A stretch of 64,000 nt of DNA from Corallococcus macrosporus (GTDB lineage: Bacteria > Myxococcota > Myxococcia > Myxococcales > Myxococcaceae), in the NCBI RefSeq assembly GCF_017302985.1, contig NZ_JAFIMU010000007.1, forward strand, positions 2,929,001 through 2,993,000, read 5' to 3'. This document shows, piece after piece, positions 1 through 64,000 of this stretch (position 1 is its first letter; each line of letters opens with the position of its first letter). The notes under the pieces were generated by a model. That model was given only the letters and a program-made list of their open reading frames with translations. It did not search any database and was not told the DNA's origin. The position numbers and the translations under genes are program-made.

Positions 1-1312
1 GCTCAACGCGAGCATCGAGGCGGCGCGCGCGGGCGAGCACGGCCGCGGCTTCGCGGTGGTGGCGGAGGAGATCCGCGCGCTGGCGGACCGCGCGGCGGCG
101 GCCAGCAGCGACGTGGCCAAGATCGTCCGGGGCCTCCAGACGACGGCGCGCGAGGCGGCCGTGGCCAACGGCGAGGGCGTGCGCGCGGCGGACGAGGGCG
201 CGGCGCTGGCGGGCGACGCGGAGCGCGCGCTGGGCACCATCCTCAAGGGCGTGGACGAGCTGGGCCAGAACGTGCGCGAGGCGTCGCGCGCGTCGGCGGA
301 GCAGGTGCAGGCGGTGCAGGCGCTGGTGCAGGCCACCGCGAAGGTGAGCGAGCAGGGCCGGCTCATCGCCGCGTCCTCCGTGGAGCAGGCGCAGGCCGCG
401 CAGGCCCTCTCCCAGGGCGGCACGGAGATGCGGCGCATGGCGCGCCAGACGACCCAGGCCACGCAGGACCAGGCCAAGGCGCTGCGCGACGCGGTGCGCT
501 CCAACACCCAGCTGACGGAGGTGGCGGAGAAGGTGTCGCGCGCGATGCAGGAGCAGGCGCAGGCCGCCACGGACCTGGCCCGCAGCACGACGCAGATGCG
601 CCAGTTGGTGCAGGGCGTGAGCAACGCCGTGACGGCGCAGGGCCAGCAGGTGGGAGTGCTGGGCGCGACGGCGCAGGAGGTGGCGACCTCCACGCAGCGC
701 ACGCTCACCGGCGTCGCGGAGCAGGCCAAGGCCGCGCAGGAGGTGACGCGCGCCATGGAGGCCACCCGCAAGGAGGTGGCCCAGTCCACGCGCGCCATGG
801 CGGAGCAGGCGCGCGCCCTCAAGCAGGGCGAGCTGGCCAGCCGCCAGGTGGCGAACCTGGCCAAGGAGGTGACGCGCGCCACGGAGGAGCAGGCCCAGGC
901 GCTCACGTCGCTGGTGCGCGGCGCGGAGGAGGTGCGCCGCGTGGCGAAGTCCACCGCGCGCGCGCTGGATGAGCAGTCGGAGGCGCTGGGCATGCTCACC
1001 GCGTCCACCGCGAAGCAGGCCTCGGGCGCGGCGGTGGTGGCCAAGGCAGTGCAGGAGCAGGCCACCGTCACCGAACAGCTGGGGCGCTCCGTGGAGGAGA
1101 TGCGCATGCGGGCGAGGGAGATCGCCGTCACCACCGCCGAGCAGGCGCGCTCCACGGCCGTCACCGCGACCGAGGTGCGGGAGGTGGCGGGCCGGCTGGG
1201 GCAGCTGTCGCGCCTGCACGGAGAGCAGGTGGAGGGGCTGGCCCACCTGAGCGGGCTGCTGGGTTCCCAGGAGCCAGGGACGCCCCGCAACCCCAGGGAG
1301 CAGGCCACGTGA
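1..1312 (+). CDS. Methyl-accepting chemotaxis protein, C-terminal part (5' truncated)
   Basis: The gene enters from before the window in frame 2. The first visible residues, [20 protein letters not shown], are the conserved hairpin tip of MCP signalling domains, which docks CheA and CheW. About 436 residues follow the tip, whereas ordinary receptors have roughly 110-150. The extra length is almost entirely Ala/Gln/Glu-rich coiled coil in which short EQA-type motifs recur. No transmembrane segment lies in the visible part; sensor and membrane domains, if any, are upstream. Its stop overlaps the start of the HEAT-repeat gene by 4 bp (GTGA), so the two are translationally coupled in a chemosensory operon with cheR and cheB. 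The MCP call is firm; the role of the extension is unknown. Confidence 0.93.
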
Positions 1313-3678
1313 CCGGTTCGACCGTGAGACACCACCCGCTGTCGCTCTCCGCGGACGACCGCGCCCGGGTGGAAGAGGTGGAGCAGCTGTCGCGCCGCGG
1401 CCCGGAGAGCCTGCCGGTGCTGGTGGACGGGCTGGACGCGCCGTCGTGGGCGGTGCGCCGCGCGGTGGTGTCCGCGCTGGCGCGCCTGGGCACCCCCGCG
1501 GTGCAGCCCCTGTGCGACCTCTTGCGCCACCGCCGGGACAACGAGGCGCGCATCGCCGCGGCGGTGGACGCGCTGGTGGCCGCCACCGGTGACGTGGAGG
1601 GCCCGGTGGAGTCGCTGGGCGAGGACCCCAACCCGGCCATCGTCTGTGACGCCGCCCAGGTGCTGGGCCGGCGGCGCAGCCGGCGGTCCGTGCCGCTGCT
1701 ATCGCGGCTCATCGTCCACCCGGACGACAACGTGGCGGTGGCCGCCATCGAGGCGCTGGGCCGCGTGGGCGGCGGCGCGGCGGTGGACGCGCTCCTGTCC
1801 TCGCTGGGCAGCGGGAACTTCTTCCGCATCTTCCCCGCCATCGACGTGCTGGGCCGCTCGGGCGACCCCACCGTCGTGCCGGCGCTGATGGCGCTCTTGT
1901 CGGACCCCTTCTACGTCCTGGAGGCCGCGCGCGCGCTGGGCCGCACCGGCCAGGAGGCCGCGGTGCCCGCGCTGGTGGGGCTGCTCCAGCGCGGCAACGA
2001 CGCGGTGGTGCGCGTGGCGGCGGTGGCGCTGGTCGAAATCCACGACGCGCAGGTGCAGCGCTTCGGCGGCGCGCGCACGGTGCCGTCGGTGCTGCGCTCC
2101 ACGTCGTCGGAGCCGCACCCCACCGGACGCCGGCTGGCCCAGGTCATCGCGGGCGCGGACGTGGGGGAGAAGACCGCGCTGGCGCGCCTGTTGGGCTGGG
2201 TGGGCGGCGCGGACGCGGCCTCGGGGCTGCTGAAGCTGCTGGACTCGCAGGACCTGGGCGTGTCGCGCGCGGCCGCGGCGGCCCTGGGTGAATTGGGCGC
2301 GGAGGCGGACACGCAGATCCTCCAGGCGCTGCGCGAGGGTGACAGCTCGCGGCGCAGGGTGCTCTTGCCCCTGGTGGGCAAGCGCTCCGCGGCGGTGCCG
2401 GACGTGCTGTTGTGCCTGGAGGACCGGGACGCGACGGTGCGCGCGCTGGCGGCGGAGACGCTGTCGCGCATTGGCGACACGTCCGCGGTGCCGGCCCTGT
2501 TCGTGCGGCTGGCGGACGAGGACCCGCGCGTGTCGCAGGCGGTGGTGGGCGCCATCCAGTCCCTGGGCAGCGACGCGACGGAGACCCTGGCGCTGGAGGC
2601 GGCCCGGTCCCCGGACGCGCGCCAGCGGCGGGCGGCGCTGCGCATCGTGGCGTACTTCGGCTACCCGCGCGGCCTGGACGCGCTGCTCGCCGCCATGCGG
2701 GACCCGGACGAGCGGCTGCGCGACGCGGCCATCTACGGCCTGCCCTTCATCGACGACCCGCGCGCGGTGGACGCGCTGCTGGCCGCCGCGTCCCATGAGT
2801 CCGAGCGCACGCGCGCCACCGCCATGCGCGCGCTGGGCCAGACGGACAAGCAGGCGCGCATCACCTCCACGCTGCTGGGCGGCCTGAACGACCGCGACCC
2901 GTGGGTGCGCTACTACGCGTGCCAGTCGCTGGGGAAGCTCAACGAGGAGGCCGCCGCGGACGCCATCGTCGCGCTGGCCAACGACGACGCGGGCCAGGTG
3001 CGCGTGGCGGTGGTGGACGCGCTGGCGCACCTGCACACGGAGAGCGCCATGGCGGCGCTGCGCCGGGCGGCGTCCTCCGCGGACGCGGACGTGCGCCGCG
3101 CGGCGCTGCTGGGGCTGGGCGTGGCCCGGCGGCCGGACGCGCTGCCGGTGCTGCTGGAGGCGGTGCACTCGGAGGACCCGGCCACACGGCTCGTCGCCCT
3201 GTCGGCGGTCGCCGAGTACGACGCGCCGGAGACGCTGCCCGCGCTGTTGCGCGCCGCGGGGGACCGGGACGACAGCGTGCGCAGCGCGGCGGTGGGCTTC
3301 CTGGCCACGCGCACGGGCCCGCACGCCACGCAGTCGCTGGTGTCGCTGCTGGGTGACGTGATGCTGCGCGAGCAGGTGGTGGGCGCGCTGGCGCTGCCGG
3401 TGGAGGGACGGCTGGCGGGGCTGCTGGCCGCGCTGGAGGCGGCGGACGACGCGACGGCGCCCCTGCTGGTGGCGGCGCTGGCGCGCATGCGCCGGGCGGA
3501 CGCGAGGGCGGCGTTGATGCAGGCGCTGGTCGGCGCCAGTCCCGCGGGCCGGCGCGCGGCGGCGCCCGCGGTGGCGGCGCTGGGCACGGTGGAGGCGCGC
3601 GAGGCGCTGGACCGGGCGGCCCACCGGGACGAAGACCCCGAAGTGCGCCGTGCCTGCCTCCTGGCCCTGGGCCGCTAG
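1309..3678 (+). CDS. HEAT-repeat (PBS-lyase-type) scaffold protein of a chemosensory operon
   Basis: A 789-residue protein made almost entirely of about 30-residue helical repeats with the HEAT/PBS-lyase pattern (A-P-A-L...L...D...VR..A..ALG). Phrases such as [13 protein letters not shown] and VPALVGLL recur from residue 35 to the end. No signal peptide, membrane segment or catalytic motif is visible, so a cytoplasmic protein-protein scaffold is likely. It starts at a GTG overlapping the MCP stop by 4 bp and is followed after 14 bp by cheR. HEAT-repeat partners are known in some myxobacterial chemosensory clusters (the Che7 system of Myxococcus xanthus has one), so a role in receptor-array output or assembly is plausible but inferred. 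Confidence 0.9.
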
Positions 3679-3692
3679 AGAACCCACGGCCC

Positions 3693-4514
3693 ATGTCCAC
3701 GCTGCCGTTGTCCCCGCAGGTCCTGGCCATCCTCGCCATGCTCATCGAGCAGCGCTCGGGCCTGCATTACGGGCTCGAGGACCGGGAGCTGCTGGCGGAG
3801 AAGCTGTCCACCCGCGCGCTGGATGCCGGGTTCGACTCGTTGCTCGACTACTACTACTTCCTCCGCTACGACCCGAAGGGGCCGGAGGCGCTGGACTCGC
3901 TGGTGGAGGCGCTGCTCGTCCACGAGACGTACTTCTTCCGCGAGCCCCAGGCGCTGGAGGTGCTGGTGGACGAACTGCTGGTGCCGGAGGTCAAGGCCGG
4001 CCGCAAGCCCCGCGTCTGGTGCGCGGCGTGCGCCACCGGCGAGGAGCCCCTCACGCTGGCCATGCTGCTGGACGCGCGGGGCGTGCTGGGGAACGTGTCC
4101 ATCCTGGCCACGGACCTGAGCGCCCGGGCGCTGGAGCGCGCGCAGGCGGGGGAGTACAACCTGCGGTGCATGCGCGCGCTGCCCCCCGGCGTGCAGGGGC
4201 GCTGGCTGGACGTGGTGGACGGACGTCCGCGCGTGCGTCCAGACCTGATGGCCCGGGTGGAGTGGCGGCAGCTCAACCTGGTGGACACCGTGCACTTCCC
4301 GGAGCCGGAGAGCTGCGACGCCATCCTCTGCCGCAACGTGCTCATCTACTTCCAGGACGACACCGCACGCAGCGTGGTGGACAGCCTCACCCGCGTGCTG
4401 CGGCCCGGCGGGCACCTGGTGGTGGGCACCTCCGAATCGCTGATGCGTTTCGGCACGGCGCTGCACTGCGAGGAGCGCCGCGGCGCGTTCTTCTATAGTA
4501 AAGCGGGGCCATGA
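3693..4514 (+). CDS. cheR: CheR-type chemoreceptor glutamate methyltransferase
   Basis: Transfers methyl groups from S-adenosylmethionine to glutamates on chemoreceptors, setting adaptation. The 273-residue protein has the usual CheR layout: a helical N-terminal domain (about 1-75), then an AdoMet-binding Rossmann domain. The motif ACATGEEPLTLAM matches the SAM-binding glycine loop, and LCRNVLIYF is the CheR signature. There are no C-terminal TPRs, unlike the second CheR in this window. The ATG lies 14 bp after the HEAT gene, and the 3' end overlaps cheB by 4 bp (ATGA). It presumably acts on the MCP encoded two genes upstream. Confidence 0.95.
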   Translation: MSTLPLSPQVLAILAMLIEQRSGLHYGLEDRELLAEKLSTRALDAGFDSLLDYYYFLRYDPKGPEALDSLVEALLVHETYFFREPQALEVLVDELLVPEVKAGRKPRVWCAACATGEEPLTLAMLLDARGVLGNVSILATDLSARALERAQAGEYNLRCMRALPPGVQGRWLDVVDGRPRVRPDLMARVEWRQLNLVDTVHFPEPESCDAILCRNVLIYFQDDTARSVVDSLTRVLRPGGHLVVGTSESLMRFGTALHCEERRGAFFYSKAGP

Positions 4515-5542
4515 CCCTGCGCGTGCTGGTGGTGGATGACTCGGCATTCGCGCGCAAGGTGCTGCGCAAGGTGTTGTCGGACGCGCCGGGCCTGGAGGTG
4601 GTGGGCACCGCGCGCGACGGGCTGGACGCGCTGGAGCGCGTGGCGGAGCTCAAGCCGGACGTCATCACGCTGGACCTGGTGATGCCGTCGCTGGACGGGC
4701 CGGGCTTCCTGCGCGCGCTGGCGGGCATGCCGGGCGCGCCGCGCGTGGTGGTGGTGAGCAGCGCGGGCACGGACAGCGAGCTGGCGGTGGCCGCGCTCCA
4801 GGCGGGCGCGGTGGACCTGGTGCACAAGCCCACGGCGCTGGCCACCGACCGGCTCTACGAACTGGGCGCGGAGCTGGTGGAGAAGGTGCGCATCGCTGGC
4901 GGCGCGGTGCCGCACTACGCGACCGAGCAGGAGGCCGGCGCGAGCGCCCCGTCCGCGCGGCCGCTGCCCTCCTCGTCACAGAAGCTGCTGGCGGTGGGCA
5001 CGTCCACGGGCGGGCCGCAGGCGCTGACGCGGCTGCTGTCGGCGCTGCCCCGGGACTTCCCGGCGCCGGTGGTGCTCGCGCTGCACATCCCCGCCGGTTA
5101 CACGGAGGCCGTGGCGAAGCGGCTGGACTCGCAGAGCGCGCTGGAGGTGGTGGAGGCGAGCGACGGAATGGAGCTGGTGCCGGGCCGCGCGGTGCTGGCG
5201 CGCGCGGGGCACCACCTGAAAGTGGCGCGGCACGGGGCGCTGAACCTGGCGCGCCTGGACCGCCACCCGCTGGGCACCCCGCACCACCCCTCCGTGGACG
5301 TGCTCTTCCAGAGCGTGGCGGAGGTCTGGGGGAGGGATGCCCTGGGGCTGGTGCTCACCGGCATGGGCGAGGACGGCCTCCAGGGCGCGCGGGCCCTGCG
5401 CTCCGCGGGCGGCGTGGTGCTCACGGAGGCGGAGTCCTCGTGCGTGGTGTACGGCATGCCGCGCGCGGTGGCGGAGGCCGGCCTGTCCAACGGCAGCGCG
5501 CCCCTGGACGACCTGGTCCCGCTCATCTCGCGCTTCGTGTGA
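4511..5542 (+). CDS. cheB: CheB chemoreceptor methylesterase/response regulator
   Basis: Removes methyl groups (and deamidates glutamines) on chemoreceptors when phosphorylated by CheA. The 343 residues comprise an N-terminal receiver with the acidic pair in VVDDS and phospho-acceptor Asp in LDLVMPSLDG, a linker (about 140-160), and a C-terminal esterase domain. The catalytic triad is visible: Ser in GTSTGGPQAL, His in ALHIPAGYT and Asp in TGMGEDG. Its ATG overlaps the cheR stop by 4 bp. It is the last gene of the forward operon: a hairpin follows and the next gene converges. Confidence 0.95.
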   Translation: MTLRVLVVDDSAFARKVLRKVLSDAPGLEVVGTARDGLDALERVAELKPDVITLDLVMPSLDGPGFLRALAGMPGAPRVVVVSSAGTDSELAVAALQAGAVDLVHKPTALATDRLYELGAELVEKVRIAGGAVPHYATEQEAGASAPSARPLPSSSQKLLAVGTSTGGPQALTRLLSALPRDFPAPVVLALHIPAGYTEAVAKRLDSQSALEVVEASDGMELVPGRAVLARAGHHLKVARHGALNLARLDRHPLGTPHHPSVDVLFQSVAEVWGRDALGLVLTGMGEDGLQGARALRSAGGVVLTEAESSCVVYGMPRAVAEAGLSNGSAPLDDLVPLISRFV

Positions 5543-5552
5543 CGGGCGCCCG

Positions 5553-5573
5553 CGCCCCCTGCTTTCAGGGGCG
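5553..5573. terminator. Hairpin between convergent cheB and histidine kinase
   Basis: CGCCCCCTG and CAGGGGCG form a GC stem with one bulged C and a CTTT loop, 11 bp after the cheB stop. It overlaps the last codons of the convergent kinase gene. There is no T-run, so it could be a bidirectional terminator or 3' stabiliser. Confidence 0.4.
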
Positions 5574-7085
5574 GTGCGCGGACGGCGGCGGAGGCGGCGC
5601 GGGCGGCGGGCCCTTCTTGGGCGGCGCGCGGCGCGGCAGCGTGACGGTGAAGGTGGTGCCGTCGCCCTCGGTGGAGGTGACGTCGATGGTGCCGCCGTGC
5701 GCGTGGACGATTTCCCGCACGATGTAGAGCCCCAGGCCGTAGCTCATCTTCAGCGTGCGCGTCTGCTGCGGGCCCTGGCGGAAGGGCTCGAAGAGGTGGG
5801 GCAGGGTGGCCTCCGGGATGGGGCGGCCCTGGTTGTGGATCGTCATCACCACCTTGTTGCGCAGGCCGCGCGTGGCCAGGGACACGGGCGCGTCCGCCGG
5901 GCTGTACTTGAGCGCGTTCTCCACCAGGTTGGACACCACCTGCGCCAGCCGGTCCGGGTCCCAGTGCCCCTGCGTGTTGCCCTTGTGCTCCACGACGATG
6001 TCCCGCTGCGGGAAGGCCACGCGGAACTCGTGCGCCACCTTGGACAGCAGCTCCTGCGCGTCCGACCCGCGCGGCTCAATCACCACGCCGCCCACCAGCC
6101 GCGCGCGGGTGAAGTCCAGCAACAGGCGCGTCAGCCGCTCGATGCGCACCGCCGCGGTGGCGATGCGCCGGCTGGTGCGCGCCGTCTCCTCCGCGGGGCC
6201 CCCGGCCGCCAGCACGCGCGACCAGTTCATGATGGCGCCCAGCGGGCTGCGGATGTCATGGCTGATGATGCCCATGAGGTGTTCCTGGAACTCGGCGTGC
6301 CGGCGCACCTCTTCTTCGGCCCACTTGCGCTGGGTGATGTCGCGGCTGATGCCGAACAGGCCGAACACGTGGCCTTCCGGGTCGCGCAGCGGGCCCTTGG
6401 TGGACAGCCACACGCGCAGCTCCCCGGTGGGGTCCTTCTGCGCGTCCTCGTAGGTGAGGGGGTGGCCCGCCTTGAGCACGTCCCGGTCGTGCTTCATGTT
6501 GGCCCGGGCCTCGTCCGGCGGGAACAGCTCCTCGTCCGAGTGCCCGCGCACCTCCGGGACGGTGCGGCCCAGGGCGCGCGCGCCCGCGGAGTTGATGACC
6601 TGGTAACGGCCCTCCATGTCCTTGATGTAGATGGCGTCGGTGGTGCCCTCCATCACGGACTGGAAGAGCTGGCCCACGCGCTGCAACTCGCTGCGGGACT
6701 GGAACTCGCGGGTGATGTCGCGGCAGTGCACCAGCAGGCCGCCGTCCACGGCGCGGGTGGACACCTCGAAGCAGAGGTCGCCCTCGTGCCAGCGGTGCTC
6801 GTAGCACGCGGAGGCGGGCTGCGACGTGGCGGGCGCGTCCAGGCGCAGGTGCGAGCCCAGGCCCAGCACGTCCACCGCCTTCTTGCGCGCGTCATCCCCC
6901 AACTGGATGCGCGGCCCCAGCAGCTCGCGCATGCGCGGGCTCAGGTAGCGGATGCGCCAGCCCGCATCCACGCCGAGGAAGGCCTCCGGCAGCCCGTCCA
7001 GCAGCGCGAGCAGACCCAGGCCGGGCGCCTCCGTCGAGGACGGGGCGGGGGGACGGGAGCGCGGTCGGGCGGGAGCGTGGGCCAT
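5565..7085 (-). CDS. PAS-PAS sensor histidine kinase
   Basis: Soluble 506-residue sensor kinase. A first PAS-like domain spans about residues 22-130 and a second PAS/PAC about 140-255 (AIYIKDMEGRYQVINSAG, ending in GLFGISRDITQRK). The HisKA domain has phospho-acceptor His276 in SHDIRSPL. The ATPase domain has the N box NLVENALKY (387-395) and the G box YGLGLYIV. The C-terminus is a proline-rich tail. No membrane segment is present. The start is an ATG. No receiver gene follows directly; it converges with cheB, so its partner may be encoded elsewhere. Confidence 0.93.
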   Translation of the reverse strand: MAHAPARPRSRPPAPSSTEAPGLGLLALLDGLPEAFLGVDAGWRIRYLSPRMRELLGPRIQLGDDARKKAVDVLGLGSHLRLDAPATSQPASACYEHRWHEGDLCFEVSTRAVDGGLLVHCRDITREFQSRSELQRVGQLFQSVMEGTTDAIYIKDMEGRYQVINSAGARALGRTVPEVRGHSDEELFPPDEARANMKHDRDVLKAGHPLTYEDAQKDPTGELRVWLSTKGPLRDPEGHVFGLFGISRDITQRKWAEEEVRRHAEFQEHLMGIISHDIRSPLGAIMNWSRVLAAGGPAEETARTSRRIATAAVRIERLTRLLLDFTRARLVGGVVIEPRGSDAQELLSKVAHEFRVAFPQRDIVVEHKGNTQGHWDPDRLAQVVSNLVENALKYSPADAPVSLATRGLRNKVVMTIHNQGRPIPEATLPHLFEPFRQGPQQTRTLKMSYGLGLYIVREIVHAHGGTIDVTSTEGDGTTFTVTLPRRAPPKKGPPPAPPPPPSAHRP

Positions 7086-7523
7086 CGGCGGGTCGTCGGG
7101 GTAGGGGAGCGGGGTCCCTTCAGGTGGGAAACACGGCGGTGCTTCGCGAGCGTGCCCGGCTTCTGCGCCGGGACACGGAACCAGGACGGCGGAGGCCGTC
7201 CTGACCGCCTGTTACGCGATTCATGGACTCGTGGATTTCCGAGGGTAAGGAGAAACCTCCACCAGGAAACGGGACTGTGACGTTCCTGTCGCCCGCGGCG
7301 CGTGCGAGGTCCGCCACGCGACAGAAGACCCGGGTCTGGACGGGAACGGAGTGCATCCTCCTGGAACCATACCCCGCGCGAGGCAAAGCGGGGGCCCGCC
7401 CCGAGGGATGACAGGCCTTGCGCGCGGCCCGCCACCTTCCCGGCCCCCAGGCGTGCGCCCGTGGTGGAGGGTTGTGGCCGGAGCGGATGGGAGCGGGTCA
7501 GGGGGGCCCCTGATTTTCCCAGG
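7086..7523. other. 438-bp intergenic region with palindromes
   Basis: No convincing gene. It separates two minus-strand genes and should hold the promoter of the PAS kinase. The perfect palindrome AGACCCGGGTCT lies at 7326-7337 and an inverted repeat CCCCGC/GCGGGG with a 10-nt loop at about 7373-7394. The latter may be a terminator or stabiliser for the upstream regulator transcript. Confidence 0.4.
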
Positions 7524-8884
<1,361 letters not shown>

Positions 8885-8903
<19 letters not shown>

Positions 8904-10363
8904 GCGTGCGTCCCCGGCGGCAGGTAGATGGAGAAACAACTCCCACGGCCCGGCTCGCTTTTCACGTCAATCCAGCCGCCGTGGTCGCGCACCATCCCAT
9001 AGGAGACGGACAATCCCAGCCCTGTTCCCTCGCCCACGTCCTTGGTGGTGAAGAACGGCTCGAAGACATGGGGCAGCACGTCCGCCGGGATGCCCGAGCC
9101 CTCGTCCTCCACGTCCAGCCGCACCCAGTCCTGCTCCGCCCCGCCCACGTCCGCGGGGGGCGCGGCGCGCACCACCTGCGAGCGCACCCGCAGCGTGCCG
9201 GGCCGGCTCATCGCGTGCAGGCCGTTCATCACCAGGTTCGTGAGCACCTGCTGGAACTGCCCCGCGTCCACCTCCACGGTGAACCCGGAGGGGACCTCCT
9301 GCGACAGCGCCACGCCCTTCTTGGTGGCCATGGGCTTGAGCAGGGAGAAGGTGCGCTCCGCCAGCAGCGACAGGTCCTCCGGCGCGCGGGACGGCGTGCG
9401 CCGGCGCGCGAAGTCCAGGAGCTGCCGGATGATGCCGGTCATGTGCTGCGCCTGCTGGAAGATGATGCGGGCGCACTCGTTCACCTCGTCGCCCTCCGCC
9501 TCGCCGGAGGACACCATCTTCGCGCGGCCCATGACGACGTTGAGCGGCGTGCCCAGTTCATGCGCCACGCCGGACGCGAGCTTGCCCACGGTGGTGAGCC
9601 GGTCCGCGTGGCGCAGGTGCTCCACCGTGGCCAGCCGCGCCGCCGTCTCCGACGCCAGCCGCGCCCGCGTCTCCTCCAACTGCTCGCCCATCCGGTTCAT
9701 GGCCACCGCCAGCGTCGTCAGTTCGTCGCCGTGCTCGCGCCGCAGGGGCACGCGCGCGGTGAGGTCGCCCTCGCCAATCCGCCCCGCCAGATGCACCAGC
9801 TGCTCCACCGGCCGGCCCACCAGCCGGCGGCCCATGGCCATGGCGGCCAGGAGGAAGAACACGGAGAGCGCCGCCGTGGCGATGAACGTGCCCACCACGG
9901 TGGTGCGCACGTGCTGCTCCTGCTCGGACATGGACTCGGTGATTTCAATGGCGCCCATGCGCCGGCCCAAAAACACTGGCGTGTACGAGCGCAGCACGCC
10001 CGGGCTGGTGGACGCGTCCATCATCCAGCCGTCGTTGCCCGCGCGCAGGCTGAGCAGCAGGGCCGGAGGCAGCGCCGGCGCGAAGCCGGAGCCCGGCCCG
10101 CCGTCCAGCCACACCCAGCGCAGCCGCACCTGCTCCTGGAAGCGGTTGGCCTGGTTGAGGAGCGTGAGCGCTTCGGCCTCGCCCGCAAGCTGCCACGCCT
10201 TGCCAATGGAGCCGGCCAGCGTGTGGCCGAGCAGGCGGTGGTCGTGCTGCGTGTCGATTTCCGACCGGGCGAGCTCCCGGTTGACCTGGAACGCCTGCAG
10301 GCCGGCCATCACCGCGACGGCGAGCAGCACCAGGGCCAGGGTGAACTTGCGAGCGAGCTTCAC
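8885..10363 (-). CDS. Membrane sensor histidine kinase paired with the NtrC-type regulator
   Basis: About 492 residues. An N-terminal membrane segment (LALVLLAVAVMAGLQAF) is followed by a periplasmic sensor of about 130 residues, a second membrane segment (IATAALSVFFLLAAMAM), a HAMP linker, HisKA (His in GVAHELGTPLNV) and HATPase (NLVMNGLHAM; TGLGLSVSYGMV). This is the DctB/NtrB-like class that partners NtrC regulators, encoded directly downstream with a 19-bp overlap. The start is uncertain: GTG at 10363 puts the membrane helix close to the N-terminus; another GTG at 10405 would add 14 residues. Confidence 0.9.
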
Positions 10364-10462
10364 GAAGAGGCAACCCCCGGTTCGTGCATGAGGGGGAAGG
10401 AACACACGGACCGGGGAGGTACGCTACGGGTACCGCGGGTGCTGCGTCACGACAGCGTGTGA

Positions 10463-10657
10463 CTAGTTGCTGCTCGAGGCGCCTTCCGCCGGGGCGGCGG
10501 GGGCCTTCTGGCTGGCGCCCTGCTTCGCCTTCTTCGTCTTGGCGGCGGCCTTCGCCTGGGCGGCGGGCGCGCTCTTGGCGGGCTTGGCCTCGGCGGCGAA
10601 GGCGCCGGAGGCGAGGGACAGGGACAGACCGAGGACCAGGGCGGAAGTGCGCTTCAT
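10463..10657 (-). CDS. Small exported Ala/Lys-rich protein
   Basis: 64 codons from an ATG with GGAG about 7 nt upstream. A clear signal peptide (MKRTSALVLGLSLSLASGAFA, cleavage expected after AFA) precedes a low-complexity mature region of Ala, Lys, Pro and Ser. No family is recognised. Its stop lies about 100 bp before the sensor kinase on the same strand, so it could be the first gene of that operon. It reads away from an operator-like repeat array. An alternative ATG at 10675 adds six residues. Compositional bias limits confidence, but the signal peptide and spacing support it. Confidence 0.65.
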   Translation of the reverse strand: MKRTSALVLGLSLSLASGAFAAEAKPAKSAPAAQAKAAAKTKKAKQGASQKAPAAPAEGASSSN

Positions 10658-10772
10658 GGAGAGACTCCGTGTCATGCCCGCGAGGTGTGGATTGGGGTGT
10701 GGGGTGCGGGGCTGACCGGAGCCAGAGCATCGGTCATGCCAACGCGTGCCCAGGGGGACGCGCTGACAACGC

Positions 10773-10830
10773 GGGGCAGGATGTCCATGCATGTCTGGGG
10801 CACATTGCCCCGACGGGGGCAGGATGCCCC
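10773..10830. promoter_or_regulatory. Operator-like array of GGGGCA-N3-TGCCCC palindromes
   Basis: Two perfect copies of GGGGCA-N3-TGCCCC lie at 10797-10811 and 10816-10830 (19 bp start to start). A degenerate copy (GGGGCA-GGA-TGTCCA) lies at 10773-10787. They sit in the divergent intergenic region, 73 bp before the response regulator ATG and about 115 bp from the small exported gene. The spacing of about two helical turns suggests cooperative binding of a dimeric regulator. The cognate protein is unknown. Confidence 0.5.
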
Positions 10831-10903
10831 GGCCACGCACGCGGCACGACGGATCCACGTCCTCACAGGGCAGGTGGCATGCGCCGTGCTCCTCCGCATC
10901 TGA

Positions 10904-11326
10904 ATGACGAACGCGCCTCCCCAAGAAGAAGCAACGCCGGCCGCGCGCATCCTGGTGGCCGAGGACGACGACGCGATGCGCGCGATGCTCGTGCGCACGC
11001 TGCGGCGCGCGGGCTACACGGTGGTGGAGGTGGAGGACGGCTTCGAACTGGGTGACTACGTGGCGATGATGCAGGGCCACGGCGGCACGCTCGTCCCGCC
11101 GGACCTCATCGTCAGCGACGTGCGCATGCCGGGGCGCACCGGCCTGGAGGCACTTGGGCGCTTGCGTGATGAGGGCATCACCTGCCCGGTGCTGCTGCTC
11201 AGCGCCTTCGCGGACGAGGAGACGCACGCGGAGGCCCTGCGGCTGGGCGCCCGGCGGCTTTTGGACAAGCCGGTGGACCTGGACGTGCTGAAGGCCGCGG
11301 TGCGCGACGCGGTCGCGCACGATTGA
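10904..11326 (+). CDS. Single-domain response regulator (CheY-like)
   Basis: 140 residues: a 13-residue lead and one receiver domain (acidic cluster AEDDDA; phospho-acceptor Asp in VSDVRMPGRTG; Thr/Ser position in LLLSAFAD; Lys in DKPVDLD). There is no output domain, so it works by phospho-relay or protein contact. It is transcribed divergently from the small exported protein and the kinase/NtrC pair, with the palindromic array between, which may link their regulation. It converges on the symporter gene 15 bp downstream. Confidence 0.93.
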   Translation: MTNAPPQEEATPAARILVAEDDDAMRAMLVRTLRRAGYTVVEVEDGFELGDYVAMMQGHGGTLVPPDLIVSDVRMPGRTGLEALGRLRDEGITCPVLLLSAFADEETHAEALRLGARRLLDKPVDLDVLKAAVRDAVAHD

Positions 11327-11341
11327 TCAGGCCCCAGAGGC

Positions 11342-12655
11342 TCAGGCAGGAGTCCCCGCGTCGGCGGGCGGCGCTTCCGGCACGGACTGGCCGTTGAGCT
11401 CCGCGCGCAGCCGGTCGCGGTCCAGCTCGTTCTCCCAGCGGGACACGACGATGCTGGCGACGCCGTTGCCAATGAAGTTGGTGAGCGCTCGCGCCTCGCT
11501 CATGAACCGGTCGATGCCCAGGATGAGCGCCAGCCCCGCCACCGGCACGGACGGCACCACCGCCAGCGTGGCGGCCAGGGTGATGAAGCCCGCGCCCGTG
11601 ACGCCGGAGGCGCCCTTGGACGTGAGCATCGCCACGCCCAGCAGCGTCGCCGTCTGGGTGAAGGTGAGGTCCACGTTGAGCGCCTGGGCCACGAACAGCG
11701 CGGCCATGGTCAGGTAGATGTTGGTGCCGTCCAGGTTGAAGGAGTAGCCGCTGGGCACCACCAGCCCCACGACGGACTTGGAGCAGCCCAGCCGCTCCAG
11801 CTTCTGCATCAGCGGCACCAGCGCGGACTCCGACGACGACGTGCCCAGCACCAGGAACAGCTCCGCGCGGATGTAGCGCAGGAACTTCAGGATGGAGAAG
11901 CCCGTCACCCGCGCCACGAGCCCCAGCACGACGACGACGAACAGCACGCACGCCAGATAGAAGCAGCCCATCAGGCGCAGCAGCGGGCCCAGGCTGGTGA
12001 TGCCGTAGGCGCCCAGCGTGAAGGCCATGGACGCGCCCGCGCCAATGGGCGCCAGCTTCATCACCGTGCCAATCATGTGGAAGAAGGCCTTGGAGAGCGC
12101 CTCGAAGAGGACGACCACGGGCTTCGCCACGGGGCCAATGGCCGTCAGCGAGAAGCCGAACAGCAGCGCCAGCAGCAGCACCTGGAGCAGGTCGCCCTCG
12201 CCGGTGAAGGCGTCCACGAAGGTGCGCGGGATGATGTGCAGGAGGAAGCCCGCGGTGGACTGGTCATGCGCCTGCTGCGCGAAGCGGGCCACGGCGCTCG
12301 CGTCCAGCGTGCGCGGGTCCACGTTGAAGCCGGATCCGGGCTTGAGCACCGTCACCACCACCGCGCCGATGACGAGCGCGAACGTGGAGATGACCTCGAA
12401 GTAGAGCAGGGCCTTGCCGCCCACCCGGCCCACCTTCTTCATGTCCGCCACGTTGGCCACGCCCAGCACCACGGTCAGGAAGATGACCGGGGAGATGAGC
12501 ATCTTCACCAGCGCGATGAACGCGTCCCCCAGCGGCTTCAGCTTCACCGCGGTGGCGGGCGCGAAGTGGCCCAGGAGGCCCCCCGCGAAGATGGCCGCCA
12601 GCACGTACAGGTAGAGACGGGAGGAGGTGGGCTTCGCGTCGGCGCTCATGGTCAT
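11342..12655 (-). CDS. dctA: Dicarboxylate/amino acid:cation symporter (DctA-like)
   Basis: 437-residue inner-membrane transporter of the DAACS family, importing C4-dicarboxylates or acidic amino acids with cations. Family hallmarks are present: the serine-rich re-entrant loop ([17 protein letters not shown]), the NLDGTNIY motif, the second hairpin region around [13 protein letters not shown], and the [15 protein letters not shown] tail. Its ATG lies 9 bp after the Kef-type antiporter stop with a GGGGGA Shine-Dalgarno, so the two genes are probably co-transcribed. Substrate preference (succinate/malate or aspartate/glutamate) cannot be fixed from sequence alone. Confidence 0.93.
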
Positions 12656-12664
12656 TGTCCCCCG

Positions 12665-14446
12665 CTAGGCCGACTTCTGATCGGCCTCGTCCTTCTCGAA
12701 CAACTGCTCCAGCTCGCGGCGCGCGCGGACGATGACCTCCATCATCTTCTTCTCGTCCTTGAAGACCTTGGCGCTCTCCAGCATCAGGGTCTCGTCGTGC
12801 TCGCGGAAGCGCTCCACGGAGCGGCGGGCCTCCGCGAAGGTGAGGCCCATCTCCTGGAGCACGTCGCCGGCCATGACGAGGCTCGCGTCGAACGTCTCAC
12901 GTACCAGGTGGGTGATGCCCAGGTCCAACAGCCGGTACGCGTGCTCGCGGTTGCGGGCCCGCGCGTAGATGGTCAGGTGCGGGAAGTGCTCCTTCACCAT
13001 CTGCGCGGTGCGCAGGGACGCGGCCATGTCGTCGATGGCCAGCACGAACACCTTCGCCTTCTCCGCGCGGGCGGCGCGCAGGAGGTCCAGCCGGGACGCG
13101 TCGCCGTAGAACACCTGGTTGCCGAAGCGCTGGATGAAGTCGATGTGCTCCGCGCTCGCGTCGATGGCGGTGAACCCGATGCGGCGCGCGCGCAGCAGGC
13201 GGGCCACCACCTGCCCCACGCGCCCCATGCCCGCGATGATGACCGGGTGGTCCTCTTCCGGGGCCACGTTGTACTCGCGCTGCGGGCCCTTCTGCTGGAA
13301 GCGCGGCGCCACCCAGCGCTCGTGGATGGCGGACAGGAACGGCGTCACCACCATGGACAGGCCCACCACCAGCACCAGCAGGTCCGCCTGCGGGCGCTCC
13401 ATCACGTGGAAGGACACCGCCAGGGAGAAGAGGACGAAGGCGAACTCACCGCCCTGCGAAATCACCACCGCCAGGCTCACCGCGGAGCCCGGCTTCTTCA
13501 GCCCCACGCGCCCCAGCCCGTACAGCACCAGCGCCTTGAGGAACGTCAGGCCCAGCACCAGCGCCAGCACGCGCAGGGGCTCGCGCATGAGCAGCGCCAG
13601 GTTCAGGGACATGCCCACGGCGATGAAGAACAGGCCCAGCAACAGGCCCTTGAAGGGCTCGATGTCCGCTTCCAGTTCGTGGCGGTACTCGGACTCCGAC
13701 AGGAGCACGCCCGCGAGGAACGCACCCAGCGCCATGGACAGGCCCACCGCGCTGACCAGCGACGCGGTGCCCACGACGACGAGCAGCGCCGTCGCGGTGA
13801 ACAGCTCCTGGCTGTGCACGCCCGCCACCGCGCGGAACACCGGCCGCAGCAGGTAGCGCCCCGCGACCACCACCACCAGCACCGCGCCCACGGCCTTCAC
13901 CGCCGTCAGCCACCCGGCCTCCGTGGACGGCGTGTCGGACGTGCCCAGCAGCGGCAGCGCGGCCAGCAGCGGGATGACGGCCAGGTCCTGGAACAGGAGG
14001 ATGCCGAAGGCGAGCTGCCCGTGCTCGGCGGTGAGCTGGTTCTTCTCCCCCAGCAATTGGAGCGCGAACGCGGTGGAGGACAGCGACAGGCCGAAGCCCG
14101 CGATGATGGCCGCGCCCCAGGACAGGCCCAGCCCCTTGCCCACGACCGCGAGCAGCAGGCCCGTCAGCACCACCTGCGCGCCGCCCATGCCGAACACGGA
14201 GCGGCGCAGGTTCCACAGGCGCGACGGCTGGAGCTCCAGGCCAATCACGAACAGCAGCAACACCACGCCCAGCTCCGCGATGTGGAGGATGTTCTCCACG
14301 TCGGAGATGAGGCCCGCGCCATACGGCCCGATGGCCGCTCCCGCCGCCAGGTAGCCCAGCACGGAGCCCAGCCCCAGCTTCTTGAAGAGGGGCACGGCGA
14401 CAACCGTGGCGGCCAGGAACACCAGCGCCTGATGCAGAAAGGACAT
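12665..14446 (-). CDS. CPA2-family cation:proton antiporter with RCK/TrkA-N domain (Kef-type)
   Basis: 593 residues. Residues 1 to about 370 form about 12 membrane segments of the Na+/H+ exchanger fold (GLELQPSRLW; FQDLAVIPLLAALPLL with the conserved Asp). A cytosolic RCK Rossmann domain follows (VIIAGMGRVGQVVARLLRAR), then a charged helical tail. It matches KefB/KefC-type K+ efflux or related antiporters gated by nucleotide or thiol ligands. I chose the ATG at 14446 (MSFLHQALVF) because it places the first membrane helix near the N-terminus; a GTG at 14476 adds ten residues. The downstream dctA is 9 bp away. Confidence 0.93.
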   Translation of the reverse strand: MSFLHQALVFLAATVVAVPLFKKLGLGSVLGYLAAGAAIGPYGAGLISDVENILHIAELGVVLLLFVIGLELQPSRLWNLRRSVFGMGGAQVVLTGLLLAVVGKGLGLSWGAAIIAGFGLSLSSTAFALQLLGEKNQLTAEHGQLAFGILLFQDLAVIPLLAALPLLGTSDTPSTEAGWLTAVKAVGAVLVVVVAGRYLLRPVFRAVAGVHSQELFTATALLVVVGTASLVSAVGLSMALGAFLAGVLLSESEYRHELEADIEPFKGLLLGLFFIAVGMSLNLALLMREPLRVLALVLGLTFLKALVLYGLGRVGLKKPGSAVSLAVVISQGGEFAFVLFSLAVSFHVMERPQADLLVLVVGLSMVVTPFLSAIHERWVAPRFQQKGPQREYNVAPEEDHPVIIAGMGRVGQVVARLLRARRIGFTAIDASAEHIDFIQRFGNQVFYGDASRLDLLRAARAEKAKVFVLAIDDMAASLRTAQMVKEHFPHLTIYARARNREHAYRLLDLGITHLVRETFDASLVMAGDVLQEMGLTFAEARRSVERFREHDETLMLESAKVFKDEKKMMEVIVRARRELEQLFEKDEADQKSA

Positions 14447-14501
14447 AAGGCGCCTGCATGGCACGCTGAAGGCCACCTCGGCAACAGGCGTGGGGTACGG
14501 C

Positions 14502-15272
14502 TCAGGCCTGCTGGGTGGGCATGAGGGTGAGTTGCTGGAAGTTGATGTGCCGGGGCAGGGCGGTGGCGAAGGCGATGATGCCCGCGACCTCCTCCGGAGA
14601 CATCCACGTCAGGGACTTCCGGGCGCCCTCCAGCCAGGCCCGCGCGCCCGGGTCGGTGTTGCCGTCGTGCAGCGCCGTATCCACCAGCCCCGGCTCCAGG
14701 GCCATGACGCGGACGAAGCGAGGGCCCAGCTCCGCGCGCAGGTGGCGGGACAGGTGGGTCACGGCGGCCTTGGTGGCGCCGTAGACGTTGAAGTTCGGGT
14801 ACACCGCCTGCGCGGCCACGGACGACACGTTGATGAGGTCCGCGGGCCCGCCCGCCTTCGCCGCCGCCAGCAGCGGCTCCACGAAGGTCTCCACGACGCG
14901 CACGCTGGCCTTCAGGTTCAGGTCGATCATCCGCTCCCACTCCTCCGTGGGGTGCGCCTCCAGGGGCGTGGGCCGCATGGAGCCGGCGTTGTTGAGGACC
15001 AGGTCCACGACACCCAGCTCGCCGGCAATGACCTTCGCTGCCTCCTTCACGGACCGGGCGTCCATCACGTCGGTGCCCAGGGCGAGCGCCCGGCCACCCC
15101 CTTGCGTGATGGTGGAGGCGAGCGCGTCCAGCCGCTCCTTGCTGCGTGCGAGCAGGGCGACGCTCGCGCCGTCCCGCGCGAGCCGCAGCGCGGTGGCGGC
15201 GCCAATGCCGCTGGACGCGCCGGTGATGACGGCGACGCGGCCGGACAGGGGAAGAAGAGTAGGGGATGCCAT
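14502..15272 (-). CDS. SDR-family oxidoreductase
   Basis: 256-residue classical short-chain dehydrogenase/reductase. The cofactor loop is TGASSGIG, the NNAG motif is intact, the catalytic Ser lies in INVSSVAAQ and the catalytic pair in YGATK. Substrate unknown. The ATG at 15272 is preceded by AGGAG. It is divergent from a LysR-type regulator 122 bp away, the usual arrangement for a LysR regulator and its target, so it is probably controlled by that protein. Confidence 0.93.
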   Translation of the reverse strand: MASPTLLPLSGRVAVITGASSGIGAATALRLARDGASVALLARSKERLDALASTITQGGGRALALGTDVMDARSVKEAAKVIAGELGVVDLVLNNAGSMRPTPLEAHPTEEWERMIDLNLKASVRVVETFVEPLLAAAKAGGPADLINVSSVAAQAVYPNFNVYGATKAAVTHLSRHLRAELGPRFVRVMALEPGLVDTALHDGNTDPGARAWLEGARKSLTWMSPEEVAGIIAFATALPRHINFQQLTLMPTQQA

Positions 15273-15375
15273 GGGACGACTCCTGCTCGCGCTTGGGGAA
15301 GGGCTGCTCTCCGCGAGACAGGACAAGGGATAGGGGACGGGCGCCTGCGGGAGTAGGTCTGGAATCCGGATGGAC

Positions 15376-15394
15376 TCCTGAGGAAAGCTCAGGA
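15376..15394. promoter_or_regulatory. LysR-type T-N11-A dyad at the regulator start
   Basis: TCCTGAG-GAAAG-CTCAGGA is a perfect 7-bp inverted repeat with a 5-bp spacer. Its core, TGAG-N5-CTCA, fits the T-N11-A LysR box. It abuts the lysR ATG and covers its ribosome-binding region, consistent with autoregulation. Confidence 0.45.
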
Positions 15395-16315
15395 ATGGCT
15401 CTCACCCCGCTCAATGCGTTGCACCAGTTCCTCGCCGTCGCCCGGCACCGCAGCTTCGCGGCGGCCGCGGCGGAGCTGGGCGTGTCCGCCTCCGCGCTGA
15501 GCCACACGGTGCGCCAGTTGGAGGAGCGGCTGGGGGTGCCGCTGTTGTCGCGCACGACGCGCAGCGTGGCGGTGACGGCGGCGGGACGTCGTCTGGTGGA
15601 TCAGGCCGGGCCGGGTGTGGCGCAGGCATTGGGGGCGCTCAAGGACGCGTCTTCACGACCCGGGACGCTGACGGGCGCGCTGCGGCTGACGCTGCCGGCC
15701 ACCGCGCTGCCCTTCGTGCTCACGCCTCTGCTGGCCTCGTTCCGGGAGCGACATCCCCAGGTGGAGCTGGACCTGGTGGTGGAGAGCCGCAAGGCGGACA
15801 TCGTCGCGGAGGGCTTCGACGCGGGCATCCGGCTGGAGGAGTACCTGGAGCGGGACATGGTGGCGGTGCGCATCGCGCCCGCGTTCCGCTTCATCGTGGT
15901 GGGCGCGCCGGAGTACCTGGAGCGCCACGGCACGCCGGTGAAGCCGAAGGACCTGCTCCAGCACGACTGCTTCACCTACCGCTCGTCCAACACCGGCGCG
16001 CTGCTGCCGTGGGATCTGGAGAAGGGCTCGCGCACGTGGCGGCTGCCGGTGCGCGGCACGGTCACCACCAACGACGAGCGCGTCTGGCTGGGGCTGGCGG
16101 AGGCCGGGCTGGGCCTGGCGTACGTGCTGGAGTCGCAGGTGGAGGCGCAGCTCAAGGCGGGCACGCTGCGCCGCGTGCTGGAGGAGTACGCCGCGTCCGT
16201 GCCGGGCCTCTTCCTCTACTTCCCCAGCCGCGCGCAGGTGTCCCCCGCGCTGCGCGCCTTCCTGGAGCACGCGCGCCAGGTGCGCACCCCTCCCTCCAGG
16301 AGGAAGGGGCGCTGA
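15395..16315 (+). CDS. LysR-family transcriptional regulator
   Basis: 306 residues. The N-terminal winged helix-turn-helix (FAAAAAELGVSASALSHTVR, about residues 20-40) is typical of LysR proteins. The periplasmic-binding-protein-like effector domain (about 90-295) includes the DAGIRLEEYLERDMV region seen in the CrgA/DmlR-like subgroup. The ATG at 15395 is preceded by AGGAAAGCTCAGGA. It is divergent from the SDR gene, its likely target, and carries a LysR box at its own start. It converges with a histidine kinase gene with only 5 bp between stops. Confidence 0.95.
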   Translation: MALTPLNALHQFLAVARHRSFAAAAAELGVSASALSHTVRQLEERLGVPLLSRTTRSVAVTAAGRRLVDQAGPGVAQALGALKDASSRPGTLTGALRLTLPATALPFVLTPLLASFRERHPQVELDLVVESRKADIVAEGFDAGIRLEEYLERDMVAVRIAPAFRFIVVGAPEYLERHGTPVKPKDLLQHDCFTYRSSNTGALLPWDLEKGSRTWRLPVRGTVTTNDERVWLGLAEAGLGLAYVLESQVEAQLKAGTLRRVLEEYAASVPGLFLYFPSRAQVSPALRAFLEHARQVRTPPSRRKGR

Positions 16316-16320
16316 AGCAA

Positions 16321-18048
16321 TCAGTGCTCGTAGGTGTCGCGCGGGCGGGACATGCCGCTGGCGGCCTGCGGGACCGCGACGGGCATGCCGATGTGCGCCA
16401 CGGGCAGCGTGAAGGTGAAGACGCTGCCGGTGCCCAGGATGCTCTCCGCGCGGATGGAGCCGCCGTGCGCCTCCACCAGGCCCTTGGCGATGGCCAGCCC
16501 CAGGCCGGTGCCGCGGGCGGCCGCGTCGCGCGCCTGCCAGTACCGGTCGAAGATGTGCGGCAACGCGTCCGGCGTGATGCCGTTGCCCGTGTCGCGCACG
16601 TCGAAGGACACCTCGCCGCCGCGCATCACCGCCTTGACCGACAGCGTGCCGCCCGGCGGGGTGAACTTCACCGCGTTGCCCAAGAGGTTGCCCATCACCT
16701 GGAGCACGCGGCTGCGGTCGCACTTCACGCGCAGGCCCTCCGTGGGCAGGTCCGCCTCCAGGTGCAGCCCCTTGGCCTCCGCCAGCGGCCGGATGGCCTC
16801 CAGCGCCTCGGTGGCCAGCGCCACGGCGGTGTGCTCGCCCAATTCCAGCGGCAGGTGGCCCGCCTCCAGGCGGCCCCAGTCCAAGAGGTCGGAGATGAGC
16901 CGCGACATGCGCTCCGCCGCGTCGTTGATGCGCGTGGCCTGCTTCGCCACCGCCTCGCCGCCCGGCTTGCCCGCGGTGCCGCGCAACAGCAGCGCCGCGC
17001 CCAGTTGCACCACGCCCAGCGGGTTCTTCAGGTCGTGCGACACCACCGCGAGCAGGTCCTCGCGCGCGCGAGCGGCCCGGCGGGACTCACCCACCAGCCG
17101 CGCGTTGTCGATGGCCAGGCTGGCGCGCAGGCACAGGTCCTCCGCCAGCGCCAGGTCGTCCGGGCCGTAGCGGCGCCCGGAGCCGGAGCTCACGAACGTC
17201 ACCGCGCCCAGCGTGTGGCCGCGCGCGCGCAGCGGGATGATCATGTACGAGCGCGCCTGCAGCGCCTGCAGCATCGCCGGGTGCGCGGGCTCCGCCGCCG
17301 CCGCGCGAAGCAGCGACTCCGTCACCGCCGGCACCAGCTCCGGCTCGCCCGTGCGCAGCACGCGCAACAGGCCCACGGGCGCGTCCTCGCGGAGCTCCGT
17401 GCGCATGGGCAGGCCCCGGGCGCGCTCCTGCTGCGTCGGGTCCAGGCACGCCACCGCCGCGCGGCCCACCCACGGGCCCTGCTCCAGCGCGTCCACCAGG
17501 CACCAGTCCGCCAGGTCCGGCACCGCCAGGTGCGCGAGCAGCGTGTACATGCCCTGCGGATCCGGCGGATGCGTGAACAGCGTCGTCATCGCCTGGTAAA
17601 GGAAGGACCGGCGGCGCTCGGCGGTCTCCACCTCCGCGCGCGCGGCCTGCTCCAGCTCCAGGGCGCGCGAGTAGATGGCCTCCGCTTCCGTCAGCGCCCA
17701 CGCCGTCACCAGCACGGCCGGGGACACGTCCGCCTCCGTGCCCAGCGGCGTGAGCACCAGCGCGTGCCGGCGGATGCCCTGCGCGCCCGGCCAGGGTGCC
17801 TCCACGGTGGTGGACTCCCGCAGCGTCACCACTCGGACGCGCGCGGACTCCAGCGCCGTCAGCGCTTCCTGCGGAAGCCCCAGCTCGCTCCAGTGCCGTC
17901 CCGCCAGCTCTCCCGCCGCGCGGCCGAGCGCCCGGGCGCCCGCGGCGCTGCACGAGACCAGCCGGCCCGTGCCATCCAGGAGGTAGGCAGGGTCGGGGAT
18001 GGCGGCGAAGACCGCTTCGTATGCCGGGCCAGTCGTGGGAGCGCTCAT
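16321..18048 (-). CDS. PAS-GAF sensor histidine kinase
   Basis: 575 residues, soluble. An N-terminal PAS-like domain (about 10-110; FAAIPDPAYLLDGTGRLVSC) is followed by a GAF domain (about 165-320, ending FVSSGSGRRYGPDDLALAED), HisKA (His in VVSHDLKNPLGVV) and HATPase (GNLLGNAVKFTPPGG; GTGLGLAIAKGLVEAHGG). The ATG at 18048 precedes the PAS domain. It lies downstream of the cheB end of the reverse chemosensory operon (about 113 bp gap) on the same strand, so it may be read from it or from its own promoter. No receiver is fused. Confidence 0.93.
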   Translation of the reverse strand: MSAPTTGPAYEAVFAAIPDPAYLLDGTGRLVSCSAAGARALGRAAGELAGRHWSELGLPQEALTALESARVRVVTLRESTTVEAPWPGAQGIRRHALVLTPLGTEADVSPAVLVTAWALTEAEAIYSRALELEQAARAEVETAERRRSFLYQAMTTLFTHPPDPQGMYTLLAHLAVPDLADWCLVDALEQGPWVGRAAVACLDPTQQERARGLPMRTELREDAPVGLLRVLRTGEPELVPAVTESLLRAAAAEPAHPAMLQALQARSYMIIPLRARGHTLGAVTFVSSGSGRRYGPDDLALAEDLCLRASLAIDNARLVGESRRAARAREDLLAVVSHDLKNPLGVVQLGAALLLRGTAGKPGGEAVAKQATRINDAAERMSRLISDLLDWGRLEAGHLPLELGEHTAVALATEALEAIRPLAEAKGLHLEADLPTEGLRVKCDRSRVLQVMGNLLGNAVKFTPPGGTLSVKAVMRGGEVSFDVRDTGNGITPDALPHIFDRYWQARDAAARGTGLGLAIAKGLVEAHGGSIRAESILGTGSVFTFTLPVAHIGMPVAVPQAASGMSRPRDTYEH

Positions 18049-18161
18049 CGGGAAGAAGGGGCGAGGGGTGCCCCTTGAATTGGACCCGATATTGACACTC
18101 CGTGCCAGGGCCGCCATTCCGGCCACGAATCCCCGGGAGTGACTTTCACACAAGCAACACT

Positions 18162-19229
18162 TCAGGGAAGGCGTACCCCGGGTTGCAGGAGCGCCAGCAG
18201 TCTGCGGGCGATCTGACCCAGGGGGAGGACCTCGTGCGCCAGGTTGGCGCCCACCACCACGGCCGGCATGCCGTAGACGACGGACGTCGCCTCGTCCTGG
18301 GCGATCACCCGCCCGCCTGCCTGGTGCAGGTCCCGGATGCCGTCCAGGCCGTCCTGGCCCATGCCGGTGAGCACCACGGCCAGGGCCGTCTGCCCGTAGG
18401 CCCGGGCCACGGCGCGGAACAGCCAGTTGGCGGACGGGCGGAAGCCCTGGATGGGCGCGGCGCCGGACACCTGCGCGCGGTGGTCCATGGTGACGCCCAG
18501 GTGCTTGTCGTCCGGGGCCAGGTACACGGTGCCGGGGGCGAGCGGCTCGCCGTCCTCGGCCACCTTCACCTGGAGTTTCGTGGCGGTGCCCAGCCACGTG
18601 GCCAGGCCGTTGCCGAAGCCCAGCGCGATGTGCTGCACCAGCAGGATGGGGGGCGGCGGCGTGGGCTGCCCGCCCAGCTCGGACAGGATGCGGTAGAGCG
18701 CGGCGGGGCCGCCGGTGGACGCGGCCATGGCCAGCACGGCCGGCGCACGGGGGCTGGGGACGGGCGTCGCCTCCAGCGGGGGCACGGGCGTGGTGGAGCG
18801 GTCCGGCCAGCGGCGCACCACCTTCACCTGGGCCATGGCCTTGAGCGTGTCGCGCAGGCGGCGGCTGTCCGCCTCGAAGTCCGGCGACTCCGGGCCCACC
18901 GGCTTCTGGAGCACCGCGAGCGCCCCGGCCCTCAGCGCGGCCATGGACGTCTGGATGTCGCGCTCCACCAGCGTGGACACCACCACCACGGGCGTGGGCG
19001 TCTCCGTCATGATGCGGCGGGTGGCGTCCAGGCCGTCCATGCGCGGCATCTGGATGTCCATGGTCACCAGCGCGGGCCGCAGCCGCTGGCACAGCTCCAC
19101 CGCCTCCAGGCCGTCCCGGGCCTCGCCCACCACGGTGAGCGCCGGGTCGGTGCGCAGGATTTCCACCAGCAGCCGCCGGGCGGTGGGCGAGTCCTCGGCC
19201 ACCAGGATGCGCAACGGTTCGGTCTTCAT
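18162..19229 (-). CDS. cheB: CheB methylesterase of the reverse chemosensory operon
   Basis: 355 residues. The receiver domain carries Asp58 in VTMDIQMPRMDG. A linker (about 150-175) precedes the esterase domain with triad residues Ser (AASTGGPAAL), His (VQHIALGFG) and Asp (TGMGQDG). The ATG overlaps the cheA stop by 4 bp. It is the last gene of the six-gene operon and should demethylate the operon receptor after phosphorylation by the hybrid CheA. Confidence 0.95.
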   Translation of the reverse strand: MKTEPLRILVAEDSPTARRLLVEILRTDPALTVVGEARDGLEAVELCQRLRPALVTMDIQMPRMDGLDATRRIMTETPTPVVVVSTLVERDIQTSMAALRAGALAVLQKPVGPESPDFEADSRRLRDTLKAMAQVKVVRRWPDRSTTPVPPLEATPVPSPRAPAVLAMAASTGGPAALYRILSELGGQPTPPPPILLVQHIALGFGNGLATWLGTATKLQVKVAEDGEPLAPGTVYLAPDDKHLGVTMDHRAQVSGAAPIQGFRPSANWLFRAVARAYGQTALAVVLTGMGQDGLDGIRDLHQAGGRVIAQDEATSVVYGMPAVVVGANLAHEVLPLGQIARRLLALLQPGVRLP

Positions 19230-21373
19230 AGCAGTCGCCTCAGCGTCTCCAGCAGGCTCGTCGGGTCAAACGCGCTCTTCACGATGTAGGCGCTCGCGCC
19301 GGCTTGCAGGCCGCGCGCCTTGTCCTCGGGCTTCTCGCGCGACGTGACGAGCACCACCGGCACCCGTCCGAAGCGCGGCGACGCGCGCACGGCCTCCGTC
19401 ACCTGGAAGCCGTCCATGCGCGGCATCTCCACGTCCAGCACCATGGCGTCCGCGCCGCCCGCCTGCAGCCGCTCCCACGCCTCCGCGCCGTCCGCGCACG
19501 CGGTGACGTCGTAGCCGGCGCCCTCCAGGATGCTCTGCTCCAGCATGCGCGTCGTGGGCGAGTCGTCCGCCAGCACCACGCGACGGCGCGCCACCTGTTC
19601 CTTGGGCGTGGGGAAGAAGTGCGCGGAGGGGCGTCCGCCCGCGGCCCGCACCAGCGACGCGGGGTTGAGCAGGAGCGCCATGCGCCCATCCGGCAGCACC
19701 GCCGCGGCGGCCACGTGCCGCGCCCGCTTCACGCGGCTGCCCAGCGAGCGCACCAGCACCTCCTGCTCCGCGATGACCTCGTCCACCACCAGCGCCGCCT
19801 GCGCGGTGCCCGCCGACAGCACCACCGCGGAAGGCCGTGGCTTGGGAGGCCCCGCGGGCAGGCCCAGCACGTCCGCGAGCGACGCCAGCGGCACCAGCGC
19901 GTCCGGCGTCACCCAGGACATGCGCCCCTCCACCTCGCGCACGGCGTCGGGCGACAGGCGCAACAGCCGGTCCACGCCCTCGCTGGCGAGCGCCAGCACC
20001 TGCCCGCCCACGCTCACCAGCAGCACGCGCAGGGTGCTCAGCGTGAGGGGCACGTCCAGCGTGAAGCGCGTGCCCTGGCCCGCCTTGAAGGCCACCTCCA
20101 CGCTGCCGCGCAGCGCCTCCACCTGGGCGCGCACCACGTCCAGCCCCACGCCCCGGCCGGACACCGCCGTCACCTTCGCCGCGGTGGACAGGCCCGGCAG
20201 GAAGACGAGCCGCGCCGCGTCCGCGTCGTCCTCGGGCGCTTCCATGCCCCGGGCCCGGGCGCGCTCGCGCAGGGCCTCCAGGTCCAGGCCGCGCCCGTCG
20301 TCCTCCACCGCGACCTCCACCCGGCTGCCGCGAAGCCGCGCGGACAGCACCACGCGGCCCTCCTCCGGCTTGCCGTGGCGCACGCGCTCCTCCGGCGCCT
20401 CCAGGCCGTGCGCCACCGCGTTGCGCACCAGGTGCAGCAGCGGCTCGCGCAGGGATTGGAGCAGGGAGCGGTCCAGGTCCAGCCCGCCGCCGTGCACCTC
20501 CATGCGCACGCGCCGCCCCAGGCCGTGCGCCACGTCGCGCGCGGCGCGCTCCAGGCCGGTGCAGCCCTCCTCGAAGGGCAGCATGCGCGAGCGGCGCACC
20601 TCGTCATCCAGGCCGGTGGAGGACTGGAACAGCGCGCGGCGGTCCTGCGCCAGCACGCGCGCCACCCGCGCCAGCTCCAGCTCCACGCGGCGCAGCGTCG
20701 TCTCGGACGTGGAGCCGCGCACCTGCTCGCGCAGCCCGGCCACGTCGTCGCGCAGCGCCTCCAGCGACTCGGCGTGGCCTTCCAGTCGAAGCATCGCCAC
20801 GCGCAGCTCGCCGCTGCGGCCCAGCAGCGCGTCCAGCTTCTGCCCGGACACGCGCACCGGCAGCGCTTCGCCGCTGACCTGCGGGGAGGCGGGCAGCTCC
20901 GGCTCGGCCTCCACGGCGGGGGACGGCGGGGGCTTCGGGGGGGCGGCCGGCGCTGGCGTCTGGGGAGCCTGGGGTGGAGCACCGTGCGCGGCCTGCTCCA
21001 GCTGGGGCAGCAGCGCCTCCAGCGGCGAGCCGGCCAGCTCCTGGCGCGACGCCAGCCTGCGACCCGCGTCGTCCAGCGCGTCCACCGTGGCGAAGCACAG
21101 CTCGAAGAGGTCCGGCGTCGGCGTCCGTCCGTGGATGAGCGGCTCCAGCACCTCCTCCATGCGGTGGCAGGCGTTCTCCACCATGGCGGCGCTGGCCGCG
21201 CGCGACGCGCCCTTCACGCTGTGCAGCGTGCGCAGCAGGCCGGGGATGAGCTCCTTCGCGCGCGCCGGGGCCTGCTCCAGCGCGAGCAGGTCCCGGTTGA
21301 GGGACACGACGTGCCCCTCCAGCTCCTCCAGGAACGAGTCCAGCAGTGCCTGCGCCAGCCTGTCGCGATCCAT
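19226..21373 (-). CDS. cheA: Hybrid CheA histidine kinase with C-terminal receiver
   Basis: 715 residues. An HPt domain (phosphorylated His51 in LHSVKGASRAA) is followed by a Pro/Ala-rich linker (about 120-175), a dimerisation region, HATPase (N box HLVRNAVAHGLE; GVGLDVVRAQVEAL), a CheW-like domain (about 440-575) and a receiver (LADDSPTTRML; phospho-acceptor Asp in LDVEMPRMDG). CheA-REC hybrids of this kind occur in the Frz and Wsp systems, where the receiver acts as sink or relay. No separate cheY is in the operon, so output may pass through this receiver to an unlinked regulator. It is 3 bp from the MCP stop and overlaps cheB by 4 bp. Confidence 0.95.
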   Translation of the reverse strand: MDRDRLAQALLDSFLEELEGHVVSLNRDLLALEQAPARAKELIPGLLRTLHSVKGASRAASAAMVENACHRMEEVLEPLIHGRTPTPDLFELCFATVDALDDAGRRLASRQELAGSPLEALLPQLEQAAHGAPPQAPQTPAPAAPPKPPPSPAVEAEPELPASPQVSGEALPVRVSGQKLDALLGRSGELRVAMLRLEGHAESLEALRDDVAGLREQVRGSTSETTLRRVELELARVARVLAQDRRALFQSSTGLDDEVRRSRMLPFEEGCTGLERAARDVAHGLGRRVRMEVHGGGLDLDRSLLQSLREPLLHLVRNAVAHGLEAPEERVRHGKPEEGRVVLSARLRGSRVEVAVEDDGRGLDLEALRERARARGMEAPEDDADAARLVFLPGLSTAAKVTAVSGRGVGLDVVRAQVEALRGSVEVAFKAGQGTRFTLDVPLTLSTLRVLLVSVGGQVLALASEGVDRLLRLSPDAVREVEGRMSWVTPDALVPLASLADVLGLPAGPPKPRPSAVVLSAGTAQAALVVDEVIAEQEVLVRSLGSRVKRARHVAAAAVLPDGRMALLLNPASLVRAAGGRPSAHFFPTPKEQVARRRVVLADDSPTTRMLEQSILEGAGYDVTACADGAEAWERLQAGGADAMVLDVEMPRMDGFQVTEAVRASPRFGRVPVVLVTSREKPEDKARGLQAGASAYIVKSAFDPTSLLETLRRLL

Positions 21374-21376
21374 GGG

Positions 21377-23020
21377 TTAGCGCCCGAACTCCCCGAGCAG
21401 CCCCTTCAACTTCTGGCCCATGGCGTTGATGTCCTGCATCGCGCGCTCCGTCTGCCGCGACGAGATGAGGCCCTGCTGCGTGGCCTGGTTCACGTCGTGC
21501 ATCGCCTGGCGGATCTGCCCGATGCCGGTGGCCTGCTGGTTGGCGGACGCGGCGATTTGAGCGGCCGTGAGCGACGCCTGCGTGAGCAGGTCCGCGAGCT
21601 GCTGGATGGTGGCGCCCGCTTCCGTGACGACGCGGGTGGCGGAGGACACGCTCTTGGTGCCCTCCTCCGTGGTCATCACCGCGCCGTGGGTGGCCTTCTG
21701 GATCTGGCCAAGAATCTGACGCACCTGCGCGGTGGCCTTCTTGGACTGATCCGCCAGGGCCTTCACCTCGGAGGCGACGACGGCGAAGCCGCGGCCGTGC
21801 TCACCCGCGCGGCTCGCCTCGATGGAGGCGTTGAGCGCGAGCATGTGCGTCTGCTCGGAGATGTCGTTGACGGTGGTGATGATGTCGCCAATGGCCTGGG
21901 CCTGCTCGGCCAGCGCGAGGATGCGCGACGCGATGGACTCCACCTGGTCGCGCACGGCGCCCATGGCGGACACGGCCTCCTCCACGGCGCGGCGGCCGGA
22001 GCGGCCCACCTCCTCGGAGTGCCGGGCGGACTCGCTCACCGCGCGGGCGCGGCCGGCGGCCTCTTCCGACGTCTTGGTGATCTCCTCGATGGTGCTCACC
22101 GTCTCCGTGACGGCGGTGCCCTGCTCCTGGGCGCCGGCCACCTGCTCGGTGGTGCTCGCGAGGATTTCCGACGACGCGCCGGCCAGCTGGTTGACGAACT
22201 CCGCCACGGTCTTGAGCGTGTGCTCGCGCTGCTCGGCCTGCTTCGCCAGCTGCACCTCCGCCTGCTGGCGGCGCTCGGCCATGCCGTTGAAGGCGGCGGC
22301 CAGGTCGGCCATCTCGTCCTTGCCGCGCACGTCGATGCGGTGGGCCAGCTCGCCCTTGCCCAGCTGCTCCGCGCCGTAGGTGAGCTTGCGCAGGGGGTCG
22401 GTGATGCCGCGGGTGATGACGAAGCTGCCCACGCCCACGATGGCCAGGCCCAGGAGGGTGCCCAGGGCCAGCACCCAGACGCTGCGCTGGGCGGCCTGGG
22501 TGGCGGCGTCGGAGTAGAGCCTCCAGCGGTCCTCCTCCGTCTCGCGCATGTCGGCGATGAGCTCCCGGATGGTCTCCATCTCCCGCTGGCCGCGGTTGGT
22601 CTTCACCACGGCGGCGGCCGCCTCGAAGCCCTGCTCGCGGCGCATGCGCACGGTGTCCGCCAGCTCGTCCAGCTTGCTGACCACCAGCGGATCCAGCTTC
22701 GCGAAGCGCGAGCGCTGGTCGGGGTACTTCGCCATCGCGGGGCGCAGGGCGTCCAGGTCCGTGCGCAGCTCGTTGAGGGCGGTCTGGTACGGGCGCAGAT
22801 AGGATTCGTCGCCGGTGAGGATGAAGCCGCGCTGGCCCGTCTCCGCGTCCACGATGAGGGCGCGCGCCTCGCGCAGCATCTTGTAGTTGTTGTGGGCCTC
22901 CAGCAGGCCCTCGGTGGTGGTGGTGAGCTGCTGGGCGCCCTGGAAGGCCACTGCCGCGATGATCAGCAGGACCAGCAGGGACAGCCCGAAGCCCAGCGCG
23001 ATGCGATTCCCGATGCTCAT
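21377..23020 (-). CDS. Membrane methyl-accepting chemotaxis protein
   Basis: 547 residues. The first membrane segment (about 8-32, [20 protein letters not shown]) is followed by a CHASE3-like four-helix sensor containing the typical [16 protein letters not shown] motif, a second membrane segment (about 183-205), HAMP (about 206-260) and the signalling hairpin with tip [19 protein letters not shown]. It lacks an obvious C-terminal CheR-docking pentapeptide. Its ATG overlaps the upstream cheW stop by 4 bp, and cheA follows after 3 bp. CHASE3-type receptors are common in Wsp-like surface-sensing or other non-flagellar systems, which suggests, but does not show, a non-swimming output. Confidence 0.95.
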
Positions 23021-23631
23021 GCGACTCCTTCTTCGGACAGCTCGAACACGAGACGCTCGTCGGCGAGGAGGGCCTCTCCCTCCAGGACGAGCGTGCCGTC
23101 GGGGCTCACGCCGGACACCAGCGCGCCCGCTTCCTCTTCCAGGGAGGGGGGCGCGGGCAGCAGCTCCGTGCCCGTCAGCACCGTCACCTCCGTGACCTCA
23201 TCCGTGCGCAGCCCCAGCTCCGCGCGGGCCGTGCCCACCACCAGCACGGGGCCGGTGTCCTGCGACGCGGGCCGGCCGAACAGCGGCGCCAGCTCCACCA
23301 CGGGCAGCACCTCGCCGCGCAGGAGCGTCAGCCCACGCAACAGCGGCGGCGAGCCCGGCAGCGGGGTGAGCTCCGGCGAGCGCAGGACCTCCAGGATGAA
23401 GCGCGACTCCAGCGCGTAGCTCTGGCCCGCGGCCTGGAAGCGCACCATCTCCCGCTGGCTGCCGGGCAGCACGGGGATGACCGGCGGCAGGGCCAGGGCG
23501 CGGGCGCGGGCCTCGAGCGCGTCGCGGGCGGCCTCGTCGGTGAAGGCTTCGCGCGCCTCGGTGGCGCGCTCCAGCTCCTCCAGCCGGGCCCGGGCTTTGT
23601 CCCAGTCGATGATTCCTTCGCGCTTCGGCAT
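23017..23631 (-). CDS. cheW: CheW-like coupling protein with N-terminal helical extension
   Basis: 204 residues. The first 60 are a charged helical extension; the CheW fold follows (about 62-200), with [18 protein letters not shown] matching the conserved second-subdomain region. It links receptors to CheA. Its ATG overlaps the cheR-TPR stop by 1 bp and its stop overlaps the mcp start by 4 bp. Two CheW genes in one operon recall Wsp and Frz-type systems. Confidence 0.92.
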
Positions 23632-25244
23632 CAGCTTGCGTCTCCGCCTTCAGTCCGCTCCAGGCGCCGCCACTCCGCGCGGGCCACGTCCGCCAGTGCT
23701 CCGGCCCGCTCACCCTCCGCCATGGGCACCAGCGCCTCTGGCGGCAGCTTCCGGCACAGCCCCTCCGCCTCGCGGTAGGCCCGGGCGGCGGCGGCGGTCT
23801 GGTCCTGCCGGCGCAGCACGTGGCCCAGGAGCAGGTGGCCCACCGCGAGCCCCGGCTCCAGGTAGAGCGCCTGCCGGGCGGACTTCTCCGCGTCGGCCAG
23901 CCGCGACTGACCCAGCAGCAGCAGGGCCTCCAGATACCGCAGACCGGCGACCAGTGGGTGACGAACAGCGGCCTCCCCGCAGGCGAACACCGCCGCGCGC
24001 GGCTCCAGGTTGGCCAGTGCACGGACCGCGGCCAGGGCCTCCTCCGGGTCGGCCGATTGGGCCCCCGCCCGCCGTGCCCCCTCGCGCCAGTCGCCCCGCG
24101 CCAGCGCCTGGCGCACGGTGTCCAGCGTCTCCACGCTGAGCGTGAAGCGGGGCCGCGCCCCAGCGCTGGAAGCCGGAGCCCCGGCACCCGGGGGTGTCGT
24201 GCTCGATGCGGGCGGGGGCGTCCTGAACGTCGAAGGCGTCCCCGGCGCGGGCTCGCTGAAGCCCACCGTCGGAGGCGGCCAGGCCACCGGTGGGGGCCGC
24301 GGCTCCGGCGTCGCGGGGAACGAACCGGATCCGGTGCGTCCGCTGGCGGAAGGGAAGGGCGAGCCGTCCGCGCGCAGCGGCGCCAGGGGCTGGAGCGGAA
24401 CGAAGTGCCCCGCGTTCGCGCCGGCCAGGGGCTTGCGGTACAGCACGCCCCACTCGGTGAGCACCGGCTCGAACGGCGCGTAGTCCCCGAGCGGCGGATC
24501 CGACGGCCCCGTGAACAGGTACCCGCCGTCATCCAGCGACGCGTGGAGCCTGCGCGCCACGCCCTCGATGGTGGCGCGGTTGAAGTAGATGAGGACGTTG
24601 CGGCAGAAGATGACGTCCAGCTGCCAGATGCCGTTGTCCGCGGACGGCCACGTCTCCAGCGCCAGGTTGAGGTAGCCCAGCTGCACGTGGCGCTTCACGT
24701 CCTGCGACAGCCAGTAGAAGCGGCCCTCCTGCTTGAGGTGGGGGCGCATGCGGTCCGCGGAGGGGCCGCGCAGGGACCAATCCGTATAGCGGGCCTGCTG
24801 GGCGCGGCTGAGCGCCGTGCGCGACACGTCCGTCGCGCGCACCGCCATGTGCTCTTCCCAGCCCTCGGCCATCAGCAGCGCGGCGATGGAGTAGGGCTCC
24901 TCGCCGGAGGAGCACGCCGCGCTCCACGCGCGCAGCAGGTGCTCCGGACCGTGGCGCTCGCGCAGCTCCGGCAGCACCACGCGGCGCAGGTGGTCGAAGT
25001 GCTCGTGCGTGCGGAAGAAGTACGTCTCCCCGATGGTGAGCTCGGTGAGCAGGTCGTCGAAGAGCGCGTTGTCCAGCGCCACGTCATGCAGGTAGCGCGT
25101 GACGTCGTCCTGGTTCGCGCGGGTCATGGCGCGCTGGATGCCCTCCAGCGCGGCGGCCAGACAACTGGGCGCGGCCAGCCCGGCGCGCTCCTCCACCAGG
25201 GCGAGCACCTCCTTGAAGCCCGGGGGCAGGACGCCGCCAATCAA
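23631..25244 (-). CDS. cheR: CheR methyltransferase with C-terminal TPR-like domain
   Basis: 537 residues. The N-terminal CheR domain (about 5-270) has SAM motif SAACSSGEEPYSIAALL and signature FCRNVLIYFNRATIEGVARR. A Pro-rich linker (about 300-370) joins a C-terminal helical domain resembling TPRs (AEKSARQALYLEPGLAVGHL; AAARAYREAEGL). WspC and FrzF have the same build, and in FrzF the TPRs restrict receptor sites. I place the start at the TTG at 25244: it overlaps the preceding cheW stop as TTGA and gives the correct N-terminal length; no ATG is available before the catalytic core. Start confidence is moderate, function high. Confidence 0.9.
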   Translation of the reverse strand: MIGGVLPPGFKEVLALVEERAGLAAPSCLAAALEGIQRAMTRANQDDVTRYLHDVALDNALFDDLLTELTIGETYFFRTHEHFDHLRRVVLPELRERHGPEHLLRAWSAACSSGEEPYSIAALLMAEGWEEHMAVRATDVSRTALSRAQQARYTDWSLRGPSADRMRPHLKQEGRFYWLSQDVKRHVQLGYLNLALETWPSADNGIWQLDVIFCRNVLIYFNRATIEGVARRLHASLDDGGYLFTGPSDPPLGDYAPFEPVLTEWGVLYRKPLAGANAGHFVPLQPLAPLRADGSPFPSASGRTGSGSFPATPEPRPPPVAWPPPTVGFSEPAPGTPSTFRTPPPASSTTPPGAGAPASSAGARPRFTLSVETLDTVRQALARGDWREGARRAGAQSADPEEALAAVRALANLEPRAAVFACGEAAVRHPLVAGLRYLEALLLLGQSRLADAEKSARQALYLEPGLAVGHLLLGHVLRRQDQTAAAARAYREAEGLCRKLPPEALVPMAEGERAGALADVARAEWRRLERTEGGDAS

Positions 25245-25726
25245 GCGGGCTCCGGAAGGGCTCCGAGCGCGGTGTCCAGTTGCAGGGCTTCCGCCTCGGA
25301 GAGGAACGAGCGCAGGTCGTGCACCAGCACCAGCCCGTCCGCCAGCTTCGCGGCCCCGGCCACGTACCCCACGCCCGGCAGCTCCCGGGGAGACGCGTCC
25401 CATTCCCCGGGGGCGACGGTGTGCAGCCCCTCCGCCCGGTCCACGCGCAGCGCCACGTGCCGGCCCCCGGCGGAGGCGACGATGAAGTGGTCCATGGGGG
25501 ACATGGCGCGCGCGGGGTGGCGGAAGCGGCGGCGCAGGTCGAGCACGGGCAGCAGCTCTCCGCGCAGGTTGAGCAGCCCCTCCACCACGTCCGGGGCCCG
25601 GGGCAGGGGCGTGAGGCGCGCGGCGCGCACCAGCTCGCGCACGTCCTCCACGGGCAGCCCATAGCGCTGCCGCTCCAGGGTGAACAACAGGACTTCCTGT
25701 GGGCGGGCCTCCGAGGGGGGATTCAT
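25241..25726 (-). CDS. cheW: CheW-like coupling protein (first gene of the reverse chemosensory operon)
   Basis: 161 residues of a single CheW domain. VLLFTLERQRYGLPVEDVRE forms the first strands and VVEGLLNLRGELLPVLDLRR the conserved second half. It is the first gene of the operon that runs to cheB at 18162. An ATG at 25726 begins MNPPSEARP; no strong Shine-Dalgarno is visible. It is divergent from the desaturase gene, with a 189-bp shared promoter region. Confidence 0.92.
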   Translation of the reverse strand: MNPPSEARPQEVLLFTLERQRYGLPVEDVRELVRAARLTPLPRAPDVVEGLLNLRGELLPVLDLRRRFRHPARAMSPMDHFIVASAGGRHVALRVDRAEGLHTVAPGEWDASPRELPGVGYVAGAAKLADGLVLVHDLRSFLSEAEALQLDTALGALPEPA

Positions 25727-25915
25727 GGATGCGCGTCGCAGGCTACAGGAGGCCAGGCACCCTGGGGATTCAGGATGTTGGCCCGTCTTCCAGCGAACGC
25801 TCCTGGAGCCAACGTCCGGCGGAGCGCCTGGAGTCCCGGGAGGAAACGCTTTTTCGCCCGGGCCGTCCTCACGGGACAGTCGCCAGCAGGCATGGGGCCG
25901 GGCATCGTGAGGCAC

Positions 25916-27496
25916 ATGGTTCAGCACGTCATCGTCGTGGGCGCGGGCCCTGGGGGCCTGACGGCCGCCATCAACCTCGCGGGGCAGGGCTTCCAGGTCA
26001 CCGTGGTGGAGAAGGACGCGGTGCCCGGCGGCCGGATGAAGGGGCTGACGCTGGGCCAGGACGGCGAGTACGCGGTGGACACGGGCCCGTCCATCCTCCA
26101 GCTCCCCGGCATCCTGAAGCAGATCTTCTCGCGCTCGGGGAAGCGGCTGGAGGACTACGTCACGCTGGTGCCGGTGGATCCGAACACGCGCGTGCACTTC
26201 TGGGACGGCACGCACCTGGACACGCGGCGCGACCTGGAGCGCATGGGCCAGGACCTGGAGACGTTCGGCGCGGGCAAGGGCCGCGCGCTGCGGGAGTGGA
26301 TGGAGGACGGGCGCCAGAAGTACGCGCTCGCGTATGAGAAGTTCATCTGCACCAACGCGGGCAGCCTGGACTACTACGCGCCCTGGCGCCTGGCGCCCAC
26401 GCTGCGCTTCAAGCCGTGGCAGACGCTCTACAAGCAGTTGGACTCGTTCTTCCACGACGACCGGATGACGTACGCGCTGGCGTACCCGTCGAAGTACCTG
26501 GGGCTGCACCCGACGACGTGCTCGTCGGTGTTCAGCGTGATTCCGTTCATCGAGCTGTGCTTCGGCGTGTGGCACGTGCAGGGCGGCTTCCGGGAGCTGG
26601 CGCGCGGGATGATGCGGTGCGCGCAGGACCTGGGCGCGACCTTCCGCATGGGCACGGCGGTGGAGCGGGTGCTCACGGAGGCCGGGCGCGCGGTGGGCGT
26701 GAAGCTCGCGAGCGGAGAGGTGTTGAAGGCGGACGCGGTGGTGGTGAACGCGGACCTGGCCTACGCGGCGCAGAAGCTGCTGGCGCCGGAGGTGCGCGAG
26801 GGCAGCCGGCTGACGGACGCGGCGCTGGAGCGGGCGAAGTATTCGTGCAGCACGTTCATGGCGTACTACGGCCTGGACACGACGTACGCGGACCTGCCGC
26901 ACCACCTCATCTACCTGTCGGAGAGCGCCCGGCGCACGGACAAGGACGCGCTGGAGGACCGCACGGTGGACGTGGACGACCCGCCCTTCTACGTGTGCAA
27001 CCCGGGCGTGACGGACGGCTCGGGGGCGCCGAAGGGGCATTCCACGCTCTACGTGCTGGTGCCCACGCCCAACACGGCGCGTCCGGTGGACTGGGCGAAG
27101 ACGGAGGCCACGCTGCGCGAGCGCATCCCGAAGATGCTGGAGAAGGTGGGCATCAAGGGCGTGCGCGAGCACGTGAAGGCGGAGCGCTACTTCACGGCGG
27201 AGACGTGGCGGGACGACTTCAACGTGTTCCGGGGCGCGGTGTTCAACCTGTCCCACACGTGGCTGCAATTGGGCCCGCTGCGCCCGCGCGTGAAGAACGC
27301 GCAGGTGGAGGGGCTCTACTTCGTGGGTGGCGGCACGCACCCGGGCAGCGGCCTGTTGACCATCATGGAGAGCGCGAACATCGCGGCGGACTACCTCACG
27401 CGCGAAGCAGGGAAGGGGCCGCTGAAGGGCTGGCCGTACGTGCCGCCGATGGAAGACGCCGGCGAGGAGCCGCTCCGGATGGCCCGGAGCGGCTGA
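25916..27496 (+). CDS. CrtI-family phytoene/carotenoid desaturase
   Basis: 526-residue FAD-dependent carotenoid desaturase or related dehydrogenase. The N-terminal dinucleotide-binding loop is VVGAGPGGLTAAINLA followed by VVEKDAVPGGRM. The C-terminal CrtI signature is present (GLYFVGGGTHPGSGLLTIMESANIAADYL). No other carotenoid genes (crtE, crtB, carQRS) lie nearby, so it is an orphan; phytoene desaturation or a later 3,4-desaturation are both possible. ATGs at 25916 and 25892 are in frame; the inner one sits right at the conserved N-terminus. Confidence 0.9.
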   Translation: MVQHVIVVGAGPGGLTAAINLAGQGFQVTVVEKDAVPGGRMKGLTLGQDGEYAVDTGPSILQLPGILKQIFSRSGKRLEDYVTLVPVDPNTRVHFWDGTHLDTRRDLERMGQDLETFGAGKGRALREWMEDGRQKYALAYEKFICTNAGSLDYYAPWRLAPTLRFKPWQTLYKQLDSFFHDDRMTYALAYPSKYLGLHPTTCSSVFSVIPFIELCFGVWHVQGGFRELARGMMRCAQDLGATFRMGTAVERVLTEAGRAVGVKLASGEVLKADAVVVNADLAYAAQKLLAPEVREGSRLTDAALERAKYSCSTFMAYYGLDTTYADLPHHLIYLSESARRTDKDALEDRTVDVDDPPFYVCNPGVTDGSGAPKGHSTLYVLVPTPNTARPVDWAKTEATLRERIPKMLEKVGIKGVREHVKAERYFTAETWRDDFNVFRGAVFNLSHTWLQLGPLRPRVKNAQVEGLYFVGGGTHPGSGLLTIMESANIAADYLTREAGKGPLKGWPYVPPMEDAGEEPLRMARSG

Positions 27497-27573
27497 AGGG
27501 GTCCGGGTCGGTCTTCACGCCATGTCAGACCTCCCCGGTAGGTTCGGCGCCGTCGTCGAACCGGGGGAGCATC

Positions 27574-29022
27574 ATGGCGCTGGATTGGAAGGCCTTGTTG
27601 TGTGAGACGCGGATCCGTGAGGCAGAGGGTGGGCGGGGCTCTTCTCCGCTCGAGGATGATGGCCGGTCCCAGTTCGACCGGGACTATGACCGGACCGTCT
27701 TCTCCACGCCTTTTCGTCGTCTCAAGGACAAGACGCAGGTCTTTCCACTGGAGCCGAACGACGCGGTCCGCACGCGCCTGACGCACTCCGTGGAGGTGTC
27801 GACACTGGCCCGGGGGCTCGCGCGGGGAGCGGCCAGATGGATGCTGCGGGAGGGGCATCTGGAGTCCAGCCAGCAGGCCATGGACATCGAAGCCATCGCG
27901 ACGACATGCGGACTGCTTCACGACCTGGGAAACCCACCCTTCGGTCACGCGGGCGAGGAGGCCATCAGCAGCTGGTTCAAGAAGAAGTTCGGTGAGAAGG
28001 GGGAAGGGCTTTACGGTGGGGTGCAGATGGCGTCGGGGCGTGAGGGCCAGCTCCGGAACGATTTCTTGCTGTTCGAGGGAAACGCCCAGACGCTACGCAT
28101 CGTGTCGCGCCTTCAACTGCTCGCGGACTCCTACGGGCTGAACCTGACGGTGGGCACGCTGTCGGCCGCGATGAAGTACACGGCCGCTTCGGATGAGGCG
28201 TCCGACCAGGGGCCCGCCGACAAGAAGAAGCCCGGCTATTTCGCCTCGGAACAGGGCAAGGTCGAGTTGATCCGCTCCCTCACGGGAACCGGCCCGGCGC
28301 GCAACCCCATCGCCTACCTCGTCGAAGCCTGTGACGACATGGTCTACGCGACCGTGGACATCGAGGATGGGGTCAAGAAGGGCCTCGTGAGCTGGGAGGA
28401 GGTCGAAGCCTTCCTGAAGGAACACGACAGGTCGGGCATGGCGGAGACCGTCCTCAAGAACGTTCATCGCTACATCAACGAGGCGGACACGCCCCTGGAG
28501 GGGCGGGCGCGGGATGAGGCGCTCGCTCAGCACTTCCGGACGCTGGTCATCAGTGACGCCAAGCGCGAGATCCTCAAGGCCTTTCAGGCGCATTACGAAC
28601 GACTCATGCAGGGCGAGGTGTTGGCGCAGGGCGACCTCATCGGCTCCAGCGCGGCGGCACGCCTCATCAAGGTGTGCAAGCGGTTTGGCGGCGAGCGCGT
28701 CTATAACGCGCCGGAGACGCTCCGGCTGGAAACCCTGGGCCGCCGCGTCATCCACGGACTGATGGACATCTTCTGGGAAGGGGCTCGCGAGTGCCCTCCG
28801 CCCACGGACCCGGACCCCGATGCCCGGAAGAAGTTCAACAAGCGTCCCGAAGGCAAGGTCTACAACCTGCTGTCGAGGAACTACCGGACCGCGTTCGAGT
28901 CGGCTTGCGGCAGTTCCTCGCTGCCTCCGCAGTACCATCGCTACCAATTGGTGACCGACTACGTCTGTGGAATGACAGACACCTTCGCTTGCAGCCTCCA
29001 TGAGCAGCTCACCCACGGATAG
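27574..29022 (+). CDS. dgt: dGTPase-type HD-domain triphosphohydrolase
   Basis: 482 residues, near the usual Dgt length. These enzymes hydrolyse dGTP (or other dNTPs) to the nucleoside and triphosphate. The HD metal site is complete: His71 in RLTHSVEVS, His116-Asp117 in GLLHDLGNPPFGHAGE, and the distal Asp in ACDDMVYATVDIEDG. The N-terminal DYDRTVFSTPFRRLKDKTQV is the family signature. The ATG at 27574 has GGGGGAGC before it. The next gene starts inside its last 23 bp. Codon third positions are visibly less GC-rich than in neighbours, suggesting recent acquisition. dGTPases serve in dNTP homeostasis and, in several bacteria, in anti-phage nucleotide depletion. Confidence 0.93.
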   Translation: MALDWKALLCETRIREAEGGRGSSPLEDDGRSQFDRDYDRTVFSTPFRRLKDKTQVFPLEPNDAVRTRLTHSVEVSTLARGLARGAARWMLREGHLESSQQAMDIEAIATTCGLLHDLGNPPFGHAGEEAISSWFKKKFGEKGEGLYGGVQMASGREGQLRNDFLLFEGNAQTLRIVSRLQLLADSYGLNLTVGTLSAAMKYTAASDEASDQGPADKKKPGYFASEQGKVELIRSLTGTGPARNPIAYLVEACDDMVYATVDIEDGVKKGLVSWEEVEAFLKEHDRSGMAETVLKNVHRYINEADTPLEGRARDEALAQHFRTLVISDAKREILKAFQAHYERLMQGEVLAQGDLIGSSAAARLIKVCKRFGGERVYNAPETLRLETLGRRVIHGLMDIFWEGARECPPPTDPDPDARKKFNKRPEGKVYNLLSRNYRTAFESACGSSSLPPQYHRYQLVTDYVCGMTDTFACSLHEQLTHG

Positions 29023-29896
29023 CGCCATCCTCCACGACCCATTGAGGGTCCTGCGCAAGCGTCTGAGCGACTTCGTCACCCGTACGCCCTTGCCCTGGCA
29101 CGGCGCGATGCGGACGCTCCTGGACGTCTTCCGGCAACATGAATGGCAGGTCTTCGTCTTCGGAGGCACGCTGCGGGACCTGCTGGCCGTGTCGGCGACG
29201 GCGGCTCCCCGGGACGTCGACCTGGTCGTGGCGGGAGCGACGGGGGATGCGCTCCGGGAGGCTTTCTCCCGGGAGTTGATCCGGATCAACCGGTTCGGAG
29301 GGTTGCGGCTCCAGGTCCAGAAGCTCCCGGTGGACATCTGGACCCTGGAGTCGACCTGGGCCTTCCAGCAGAAACTGGTGCCCGGCGGGGACTTCGCGCA
29401 TCTGCCCCAGACGACCTTCCTCAATGTGGAAGCCGTGGCCGCGGAGCTGGATACCCGGAAGGGTCGTGCGCGACGGGTCTACGGAGAAACCTTCTTCCGT
29501 GCGGTGCGCGAGCAGGTGCTCGAAATCAACCTGGAGGAGAACCCCTACGCGGGCCTCTGTGTGGTCCGGTCCCTGCTCACGGCACGGAAGCTCCAGTACG
29601 CGCTGGGACCCCGGCTCGGGCGTTACATCGCCCATCATGGGGCCCGCATTGACGCTGCGGAGCTCGAAGCCGTTCAGCTCTCTCACTACGGGTGCGTTCG
29701 GCTGGACCGGAACCAGTTGATGCAGCTCATCCGCGTCGTGAGTGGGAAGGCGGGGGCCACGCGCCCGAGGCCCATCGAACTTCCCCGGGCGCGTCAGCTT
29801 GAATGGACGCCGCCGCGTCCCCAGCAGTTCGACTGGTACTCCCGGGGGTGGAGGTCCATCTCCCGGGAGGACGCCGTCTGGAAAAGCACCGGCTGA
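29000..29896 (+). CDS. Nucleotidyltransferase of the CCA-adding/poly(A) polymerase type, coupled to dGTPase
   Basis: 298 residues. The nucleotidyltransferase core is recognisable: GG at 55-56 in FGGTLRDLL, the metal-binding pair Asp72/Asp74 in RDVDLVV, and a probable third carboxylate Asp112 in LPVDIWTLE. NPYAGLCVVRSLLTARKLQY resembles the helical neck of CCA/PAP enzymes. It is shorter than housekeeping CCA enzymes (about 400 residues), lacks their long C-terminal body and has no HD domain of its own, while an HD enzyme is encoded just upstream. The ATG at 29000 lies within dgt (23-bp overlap), implying coupled translation. Substrate unknown; it may add nucleotides to an RNA or a protein. It shares the atypical composition of dgt. 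Confidence 0.8.
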   Translation: MSSSPTDSAILHDPLRVLRKRLSDFVTRTPLPWHGAMRTLLDVFRQHEWQVFVFGGTLRDLLAVSATAAPRDVDLVVAGATGDALREAFSRELIRINRFGGLRLQVQKLPVDIWTLESTWAFQQKLVPGGDFAHLPQTTFLNVEAVAAELDTRKGRARRVYGETFFRAVREQVLEINLEENPYAGLCVVRSLLTARKLQYALGPRLGRYIAHHGARIDAAELEAVQLSHYGCVRLDRNQLMQLIRVVSGKAGATRPRPIELPRARQLEWTPPRPQQFDWYSRGWRSISREDAVWKSTG

Positions 29897-29925
29897 CCCT
29901 TCTGCAGGAACGGTGCGGGCGCGCG

Positions 29926-30294
29926 TCAGACGGCGCCGGGGCGGCAGCTCACCTCCACGAGGATGCCGCCCGGGGCCCGGCAGTAGACGAGGGTGCCCCG
30001 GTTGTTGCGGATGACGTCGGACACCTCCAGGCCGTCCGCCTTCACGCGCTCATGGAAGGCGAGCACGGGGGCCTCGGAGTCCTGGAGGAAGCCGACGTGG
30101 AAGTCCTCGGGGAAGACGTCGGAGTCCTGCTTGCGGCGCTGGAGGACGAGCACGAAGCCCTCCGCCCCGCCGAGGATGGCGATGGCGGGCGAGTCATGGT
30201 TCTTCGCGTGCGACGTGAAGCCGCAGTAGCGCGTGAAGAAGCGGGCGGTGGCCTGGACGTCGGGGACCTGCAGATCAAGGTGATTCAGCTTCAT
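29926..30294 (-). CDS. VOC (glyoxalase/bleomycin-resistance fold) protein
   Basis: 122 residues with the paired beta-alpha-beta-beta-beta pattern of the vicinal oxygen chelate family: MKLNHLDLQVPDVQATARFF opens the first module and VYCRAPGGILVEV closes the second. His4 and the C-terminal Glu are candidate metal ligands. Substrate unknown. The ATG at 30294 has GAGG about 5 nt upstream. A perfect inverted repeat begins 12 bp upstream of the start. It converges with the nucleotidyltransferase gene. Confidence 0.88.
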   Translation of the reverse strand: MKLNHLDLQVPDVQATARFFTRYCGFTSHAKNHDSPAIAILGGAEGFVLVLQRRKQDSDVFPEDFHVGFLQDSEAPVLAFHERVKADGLEVSDVIRNNRGTLVYCRAPGGILVEVSCRPGAV

Positions 30295-30305
30295 GGTGGA
30301 CCTCG

Positions 30306-30327
30306 CGAAGGCACACGAATGCCTTCG
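30306..30327. promoter_or_regulatory. Perfect 8-bp inverted repeat upstream of the VOC gene
   Basis: CGAAGGCA-CACGAA-TGCCTTCG lies 12 bp before the VOC start codon, next to its Shine-Dalgarno. It could be an operator or a 5' leader hairpin affecting translation. Confidence 0.4.
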
Positions 30328-30401
30328 AAGGGCCGTGGGTCCTGAATCCCGAGGGAGACGGACAAGTGCTTCCACCATGGAAGTGACCGGGGCTCACCGA
30401 A

Positions 30402-30424
30402 CCGGTCCGCCGTTTTTCGACCGG
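30402..30424 (-). terminator. Hairpin downstream of the orphan MCP gene
   Basis: CCGGTC and GACCGG pair across an 11-nt loop, 37 bp past the MCP stop. A run of five A/T falls in the loop rather than after the stem, so classification as a terminator is tentative. Confidence 0.3.
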
Positions 30425-30460
30425 GGTGGAGCCTAAGGCAATGGCAGACGGAATGCCAGA

Positions 30461-32245
30461 CTAGGACACGTACCGTTCCGCCAGCTCCGACACCTGCCCC
30501 GTCGCCTGGGCCACCGCCGTCGCCGCCTCCTGCGTGGTGCCCAGTTGCCGCAGCGTCGCGGCCATCAGCTCGTCCATCTCACTGACCGCGCGGAAGAGCT
30601 GATCCACGCCGCCGTGCTGCTGCGCCACTGCCTCGGCGATCTGCCGCACCGCCGCCGCGGACTCGTGCGTGAGCTTGATGAGCTCTCGCAGCCGCTCGCC
30701 GCTCTTGCGCAGCGGCACCAGCGCGGCCTCCACGCCCGCGGAGCTCTTGTCCGCGGTGATGACCGCCTCGCCCGTCGCGGCCTCCATGCCCTCCAGCAGC
30801 CCGCGCACCTGGCCCGTCGCCTTGATGGACTGGTCCGCCAGCTCGCGCATCTGCCGCGCCACCACCGCGAAGCCCCGGCCCTGCTCGCCCGCGCGGCTCG
30901 CCTCGATGGCCGCGTTGATGGCCAGCATGTGTGACTGATCCGCCAGCGACTTCACCACCTCCGACACCCGGCCCACCTCGCGGGCGCGCGTGCCCAGGTC
31001 CACCACCTGCTGGTTCAGCCCGTGCGTCAGCCCCCGGATGTCCGCGAGCCCCTGCTCCGTGCCCGCCAGCGACTCCTCGCCCAGCCGGCCCATCGCCGCG
31101 GAGCGCTCCGCCACCTGCAGCACGCTGCCCGCTCGGGTCGCCGCCAGCTTCGACATCTGCTGGATCTCCTGCGCCGTCGTGCGCGCCTGGTGGATGGCCG
31201 CCGCCTGCCGCGACAGCGTGCGGTTCTGCTGGTCGCTCGCCTCCGTCAGCCGCGTGCCCGCCTTCGCCAGGTGCCCCGCCGACGAGCTCAGCGCCCGGGG
31301 CAGCTCCTGCAACTGCTCATAGAGCAGCCACGTGCGCGCGGACAGGTCGCCCAGCTCATCCGTGGACACCCACTGCGGCGGCGCCGCGCGGCCCTCCACC
31401 AGCGCGTCCAGCGACGCCCCAATCGCCTTCGCGCCCTGCGCCAGCCGGCGCGCCGCCCACGCCGCCGTGAAGATGGCGCCCAGCGCCGCGAACCCGCCCA
31501 GGAACGCCACCGGCAGTGTCAAATCCCTCTGCAACGGCTGGATGCGCGAGCGCACCCGCGCCGCGCCCCGGTACTCGCCGGACAGCTCCAGGTCGTCCGC
31601 CAGCGACGACAGGTTCTTCTCCAGCCGCAGTTGCAACGTCGCGATGCTGGTGATGCAGGTGATCAGCAGCGCGGAGACGACGATGGCCGGCAGGAACCAG
31701 CTCTGCCGCGGCAGGAACAGGCCTTCGCCCGGGGGCCGCTCGTGCGGCGCGCGGCGGAACGCCTCCAGCGTCACCCCCGCCAGCGCCCGCTCGTAGAGCA
31801 TGTACATGATGGGCGCGCTGAAGAGGCCCGCGCTCATCGCCACCGCCACGCCCACCAGGATGACGCGCGGCGGACGGTCCAGCGCCAGGCCAATGGCGCC
31901 GTTGAAGAAGATGCCGCCCAGGAACCAGCCCGACTGCGCCTCCACGAACGTGAGCACGCCCGGCAGCCGCAACAGCCGCCCCAGCCGCTCCGCCGGACTC
32001 GTGTCCTCCCGCAGCGCGTGCCGCAAGAGCGCGCCCACCGCGCCAATGGGCACCACCAGCGCCAGCCCGCCAATCACGATGGGCGTGACGACCCCCAGCA
32101 CGAACCCCACGCTGCTCGCGTCCACATCCAGGAGCTGGATGTCCACGTAGATGGCCGGCGCCACCGCCACCGTGACGACCAGCGTGCGCAGCAACAGCAG
32201 CTTGAAGAGCAGCGCCTGGGTCGTGAGGGGGGAAGGCTGATTCAT
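30461..32245 (-). CDS. Orphan MCP-type receptor with multi-helix membrane module
   Basis: 594 residues. The N-terminal half holds about six hydrophobic segments (for example TLVVTVAVAPAIYV, VTPIVIGGLALVVPIGAVGA, VILVGVAVAMSAGLFSAPIM and FLPAIVVSALLITCITSIA) rather than the usual two, with no large periplasmic domain. A HAMP-like stretch leads to the MCP hairpin with tip [20 protein letters not shown]. It is isolated from any che operon and probably couples to one encoded elsewhere, possibly the reverse operon 5 kb away. An ATG at 32245 is used here; a GTG at 32269 would add eight residues. It may sense membrane state or a hydrophobic ligand (inference). Confidence 0.88.
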   Translation of the reverse strand: MNQPSPLTTQALLFKLLLLRTLVVTVAVAPAIYVDIQLLDVDASSVGFVLGVVTPIVIGGLALVVPIGAVGALLRHALREDTSPAERLGRLLRLPGVLTFVEAQSGWFLGGIFFNGAIGLALDRPPRVILVGVAVAMSAGLFSAPIMYMLYERALAGVTLEAFRRAPHERPPGEGLFLPRQSWFLPAIVVSALLITCITSIATLQLRLEKNLSSLADDLELSGEYRGAARVRSRIQPLQRDLTLPVAFLGGFAALGAIFTAAWAARRLAQGAKAIGASLDALVEGRAAPPQWVSTDELGDLSARTWLLYEQLQELPRALSSSAGHLAKAGTRLTEASDQQNRTLSRQAAAIHQARTTAQEIQQMSKLAATRAGSVLQVAERSAAMGRLGEESLAGTEQGLADIRGLTHGLNQQVVDLGTRAREVGRVSEVVKSLADQSHMLAINAAIEASRAGEQGRGFAVVARQMRELADQSIKATGQVRGLLEGMEAATGEAVITADKSSAGVEAALVPLRKSGERLRELIKLTHESAAAVRQIAEAVAQQHGGVDQLFRAVSEMDELMAATLRQLGTTQEAATAVAQATGQVSELAERYVS

Positions 32246-32557
32246 CGCAGACGGATCCGGGAGGGTCACTCAAGACTGAGGGGGAAGCGGGGACGCGTCA
32301 ATGCAACGTCCTCGACTTGTGAAGAAGACTCCCGGGTCTTCGTGAATAACAGGGACGCAGCAGGTAGGGCGGCCAGGGCGCGTGTCGTTTCCGCGTGCGC
32401 CGCGCGCTGTCCATTACCGGACACTCGGGTCCGTGCCGGACGTGTCACGGCCCTCGCAGGGCGGCCGTGCGGACGAGCCACCGCGACATGCCGCCCGTAT
32501 TGGACGTGCGCACGTTGTCCTCCACAACGATTCACACACCGACGTCAGGAGGACGCC
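32246..32557. other. 312-bp divergent intergenic region
   Basis: Between the orphan MCP (-) and the CsbD gene (+). No gene. CGGAC/GTCCG short inverted repeats occur near 32417-32435. No promoter can be called with confidence. Confidence 0.3.
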
Positions 32558-32764
32558 ATGGGCGAGTGGACTGACAAGGCCAAGGGCAAGGTGAAGGAAA
32601 CCGTGGGCGTTGCGACCGGCGACCGTTCGCTGGAAGCCGAGGGCAAGGCGGACACGGCCAAGGGCAAGGTCAAGGGCGTGGTCGAGGACGTGAAGCACGC
32701 CATCAAGGACGCCGTCGACGGCGACAAGGCCCCGCGCCGCGACGCGGATCCGTACGAGCGCTAG
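32558..32764 (+). CDS. CsbD-family stress protein
   Basis: 68 residues, hydrophilic and Lys/Asp/Ala-rich, with the duplicated CsbD pattern KAKGKVKETVGVATGDRSLE then GKADTAKGKVKG. CsbD proteins accumulate under general stress in many bacteria; their biochemical function is unknown. A strong CAGGAGG lies 7 nt before the ATG and a strong hairpin follows, so it is a monocistronic unit. Confidence 0.93.
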   Translation: MGEWTDKAKGKVKETVGVATGDRSLEAEGKADTAKGKVKGVVEDVKHAIKDAVDGDKAPRRDADPYER

Positions 32765-32790
32765 CGACGTCTCATCGCCGTGAAACCATT

Positions 32791-32825
32791 CGGGCCGCGG
32801 AAGCCAGTGCGCTTCCCGCGGCCCG
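32791..32825. terminator. Strong hairpin between csbD-like gene and convergent small gene
   Basis: CGGGCCGCGGAAGC pairs with GCTTCCCGCGGCCCG (one bulged C) around a 6-nt loop, 26 bp after the CsbD stop. No long T-run on either side; probably a bidirectional terminator. Confidence 0.6.
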
Positions 32826-32847
32826 AGCTGTCTTCAGGGATGCGTGC

Positions 32848-33009
32848 CTACTGCCGCATCTTCTCGCAGGGACACGCCACCTCGAGGAACGTGGTGGATT
32901 TCCCGCTGAGCATCACCCAGAGACAGCGCAACACACAGGCTGTTCCGAACTCCCGGTAGATGAGTCCCAGGTTGGCAACCACCTCACGTCCGGTGATGAC
33001 CCCGCGCAT
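32848..33009 (-). CDS. Small hypothetical protein (53 residues)
   Basis: A short frame from an ATG with AAGGGAG about 9 nt upstream. It encodes a compact mixed protein: MRGVITGREVVANLGLIYRE, then a hydrophobic Cys-containing stretch around TACVLRCLWVMLSGK, and a CPC motif near the end. It does not have the Arg/Pro/Ala-biased composition of shadow frames, and its base composition is less GC-rich than its surroundings. Family not recognised. It ends against the shared hairpin at 32791-32825. Possibly a small membrane-associated or regulatory protein; confidence is moderate. Confidence 0.5.
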   Translation of the reverse strand: MRGVITGREVVANLGLIYREFGTACVLRCLWVMLSGKSTTFLEVACPCEKMRQ

Positions 33010-33524
33010 GTCCCGCTCCCTTGCTTCCTGCCGTCCGACCCGCCGCCCATGACCCCGTGAGGGGCCGGGCACAGGTCTCTGCAAAGGGCTGGCCGAGCCT
33101 CGGAAAGCATCCCCCTCCGCCAGGGTGCTTCAGTGAACGTCCCAAGCGCTTGAATCCACGGCCCTGAACGTCCGCCTGCCCTGGAGTCCTTGAACGAAGC
33201 GGTGCGGCGCCCTGAAAACGTTACAGCGAGGGGCTTCGACCGGAGGAAGGGCGGCCCGTCCGCACGCCCTGGCCCGCTGTCCTGCCGGGCCGCACCGCTC
33301 GCGTGCACCGCCGCCCTGCGGCGGACGTGGCGTCCCCGTGAAGACGGGTGGCACGAACACCGGCCGCGCTGAATGTATGTCCATGAGGGCCCGCGAGAGG
33401 CGGAAAGCCCCCGATGCCGTGCGTCGGATGTTTCAGCCCGGATGCGTGAGCCGCCCTGTCGCCACGCCCCGGAGGCCCGCGCGGAGAGTCCTGGCGGTGA
33501 GGCAGCGGAAGGAAGGGTGTCGAC
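33010..33524. other. 515-bp intergenic region with repeats and a hairpin
   Basis: No gene supported. TGAACG occurs at 33134, 33165 and 33191, the first two as the longer TGAACGTCC 31 bp apart. A perfect hairpin CCGCCGC/GCGGCGG (3-nt loop) sits at 33308-33324. The region must contain the promoters of the divergent 53-residue gene and the Usp gene. Confidence 0.35.
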
Positions 33525-34496
33525 ATGCGACCGAACGTGTCTCCTACAAGGGGTCTGCCCCTGCTCTCCGACGGTCTTCCCCGCGCGCAGCAGCGGGGGC
33601 TGCGGCGGGTGGCGGTGGGGTTGGACTTCTCCCTGCAATCGGAGTTCGCGCTGGCCCGCGCGCTGCGGCTGCCACTGGCGCACGGGGCGGCCTTCAGCGT
33701 GCTGCACGTCAGCCCGCCGCTGGACGGCCACCAGGGCCCGGACGGGACGGTGGCCTGCGAGCGGTGTCTGCGCCGGTCGGTGACGTCCGCGGTGAAGCGG
33801 CTGCGGCAGCGGCCGGACGTGGACGTGCGCGAGGAGCTGCGCGTGGGGGACGCGCCGCACGTGGCGGCGGAGCTGGCCAGGGACCAGGGCGTGGAGGTGC
33901 TGGTGGTGGGCCGCCCCCACCCGGCCTATCCCGTGAAGCCGCTGCCGGAGAGCTCCCTGGTGATGCGGCTGGTGCGGGAGGTGGACGCGTCCGTGCTGGT
34001 GGTGATGCCGCACCCGGGCCGCGTCTACCACCGGCCCCTCGTCGCGGTGAACTTCTCACGCGAGTCCCGCCGCGCGCTGGAGCTGACCCTGCGCCTGTGC
34101 CCGGCCTCGACGCCCATCGAGGTGCTGCACGTGGTGGACCTGCGCGAGGAGGAGGCCGCCCTGCGCCATCAGGACGGCCACCTGACGCAGGAGCTGCGGC
34201 TGCGGCAGGAGCGCGAGGACGCGGCGCGCAAGGCGCTCGGGCGCTTCCTGGCGCCGTACCGCGAGACGGGCCGCGTGATGGAGAGCCGCCTGCGCTTCGG
34301 CGACCCGGCCGAGTGCATCCTCGCGGAGGCCCTGGAGCGCGAATCGGACCTGCTGACCCTGGGCATGTCCTCCGCGAATCCGCCGTCCGCGCTGACCGAA
34401 GGCGTGCTGCGGCGCTCGCCCTGCGACGTGCTCATCTCCCGGCACGCCGCCCCGCCCGCCACCCTGCCGGACGGTGGAGGCGCCCCCGCTTCCTGA
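33525..34496 (+). CDS. Tandem universal stress protein
   Basis: 323 residues with two UspA-type alpha/beta domains, about 27-160 (RRVAVGLDFS ... VLVVMPHPG) and about 165-308 (RPLVAVNFSRESRRALEL ... CDVLISRHA). The nucleotide-binding G-x2-G-x9-G pattern is degraded in both domains, so ATP binding is doubtful. A CERC motif lies in the first domain. The start ATG follows a GGAAGGG Shine-Dalgarno. The ABC exporter starts 37 bp downstream, probably in the same transcript. Confidence 0.9.
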   Translation: MRPNVSPTRGLPLLSDGLPRAQQRGLRRVAVGLDFSLQSEFALARALRLPLAHGAAFSVLHVSPPLDGHQGPDGTVACERCLRRSVTSAVKRLRQRPDVDVREELRVGDAPHVAAELARDQGVEVLVVGRPHPAYPVKPLPESSLVMRLVREVDASVLVVMPHPGRVYHRPLVAVNFSRESRRALELTLRLCPASTPIEVLHVVDLREEEAALRHQDGHLTQELRLRQEREDAARKALGRFLAPYRETGRVMESRLRFGDPAECILAEALERESDLLTLGMSSANPPSALTEGVLRRSPCDVLISRHAAPPATLPDGGGAPAS

Positions 34497-34533
34497 AAGC
34501 GGGGAAGTCCAGCGCGGCGGCCGTCGCGGCGTT

Positions 34534-36399
34534 ATGAGGGGCGGCACCTTGCCACCTCCCACGCCGTCGACACCGCCTTCGCTTCGCGCCCGCCTGAAGA
34601 ACGCGGGCGTCCTCTTCAAGCAACTGCCGGGCACCTTCCGCCTCTTCTGGCGGGCGAGCCCCCGGGGCGCGGTGGTGCTGGGCGTGCTCACCCTGGTGGC
34701 GGCGGTGCTGCCGGCGGGCATCGCGTGGGTGGGCAAGCTCATCGTGGACACGGTGGTGGCCGCGGCGAAGGGCGACGCGGCGGCGCACTCGCGCGTGCTG
34801 GGGCTCGTCGCCACGGAGTTCGCGCTGATGATCGCCTCCGCGGTGGTGGACCGCGGGCTCACGCTCACGAAGGACCTGTTGCGCGCGCACCTGGGCAACC
34901 TGCTCAACGAGCGCATCCTCCAGAAGGCGCTGGAGCTGGAGCTGCAGCACTTCGAGGACTCGGATACCTACGACAAGATGCAGAACGCGCGGCGCGAGGC
35001 GAACGCGCGGCCGCTGTCGCTGGTGATGCAGGCGTTCAGCATCGTGCGCAACGTCATCACCCTGTCCACCTACGCGGTGCTGCTCGTGGCGCTGTCGCCG
35101 TGGAGCGTGGCGGTGCTGCTGCTCGCGTCCATCCCCGCGTTCATCGCGGAGGCGCGCCTGGCGGCGGAGGGCTTCCGGCTGTACTCGTGGCGGGCGCCGG
35201 AGGGCCGCAAGCTCAACTACCTGGAGTGGATCCTCACGCGCGACAGCACCGTGAAGGAGGTGAAGCTCTTCGGGTTGGGGCCGCTGGTGCTGGGCCGCTA
35301 CCGCACGCTGTTCCAGAAGTTCTTCGCGGAGGACCGCGCCCTCGCGCGCAAGCGCATGGTGTGGGGCCTGGGGCTGGGCCTGCTGTCGCTGGCGGCCTTC
35401 TACGGCTGCTACCTCTTCGTCGCGAGCAAGGCCGCGTCCGGCGGCATCTCCGTGGGCGACATGGTGCTGTACCTGGCCGTGTTCCGGCAGGGGCAGGCCG
35501 CTTTCCAGGGCATCCTCACCAGCGTGGGCTCCATGTACGAGGACGCGCTCTTCATGAGCAACCTCTTCGCCTACCTGGACATCCCCACGGTGGCGAGCAC
35601 GCCCAAGGCCCTGCCCACCGTCAGCCCACCGCGCGGGCGCACCAACGCCATCGAGTTGCGCGACGTGTCCTTCCGCTACGCGGGCAAGGACGCGTGGGCG
35701 CTGCGCAACGTGTCGCTCACGCTCAAGCCCGGCCAGAAGCTGGCGCTGGTGGGGGAGAACGGCGCGGGCAAGAGCACGCTGGTGAAGCTGCTGCTGCGCA
35801 TGTACGAGCCCACGGAAGGGCAGATTTTCTACGGCGGCGTGGACACGGCGCGGATGGACGCGGACGACCTGCGCAGCCGCTTCGGGGCGGTGTTCCAGGA
35901 CTTCGTGCGCTACCAGTTCAGCGTGGCGGAGAACATCGGCCTGGGCCACGTGCCCGCGCTGGAGGACCGGCCCGCCATCGAGCGCGCGGCGGAGCAGGGC
36001 GGAGCCAACTCCGTCATCGCGGCGCTGCCGTCCCAGTACGACACGATGCTGGGCGGCTGGTTCGAGAAGGGCCAGGAGCTGTCCAGCGGCCAGTGGCAGA
36101 AGCTGGCCGTGTCACGCGCCTTCATGCGCGACGACGCGGAGGTGCTCATCCTGGACGAGCCCACGGCCAGCATCGACGCGGAGGCGGAGCACGCCCTCTT
36201 CGAGCGCTTCCAGGCCTTGGCCGCGGACCGCATCGCCATCGTGATCTCGCACCGCTTCTCCACGGTGCGCATGGCGGATCAGATCGCCGTGCTCCACAAC
36301 GGGACGGTGCAGGAGCTGGGCAGCCACGACGAGCTGATGGCGCTCGACGGGCGGTACGCGCACCTGTTCCGGCTGCAGGCGCGCGGCTACCGGGACTGA
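34534..36399 (+). CDS. ABC exporter, fused permease and ATPase half-transporter
   Basis: 621 residues: an N-terminal six-helix ABC membrane domain (about 25-330) and a C-terminal nucleotide-binding domain (about 365-615). The latter has Walker A GENGAGKST, signature LSSGQWQKLAV, Walker B VLILDEPTAS and H-loop ISHRFSTVR. A homodimeric exporter of the MsbA/lantibiotic-transporter type is likely; cargo unknown. I use the ATG at 34534, since an upstream GTG at 34474 would overlap the Usp gene and add only a Gly/Arg-rich lead. Confidence 0.92.
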   Translation: MRGGTLPPPTPSTPPSLRARLKNAGVLFKQLPGTFRLFWRASPRGAVVLGVLTLVAAVLPAGIAWVGKLIVDTVVAAAKGDAAAHSRVLGLVATEFALMIASAVVDRGLTLTKDLLRAHLGNLLNERILQKALELELQHFEDSDTYDKMQNARREANARPLSLVMQAFSIVRNVITLSTYAVLLVALSPWSVAVLLLASIPAFIAEARLAAEGFRLYSWRAPEGRKLNYLEWILTRDSTVKEVKLFGLGPLVLGRYRTLFQKFFAEDRALARKRMVWGLGLGLLSLAAFYGCYLFVASKAASGGISVGDMVLYLAVFRQGQAAFQGILTSVGSMYEDALFMSNLFAYLDIPTVASTPKALPTVSPPRGRTNAIELRDVSFRYAGKDAWALRNVSLTLKPGQKLALVGENGAGKSTLVKLLLRMYEPTEGQIFYGGVDTARMDADDLRSRFGAVFQDFVRYQFSVAENIGLGHVPALEDRPAIERAAEQGGANSVIAALPSQYDTMLGGWFEKGQELSSGQWQKLAVSRAFMRDDAEVLILDEPTASIDAEAEHALFERFQALAADRIAIVISHRFSTVRMADQIAVLHNGTVQELGSHDELMALDGRYAHLFRLQARGYRD

Positions 36400-36408
36400 G
36401 TGGGCGGC

Positions 36409-36768
36409 TCAGGCCTGCGCCTTGGCGCCGCCGGGCAGGTGGTCCCGGATGACGCCCAGGAAGTACGGCTTGCCGTAGTACTGGCTCATCTTCCCCAGCA
36501 GCTTCCCGTTGCGGAACAAGAGGAAGGTGGGGATGCCGAACAGGCCGAAGCGCGTGGCCAGGGCCTCGTGCTCGTAGGCGTTGACCTTGACGACGCGCAT
36601 GGGGGCGCCGTCCAGCTCCTTGAGGAGCTCCGGCTCGGCGGCCGCGTAGATGTCGCAGTTCGGGCAGCCGGGGCCCCAGAAGTCCACGACCACCAGCTCG
36701 TCGCGGGGTTCCATGACGAGCGCGTCGAAGGTCTCGGGGGTCGCCTCGAGGCTTACGGGATGGGCCAT
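36409..36768 (-). CDS. Thioredoxin-family protein
   Basis: 119 residues with the thioredoxin fold: VVVDFWGPGCPNCD carries the redox-active CPNC in the place of canonical CGPC, and the cis-proline motif is FGIPTFLLFRNGK. No signal peptide, so cytoplasmic disulphide reduction is expected. It converges with the ABC exporter gene 9 bp away. Confidence 0.95.
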   Translation of the reverse strand: MAHPVSLEATPETFDALVMEPRDELVVVDFWGPGCPNCDIYAAAEPELLKELDGAPMRVVKVNAYEHEALATRFGLFGIPTFLLFRNGKLLGKMSQYYGKPYFLGVIRDHLPGGAKAQA

Positions 36769-36980
36769 GGCGTCTTCCTAACGCCCCGGGGAGCGGGCTT
36801 CCATCCGGGTTGCCAGCCCCAGGGGCAGGCGGGCAGGGGGGATGGAGGGGGCGGGCGTGTCAGGTTGTCCAGGTATGTCTACAGGCGTCGGGTGGACGAA
36901 ACCCGACATGCACACTGCGCACGGGGGCTCAGGCGCCGTAAGGTGCGAGCCCTGGTGGCTGTCGATGTCGTGGAGGGGTC

Positions 36981-38123
36981 ATGCACGAGTGGTTGGAGGC
37001 ACTGCGCAAGTCGGCGAAGGCGACCTCGGAGGGTGTGCAGGCGGAGGAGGTCCGCCGCGCGGAGACGGAGTGCGGCGTCCCGTTCCCCGAGGACCTGGCG
37101 GACCTGTATCAGGCGCTCAACGGCGGTGAGTTCCAGGGCGAGGTGCGGCTGTACCCGCTGCGTGGCGACGAGGGTGCGCCCAGCGTCCTGGAGAAGAGCC
37201 GGCTGATGGTGGTGGGCCTGCCCGCCGCGGGCGTGTGGCGCTTCGGGTTGAAGGGGGCGCACCGGCACCTGTTCGTCGCGCGCAAGTCCGCGATGGAGGA
37301 GCAGGGGGACGGGGGTGGGCCGCTGCCCGGCTGGGTGGAGGCGATGGACGGGGACGACTGGGTCTTCGGCACCTGGGACGGTGAGAAGAAGGAGATGCGG
37401 CTGTACCGCACGCTCAAGGACATGCTCGAGGTGCTGATTCCGCCGGTGGAAGAGGTGGAGAGCTTCGGGGAGCGGACCTTCGCGCGAGCGATGAACGCCG
37501 TGCTCCAGGGCGCGCTGTCCGGAGCCGCGGCGGAATCGGCGGCCGAGGACGAGGAAGCGCCCTCGGGCCGTGGCCGCGACTACACGAGCGACCTGGCCGC
37601 CCTGGCCCGTGAAGCGGCCGAGGCCGACGACGAGTCCGAGGTGTCCAGCGAGGAGGAGCTGGAGGCGGAGGTGGCCGAGGACGCCGGCGAGGAACTCGAA
37701 GCCGCCGAGCAGGGCGAGCTGTTCGAGGAGCCCGGGTCGAAGCGCCCCGCCGCGAAGAAGGCCCCGTCCAAGCCCGCGAGGAAGGGGGCTGTGGGCAAGG
37801 CCGCCGCGAAGAAGGGCGCTGCCGTAAAGGGAGCCACGGCGAAGAAGTCCGCCGCGAAGAAGGGGTCCCCCGCGAAGAAGTCTGCCGCGAAGGGTGCCGC
37901 CGCGAAGAAGGGCGCCGTTGCGAAGAAGGGCGCCGCGAAGGGCGCAGCCCAGAAGCGCGGCACTGCCTCAAAGGGCGCCGCCGCGAAGAAGGGCGCGACC
38001 GCGAAGAAGGGGGCCATCAAGAAGGGCGCCGCCGCGAAGAAGGGCGCTGCCCAGAAGCGTGGCGCGACCGCGAAGAAGGCCACGGGCAAGGCCGCCGCGA
38101 AGAAGTCCTCGCGTCGGTCCTGA
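36981..38123 (+). CDS. SMI1/KNR4-domain protein with acidic middle and histone-H1-like tail
   Basis: 380 residues in three parts. Residues 1 to about 150 form an SMI1/KNR4-type domain (AETECGVPFPEDLADLYQAL; WVFGTWDGEKKEMRLY). Residues 170-250 are strongly acidic (SSEEELEAEV). Residues 250-380 are a Lys/Ala tail of repeated AAKKGA units like eukaryotic histone H1 or bacterial HctB/AlgP tails. The ATG at 36981 follows TGGAGGGG. The tail should bind DNA or RNA; the SMI1 fold usually mediates protein contacts or immunity in toxin systems, but no toxin gene is adjacent. The DNA of the tail is itself repetitive. Mixed acidic and basic segments recall myxobacterial CarD, though no CarD domain is seen. 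Confidence 0.85.
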   Translation: MHEWLEALRKSAKATSEGVQAEEVRRAETECGVPFPEDLADLYQALNGGEFQGEVRLYPLRGDEGAPSVLEKSRLMVVGLPAAGVWRFGLKGAHRHLFVARKSAMEEQGDGGGPLPGWVEAMDGDDWVFGTWDGEKKEMRLYRTLKDMLEVLIPPVEEVESFGERTFARAMNAVLQGALSGAAAESAAEDEEAPSGRGRDYTSDLAALAREAAEADDESEVSSEEELEAEVAEDAGEELEAAEQGELFEEPGSKRPAAKKAPSKPARKGAVGKAAAKKGAAVKGATAKKSAAKKGSPAKKSAAKGAAAKKGAVAKKGAAKGAAQKRGTASKGAAAKKGATAKKGAIKKGAAAKKGAAQKRGATAKKATGKAAAKKSSRRS

Positions 38124-38141
38124 GCCGTACGGTGGCCGGTC

Positions 38142-38159
38142 GGAACCCCTCGGGGTTCC
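38142..38159 (+). terminator. Hairpin after the H1-like-tail gene
   Basis: GGAACCC and GGGTTCC flank a CTCG tetraloop 18 bp after the stop. No T-run follows on this strand; it is one of two adjacent hairpins between convergent genes. Confidence 0.5.
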
Positions 38160-38173
38160 CACCTGAAAACAAA

Positions 38174-38202
38174 GGGCGCGTCCCTCGCACGGGGACGCGC
38201 CC
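38174..38202 (-). terminator. Rho-independent terminator of the acidic small gene
   Basis: A perfect 11-bp stem (GGGCGCGTCCC/GGGACGCGCCC, 7-nt loop) is followed on the minus strand by TTTGTTTTC. It sits 25 bp beyond the stop of the gene ending at 38228. Confidence 0.7.
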
Positions 38203-38227
38203 TGCCTTCATCCGCACCCGGCCCCGG

Positions 38228-38503
38228 CTACCCCTCGGGCAGCAGGTCCGGCGACTGGGCGCGCGGGCCCGGGTCATCGGGCTGCGCGGTCAACTCGCGC
38301 TCCTCTTCCTCGTCATCGGCCCGGCCGAAGCGCTGGATCTGATCCGGCAGGATGTCCCGCGCATCCGCCTCCTCCTCCAGAGGAGGCGTCGCCGCCAGGT
38401 CCTGGTCCGTGATGTTGATCTCGTCCTCTCCGGTGTCCGGGTTCCGGTGGCGCAGCGAGGTGGACTCGCCCACATCCTCGTCTCCGAGCTTGTTGAACCG
38501 CAT
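38228..38503 (-). CDS. Small acidic hypothetical protein
   Basis: 91 residues, very rich in Asp and Glu, beginning MRFNKLGDEDVGES and including RHRNPDTGEDEINITDQD. No signal peptide, membrane segment or known motif; probably soluble and partly disordered. The ATG at 38503 is preceded by GAGGAGACCCC, a strong ribosome-binding site, and a rho-independent terminator follows, both supporting a real gene. Family not recognised. Confidence 0.75.
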   Translation of the reverse strand: MRFNKLGDEDVGESTSLRHRNPDTGEDEINITDQDLAATPPLEEEADARDILPDQIQRFGRADDEEEERELTAQPDDPGPRAQSPDLLPEG

Positions 38504-38618
38504 GGGGTCTCCTCGACAGGGACGGTTGAGAAAAGCTCTCCGTGTCCCCACGAAAATGGGCCCCCAGAACGGGAGCGGCAATCCACTCCGCCCGCCTGCC
38601 TGCCGGGCCCACCCCCCG

Positions 38619-39266
38619 TCAGCGGGGAGCCGTCGCCGGCTGGGCGTCAGGGCTGCCGGGCTCCACCTCCAGCAGCACCATCGCCAGCGCGAGCACCCGG
38701 GAGAGCGTCTCACGCACCGTGTAGCGCCAGGGGGTCGCCCGTCCCTCGTCCGCCGCCACGCCCCACGCGTCGATGCCCACCGAGTTCGCGATGAACAGCG
38801 CCCGCGACAGGTGGAAGCGCTGCGTGACCAGCACCGCCCGGTCCGCCCCGAACACCGAGTGGGCCCTGAGGCAGCTGTCGTAGGTGGACAGCCCCGCCTC
38901 GTCCCCCACCACCGCGTCCTCCGGCACCCCGCGCTCCAGCAGGTAGTTGCGCATGGCCCGCGTCTCGTTGTGGAAGGGCGCGGAGTTGTCCCCGCTCACC
39001 AAGAGCGACCGCACCTTGCCCTGCCGCCAGAGCGCGATGGCCGCGTCCAGCCGCTGCGCCAGCACCGGCGACGGCACCGCCCCCGGCGCCAGCCCCGCCC
39101 CGAACACCAGCGCCACCGGGGCCTCCGGCGCCACCGCCAGCGGCACGATGCGGCTCTGGTAGCGCAGGCGCACGAAGTGGGACAGCCCCAGCAGCACGGC
39201 CACGGCCAGCCCGAGCAGCCCCAGGCCCCTGCGTACCCACACCCTGGTCGTGCCGCCAGCCTTCAT
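38619..39266 (-). CDS. SanA/YdcF-type DUF218 membrane protein
   Basis: 215 residues. One N-terminal membrane helix ([18 protein letters not shown]) is followed by a periplasmic DUF218 domain with hallmarks [16 protein letters not shown], the YDSCLRA segment and [13 protein letters not shown]. coli SanA, of the same family, affects envelope barrier function; the reaction is unknown. The ATG at 39266 places the helix near the N-terminus; an ATG at 39296 with GGAAGAG upstream is an alternative. Divergent from atpG. Confidence 0.9.
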
Positions 39267-39424
39267 GGACCCCGCGAAACAGTCGGAAGGGGCCATTCTC
39301 TTCCGGCGCCCCCAGGGGGCAAAGCACCATGGGCGGCCCCGGACCCGGAACTGTTCACGCCCGCCCGGCCCCCGGACGGCGGGGGCGGGGGGCCGTGGGC
39401 GGGCCCGCTCCGGGCACCGCGCCG

Positions 39425-39453
39425 TTGACCCGCTCCCGGCCCGCCTATATAGG
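39425..39453 (+). promoter_or_regulatory. Probable sigma-70-type promoter of atpG
   Basis: TTGACC at 39425-39430 and TATAGG at 39448-39453 with a 17-bp spacer (or TATATA at 39446 with 15 bp), about 80 bp before the atpG ATG. Confidence 0.55.
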
Positions 39454-39531
39454 GGGCCCGCCGTCCCTCATGGCCAGCCCGGGCTGTCTCGGGGCGCGCG
39501 CCGCACGTCGTCCCAGAGGAGTTTCCGGTCC

Positions 39532-40428
<897 letters not shown>

Positions 40429-40466
40429 TCCGCCTCCCGTCCGGCAGCATCCCGGTTCCAGACGCA

Positions 40467-40512
40467 GGGCCCGTTGCTTCGCGCTCCCACGAGCGGCACG
40501 AAGCACGGGCCC
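40467..40512 (+). terminator. Large hairpin between atpG and atpD
   Basis: GGGCCCGTTGCTTCG pairs with CGAAGCACGGGCCC (one bulge), and an inner CGCTC/GAGCG stem extends it. It begins 38 bp after the atpG stop, and TTCGTCGTT follows. It may terminate or attenuate transcription between the two subunit genes. Confidence 0.6.
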
Positions 40513-40625
40513 TTCGTCGTTCCAGGCCCCCTCACCGGGCAGGCGGGGAAGAGGGAAACCGCAAGGGACTGGCGTCAGGGACACCACTCCGCTAAGCGGG
40601 ACTTACGTGCGCGGACCCGGGAGGC

Positions 40626-42192
<1,567 letters not shown>

Positions 42193-42201
42193 ACGGCTTC
42201 C

Positions 42202-42759
42202 ATGCGCCTGACCGTCGCGCTCGCCCTGATGCTCTGTGGTGCCGCGCCCTCCGCCCTGGCGGAGGAGCGCGCCAGCCGCGCACGGGTGAGCGCGAACGGG
42301 CTGTACAGCGTCCGCACGGTGGACGTGGGCGTGGGCAAGTGCCGGCTGGAGATGCTCAAGGAGAACGGGCCCCTCTGGTCGGCGGACGTGTGCGTGGGGA
42401 CGGTGGACGACCTCTACTTCGCGTCCAATGACGGGGAGAAGGTCTGGGTGCTCTACCCGCTGGTGGAGAAGGGCAGGCCGCCCCCCGCCCAGGGCAAGAA
42501 GAAGCCGAAGGGCAGCGGCCTGGCGTGGGCGCGGGTGATGGTGGCGGCCCAGTTCGACCGCACCGGGCAGAAGCTCCAGGAGCGGCGGCTCACGGAGCTG
42601 ATGACGACGAAGCAGCTGCCGGAAGTGCGCCAGCTGGCCCACCACCTCAAGTGGCTGGAGGGCACGCTGGGCATCCCGGGCAAGGGCCCCCGCTTGACGG
42701 ACGCCGGGGTGTTGGAGTTCGAGCCGGTGGGCGCGAAGACCCAGCGGCTGACTTTCTGA
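42202..42759 (+). CDS. Exported hypothetical protein within the ATP synthase cluster
   Basis: 185 residues with a signal peptide (MRLTVALALMLCGAAPSALA). The mature part has two cysteines (GKCRLEM, VCVGTV) that could form a disulphide, and a basic Pro/Lys loop (AQGKKKPKG). Family not recognised. It starts 9 bp after atpD and ends 29 bp before atpC, so it is co-transcribed with subunits it cannot belong to, since it is exported. Possible envelope-side partner, or simply a hitch-hiking gene. Confidence 0.8.
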   Translation: MRLTVALALMLCGAAPSALAEERASRARVSANGLYSVRTVDVGVGKCRLEMLKENGPLWSADVCVGTVDDLYFASNDGEKVWVLYPLVEKGRPPPAQGKKKPKGSGLAWARVMVAAQFDRTGQKLQERRLTELMTTKQLPEVRQLAHHLKWLEGTLGIPGKGPRLTDAGVLEFEPVGAKTQRLTF

Positions 42760-42788
42760 TGCGGTAGTGCGGTAGCACGAGGACCTTC

Positions 42789-43193
42789 ATGGCCAAGCTG
42801 ACTGTCGAGATCGTCACCCCCGAGAAGCGCATCCTGTCCGTGCAGGCCGACGAGGCCATCGTGCCGGGCGGAGAGGGCCTGTTCGGCGTGCGTCCCGGCC
42901 ACACGCCGTTCCTGTCGCTGGTGGAGCCGGGCACGCTCACCCTCATCGAGGCGGGCAAGCAGGACCGCTACTTCGTGGCCGGCGGCTTCGTGGAGGTGAG
43001 CAACGACAAGGTGCTGGTGCTGGCGGACGCCGCCGAGCACGTCACCGGCATCGACGTCGCGAGCGCCCGCCGCCGCATGGAAGAGGCCCAGGCGCGCCTC
43101 AAGGACCTGAACACCGCGGACGCGCGCTACGCGCTGGAGCAGGCCGCGGTGCGCCGCGAGGCCGCGCGCATCGGCGCCGCCGAAGCCCGCTAA
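42789..43193 (+). CDS. atpC: ATP synthase F1 subunit epsilon
   Basis: 134 residues: the N-terminal beta-sandwich (AKLTVEIVTPEKRILSVQAD; VPGGEGLFGVRPGHTPFLS) and the C-terminal helical hairpin (SARRRMEEAQARLKDLN) that can inhibit rotation. Last gene of the atpG-atpD-atpC unit; a good terminator follows. Confidence 0.96.
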   Translation: MAKLTVEIVTPEKRILSVQADEAIVPGGEGLFGVRPGHTPFLSLVEPGTLTLIEAGKQDRYFVAGGFVEVSNDKVLVLADAAEHVTGIDVASARRRMEEAQARLKDLNTADARYALEQAAVRREAARIGAAEAR

Positions 43194-43218
43194 GGCGCCT
43201 CTCGCCTCGGTACCCGCG

Positions 43219-43269
43219 AAGGGTGGAGTCCGAAGCCCCCAGCCACACGGGGCCCGGCGCTCCACCCTT
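43219..43269 (+). terminator. Terminator after atpC
   Basis: AAGGGTGGAG pairs with CTCCACCCTT, with an inner GCCCC/GGGGC stem, and is followed by TTTCGCGTT. It begins 26 bp after the atpC stop. Confidence 0.65.
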
Positions 43270-43311
43270 TTCGCGTTCCGGGGCCCGGACGTCGCATGAT
43301 GCGGCGCTGTC

Positions 43312-43581
43312 ATGAGCGCTCCTGAATCGCCCGTCCTGGAACTGTTCCACCGCATCGCGGATCCCCCGTCCGCCACCGCGCGCCGCTTCGTCACGGACCA
43401 CGCGCTGGAGGACCGCGTGCGCTTCCGCAACCTCACCTATCCGGAGGTGGAGAAGGACTGGCTCGAGCGCGGCGGCCGAACGTCCCCCGCGCTGTGGGAC
43501 GGCACGCGGCTGCATCAGGGCGCGGAGGCGGTGGTGGCGCGGCTGCTCGCGGTGGTCAACCTGGGCCGCGACGATTCGTGA
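43312..43581 (+). CDS. Small thioredoxin-fold-like protein (glutaredoxin/GST-N type)
   Basis: 89 residues. Strand-helix order and the motif TSPALWDGTRLHQGAEAVVARL match the C-terminal half of glutaredoxin or GST N-terminal domains (T-P-A-L...G-A-E/D). The opening VLELFHRIADPPSATARRFV has no CxxC or catalytic Cys, so it is not a redox enzyme in the usual sense. Monocistronic, between atpC and the ADP-ribosylglycohydrolase. Confidence 0.7.
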   Translation: MSAPESPVLELFHRIADPPSATARRFVTDHALEDRVRFRNLTYPEVEKDWLERGGRTSPALWDGTRLHQGAEAVVARLLAVVNLGRDDS

Positions 43582-43995
43582 TCCGCGTGCACGCCGCTGG
43601 ATGAAGTGAAGTCGCGCGCGTCAAGGTGAACACCTGAGCCCGTGGGCAGTGCACGCGCACGAGTCCACCCGTGCGTCCCTTTCGGTTCATGCGCAGCATT
43701 CGAAGTTGGACATGCACGCGTGCTCGCGCGTTTCAACGGGCTCGCCTGCTTGCTGAAACGCAGCGGGATGCGATAGCTACCGCGCCCCCGGTTGCGCCGT
43801 GGTGACGGCGGAGGAGGCGGACAGTGGCGACGCGCGCGGTGCAATCCAGCGGGACCTTTCTTGTCCAGCGCTCCACCGCACCCGCTCCGTGCACGTCAAG
43901 GCCCCATGATCGATCCGCCGTCACGTCGCGCGCCCACGCAGCGTTCATCTCGGTGCTCGTCCTTGGCTGAGGCTCGGGTAATCTCCGCCCCTCCG
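43582..43995. other. 414-bp intergenic region
   Basis: No gene. An inverted repeat CGTTTCA/TGAAACG with an 18-nt loop lies at 43729-43760. It contains the promoter of the downstream ADP-ribosylglycohydrolase, not identifiable with confidence. Confidence 0.3.
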
Positions 43996-45027
43996 ATGCC
44001 GCTGACTCCCGCAGACCGCCAGGACCGTTTTCATGCGGCATTCCTGGGGCTCGCCATCGGGGATGCGCTCGGCTTTCCGCTGAGGGGCATCCCCCCGGCG
44101 AGCCTGGCGCGGCTGCCCGGGCTGGCGGAGGACTTCGCGCCCCGGCCGCGCGGCAAGTTCGCCAAGGGCCAGTTCAGCGACGACACGCAGCTCTTGCTCG
44201 CGGCCGCGGAGAGCGTCATCCGCGAGGGCAAGGTGGACGGCCGCAGCGCGGCGGCGCACCTGGCGTGGCTGTGGCAGGAGGGCATCATCCTGCAGCCGCC
44301 GCGCAGCCTCTCGGAAGCGCTGCAGCGGCTGTCGGGCGGCACGCCGTGGATGAGCGCGGGGGCTCCGCTCGGCACGAAGTGCCCGTCGGTGCTCAGCCGC
44401 GCGCTGGTGGTGGGACTCTTCGAAAGCGGTCAGCGCGCGCGCCTGCCGCACGACGCGGGCGTGCTCACCGTCATCACGCACAAGGACCCCGTCTGCGCCG
44501 CCGCCGCGGCCGCGTTCGCGCAGGCCGTCGCGCTGGGCATGGAGGAGGAGGCCCTCACGCCCGCGGCCTTCTGCGAGGCGCTGGCGCTGTCCGCCGCCGT
44601 GCACGACAAGAACCTGGCGGAGGAGATCCGCCACCTGCCGCGCCTGCTCACCTGGGACACCCAGCGCGCCCTCAACCAGCTGCGCAAGGTGGGCGTGCCC
44701 CCCAGTGAGCTCAAGGGCGTGGACGGCCTGCCGTGCCACGTGGTGCCGGTGCTGCTCACGTCGCTGTACGCGACGCTGAAGGTGCCGCACGACTTCCGCG
44801 AGGCCGTGGTCCTCACGCTGCGCTGTGGCGGCGAGGCGGACGTGGCCGCCGCGCTCACGGGGGCGCTGCTGGGCGCGCACCTGGGCACCCGCGCCATTCC
44901 CGCCCGCCTGCGCAAGCAGGTGCTGTACGCGGAGAACCTGCTGGACACCTCGGACCGCCTGTTCCGGGCCCGCCAGGTGCGCGAGACGCTGGCCACGGCG
45001 ATCGCGCACCAGAAGAGCCGCCGCTAG
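43996..45027 (+). CDS. ADP-ribosylglycohydrolase-family protein
   Basis: 343 residues of the ADP-ribosyl-glycohydrolase (DraG/ARH) fold, which removes ADP-ribose from proteins or small molecules. The first metal motif is present (GLAIGDALGFPL; QFSDDTQLLLA), but the C-terminal binuclear-site motif, usually GGDTDT, reads GGEADVAAAL. Some ligands are therefore altered, and activity or substrate may differ. The ATG at 43996 (MPLTPADRQDRF) was chosen because the upstream in-frame sequence is low-complexity. No partner ADP-ribosyltransferase is nearby. Confidence 0.88.
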   Translation: MPLTPADRQDRFHAAFLGLAIGDALGFPLRGIPPASLARLPGLAEDFAPRPRGKFAKGQFSDDTQLLLAAAESVIREGKVDGRSAAAHLAWLWQEGIILQPPRSLSEALQRLSGGTPWMSAGAPLGTKCPSVLSRALVVGLFESGQRARLPHDAGVLTVITHKDPVCAAAAAAFAQAVALGMEEEALTPAAFCEALALSAAVHDKNLAEEIRHLPRLLTWDTQRALNQLRKVGVPPSELKGVDGLPCHVVPVLLTSLYATLKVPHDFREAVVLTLRCGGEADVAAALTGALLGAHLGTRAIPARLRKQVLYAENLLDTSDRLFRARQVRETLATAIAHQKSRR

Positions 45028-45217
45028 GTATCGGACACGGGTCCATCCCGTCGGGGCGGGAGCACCAGGCAGGCAGACGGACGAGGCCAGGGTGTGCGGC
45101 GGGACTTCTCCCGCCCACCCTTCCTGACCACCTTCAGGAACAGACCGGGGACAGCCGGGACGCCGAGCAGGCGTCCATTGGCGATGCCCCGGAAGTCATC
45201 CTGTCGGAGGCACGGTC

Positions 45218-45622
45218 GTGGACCTCGAATCGGAACGCCTGGAGCGCAGCCAGCTGGAGACGCTCTCCACCCCGGAACTCATCCGGCACGCGCTGTCGGA
45301 AACCCGCCTGTTGGTGAAGGCGGAGGTGATGCACGCCAAGAAGGAACTGAAGCAGGAGCTGCAAGCAGCCAAGCTGGCGGGCATCTTCCTGGGCGCGGGC
45401 GCTGTGCTCGCCCTCACGTCGCTGGCGGTGCTCTTCGTCGCGCTGGGCCTGGCCCTGCCCCTGGGGGACGCGGTGGGCGTGCTCATCGTGGGCGCGGTGC
45501 TGCTGGCCGTGGCCGGCCTCCTCCTGTTCCTGGGCGCCAAGCGGGTTCCCAAGAAGCCGCTGGTGCACACCCAGGAGCGCTTGAAGACGGACCTTCAGCT
45601 GACCCGGGAGACACTGCAATGA
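45218..45622 (+). CDS. Holin-superfamily-like small membrane protein (Phage_holin_3_6 type)
   Basis: 134 residues: an amphipathic N-terminal helix (about 20-55), then two membrane segments (GIFLGAGAVLALTSLAVLFV and AVGVLIVGAVLLAVAGLLLF) and a basic tail. This layout matches the chromosomal Phage_holin_3_6 family, not necessarily a phage gene. GTG start with CGGAGG 7 nt upstream. It overlaps the next gene as ATGA; such pairs with DUF3618-like proteins are common. Confidence 0.85.
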   Translation: MDLESERLERSQLETLSTPELIRHALSETRLLVKAEVMHAKKELKQELQAAKLAGIFLGAGAVLALTSLAVLFVALGLALPLGDAVGVLIVGAVLLAVAGLLLFLGAKRVPKKPLVHTQERLKTDLQLTRETLQ

Positions 45623-46131
45623 GCCAGGCCTCCGAGACCGAAACGCACAGCGACCACGCCATCACCAAGCGCATGGGTGACCGCGAGCAGGTGGAGCACA
45701 CCGCGGACCGCATCCGCGACGAGCTGCTGCTCACCCTGGAGGAGCTGGACCGCCGGCGCACCCGCGCCACGGACGTGCGCTACCACGTCAACCAGCACAA
45801 GGACCTGCTCGTCACCGTGGGCGCCGCCGCCCTGGTGGCGGTGGGCCTGGGGGTGGGCATCGCCATCTACCGCGCCCGCCACCACGACGAGCGCGTGCGC
45901 CGCCAGCGCCGCAAGGCCCTGGAGCGCGCCTGGGCGCACCCGGACCGCGTGGCCACCAGCATCGAGGACAAGCCGCTGGGCGCCGAGCTGGGCCGCAAGG
46001 TGGTGATGATCTTCGCCACCTCGCTCGCCACCGCCGTGGCCCGCAACTCCATCCAGACGCTGGTCCCCTCGCGGACCGTCACCAAGGTGCCTGCGGACAA
46101 GGTGACTGTGGAGAAGAATAAGAAATCCTGA
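45619..46131 (+). CDS. DUF3618-like membrane-anchored protein
   Basis: 170 residues. The N-terminal half is a charged helix with the DUF3618 pattern (DRIRDELLLTLEELDRR), followed by one membrane segment (LLVTVGAAALVAVGLGVGIAIY) and a basic tail. Start codon overlaps the holin-like gene by 4 bp. Probably an inner-membrane stress or envelope protein working with its partner; function unknown. cydA begins 30 bp downstream and may be in the same operon. Confidence 0.85.
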   Translation: MSQASETETHSDHAITKRMGDREQVEHTADRIRDELLLTLEELDRRRTRATDVRYHVNQHKDLLVTVGAAALVAVGLGVGIAIYRARHHDERVRRQRRKALERAWAHPDRVATSIEDKPLGAELGRKVVMIFATSLATAVARNSIQTLVPSRTVTKVPADKVTVEKNKKS

Positions 46132-46161
46132 ATGCGCAAAATGCGCGCATAAAGCAGACTG

Positions 46162-47514
46162 ATGTTCATGACGGACCTGCTCTATGCGCGCGCGCAGATG
46201 GGGCTCTCGCTCGCGTTCCACATCGTGTTCGCGGCGGCCGGCGTGGCGTTGCCGGTGTTGATGGTGTTGAGCGACCTGAAGCACCGGCGCACGGGTGACG
46301 CCGACTACCGGAAACTCAGCGAGAAGCTGGCCAAGGGCACGGCCATCCTCTTCGCGGTGGGCGCGGTGAGCGGGACGGTGCTCTCGTTCGAGCTGGGCCT
46401 GCTGTGGCCGGAGTTCATGGGCCGCTACGGGGAAGTGATTGGCCTGCCCTTCAGTCTGGAGGGCGTGGCCTTCTTCACCGAGGCCATCTTCCTGGGCATC
46501 TACCTGTACGGCCGCGAGCGCGTGTCGCCGGGCCTGCACCTGTTCAGCGGCGTGATGGTGGCGGTGAGCGGCGCGGCGAGCGCGTTCTTCGTCACGCTGG
46601 TGAACACGTTCATGAACAACCCGTCCGGCTTCACGCCCACGCCGGCGGGGCCCACGGACGTGCAGCCGCTGGTGGCCATGTTCAGCCCCGGCTGGCAGTA
46701 CCAGACGGCCCACGTGCTCCTGTCCTGCTATCAGGCCAGCGCGTTCGCGATGGCGGGCATCCACGCGTTCATCCTGCTCAAGCACCCGGGCGCGGCGTTC
46801 CACAAGAAGGCGCTGTCCGTCGCGCTGCCGCTCGCGTGTGTCACCGCGCTCCTGCAGCCGCTGGTGGGGGACCTGTCCGCGAAGCACGTGGCGCGCGAGC
46901 AGCCGGTGAAGCTGGCCGCGATGGAGGCGCACTTCCACACGGAGGCGGGCGCGCCCCTGAAGGTGGGCGGCTGGCCGGACGTGGAGACGCGCACGGTGAA
47001 GGGCGCCATCGACCTGCCGAAGGGGCTCTCCATCCTGGCGTTCGCGGACCCCGACGCGGAGGTGAAGGGGCTGGAGGAGTTCCCTCGCGACGTCTGGCCG
47101 CCGGTGCCCAAGGTGCACATGGCCTTCCAGGTGATGGTGGGCACGGGCAGCCTGATGGCGCTGCTCGCGCTGGCGACGCTGTGGCGCCGGTGGCGGGGCC
47201 GCGAGTGGCCGCACGGCAAGGGGATGATGCGCGCGTGGCTTTGGGCGGGGCCGCTGGGGCTGGTGGCGCTGGAGGCGGGGTGGCTCGTCACGGAGTGGGG
47301 GCGGCAGCCGTGGATCGTCCGGGACGTGATGCGCACGAGCGCGGCGGTGACGCCGGTGCCGCACCTGGCCGCGCCGTTCTTCACGTTCACGGCGGTGTAC
47401 CTGTTCCTCGGGGTGACGGTGCTGTTCGTGCTCTGGCGGCAGGTGGCGGGCACGCTGCCCGGGTCCAAGACGCCCGGCGCGGGCGTGGACGGCGGGGTGG
47501 CCCATGTCCACTGA
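46162..47514 (+). CDS. cydA: Cytochrome bd-type quinol oxidase subunit I
   Basis: 450-residue multi-pass membrane protein that binds haems b558, b595 and d and oxidises quinol with oxygen reduction. A haem-ligand His lies at residue 20 (SLAFHIVF). The acidic proton-path residues are in SFELGLLWPEF and SLEGVAFFTEAIFLGIYLYG, a second His in QTAHVLL, and the GRQPWIV motif follows. The Q-loop is short, as in the cyanide-insensitive (CioA) branch. cydB overlaps by 11 bp. Confidence 0.96.
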   Translation: MFMTDLLYARAQMGLSLAFHIVFAAAGVALPVLMVLSDLKHRRTGDADYRKLSEKLAKGTAILFAVGAVSGTVLSFELGLLWPEFMGRYGEVIGLPFSLEGVAFFTEAIFLGIYLYGRERVSPGLHLFSGVMVAVSGAASAFFVTLVNTFMNNPSGFTPTPAGPTDVQPLVAMFSPGWQYQTAHVLLSCYQASAFAMAGIHAFILLKHPGAAFHKKALSVALPLACVTALLQPLVGDLSAKHVAREQPVKLAAMEAHFHTEAGAPLKVGGWPDVETRTVKGAIDLPKGLSILAFADPDAEVKGLEEFPRDVWPPVPKVHMAFQVMVGTGSLMALLALATLWRRWRGREWPHGKGMMRAWLWAGPLGLVALEAGWLVTEWGRQPWIVRDVMRTSAAVTPVPHLAAPFFTFTAVYLFLGVTVLFVLWRQVAGTLPGSKTPGAGVDGGVAHVH

Positions 47515-48514
47515 GACGCAGGTGCTGGGGCTCGCGGTGGCGGGCACGTTCGTGCTGTACGCGCTCCTGGGCGGCGCGGACTTCGGCGGCGGGGTGTGGG
47601 ACCTCTTGGCGCGCGGGCCGCGCAAGGCGGAGCAGCGCGCGCTCATCGCCCGCGCCATCGGACCGGTGTGGGAGGTGAACCACGTCTGGCTCATCGTCGG
47701 GCTGGTGCTGCTGTTCAGCGGCTTCCCGCGCGCCTTCGCGGCGCTGAGCGTGGCCCTGCACGTGCCCCTGACGCTGCTGGTGCTGGGCATCGTGTTCCGG
47801 GGCACGGCGTTCACCTTCCGCGCGTATGACACTCGCGGCGACGTGGTGGAGCGCCGCTGGGGCGTGGTGTTCAGCGTCGCGAGCGTGGTGGCGCCGCTGC
47901 TTCTGGGCATGTGCGTGGGCGCGGTGGCCAGCGACGCCATCCGCATGCAGGGGCACGCGGTGGTGAGCGGCTTCTTCGCGTCGTGGCTGTCGCCCTTCGC
48001 GCTGTCGGTGGGCGTGCTGACGCTGGGGCTGTTCGCGTTCCTGGCGGCCGTGTACCTCACGCATGAGGCGCCCACGCGCGAGCTGGCGGAGGACTTCCGG
48101 CGCCGGGCGCTGGTGACGGGCGGGCTCCTGTTCCCGCTGGCCCTGGCCGCCCTGCTGCTGTCGCGCGAGGGGGCACCGCGCGTGTGGACCGGCCTGCTCC
48201 AGACGCCGTTCGCGCTGGCGCTGCACGGGGGCACCGCGGTGGCGGCGGTGACGGCGTTCGCGCTCCTGTGGACGCGGCGCTTCCGGGCCGCGCGGGTGGC
48301 GGCGGCCACGCAGGGCGGGCTCATCGTGCTGGGGTGGGCGGTGTCGCAGGCGCCTTATCTCGTCTACCCGCACCTGACGCTCCAGAGCGCGGCGGCGCAG
48401 CCGGTGGTGCAGCGGCTGCTGCTCGTGGCGCTCGCGGTGGGCCTGGTGCTGGTGGTGCCGTCGCTGGTGCTGCTGTTCCGCGTCTTCGGGCCCCGAGGGC
48501 AGCCTACGACTTGA
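47504..48514 (+). CDS. cydB: Cytochrome bd-type quinol oxidase subunit II
   Basis: 336 residues with eight or nine membrane segments. Hallmarks are GGADFGGGVWDLLARGP and GPVWEVNHVWLIVGLVLLFSGFP. It is the structural partner of CydA; the two genes overlap by 11 bp. No cydX-like or cydDC genes follow; its 3' end overlaps the convergent WGR-like gene by 11 bp. Confidence 0.96.
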   Translation: MSTETQVLGLAVAGTFVLYALLGGADFGGGVWDLLARGPRKAEQRALIARAIGPVWEVNHVWLIVGLVLLFSGFPRAFAALSVALHVPLTLLVLGIVFRGTAFTFRAYDTRGDVVERRWGVVFSVASVVAPLLLGMCVGAVASDAIRMQGHAVVSGFFASWLSPFALSVGVLTLGLFAFLAAVYLTHEAPTRELAEDFRRRALVTGGLLFPLALAALLLSREGAPRVWTGLLQTPFALALHGGTAVAAVTAFALLWTRRFRAARVAAATQGGLIVLGWAVSQAPYLVYPHLTLQSAAAQPVVQRLLLVALAVGLVLVVPSLVLLFRVFGPRGQPTT

Positions 48515-49067
48515 GCACGGGGAACAGGGGCGGGTGCACGACGCGGGGCTTCTCCTCGCCCCGCGCCACCAGCACGCGGGCGCCTTCGAGCAGATCCTCC
48601 GCGTCCAGCGCCTCCACCACGGTGCGCGCGGCGGTGTCCGGGTCCATCACGCGGCAGTGCACGCGCATGACGCCGGCTTCCGTCTCGCCGCCCTCCACCT
48701 CGCCGTTGCCCGTCCAGCCGAGCGCGTCCGTGAGCAGCTCCTCCACGGCGTTGCGCTGCTCGAAGTCGTGGCCGGTGCCCTTGCCCTGCACGGTGTATTC
48801 AACGAGCAGCACGGCCATGGCGTCCGGCTCGGGCTCGTCGTAGCCGGCGTCCACCAGCGATTCGGCCTCCTGCGCGATGACCATGTCCGGGTCTTCGTCC
48901 GGCGGGACGGGGACGGCCTTCTGCTCGCCGCCGTCACCCACGGCGCCCCAGTGCACGGTGACGACGCCCTCGTGCTCCCACGCCTCCCAGTAGCGCAGGG
49001 TGTCGCCGTCCTTCTTGTAGAGCTTCAGCAATGCGTGGCCCTCATTCGCGCGGACTCCATAGCGCAC
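48504..49067 (-). CDS. WGR-domain-like hypothetical protein
   Basis: 187 residues. The N-terminal part (LLKLYKKDGDTLRYWEAWEH...VHWGAVGDGGEQK) resembles the WGR domain known from PARPs and MolR-type proteins, with WGAVG in the signature position. The rest (about 60-187) is acidic and unassigned. WGR domains bind nucleic acid in PARP1. The start is uncertain: a GTG at 49067 is annotated; a TTG at 49031, with GAGGG before it, would begin directly at the domain. Confidence 0.65.
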   Translation of the reverse strand: MRYGVRANEGHALLKLYKKDGDTLRYWEAWEHEGVVTVHWGAVGDGGEQKAVPVPPDEDPDMVIAQEAESLVDAGYDEPEPDAMAVLLVEYTVQGKGTGHDFEQRNAVEELLTDALGWTGNGEVEGGETEAGVMRVHCRVMDPDTAARTVVEALDAEDLLEGARVLVARGEEKPRVVHPPLFPVLKS

Positions 49068-49073
49068 CCGGGC

Positions 49074-49844
49074 CTAGTAGGCACGGCCCTGTCCGCCATC
49101 CACGGGGAGGGTGGCGCCCGTCACCCACTTCGCCCGCTCCGAGCACAGGAAGGCGACCGCGTCCGCCACCTCCTCGGGGGTGCCGAAGCGGCCCCAGGGA
49201 ATCTGCTCGCGCACCATCTTGGCCACGGCCTCCGGGTCGTGCTGCTGGCGCCGGTCCCAGCTGCCGCCGGGGAAGAAGATGGAGCCCGGGGCCACGGCGT
49301 TGACGCGGATGCGGAAGGACGCCAGGTCCACGGACATCTCCTTGGTGAGCGCGATGAGGCCCGCCTTCGCGGCGCTGTAGGGCGCGCTGGTGGCGTACTC
49401 GCGGCCGAAGATGGAGCTGATGTGCACGATGTTGCCGCCGCCAGTCTGGCGCATCAGGGGCACCGCGCGCTGGCTGCACCACACGGCGGACATCAGGTTG
49501 CGCTGGAGGACGTCGTTCCACTGCTGGGTGCTGGCCGCGTCGAAGGCGCCCGCGCCGCCGCTGCCGCCCACGTTGTTCACCAGGATGTCCAGCGCGCCGA
49601 AGGCGCGCACCGCGGCGTCCACCGCCGAGTACGCGCCCTCCTGCGTGGCCACGTCCGCGACCACCGTGGCCACCTGGGCGCCCTCGGAGCGCAGCTCCTT
49701 CGCGAGGACCTCCAGCGGCTCCAGGTGGCGCGCGCACACGCACACCCGGGCGCCCTCGCGCGACAGCGTCATGGCGATGGCCTTCCCGATGCCCCGGCTG
49801 CTGCCAGTGACGAGCGCCGTCTTCCCCGTGATTCCCAGTTCCAT
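49074..49844 (-). CDS. SDR-family oxidoreductase (FabG-like)
   Basis: 256-residue classical SDR: cofactor loop TGSSRGIGKAIA, NNVGG in place of NNAG, catalytic Ser in ISSIFG, YSAAK, and the C-terminal WVTGATLPVDGG. FabG-like 3-oxoacyl reductases and many sugar or alcohol dehydrogenases share this form, so the substrate is open. The ATG at 49844 has AAGGGA upstream. The next gene on the strand starts 6 bp later. Confidence 0.93.
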   Translation of the reverse strand: MELGITGKTALVTGSSRGIGKAIAMTLSREGARVCVCARHLEPLEVLAKELRSEGAQVATVVADVATQEGAYSAVDAAVRAFGALDILVNNVGGSGGAGAFDAASTQQWNDVLQRNLMSAVWCSQRAVPLMRQTGGGNIVHISSIFGREYATSAPYSAAKAGLIALTKEMSVDLASFRIRVNAVAPGSIFFPGGSWDRRQQHDPEAVAKMVREQIPWGRFGTPEEVADAVAFLCSERAKWVTGATLPVDGGQGRAY

Positions 49845-49900
49845 GCCGTCCCTTCTACCGCCAGCCCGGGCCGGGCGGGGGAGGGGATTCACCGGGGCGT

Positions 49901-50482
49901 TCAGAGCCGTTCGAAGACGTCCAGGCGGTACGTGCCCTCCATCTCGCCGCGCAGGTGGCGCAGGTGCTTGGGGGTGAGCTGGCGGAAGGCGTCGTGGACC
50001 TCGTGGCCGTCCAGGCGCATGTCGCGGGTCTGGCCGGTCCAGTGGACGAGGACCAGGTGCCCGCCGGGCTCCAGGTGTTCGAGGATGCACTGCTGCGCGA
50101 TGGCCAGCTCGCGCAGGTTCCAGTAGGCGCCGCGCTCGGAGACGAGGGTGAGGTCGAAGGTCCCTTCGGGGTAGCGCTCCGGCACGTCCATCCGTTCGAA
50201 GCGCACGTGCGGCAGGTGGCGGCAGCGGTGGATGGCGCGCGCCTGGGAGGACTCCGAGGGCTCCAGGGAGAGCAGGGCGTCACAGCGGGCCTGGAGCTTC
50301 TCGGTGAGCAGGCCGATGGCGCCGCCAATCTCCAGCGCGGAGCGGTAGCGCGCGCGAGGCAGCGAAGCCATCGTCACGTCATCGCGGCTGCGCACGCAGC
50401 CCAGCGCGTCGAAGCGCCAGGAGTCCTCGGCCTCCTGGGGAGGCGGAGGCGGGGGCAGCAGGAGGGCGGGGGACGGCTTCAT
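49901..50482 (-). CDS. SAM-dependent methyltransferase, NodS-like
   Basis: 193 residues with a class I methyltransferase core: motif I ALEIGGAIGLLTEKL, an acidic motif II position near LLSLEPSE, and the later strand LEPGGHLVLVHW. The overall pattern fits the NodS/SAM-methyltransferase family. A poly-proline run is found near the N-terminus. Substrate unknown. It precedes the SDR gene on the same strand (56 bp gap). Confidence 0.85.
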   Translation of the reverse strand: MKPSPALLLPPPPPPQEAEDSWRFDALGCVRSRDDVTMASLPRARYRSALEIGGAIGLLTEKLQARCDALLSLEPSESSQARAIHRCRHLPHVRFERMDVPERYPEGTFDLTLVSERGAYWNLRELAIAQQCILEHLEPGGHLVLVHWTGQTRDMRLDGHEVHDAFRQLTPKHLRHLRGEMEGTYRLDVFERL

Positions 50483-50571
50483 CGGCAGGGCTCCTGAGGG
50501 GAACGCGAACCCTCAGGATGGCGCCTGCCCCGGCCCGCTACATCCCGCCGCCCGGGGCCGTGAAGGTGTCG

Positions 50572-52161
50572 TCACGCGGACTGGAAGCGGGCCTCCGCCG
50601 GACGCGCGCCACCCGAGCGCTTCACGCCGTGGTCGCCGTTCGCGGACAGGTGCTCCAGCAGCTTGAACACCGTCTCCACCTCCTCCTCCGCGCCGATGTC
50701 CTGCGCCAGTTGATCCGCCGAGCGCGCCTCCGCCTTCGCCGACTTCAGCTTCGCCAGCAGCTTGCCCTGCAGCTCCAGCACGCGGCCCGCGGCCTTCTTG
50801 CCCGCCTCCACGCCCGGCTGGTGATAGGCATTGATGTTCACGAGGCTCGCGTAGAAGCCCACCGCCCGCTCGTACAGCGCCACCAGCGCCCCCAGCGTGC
50901 GCGCGCTCACGTCCGGCACGGTGAGCGTCATGGACTCGCGGCCCTTCTCGAACAGCGCCCGGCGCGTGCCCAGGAGGAACCCCAGCAGGTAGTCACCGCT
51001 GGTGTTCTCCCCCTCCACCGCCAGGGACTTGCCGTCCCGGTCCTTCAGCACCTCCACGAAGGTGACGAAGAAGTTGTTCACGCCCTCGCGCAGCTGCTGC
51101 ACGTACGCGTGCTGATCCGTGGAGCCCTTGTTGCCGTAGACGGCGAGGCCCTGGTTCACGACCTTGCCGTCCAGCGACAGCTCCTTGCCCAGCGACTCCA
51201 TCACCAGCTGCTGGAGGTACTTGGACATCAGCATCAGCCGGTCCTTGTACGGCAGGATGACCATGTCCTTCTGGCCCTTGCCGCCGCCCGCGTGGAACCA
51301 CATCAGCGCGAGCAGCGCCGCCGGGTTCGCCGCCACGTCGTGCACGCGCGTCGCCGCGTCCATGTCCTTCGCGCCCGCGAGGAAGCCCGCCACGTCCAGC
51401 CCCTGCAGCTGCGCCGGCAAGAGCCCCACCGCCGACATCACCGACGTGCGCCCGCCAACCCAGTCCCACATGGGGAAGGTGCGCAGCCACTTGTGGCCCT
51501 TGGCGTAGTTATCCAATTCGCTGCCGTCGCCCGTCACCGCGACCGCGTGCGCGCCGAAGTCCAGGCCGCGCTGCGTGTAGGCGGCCTCCACCTCCAGCAT
51601 GCCGTTGCGCGTCTCCTTGGTGCCGCCGGACTTGCTGATGACCACGCAGAGCGTCTCCGCCAGCCGCTCACCCAGGCCGTTGAGCACCCGGTCCATCCCG
51701 TCCGGATCCGTGTTGTCCAGGAAGTGCACCTGCATCGCGTCCCGGCCGCTGCCCAGCGCGTCCGCCACCAGCTGCGGGCCCAGCGCCGAACCGCCGATGC
51801 CGACGATGAGCACCTGCGTGAACTTCGCCGCCTTCGCGGGCTTCACCTTGCCCGAGTGCACGTCCTTCGCGAACGCGGCCACCCGCGCCTGCATGTCCGT
51901 GATGGCCGTCTTCAGCTCGGCGTCCGGCGCCAGCTCCGGGGCGCGCAGCCAGTAGTGGCCCACGCGGCGCTTCTCATCCGGATTGGCGATGGCGCCCTTC
52001 TCCAGCGCGTCCATGGCCTGGAACGCCGCGTCCATGCGCGGGCGCATCCCGTCCAGGAAGTCCGCGCCGAAGTTCATGCGGGAGATGTCCAGCGTGAGCC
52101 CCACCGAGGGGACGACGCACAGGTGCCGCTGGTACCGCTCCCACAACTCGCGCTCCGTCAT
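50572..52161 (-). CDS. pgi: Glucose-6-phosphate isomerase
   Basis: 529 residues. Interconverts glucose 6-phosphate and fructose 6-phosphate in glycolysis and gluconeogenesis. Signatures are the substrate-binding [17 protein letters not shown] and [16 protein letters not shown] loops, and the C-terminal region [17 protein letters not shown] with the conserved Gln-Pro-Gly-Val. Length fits bacterial enzymes. The ATG at 52161 has AAGGGAG upstream. Confidence 0.95.
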
Positions 52162-52329
52162 GTCCCGACTCCCTTGCAAGGGGCGCCGGCCGCATGCGCG
52201 GCGCCCGCCAGAACCGTCGCGGCGCACCGTAGCAAGGCCCGCACGGCGCGGACGCAACGATGTCGCGCGCCACGTTGCCTGGACGTCGGTTCCCACCCCG
52301 GGCTGTCGTCCACCCGGGAGGCACGCGCC

Positions 52330-53229
52330 TCAGGGGGCCGGGTGCGCGGCCTCCATGGGCGGCGGGGCCTCCGGCGGCGGCGACCCCTTGGGCTTCCACG
52401 CCGGGTTGCGGAAGATGTAGCCCAGCCGCTGGCTCAGCGGCCCCGGGCGGGCCGCGTCCCTCGCGATGGCGGCGAACTCGTGGAACGCGATGCGCACCGG
52501 GTTGTGCGTGGTGAGGTTCTTCGTCAGCCCGTAGATGGGGCGCTCGGTCTCCGGGACGAACGTGCCGAAGAGCCGGTCCCAGAGGATGAGGATGCCCGCG
52601 TAGTTCACGTCGATGTAGGCCGCGTTCGACGCGTGGTGCGCGCGGTGGTGCGACGGCGTGTTGAACAGCCACTCCACCGGACGCGGCAGCCGGTCGATGG
52701 CCTCCGTGTGGATCCAGTACTGGTACAGCAGGCTCACCGCCTGCTGCGTGACGATCATCTCCGGGGAGAAGCCCAGGAGCGCCAGCGGCGCCCAGAACAC
52801 CCAGCCCGTCATCGGCGTCCACGTCTGCCGCAGCGCCGTGGACAGGTTGTAGTGCTGGCTGGAGTGGTGCACCACGTGCGACGCCCAGAAGAAGCGGCTC
52901 TCGTGGTGGACGCGGTGGAAGGCGTAGTAGCAGAGGTCTTCCAGGAAGAAGAGCAGCACCCAGGCCAGCAGCCCGTGGCCCATGCGCAGCGGCGTCAGGT
53001 GGTAGAGCGCCGCGTAGCCCGCGAACGCCACGCCCTTCCAGAACACGTTCACCGCCACGTTGCCCAGGCCCATGGAGATGCTGGCCAGCGTGTCCTTCCA
53101 CGTGTGGCCCTTGATGGAGTCGCCGCGCTCCTCGCGCAGCTTCTTCACCCAGAGCGCCTCGGCGATGACGGTGAGGACGAACACCGGGATGGCCGGGGTG
53201 ATGAGGTCGGGGATGTGCGCCATGTCCAT
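52330..53229 (-). CDS. Fatty acid hydroxylase/sterol desaturase family membrane enzyme
   Basis: 299 residues, several membrane segments and the di-iron histidine clusters of the family: HRVHHE, HVVHHSSQHYN and HHRAHHASN. These enzymes hydroxylate or desaturate lipids such as sterols, ceramides or carotenoids. The ATG at 53229 has AGGAGG 6 nt upstream. It follows the TetR gene by 16 bp, so one transcript under TetR control is likely, which suggests induction by a lipid-like ligand (inference). Confidence 0.92.
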   Translation of the reverse strand: MDMAHIPDLITPAIPVFVLTVIAEALWVKKLREERGDSIKGHTWKDTLASISMGLGNVAVNVFWKGVAFAGYAALYHLTPLRMGHGLLAWVLLFFLEDLCYYAFHRVHHESRFFWASHVVHHSSQHYNLSTALRQTWTPMTGWVFWAPLALLGFSPEMIVTQQAVSLLYQYWIHTEAIDRLPRPVEWLFNTPSHHRAHHASNAAYIDVNYAGILILWDRLFGTFVPETERPIYGLTKNLTTHNPVRIAFHEFAAIARDAARPGPLSQRLGYIFRNPAWKPKGSPPPEAPPPMEAAHPAP

Positions 53230-53245
53230 GATGACCTCCTGCGAA

Positions 53246-53902
53246 TCAGTCCCTGGGGGCGAACGCGACGCGCATGAAGCGCGCCAGCGTGTCCAGCATG
53301 CGGCGGTGCGCGGGGTCTTCCGGCCGCGCCGAGCCGCCCACCGCCGCGCCCTGCACCGCGTCCAGCGCCAGCTCCACCACGTCGTCGAAGTCCGGGTGCG
53401 TGGCGGCCACGTCCGGGAACAGCTCGCGCGCCACGCGGTGCAGGTTCTGGCGGTGCGGCCCGTCCACCGCCGCCAGCGCCCGCTGCAGCTCCGGGACGGT
53501 GCGCGCCGCGACGTAGAGCTCCACGGCGGCCTGCAGCTCCGGCCGCTGGTAGGCGGCCCACAGCATGTCCACCGCCGCGCCCACCCGGTCCTTCCCGGAG
53601 GGGCGCGCCCCCACGCCCGCGAGGAAGTCCTGGATGATGCGCGGGAAGAGGTGCTCCACCGCCACCGCGAGCAGCTCCTCCTTCGTTTCAAAGTGCGTGA
53701 ACAGCGCCCCCTGCGACACCCCCGCCCGCTTCGCCACCTCCACCGTCGTCAGCCGCGCGTAGCCCTGCTCCACCAGCGCCTCGATGGTGGCGTCCAGCAG
53801 CTTGCGGCGCGTCGTCTCACGGCGCTCCGCCTGCGTGCGGCGCACCGGGGCCGCGGCCTGGGCCTTCTCCTGGACCTTCTTGGAGGCGGACTTCGGGGGC
53901 AT
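53246..53902 (-). CDS. TetR-family transcriptional regulator
   Basis: 218 residues. A basic lead is followed by the TetR helix-turn-helix (TTVEVAKRAGVSQGALFTHF, about residues 50-70) and a helical ligand domain. It is the first gene of an operon with the lipid hydroxylase. Two overlapping perfect palindromes lie 16-42 bp before the ATG, in the position for autorepression. ATG at 53902 is preferred; an in-frame GTG at 53923 falls inside the operator. Confidence 0.95.
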   Translation of the reverse strand: MPPKSASKKVQEKAQAAAPVRRTQAERRETTRRKLLDATIEALVEQGYARLTTVEVAKRAGVSQGALFTHFETKEELLAVAVEHLFPRIIQDFLAGVGARPSGKDRVGAAVDMLWAAYQRPELQAAVELYVAARTVPELQRALAAVDGPHRQNLHRVARELFPDVAATHPDFDDVVELALDAVQGAAVGGSARPEDPAHRRMLDTLARFMRVAFAPRD

Positions 53903-53917
53903 GCCGGAAGGATAACC

Positions 53918-53944
53918 GGTCACTTAAAAAGTGACCAGTCACTT
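53918..53944. promoter_or_regulatory. Overlapping palindromic TetR operator
   Basis: GGTCACTT-AAA-AAGTGACC (53918-53936) overlaps AAGTGAC-CA-GTCACTT (53929-53944), so three half-sites share one central arm. It is placed directly upstream of the tetR gene and is AT-rich enough to overlap its promoter. Confidence 0.65.
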
Positions 53945-54283
53945 TGTTGATGCGGTGCGGCAGCCCGCGGCTGATCCTGAAGACAGGGGGTGTTCCAGGC
54001 CTGCCCGTGGGGCATGCGACCAGACAGGCGTCTGTCTTCAAGCCCGGACAGGTGACAGGGATTGGAGCGGAGAGGTTTCAGAGGCGCAATGCCTGCCAAC
54101 CGGGCAGACGGGGAGACAGGCGCTGCGCCGCTTTCGCGTCACATTCCCTCTGGAGTGTGGTCAATGGTCGTCCCCTTGAGACGGATCAGGGCGTGGCTCG
54201 CCTGCTAGTGATCCGTTCGGGACTGAGCGAAAATCCCAGGGAAATAGCGCAAGCCCTTGCACCGGTTGTCCGCCCGCCCCGAT
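53945..54283. other. 339-bp intergenic region with inverted repeats
   Basis: No convincing gene. TGAAGACAG (53978-53986) and CTGTCTTCA (54032-54040) form a 9-bp inverted repeat around a 45-nt loop that contains the smaller CAGAC/GTCTG hairpin. It could be a structured leader or small RNA. Confidence 0.3.
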
Positions 54284-55081
54284 ATGACCATTACCGCTCT
54301 TCTCGTCGGCTCCCTCCTCGCTTCGGCACCCGCTGTCCCTCCCTCCGCCAATGCGGTCGCGAACATGCCCGAGGTGGGCGTGCCGTTCGCGTGTGGCCGC
54401 GTCTACACGGTGAGTCAGGGTCATGAGACGGGCAGCCACCAGCACAACGACACGTTCGCGTGGGACTTCCGCATGCCGGAAGGCACGCCCATCGTGGCGG
54501 CGCATGACGGTGTCGTGCGCATGGCGCGTGGCGACAGCCGTCAGGGCGGCTGTGGCGAGCAGTTCGCGCCGCTGGCCAACTACGTCGTCATCTCGCACGG
54601 CGACGGGCTGGAGACGCAGTACCTGCATTTCAGCGCCGTGGTGGTGAAGGCCGGTGAGAAGGTGAAGGAGGGCCAGCTCATCGGCTTCTCCGGCGCGACG
54701 GGCTGGGCGTGCGGCGCGCACCTGCACTTCAAGGTCGCCAAGGAGAAGGGCGCCGGGTGGAACAACCCCTCCGTGCCCGCGCGCATCGCGGGCTATGGGG
54801 ACCCGGTGCGTGAGACGCTGGTGTCCGCGCCGCTGTGCAAGGACTCCGCGCAGCCGATGATGGCCTCCAATGGCGGCGTCCACATGCCCGGCCAGGCCGT
54901 GATGTCCATGTCACCCGACAGCGCGAATCCGCTCCAGGATGCGTCGCGCGGCCTGCCGCCCGGTGCCAAGGCCATCATCGACGGCCTCTCCCAGCCTCCC
55001 GCCCAGGGCGGCGAGGGCCTCGACAAAGCGAGCCCGGCCCGCGCGCCCCGCATGGCGAGCGGCTCCGACGAGACTCGCTGA
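54284..55081 (+). CDS. M23-family peptidase (LytM-like), exported
   Basis: 265 residues. A hydrophobic signal (ITALLVGSLLASAPAVP) is followed by an M23 zinc metallopeptidase domain with metal ligands in HNDTFAWDF and the AHLHFKV HxH motif; GATGWACGAHLHF is typical. Likely acts on peptidoglycan or extracellular protein. The last 57 codons, low-complexity and Pro/Gly/Ser-rich, lie opposite the 3' end of the GTPase gene. Confidence 0.9.
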   Translation: MTITALLVGSLLASAPAVPPSANAVANMPEVGVPFACGRVYTVSQGHETGSHQHNDTFAWDFRMPEGTPIVAAHDGVVRMARGDSRQGGCGEQFAPLANYVVISHGDGLETQYLHFSAVVVKAGEKVKEGQLIGFSGATGWACGAHLHFKVAKEKGAGWNNPSVPARIAGYGDPVRETLVSAPLCKDSAQPMMASNGGVHMPGQAVMSMSPDSANPLQDASRGLPPGAKAIIDGLSQPPAQGGEGLDKASPARAPRMASGSDETR

Positions 55082-56620
55082 CGCGAGCAGCGCTCCGGCG
55101 CCCGCGAGCAGTCCGAAGAAGGCCCCCGCGTTGAGGAAGTACTCCAACGGCAACAGGGGGCCTTCGACGTATCCGCGCACGACGCGGTAGCCCACGTGCC
55201 CCAGCAGTGTCAGCAGGGGCAGGTTGATGAGCGGCAACACCAGCCACCGGGCCGTGCGCCACCAGCGGGCCACGGCCTCCGCGACAGCGGTGGAGGCCGT
55301 GTAGCGCCAGGCCCCCGCGCGGGCCACGCGCAATTCCGACAGCATCGCCTCCACGTCCGGCACGCCCAGGACCTCCGCCTCCAGCCCCTGCGTGCGCGCC
55401 ACGCTGCGCGCCTCCGCCAGGGCGGTGCGCGCCGCGGACTCCGCGAGGAAGTCGTCCTCGAAGGGCTCCACCACGGCGACCTCCGCGGCGCGGGCGCGGG
55501 TGCGGTCCCTGACGGCATCCACCACGGTGGAGGCCGCGGCGACGGCGAGCCCCGCGGGCAGGCTGCGGCGGGCCACCAGCGCGCCGGCGCCCATGCCGGA
55601 CGCGCCCCACAACGACAGCCGCAGTCCCCACGCGGCGGGACCCCAGAAGCGGCCCGCGGCCTGCCGGCGCACCTCCGACGCCAGGTGTCCGTGGGCCAGG
55701 GACAGCCGCGCGTCGAAGTCGCCTTGAAGCGCCTCCGCCGCGCGCCCGAGCCCCGCGTCCAGCGCGGTGCGCGTCTTCGCGAGCAGCGCGTCCGTGTCGT
55801 TGAGCGCCGTCTGGACGGTGGAGGCGAGCTCCTCCAGCGCGCCCAGGGCGTTGGTGTGACGCACGCGCGCGGCGACGGCCTGGGTGGCCAGCCCGCGCAG
55901 GTGGAAGAGCAGCGGGCCGAACTCGCCGGAGACGTCCTGGCCGTCCTTCGCGGCGCGCGCGCTGATGGCGAAGACGGGGACGTCCTCCGCGGCCAGGCCG
56001 TAGTGCTGGGTGGCCACGCGGCGGACCTGGGACTTCAGGGCCTCGCGCGATTCGGCGGACAGCTCGTCCGCGAAGTTGAGGATGAACACGAGCGCGCGGC
56101 GGCGGGCGAACTCGGTGAGGAACTCCACCTGGGTGGCCTCCGCGACGCTGCCCCGGTGCATGACGACGAGCGCCACGTCCGCCTTGTCCAGCGCGGCGCG
56201 CGCGACGTCGCGGTGGGACGTGGCCACGCTGTTCAGGTCCGGCGTGTCGATGAAGACCTGTCCGCTCCACAGCCCCTGGGGCCCGGGCGTGTAGCGCACG
56301 ACGCGCGCGCCGGTGCGGGCCAGCTCGTCCGTGGCCGTGCCCTCCGGCGCGAAGAGGGTGGAGACGGTGCTGGTGGGGCGGTCCACGCCTTCGCGGGAGA
56401 GCGCCTGGCCGGAGAGGGCGTTGAGCAGCGTGGACTTGCCCGCGCCGGTGGCTCCCACGAGCGCGACGACGAGCGGCGCGTCCTTCCGGGCCACGCCGCG
56501 CGCGTAGTCCTCCAGCAGCCGCTCCAGGCGCGGGCCGTGGGGCTTGAGCGCGGGCAGCGACAGGGCGTCGGTGAGCAGCGGGCGGAGGGCTTCGGGGTCG
56601 GGGAGGCGGGTGTCGTCCAC
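54911..56620 (-). CDS. Dynamin-like/Era-like GTPase with C-terminal membrane segments
   Basis: About 569 residues. The G domain carries the P-loop GATGAGKSTLLNAL, the switch Thr region RPTSTVST, and DTPDLNSV at the G3 position (usually DxxG). The G4 position reads LNFAD rather than NKxD. A long helical region follows, with paired membrane segments around LVLPLINLPLLTLLGHVG and FFGLLAGAGALLAS. The architecture fits dynamin-related or YcjX/EngA-side GTPases that act at membranes. No ATG is available: GTG at 56620 is annotated, TTG at 56692 would add 24 residues. The 3' end overlaps the convergent M23 gene by 171 bp. Confidence 0.82.
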   Translation of the reverse strand: MDDTRLPDPEALRPLLTDALSLPALKPHGPRLERLLEDYARGVARKDAPLVVALVGATGAGKSTLLNALSGQALSREGVDRPTSTVSTLFAPEGTATDELARTGARVVRYTPGPQGLWSGQVFIDTPDLNSVATSHRDVARAALDKADVALVVMHRGSVAEATQVEFLTEFARRRALVFILNFADELSAESREALKSQVRRVATQHYGLAAEDVPVFAISARAAKDGQDVSGEFGPLLFHLRGLATQAVAARVRHTNALGALEELASTVQTALNDTDALLAKTRTALDAGLGRAAEALQGDFDARLSLAHGHLASEVRRQAAGRFWGPAAWGLRLSLWGASGMGAGALVARRSLPAGLAVAAASTVVDAVRDRTRARAAEVAVVEPFEDDFLAESAARTALAEARSVARTQGLEAEVLGVPDVEAMLSELRVARAGAWRYTASTAVAEAVARWWRTARWLVLPLINLPLLTLLGHVGYRVVRGYVEGPLLPLEYFLNAGAFFGLLAGAGALLASASLVGAARHAGRAGRARFVEALAALGGRLGEAVDDGLGTGRQAARRILERIRAVG

Positions 56621-56699
56621 GGAAGGGCCAGCGTGGCGCGGCGCGCGCGTGCTGGCTACGAAGATGCGCGGCGACGGTGCGCCAGCGTGCAATCGCCTC

Positions 56700-57392
56700 T
56701 CAGCCCGCGACGGCCCCGGCGGCCTGGGGGAGCTGGGACGGGTCCCCCAGGGTCTTCCAGAGCCAGGCGTTCACGTCGACGCGCGGGTCGCCCAGCCTGC
56801 GTCCCAGGTCGATGCCGTCCCACGCCAGGTGCTGGTCCTGCGGATGGCCCAGGTCGCTGAGCGTGCCCATCAGCTTGCTCCACTGCTCTCCGGGGTTGGT
56901 GACGTGGGTGGCGCCGAACATCGCGTAGAAGGCCAGGTGGCGGGTCTGGTCGTCGTCGCGGCCGTGGGGGCGGAAGCCGGTGGGCGGCAGCGGGTGCGGG
57001 TGGTTGACGTTCCAGCGCTCGTCCTGCTCCGACGTCAGGCCATCCAGTCCGGAGTCCGTGCCCGCGAACAGCAGGCCCAGGTCGCGTCCGGCCTCCGCGC
57101 CATGGATGCGCGTGTCGGGGCCGTCGCCCGTGGTGAGCAGCCAGCGCACGCGCTGCACCGCGCGGGAGAACAGCTCCAGCGCGAGCCGACCCTCCTGTCG
57201 CTCGCCTTCCGCCCGCTCCCGGAGGTAGTCGCGCCGCAGGTGGGCGTGCTGCCGGAAGAACTCGCGCACCGCCGCGACCCGCCGCGCCGTGACGGCGGTC
57301 AGCCAGTGTCCCCGGGCGTCCAGGAAGGCCACGGCCTCCGCTTGGACCTCACTGTCGGAAAGCGGCGGCGGGGCGGCGGGGCGGTGCGCCAT
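56700..57392 (-). CDS. Hypothetical protein, unknown family
   Basis: 230 residues starting MAHRPAAPPPLSDSEVQAEA, ATG at 57392 with GGAG about 8 nt upstream. Soluble, with Trp/His-rich stretches (ERWNVNHPHPLP; HLAFYAMFGATHVTN) that look like a folded domain rather than a shadow frame. No motif is recognised and no signal peptide is seen. It lies just upstream of the GTPase on the same strand (79 bp to its annotated start), so a shared transcript is possible. Confidence 0.7.
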   Translation of the reverse strand: MAHRPAAPPPLSDSEVQAEAVAFLDARGHWLTAVTARRVAAVREFFRQHAHLRRDYLRERAEGERQEGRLALELFSRAVQRVRWLLTTGDGPDTRIHGAEAGRDLGLLFAGTDSGLDGLTSEQDERWNVNHPHPLPPTGFRPHGRDDDQTRHLAFYAMFGATHVTNPGEQWSKLMGTLSDLGHPQDQHLAWDGIDLGRRLGDPRVDVNAWLWKTLGDPSQLPQAAGAVAG

Positions 57393-57587
57393 GGACGTTC
57401 TCCGGGAAGGGGCCGGAGGGGAATGTCGGAACGCTTCACAGGGCCGGGAGTGGGGACTCCCCCACGCATGTCTGCCATTGCGCATCGTCGCGCCCAACCG
57501 TGCGCCCGTGCGCAGTCGCCTGCGACGCCCGGGGTGTCAGGCGGCCTCCGCGGATGTGGTCCCGCCGTGTAGGGCGGTGCGCCCGTT

Positions 57588-59054
57588 TCAACCTGCGCGC
57601 GGCAACGCCACGGTGAAGGTCGTGCCGGCGTCGGCCGTGGAGTGGACGACGACGCCGCCCCGGTGGGCTTCCAGGATGTGTTTCACGATGTAGAGCCCCA
57701 GGCCCACGTTGCCGCCGCGGAAGCTCGCGCCCTCGCCCTGGACGAAGGCCTCGAACATGCGCTCCTGTTCGTGCTGCGGGATGGGCACGCCCTCGTTGTG
57801 GACGGACACCGACACCGTGTCGGGGGCCGCGTCCAGGCGGATGGTCACCCGCGTTCCCTCCAGGCTGTGCTGCAAGGCATTGCGCACCAGGTTCGTGAGC
57901 AGCTGCGCCAGCCGGTCCGGATCCGCGTCCAGCCGCAGGTCCGCGGCGGGGGCGCGCACCACCCGCAGGTCGCGGTCGGGGACCGCCAGGGACACCTCGC
58001 CCATCACCTGCTCCGCGATGTGGCCCAGGTCGCACGGCGCGGGCGTCACGGGCAACAGCCCGCTGGTGCGCAGCCGCGTGTAGTCCAGCAGCTCGCCAAT
58101 GAGCCGCTCCGCGCGCTGGGCCGCCTGGCGCAGCCGCCGCAACAACTGCTGCTGCCGCTCCTCCAGCTTCGGCTGGCGCAAGAGCGACTCGGTGCTCAGC
58201 ACGATGGCGTTGACGGGGTTGCGCAGGTCGTGGCTCACCACCCCGAGCAGCTTCTCCCGCAGCTCCAGGGCCTCGCGCAGCTCGGTCTCCTGGAGGACCC
58301 GCTCGGTGAAGTCGGTGGCGGCGCCCACCAGCCCCTCCACGCGGCCGTCGCGGTCGCGCACCGGCTCGAGCGACAGCCAGTAGTGCCGCTCCTGTCCGTC
58401 CTGCACGATGCGCACCTGTCCGGCCGCGGGCTCGCCCTGCTCGAAGACCCGGTGCTTCAGCTGCACCACGTCCCCCAGCGTGCGCCGGTCCTGGAGGAGC
58501 TCCGCGTCGGTGTGGCCCACCAGCGCGGTGCCCGCGTCGTGCGGGTGCACCCAGGTGTAGCGCAGGTCCAGGTCCTGCTCGAAGACCATCACGGGCGCGC
58601 GCTGCAGGGACACCCGGAAGCGCTGCCGCTCATGCTCCAGCGTGCCCGTCTGGCGCTGGACGTAGGCGGTGACGCACTCGCAGACGGCATGGTCCAGCCA
58701 CTCGTGCAGCAGTGCCCAGCCGCCGGTGTCCGTGTGCGCCCGCACGTCGCTCAGCTCGCGCAGCAGCACCTGGCGCAGCCCCGCGTACTCCCGGGTGATG
58801 CGCTCCAGTGGAAGGCCCAGCCGCCAGCGCTGCAGCGCGTGCTCGCGCGCCGCGCGGCGGACGGGCTCCGGCTCGTTGCGCTCGCGCGCCTCCAGCGCCC
58901 CGGCCAGCTCCAGCAGCAGGCCGCGCAGCCCGTCGATGAGCACGTCGTCGGAGTGCTCCTGGTCGCCCGTCCGCTCCCGCTCCTGGACCAGCCACCGCTG
59001 CACGATGGGCTCACGCCGCGCGCGCAGCGCCTGCGCCAACAGCAGGCTGCTCAT
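57588..59054 (-). CDS. Sensor histidine kinase with RsbRD-type N-terminal domain and PAS
   Basis: 488 residues, soluble. A helical RsbRD-like N-terminal domain (about 1-145) is followed by PAS/PAC (about 150-270, ending LVGAATDFTER), HisKA (His in VVSHDLRNPVNAIVL) and HATPase (LLTNLVRNALQHS; VGLGLYIVKHIL). It ends a three-gene unit: KaiC-like ATPase, receiver, kinase, with a 4-bp overlap to the receiver gene. It should phosphorylate that receiver. Confidence 0.93.
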   Translation of the reverse strand: MSSLLLAQALRARREPIVQRWLVQERERTGDQEHSDDVLIDGLRGLLLELAGALEARERNEPEPVRRAAREHALQRWRLGLPLERITREYAGLRQVLLRELSDVRAHTDTGGWALLHEWLDHAVCECVTAYVQRQTGTLEHERQRFRVSLQRAPVMVFEQDLDLRYTWVHPHDAGTALVGHTDAELLQDRRTLGDVVQLKHRVFEQGEPAAGQVRIVQDGQERHYWLSLEPVRDRDGRVEGLVGAATDFTERVLQETELREALELREKLLGVVSHDLRNPVNAIVLSTESLLRQPKLEERQQQLLRRLRQAAQRAERLIGELLDYTRLRTSGLLPVTPAPCDLGHIAEQVMGEVSLAVPDRDLRVVRAPAADLRLDADPDRLAQLLTNLVRNALQHSLEGTRVTIRLDAAPDTVSVSVHNEGVPIPQHEQERMFEAFVQGEGASFRGGNVGLGLYIVKHILEAHRGGVVVHSTADAGTTFTVALPRAG

Positions 59055-59413
59055 CCCTCCGCACCCCCGAGCACGGACCTCACGGCCTTGACCAGGCCCT
59101 TCACCGTGACGGGCTTCTCCAGGAACGAGTGGACCTGCTGATCGCCCAGCGCCTTGCGGCTGGCGCTGGAGATGACCACCACCGGCAGCTCGCGCAGCCG
59201 GCCTTCGCCGCGCATCCGCGTGAGCAGCCCCCGGCCGTCCAGCAGCGGCAGCATCAGGTCCAGCATCAGCAGGTCGGGAGCGTCCCCCTCCAGCTTGCGC
59301 CACGCGTCCAGGCCGTTGCGGGCCACCTGCACGTCGAACCCCGCGTCCTGCAACACGTCCTGGATGGCGTCCGCCAGGGTCTCTTCATCCTCCACCACGA
59401 GGATGCGTGCCAT
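59051..59413 (-). CDS. Single-domain response regulator in the KaiC-like operon
   Basis: 120 residues of one receiver domain: VVEDEETLADAI acidic pair, phospho-acceptor Asp in LMLDLMLPLLDG, the VVISSASR position and EKPVTVKGLV Lys. It overlaps the kinase start by 4 bp and its own ATG overlaps the KaiC-like stop by 1 nt (TAATG), so the three proteins are made in coupled fashion. Confidence 0.95.
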   Translation of the reverse strand: MARILVVEDEETLADAIQDVLQDAGFDVQVARNGLDAWRKLEGDAPDLLMLDLMLPLLDGRGLLTRMRGEGRLRELPVVVISSASRKALGDQQVHSFLEKPVTVKGLVKAVRSVLGGAEG

Positions 59414-60933
59414 TACCTCTCCCCCCTGTCCGGTCCGCCGAGCCCGGGGCCGGGCGACACCGGGTGGCGGGAGGACGAGGACCGGTCCAGGGGCTGTCCG
59501 GTGAGGACGGCCTCCAGCGCCGTGTAGGACTCCCCGACGCGGGGACCCTCGTCGGTGATGCGCAGCTCGCGCAGGAACGGGTCGTTGGCGCTGTCGCGCA
59601 TCTTCAGCACGGTGATGAGCCGGTGCAGCTTCCCGTGCAGCTCGAAGAAGCGCAGGAAGACCAGGTTGTCGCAGATGGCCTCGATGCCGCGGATGGGCGA
59701 GTGCAGCTCGGGCCCGAACATGTCGTTCACCTGCTGGGTGATGAGCATGGTGACGTCGCGCTCGCGCAGGGCGTTGATGAGCGCCGCGAGGAAGCGGGTG
59801 GTGCGCTCCGGATCGATGGCCTCCTTGGCGAAGGGCTCCAGCCCATCCAGCACCAGCCGCTTCACCCCCTGCTCCTGGATGATGTGCATCAGCTCCTGGG
59901 CCATGGCGTCCGGGAGCGTCTCCACCGGCGCGCGCGCCTCCAGGCGCAGCAGCCCCTGGCGCTGCAGCGGTTCCAGGTCCAGCCCCACGTTGCGGCACTT
60001 CAGCGTGAGCTGCTCGCCGCTCTCCGCGAAGCCGAAGTAGAGCCCCGGCTCCCCCTTGAGCGCGCCCTCCATCAGGAACGACATGCCGATGAGCGTCTTG
60101 CCGCTGCCGGGGCTGCCCATCACCAGCGTGGAGGACAGGGTGACCAGGCCGCCGTAGCACATGGCGTCCAGCCCCTCGATGCCCCAGCGGCTGCGGTGGC
60201 GCGCGTCGGCCAGCTTGCGCGGGGTCTCCCGCATCACCGACTCGAAGCGCGGGTAGACGCGCACGCCATGCTCGTCGATGGTGAAGGTGTGGCGGCCCGG
60301 GACGTTGTTGCTGCCGCGGAACTTGGTGAGCTCGATGCCGCGCGTGGCCTTGAGGCCGATGAGGTCCGCGCTCAGGGCCACGATGCCGTCCACGACGGCG
60401 GCCTCCACGCTCACCCCCTTGTTCGTCTCGGTGCTCAGGAGCAGCACCGTGCAGTCCAGGGCGGCCAGCCGCACGTTGAGCGCCTGCAGGAGCTCGCGCA
60501 GGTCCTCGTCCGGGCGCAGCCGCTCCTTGAACACCGACAGGCCGTCCACGATGAGCACCCGCGCGTCGCGCTCCCGGACGGTGCGGATGAGCGTGTCGAC
60601 GAAGCCCTTGCCGCCCCCCTCGCGCAGCGCAGGCAGGCCGCTGATGTAGTGCACGTGGGTGCCGACGGCGTCCTTGTCGAAGAACCGGAACGAGCGCAGG
60701 TGCAGCAGCATGCGCTCGTGGGTCTCCGCGAGCAGCGTCACGTAGAGGGACGCGTCTCCGCCCTCCGCGCGCCGGAAGCACATCTCGTTGGCGAGCGTCG
60801 TCTTGCCGCTGCCCGGAGGCCCGGCGATGAGGTACAGCCCGCCACGCAGCCAGCCCCCATTCAGAATCACATCGAGGTGGGGCACTCCGCTCTTCAACCG
60901 TGCAGCGGCCTCCTCCTCCCGCTGTTCGTCCAT
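59413..60933 (-). CDS. KaiC-like double-domain ATPase
   Basis: 506 residues with two RecA/KaiC domains. Walker A motifs are GPPGSGKTT (38-46) and GSPGSGKTL. In cyanobacterial KaiC both domains carry a Glu pair after the second strand; here they read LLAETHE and FAESGEQ, so the first Glu of each pair is Ala. Aligning the C-terminal hallmark (VLKMRDSANDP; ITDEGPRVGESY) with clock KaiC places Glu-Ala at the Ser431-Thr432 phosphosites. No kaiA or kaiB is present. It is the first gene of an operon with a receiver and a kinase, suggesting a signalling role rather than a full clock. ATG at 60933 with GGGAGG upstream. Confidence 0.9.
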   Translation of the reverse strand: MDEQREEEAAARLKSGVPHLDVILNGGWLRGGLYLIAGPPGSGKTTLANEMCFRRAEGGDASLYVTLLAETHERMLLHLRSFRFFDKDAVGTHVHYISGLPALREGGGKGFVDTLIRTVRERDARVLIVDGLSVFKERLRPDEDLRELLQALNVRLAALDCTVLLLSTETNKGVSVEAAVVDGIVALSADLIGLKATRGIELTKFRGSNNVPGRHTFTIDEHGVRVYPRFESVMRETPRKLADARHRSRWGIEGLDAMCYGGLVTLSSTLVMGSPGSGKTLIGMSFLMEGALKGEPGLYFGFAESGEQLTLKCRNVGLDLEPLQRQGLLRLEARAPVETLPDAMAQELMHIIQEQGVKRLVLDGLEPFAKEAIDPERTTRFLAALINALRERDVTMLITQQVNDMFGPELHSPIRGIEAICDNLVFLRFFELHGKLHRLITVLKMRDSANDPFLRELRITDEGPRVGESYTALEAVLTGQPLDRSSSSRHPVSPGPGLGGPDRGER

Positions 60934-61108
60934 CGACGGGCACCTCCCTTGAAACCAATATGGGGTGGTCTTCCGGAACCCCATACCGCACGGAGGAGCA
61001 CCAGGCGGGCAGGCTTGTTTCCCCGGGCCCCGTTGAAACAGCACGGCGCCGGACACGCGGGGCACGATGACCCCTCCTGCCCGGCGCCGGTGCTTGGAGC
61101 CGCGAGCG

Positions 61109-63373
<2,265 letters not shown>

Positions 63374-63543
63374 GGTTGCGAACTCCAGTGGGGTGGATGG
63401 AGCGTGGGACGGCGAACGCTGCGAAGGGGGACTTCGTAGCTTGTCCGAAGAAAGTCGGAGTCGACCGGTGCACGCAAGGTGGGATGCCTGAGAATTCGGC
63501 TTAGCCGTGATAAATGATAAATAAGCGAAATTGATGTTTGGCG

Positions 63544-63581
63544 TGACGCGCCGTGTTGTCAGGTTTTGACGCGTCGTGTTG
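63544..63581. promoter_or_regulatory. 15-bp direct repeat in the intergenic region
   Basis: TGACGCGCCGTGTTG (63544) and TGACGCGTCGTGTTG (63567) match at 14 of 15 bases, 23 bp apart. They sit between the AT-rich stretch 63491-63540 and the downstream gene start at 63664, as expected for tandem regulator sites. Confidence 0.4.
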
Positions 63582-63663
63582 GGAAGGGGCTCCCAGGGGG
63601 GCCGTGTCCCGAGTGGGGACGGGGGATGGGGCAGCGCGGCGTGGGTGGGTAGACTGCGGGGCC

Positions 63664-64000
63664 ATGCGCTTCCAGCCACCGTGGGGTGGAGCCTTCCGGC
63701 TCGACACCTTCTTCCACCGCACCCCGGACGCCCTCCCCGAGGAGACGACGGCCTCCATCCGCTCGGCCATCCTGGGCTCGTCGCTGCTGGGCGAGTCGAA
63801 CCTGTCCGGGCAGTTCTCCGGCACGTACGGCTTCTCGCTGACGTTCCGCCGGGAGGCGCTGCCGGACGTCACCCGGCGCTTTCCGGCGTTCGCGCCGTAC
63901 CTGGCGAAGACGCTCCTGCCGGAGTGCAACGCCTTCCTGCTCAACCCGCTGCTGGTGGGGCAGGGCCGGAACGTGGCGGCGCACATCGACCGGAGTCTTG
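63664..64000 (+). CDS. Probable 2OG-Fe(II) oxygenase-like protein (3' truncated by window end)
   Basis: An open frame of 112 codons from ATG 63664 runs off the window without a stop. The translation begins MRFQPPWGGAFRLDTFF and ends NVAAHIDRSL. The AFLLNPLLVGQGRNVAAHID segment looks like the strand leading into the HxD metal motif of 2-oxoglutarate/Fe(II) dioxygenases; the distal His and Arg would be outside the window. The assignment rests on this one motif. Confidence 0.6.
   Translation, partial: MRFQPPWGGAFRLDTFFHRTPDALPEETTASIRSAILGSSLLGESNLSGQFSGTYGFSLTFRREALPDVTRRFPAFAPYLAKTLLPECNAFLLNPLLVGQGRNVAAHIDRSL

Follow-up and report, generated by a model that had tools for sequence, protein, structure and literature searches.

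The stretch of DNA analysed here, called the window, comprises 64,000 nucleotides of Corallococcus macrosporus (contig NZ_JAFIMU010000007.1) and carries the following three genes on its minus strand.

59413..60933, minus strand: two-domain KaiC-like RecA-fold ATPase, 506 aa (PF06745)
59051..59413, minus strand: single-domain response regulator (receiver), 120 aa (PF00072)
57588..59054, minus strand: histidine kinase, 488 aa, with RsbRD_N, PAS_4, HisKA and HATPase_c domains (Pfam)

The stop codon of the KaiC-like gene overlaps the start of the receiver gene (TAATG), and the receiver stop overlaps the kinase start (ATGA). Both overlaps had been claimed in a preliminary description of this DNA and agree with the coordinates and the sequence. 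The range given there for all three genes, 59051-60933, holds the KaiC-like gene and the receiver, but the kinase (57588-59054) falls outside it.

The KaiC-like protein was matched by PF06745 in two stretches (3.2e-71), keeps the Walker A lysines of both domains (K44 and K279) and matches KaiC entries of the PDB (HMMER). Its AlphaFold2 model (pLDDT 87.2) has the fold of KaiC, the best-matching entries reaching Z 36-38, and its identity to Synechococcus elongatus KaiC is ~25%. The HMMER alignment to PDB KaiC 8jon, in which residue numbers are those of S. elongatus + 4, paired E418 with Ser431 and A419 with Thr432. The same pairing was obtained in MAFFT alignments of 74 and 114 rows, which upholds the earlier hand placement of Glu-Ala at these sites. 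The structural alignment of CII proposed as a check gave a C-terminal offset of 13 between the model and KaiC crystal chains (485 against 498); provided that no gap lies between, residue 418 then falls on 431. The equivalent of Thr426 is ambiguous by one residue, being P413 in the HMMER alignment, whereas MAFFT sets P413 on Asp427. The catalytic Glu pairs read A69-E70 in CI and A303-E304 in CII, the second Glu being retained in both domains.

A clock KaiC combines a pair of KaiC domains bearing Walker A motifs with Ser/Thr at both 431 and 432 and with both Glu of each catalytic pair, the last retained across all cyanobacterial KaiC subgroups (PMC5520375). The two domains are found here; the phosphosites and the first Glu of each pair are not, in keeping with the preliminary description, which held the clock phosphosites to be absent. 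The protein scored far below the cut-offs of the curated clock-KaiC equivalogs TIGR02655 (153.6 bits vs 546.25) and NF006799 (220.6 vs 408). Searches of the whole genome (99.99% complete) with PF07688 (KaiA) and PF07689 (KaiB), each of which detected its S. elongatus control, returned 0 matches, extending to the genome the reported lack of kaiA and kaiB.

The receiver (PF00072, 1.2e-19) has an intact active site (E8-D9, D52, S82 and K100, numbered from Met1) and no output domain, giving it the acid pair, Asp, Thr/Ser and Lys of a single-domain response regulator. A receiver gene was found immediately 3' of the KaiC gene, on the same strand, at 80/80 Myxococcota loci (40/40 in each of two sets), which were chosen, not drawn at random, from the better-scoring part of the matches listed and include five from the window's own genome, several genomes giving more than one locus. 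The KaiC/receiver junctions of the first 40 loci comprise 26 ATGA, 1 TAATG (the window), 8 GTGA or similar contacts and 5 short gaps. The same order was seen at 9/9 alpha/betaproteobacterial plasmid loci (9 of 20 hits listed, of 286 records), where the records call the receiver a response regulator in seven cases and a hypothetical protein in one and leave it unannotated in one. The proposed receiver partner beside KaiC is a general feature of the loci sampled. The receiver active site is intact in 89/89 (80 Myxococcota and 9 plasmid loci), which argues that receiver phosphorylation matters. This count and the receiver tree omit 8 of 97 rows (L092, L096, L099, L103, L108, L109, L115 and L116), and in two of them, L108 and L116, active-site residues are missing from the receiver-like part. 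Pairwise distances of KaiC and receiver, compared over 3916 pairs without correction for shared ancestry, correlate with r = 0.85. More distant KaiCs of the phylum (L093-L119) mostly have no such receiver directly downstream, and many have a kinase there. In the set of 30 from L090 to L119, L090 and L091 duplicate L078 and L079, and L092 belongs to the KaiC-receiver family, its receiver overlapping the KaiC frame. A contig search with a single protein query returned one locus, in Corallococcus interemptor.

The histidine kinase, in which no membrane segment was seen by eye, is not part of this conserved unit. At 1e-70 it was matched in 1/16 genomes of the genus, the window's own, and in none of the 15 others; the best non-self match in 96 genomes of the family reached 227 bits (44% over residues 150-487). 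Four orthologous loci of the genus carry the KaiC-receiver pair and lack the kinase. At L047 and L048 the downstream homologous region begins directly after the receiver, and at L045 and L046 the kinase slot is taken by an opposite-strand reading frame that looks lipoprotein-like by eye. A search for a kinase remnant at the four loci gave nothing convincing, the best hint being a 39-base match in the L046 slot (E 6.6e-5). Across the 80 Myxococcota loci, a kinase domain follows the receiver directly in three, namely in the window, in a receiver-kinase fusion and, as a different kinase, in L169. These were detected by a profile made from HisKA-type kinases, which misses other types, such as the PAS protein that L121 encodes behind its receiver. 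No HisKA-type kinase was found in this place in 76/79 loci long enough to show one, L134 ending ~0.5 kb past KaiC. The conserved linkage of three genes put forward earlier was therefore rejected, the kinase being missing at the same-genus loci and otherwise rare and of three forms; what is conserved is the pair of KaiC and receiver. Behind a paralogous KaiC of the same genome (L041) lies a receiver fused to a kinase, and such a fusion recurs at the distant locus L103. The L041 fusion, together with the unlike kinases that directly follow the receiver in the window and in L169, suggests that the receiver serves as a docking point for kinases.

The acid at the Ser431 position proved to be fixed in one myxobacterial clade, with Glu or Asp at 418 in 46/46 members. 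Most of them read 'EA' at Ser431-Thr432, and in 43/46 neither phosphosite position is Ser/Thr. Among the 44 sister KaiC-receiver proteins 33 keep Ser431, and some keep two phosphosites (e.g. SS in L120). A tree of 102 rows, computed with the site columns left out, explains the acid by a single change; this tree was built quickly, has long branches flagged, and omits 12 of 114 rows as distant, broken or long-branched, L106 included. L106 has Glu-Thr in these positions and represents a separate, second instance of the acid; when it is included, a 66-row tree (8 rows omitted for the same reasons) shows two changes. The acid label also changes twice on the poorly resolved receiver tree. Seventeen of the 46 members were fetched after the pattern had been noticed, and all 17 are acidic, against 0/23 of the other new loci. 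CI has lost the first Glu in 90/90 and CII in 89/90 KaiC-receiver proteins (46 of the clade and 44 others). The Ala-Glu pairs emphasized in the preliminary description are thus present, but they are a property of the family and were rejected as special evidence for this protein. Because sisters that keep Ser431 also have the receiver and have lost the first Glu, the receiver alone does not explain the acid.

Many non-cyanobacteria carry a KaiC that lacks clock parts, and KaiCs that are linked to a receiver and poor in phosphosites have been described before; the clade with a fixed acid adds a new variant to them. In the 2011 genome paper on Ramlibacter tataouinensis (PMC3164672), a third ('black') group of kaiC contexts often has a receiver after kaiC and retains one or no phosphosite; the C. 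macrosporus gene is likewise followed by a receiver and its protein retains none. The site profiles in a legend of that paper include DY, so that an acid at the first site had already been tabulated for at least one protein. Its available text mentions neither the Glu-Ala clade and the single tree change behind it nor the loss of the first Glu, all of which were found here. The kaiC-Nt_HK pair of Ramlibacter (PMC3164672), which stands for the second context group there, in which a kinase with a conserved N-terminal domain of its own comes directly after kaiC, resembles the present cluster in that KaiC is encoded with a kinase and no KaiB; here, however, a separate intact receiver intervenes, the kinase N-terminus is RsbRD_N-PAS, and conservation does not extend to the kinase. 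Graniczkowska et al. 2024 (PMC11832031) reported 1-7 KaiC per myxobacterial genome, no kaiA and few kaiB, and fifty KaiC proteins without phosphosites, the kind to which the C. macrosporus protein belongs; a Pseudomonas KaiC stress study is also mentioned there. How such KaiCs act is posed as an open question in that paper, whose available sections mention neither an acidic replacement nor a receiver partner. The available parts of PMC6627678 and PMC12288465 added nothing on mechanism. By title and abstract, no test of a KaiC-receiver pair appeared in the literature searched, a coverage outside which most subscription papers lie. The question becomes testable with a receiver partner at every family locus examined and a clade charged at the night-mimic site.

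Laboratory mutants provide a reference for this site. In S. elongatus KaiC, S431E/T432A is a mimic of the night state (PDB 7S65, PMC10076222), and the E318A mutant is deposited as PDB 4dug; the C. macrosporus protein naturally bears the same letters at all three positions. It differs from S. elongatus KaiC in its low identity, in a genome in which KaiA and KaiB were not found, and in the pairing of its gene with a receiver gene. A permanent charge at the phosphosite, together with the adjoining gene for a phosphorylatable receiver, suggests that an external phosphate signal took over the role of KaiC's own phosphate.

The reading favoured here, with moderate confidence, is that a KaiC-type ring ATPase and a dedicated receiver form a two-protein module acting as a stimulus-driven switch and not as a clock. 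The KaiC protein, presumed to form a hexamer, would have no phosphorylation switch of its own, the Glu of the E318 position being gone in nearly the whole family and Ser431 replaced by a permanent acid. With both changes present, the CII ring probably stays in a night-like state resembling phospho-Ser431. The reversible phosphate would have moved onto the receiver, to be placed there by a histidine kinase, here perhaps a newly added neighbour and in other species other kinases. The phosphorylated receiver would then bind KaiC and alter its ATPase state or its partners, so that the signal would pass from the kinase through the receiver to KaiC. Should the switch have gone over to the receiver in this way, KaiC would amount to a ring ATPase of general use with lineage-specific wiring to different phosphate signals. 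A narrower version is held only tentatively, namely that the clade evolved a fixed night-state mimic (S431E, mostly T432A, with E318 lost) and passed the phosphate to the receiver, which would have turned a clock-type protein into a switch driven by its receiver. In that history KaiC would have been paired with the receiver and have lost the catalytic Glu before Ser431 finally became Glu.

The acid itself may have another origin, which we regard as quite plausible although not the expected outcome. The acid that sisters carry at the Thr415 position could have been relocated to that of Ser431, with a small residue taking over at the E318 position. E418 would then supply the interface between CII subunits with a carboxylate, either structural or catalytic in trans. 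The residue at the Thr415 position, E401, is Glu in 44/44 sisters versus Gln in 37/46 of the acidic clade; position 303, at the E318 position, is aromatic in 44/44 sisters and in 1/46 of the clade, where it is mostly small or aliphatic; and further CII columns also distinguish the clade from its sisters. The exchange is, however, not strictly exclusive, E401 and E418 coexisting in 3/46 clade members, and the acid fell exactly on the clock phosphosite column: of 19 columns whose S/T share outside the clade is 60% or higher, 418 alone turned acidic (first 29 members).

The signal might also run in the reverse direction, which we consider rather unlikely. The KaiC ring would sense, for example, ATP/ADP and control phosphorylation of the receiver, which would act on kinases or other targets, much as cyanobacterial KaiC acts on SasA and CikA. 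The receiver-kinase fusions at L041 and L103 fit such an arrangement, as do the kinases that follow distant KaiCs and begin with a weak, degenerate receiver-like stretch (L108, 18 bits; L116, 21 bits), an arrangement reminiscent of the Nt_HK group in PMC3164672. Against this, a HisKA-type kinase is absent after the receiver in nearly all loci, within the reach of that profile, and the receiver has no output domain.

Returning to the stimulus-driven switch, two further alternatives compete with it weakly. A KaiC-based hourglass timer, working through another phosphosite or by ATPase cycling only, could draw on the Walker A lysines and the second Glu that the two domains retain and on the rhythmic fruiting rings reported for Myxococcus macrosporus, whose kaiC genes are unstudied (PMC11832031), but it is very improbable given the missing KaiA, KaiB, first Glu and phosphosite Ser/Thr and the low equivalog scores. 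Equally hard to credit is a receiver that is a passenger gene with an unrelated target: gene adjacency is no proof of interaction, yet it holds at 89/89 loci in two phyla and for several paralogues, with correlated distances.

One observation on the clade bears separately on the CII interface and tells against the switch with a fixed mimic: the change of E401 to Gln and the altered E318 position fit a rebuilt interface as well as they fit a phospho-mimic.

The preliminary description recognised a KaiC-like gene, a receiver gene and a histidine kinase gene that overlap one another, and this arrangement was confirmed, the contacts being TAATG and then ATGA.

59413-60933, minus strand: two-domain KaiC-like ATPase, 506 residues
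59051-59413, minus strand: receiver, 120 residues
57588-59054, minus strand: histidine kinase, 488 residues

The 9.8-Mb host genome carries five two-domain KaiC-like genes; neither KaiB nor KaiA was found in it, in agreement with the absence of kaiA and kaiB reported before. The closest named related locus was that of Corallococcus interemptor (83% identity). The same-strand gene upstream (61109-63373) encodes a CBM56 domain and a di-haem oxidoreductase (DHOR) part.

Conservation was seen for the KaiC-receiver pair. The receiver lay directly downstream of KaiC on the same strand in all 80 Myxococcota loci chosen among the matches listed (40/40 in the first batch and 40/40 in the second), with an ATGA overlap in 26 of the first 40, and also directly after KaiC in 9/9 plasmid loci of alpha- and betaproteobacteria, where it is annotated as a response regulator in seven. 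The receiver retained its acid pair, Asp, Thr/Ser and Lys in 89/89, a count that omits 8 rows outside the KaiC-receiver family or broken, two of which are without the residues. The receivers stand alone and lack an output domain, the exceptions being kinase fusions in L041 (a paralogous locus of the same genome) and the distant L103; the receiver frame of L078 has a longer open tail. KaiC and receiver distances were correlated (r = 0.85, uncorrected for shared ancestry). The distant KaiCs of the phylum differ, many having a kinase directly downstream; in two of them (L108 and L116), the N-terminus of this kinase showed a weak, degenerate receiver likeness without the active-site residues. Conjugative plasmids from Cupriavidus and Agrobacterium carry two of the pairs, L125 and L126, both with an nhaA antiporter gene less than 5 kb away.

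The HMMER alignment to PDB KaiC placed Ser431 at E418 and Thr432 at A419, and MAFFT alignments gave the same placement and set E318-E319 against A303-E304, indicating that the earlier hand alignment of Glu-Ala to Ser431-Thr432 was correct. The alignments leave the Thr426 equivalent uncertain by one residue. A structure predicted with a mean pLDDT of 87.2 matched KaiC chains with Z scores of 36-38 over about 450-480 residues; the top Foldseek match was the night-state entry 7s66, with similar scores for many other KaiC entries.

In a tree of 102 rows, built after removal of the site columns, 46 KaiC proteins formed a clade (SH-aLRT 99) in which every member carries an acid at 418 (Glu in 44, Asp in 2), and the acid mapped as a single change. 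The letters at 418-419 were EA in 35, EG in 4, DA, ES and EV in 2 each and ET in 1. Seventeen of the 46 members were obtained after the pattern was noticed; in the later batch of 40 loci, none of the 23 outside the clade was acidic at 418. Nineteen columns are 60% or more Ser/Thr in the rows outside the clade; of these, 418 alone turned acidic, as judged with the first 29 members. L106, with Glu-Thr at the sites, is a separate acidic case. Since Ser prevails at 418 in the 44 other KaiC-receiver proteins, hereafter sisters (33/44), and in the other rows (16/24), the direction of change was likely Ser to Glu. The sisters also have the receiver partner and have lost the first Glu, which places both features before this substitution.

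The Ala-Glu pairs described in both domains are present in the window protein but are not special to it, the first Glu being missing throughout the KaiC-receiver family (CII, 89/90; CI, 90/90). In the acid clade, both pairs retain their second Glu and the Walker B aspartates are intact, as are the Walker A lysines except for one Arg, suggesting that ATP binding and hydrolysis probably persist. Asp replaces the second CII Glu in 12 of the 44 sisters.

The letters EA are those of S431E/T432A, a laboratory night-state mimic (PMC10076222), and Ala303 is the residue of the KaiC E318A mutant (PDB 4dug), which makes an evolutionarily fixed night-state mimic an attractive reading; the preliminary description had raised a built-in phospho-mimic as a possibility. 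Clade and sisters show further CII differences besides 418. Residue 401 (Thr415) is Glu in 44/44 sisters and Gln in 37/46 clade members, and residue 303 is aromatic in 44/44 sisters, where most clade members have a small or aliphatic one, both consistent with the alternative that a carboxylate may have moved from 401 to 418 rather than a phosphate being mimicked. CII residues 303, 401 and 418 (E318, Thr415 and Ser431) vary jointly between the two groups. With either the mimic or the moved carboxylate, CII would no longer be an autokinase switch. In the mechanism we propose, the phosphorylated receiver would switch the KaiC ring, and the kinases feeding the receiver would differ between species; KaiC-receiver binding, the direction of the signal and the state of the ring are what we infer.

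In the Ramlibacter genome paper, a kaiC followed by a receiver gene has poorly conserved phosphosites, DY being among the profiles (PMC3164672); the window KaiC likewise precedes a receiver gene and has lost its phosphosites. Graniczkowska et al. 2024 counted 1-7 KaiC proteins in each myxobacterium; fifty had no phosphosites, and their mode of action was left open (PMC11832031). Receiver-linked, phosphosite-poor KaiC is therefore already known, and the acidic clade, unmentioned in the main-text parts of PMC3164672 and PMC11832031 consulted, appears to be new.

A linkage of all three genes is not conserved, the kinase being absent from the four orthologous loci of the same genus. In these, the DNA alignment ends with the receiver and picks up again just past the kinase gene; the slot is empty in two and holds an opposite-strand reading frame in the other two (L045, ~4418-5211; L046, ~4473-5256), the two frames being related and lipoprotein-like by eye. 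At 1e-70, the kinase was matched in the window's genome alone among 16 of the genus; across 96 genomes of the family, the highest-scoring match elsewhere had 227 bits (44% along the kinase region). In 3/80 chosen loci a kinase domain directly followed the receiver, namely in the window, L041 and L159/L169. L041 encodes a receiver with an intact active site and a histidine kinase in one frame (4744-5817), behind a paralogous KaiC with Ala-Ile at the sites. L159/L169 (genome G048) has a different kinase in the slot (L169, 3794-5224), hydrophobic at its N-terminus by eye and only distantly akin to the window kinase (30% identity over part of the length). As these three kinases are unlike, kinases seem to have joined the KaiC-receiver pair more than once. 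One KaiC clade carries Ala or Thr in place of Ser431 (L040, L162-L165 and L167), and here a same-strand kinase lies upstream of KaiC in 6/6 loci.
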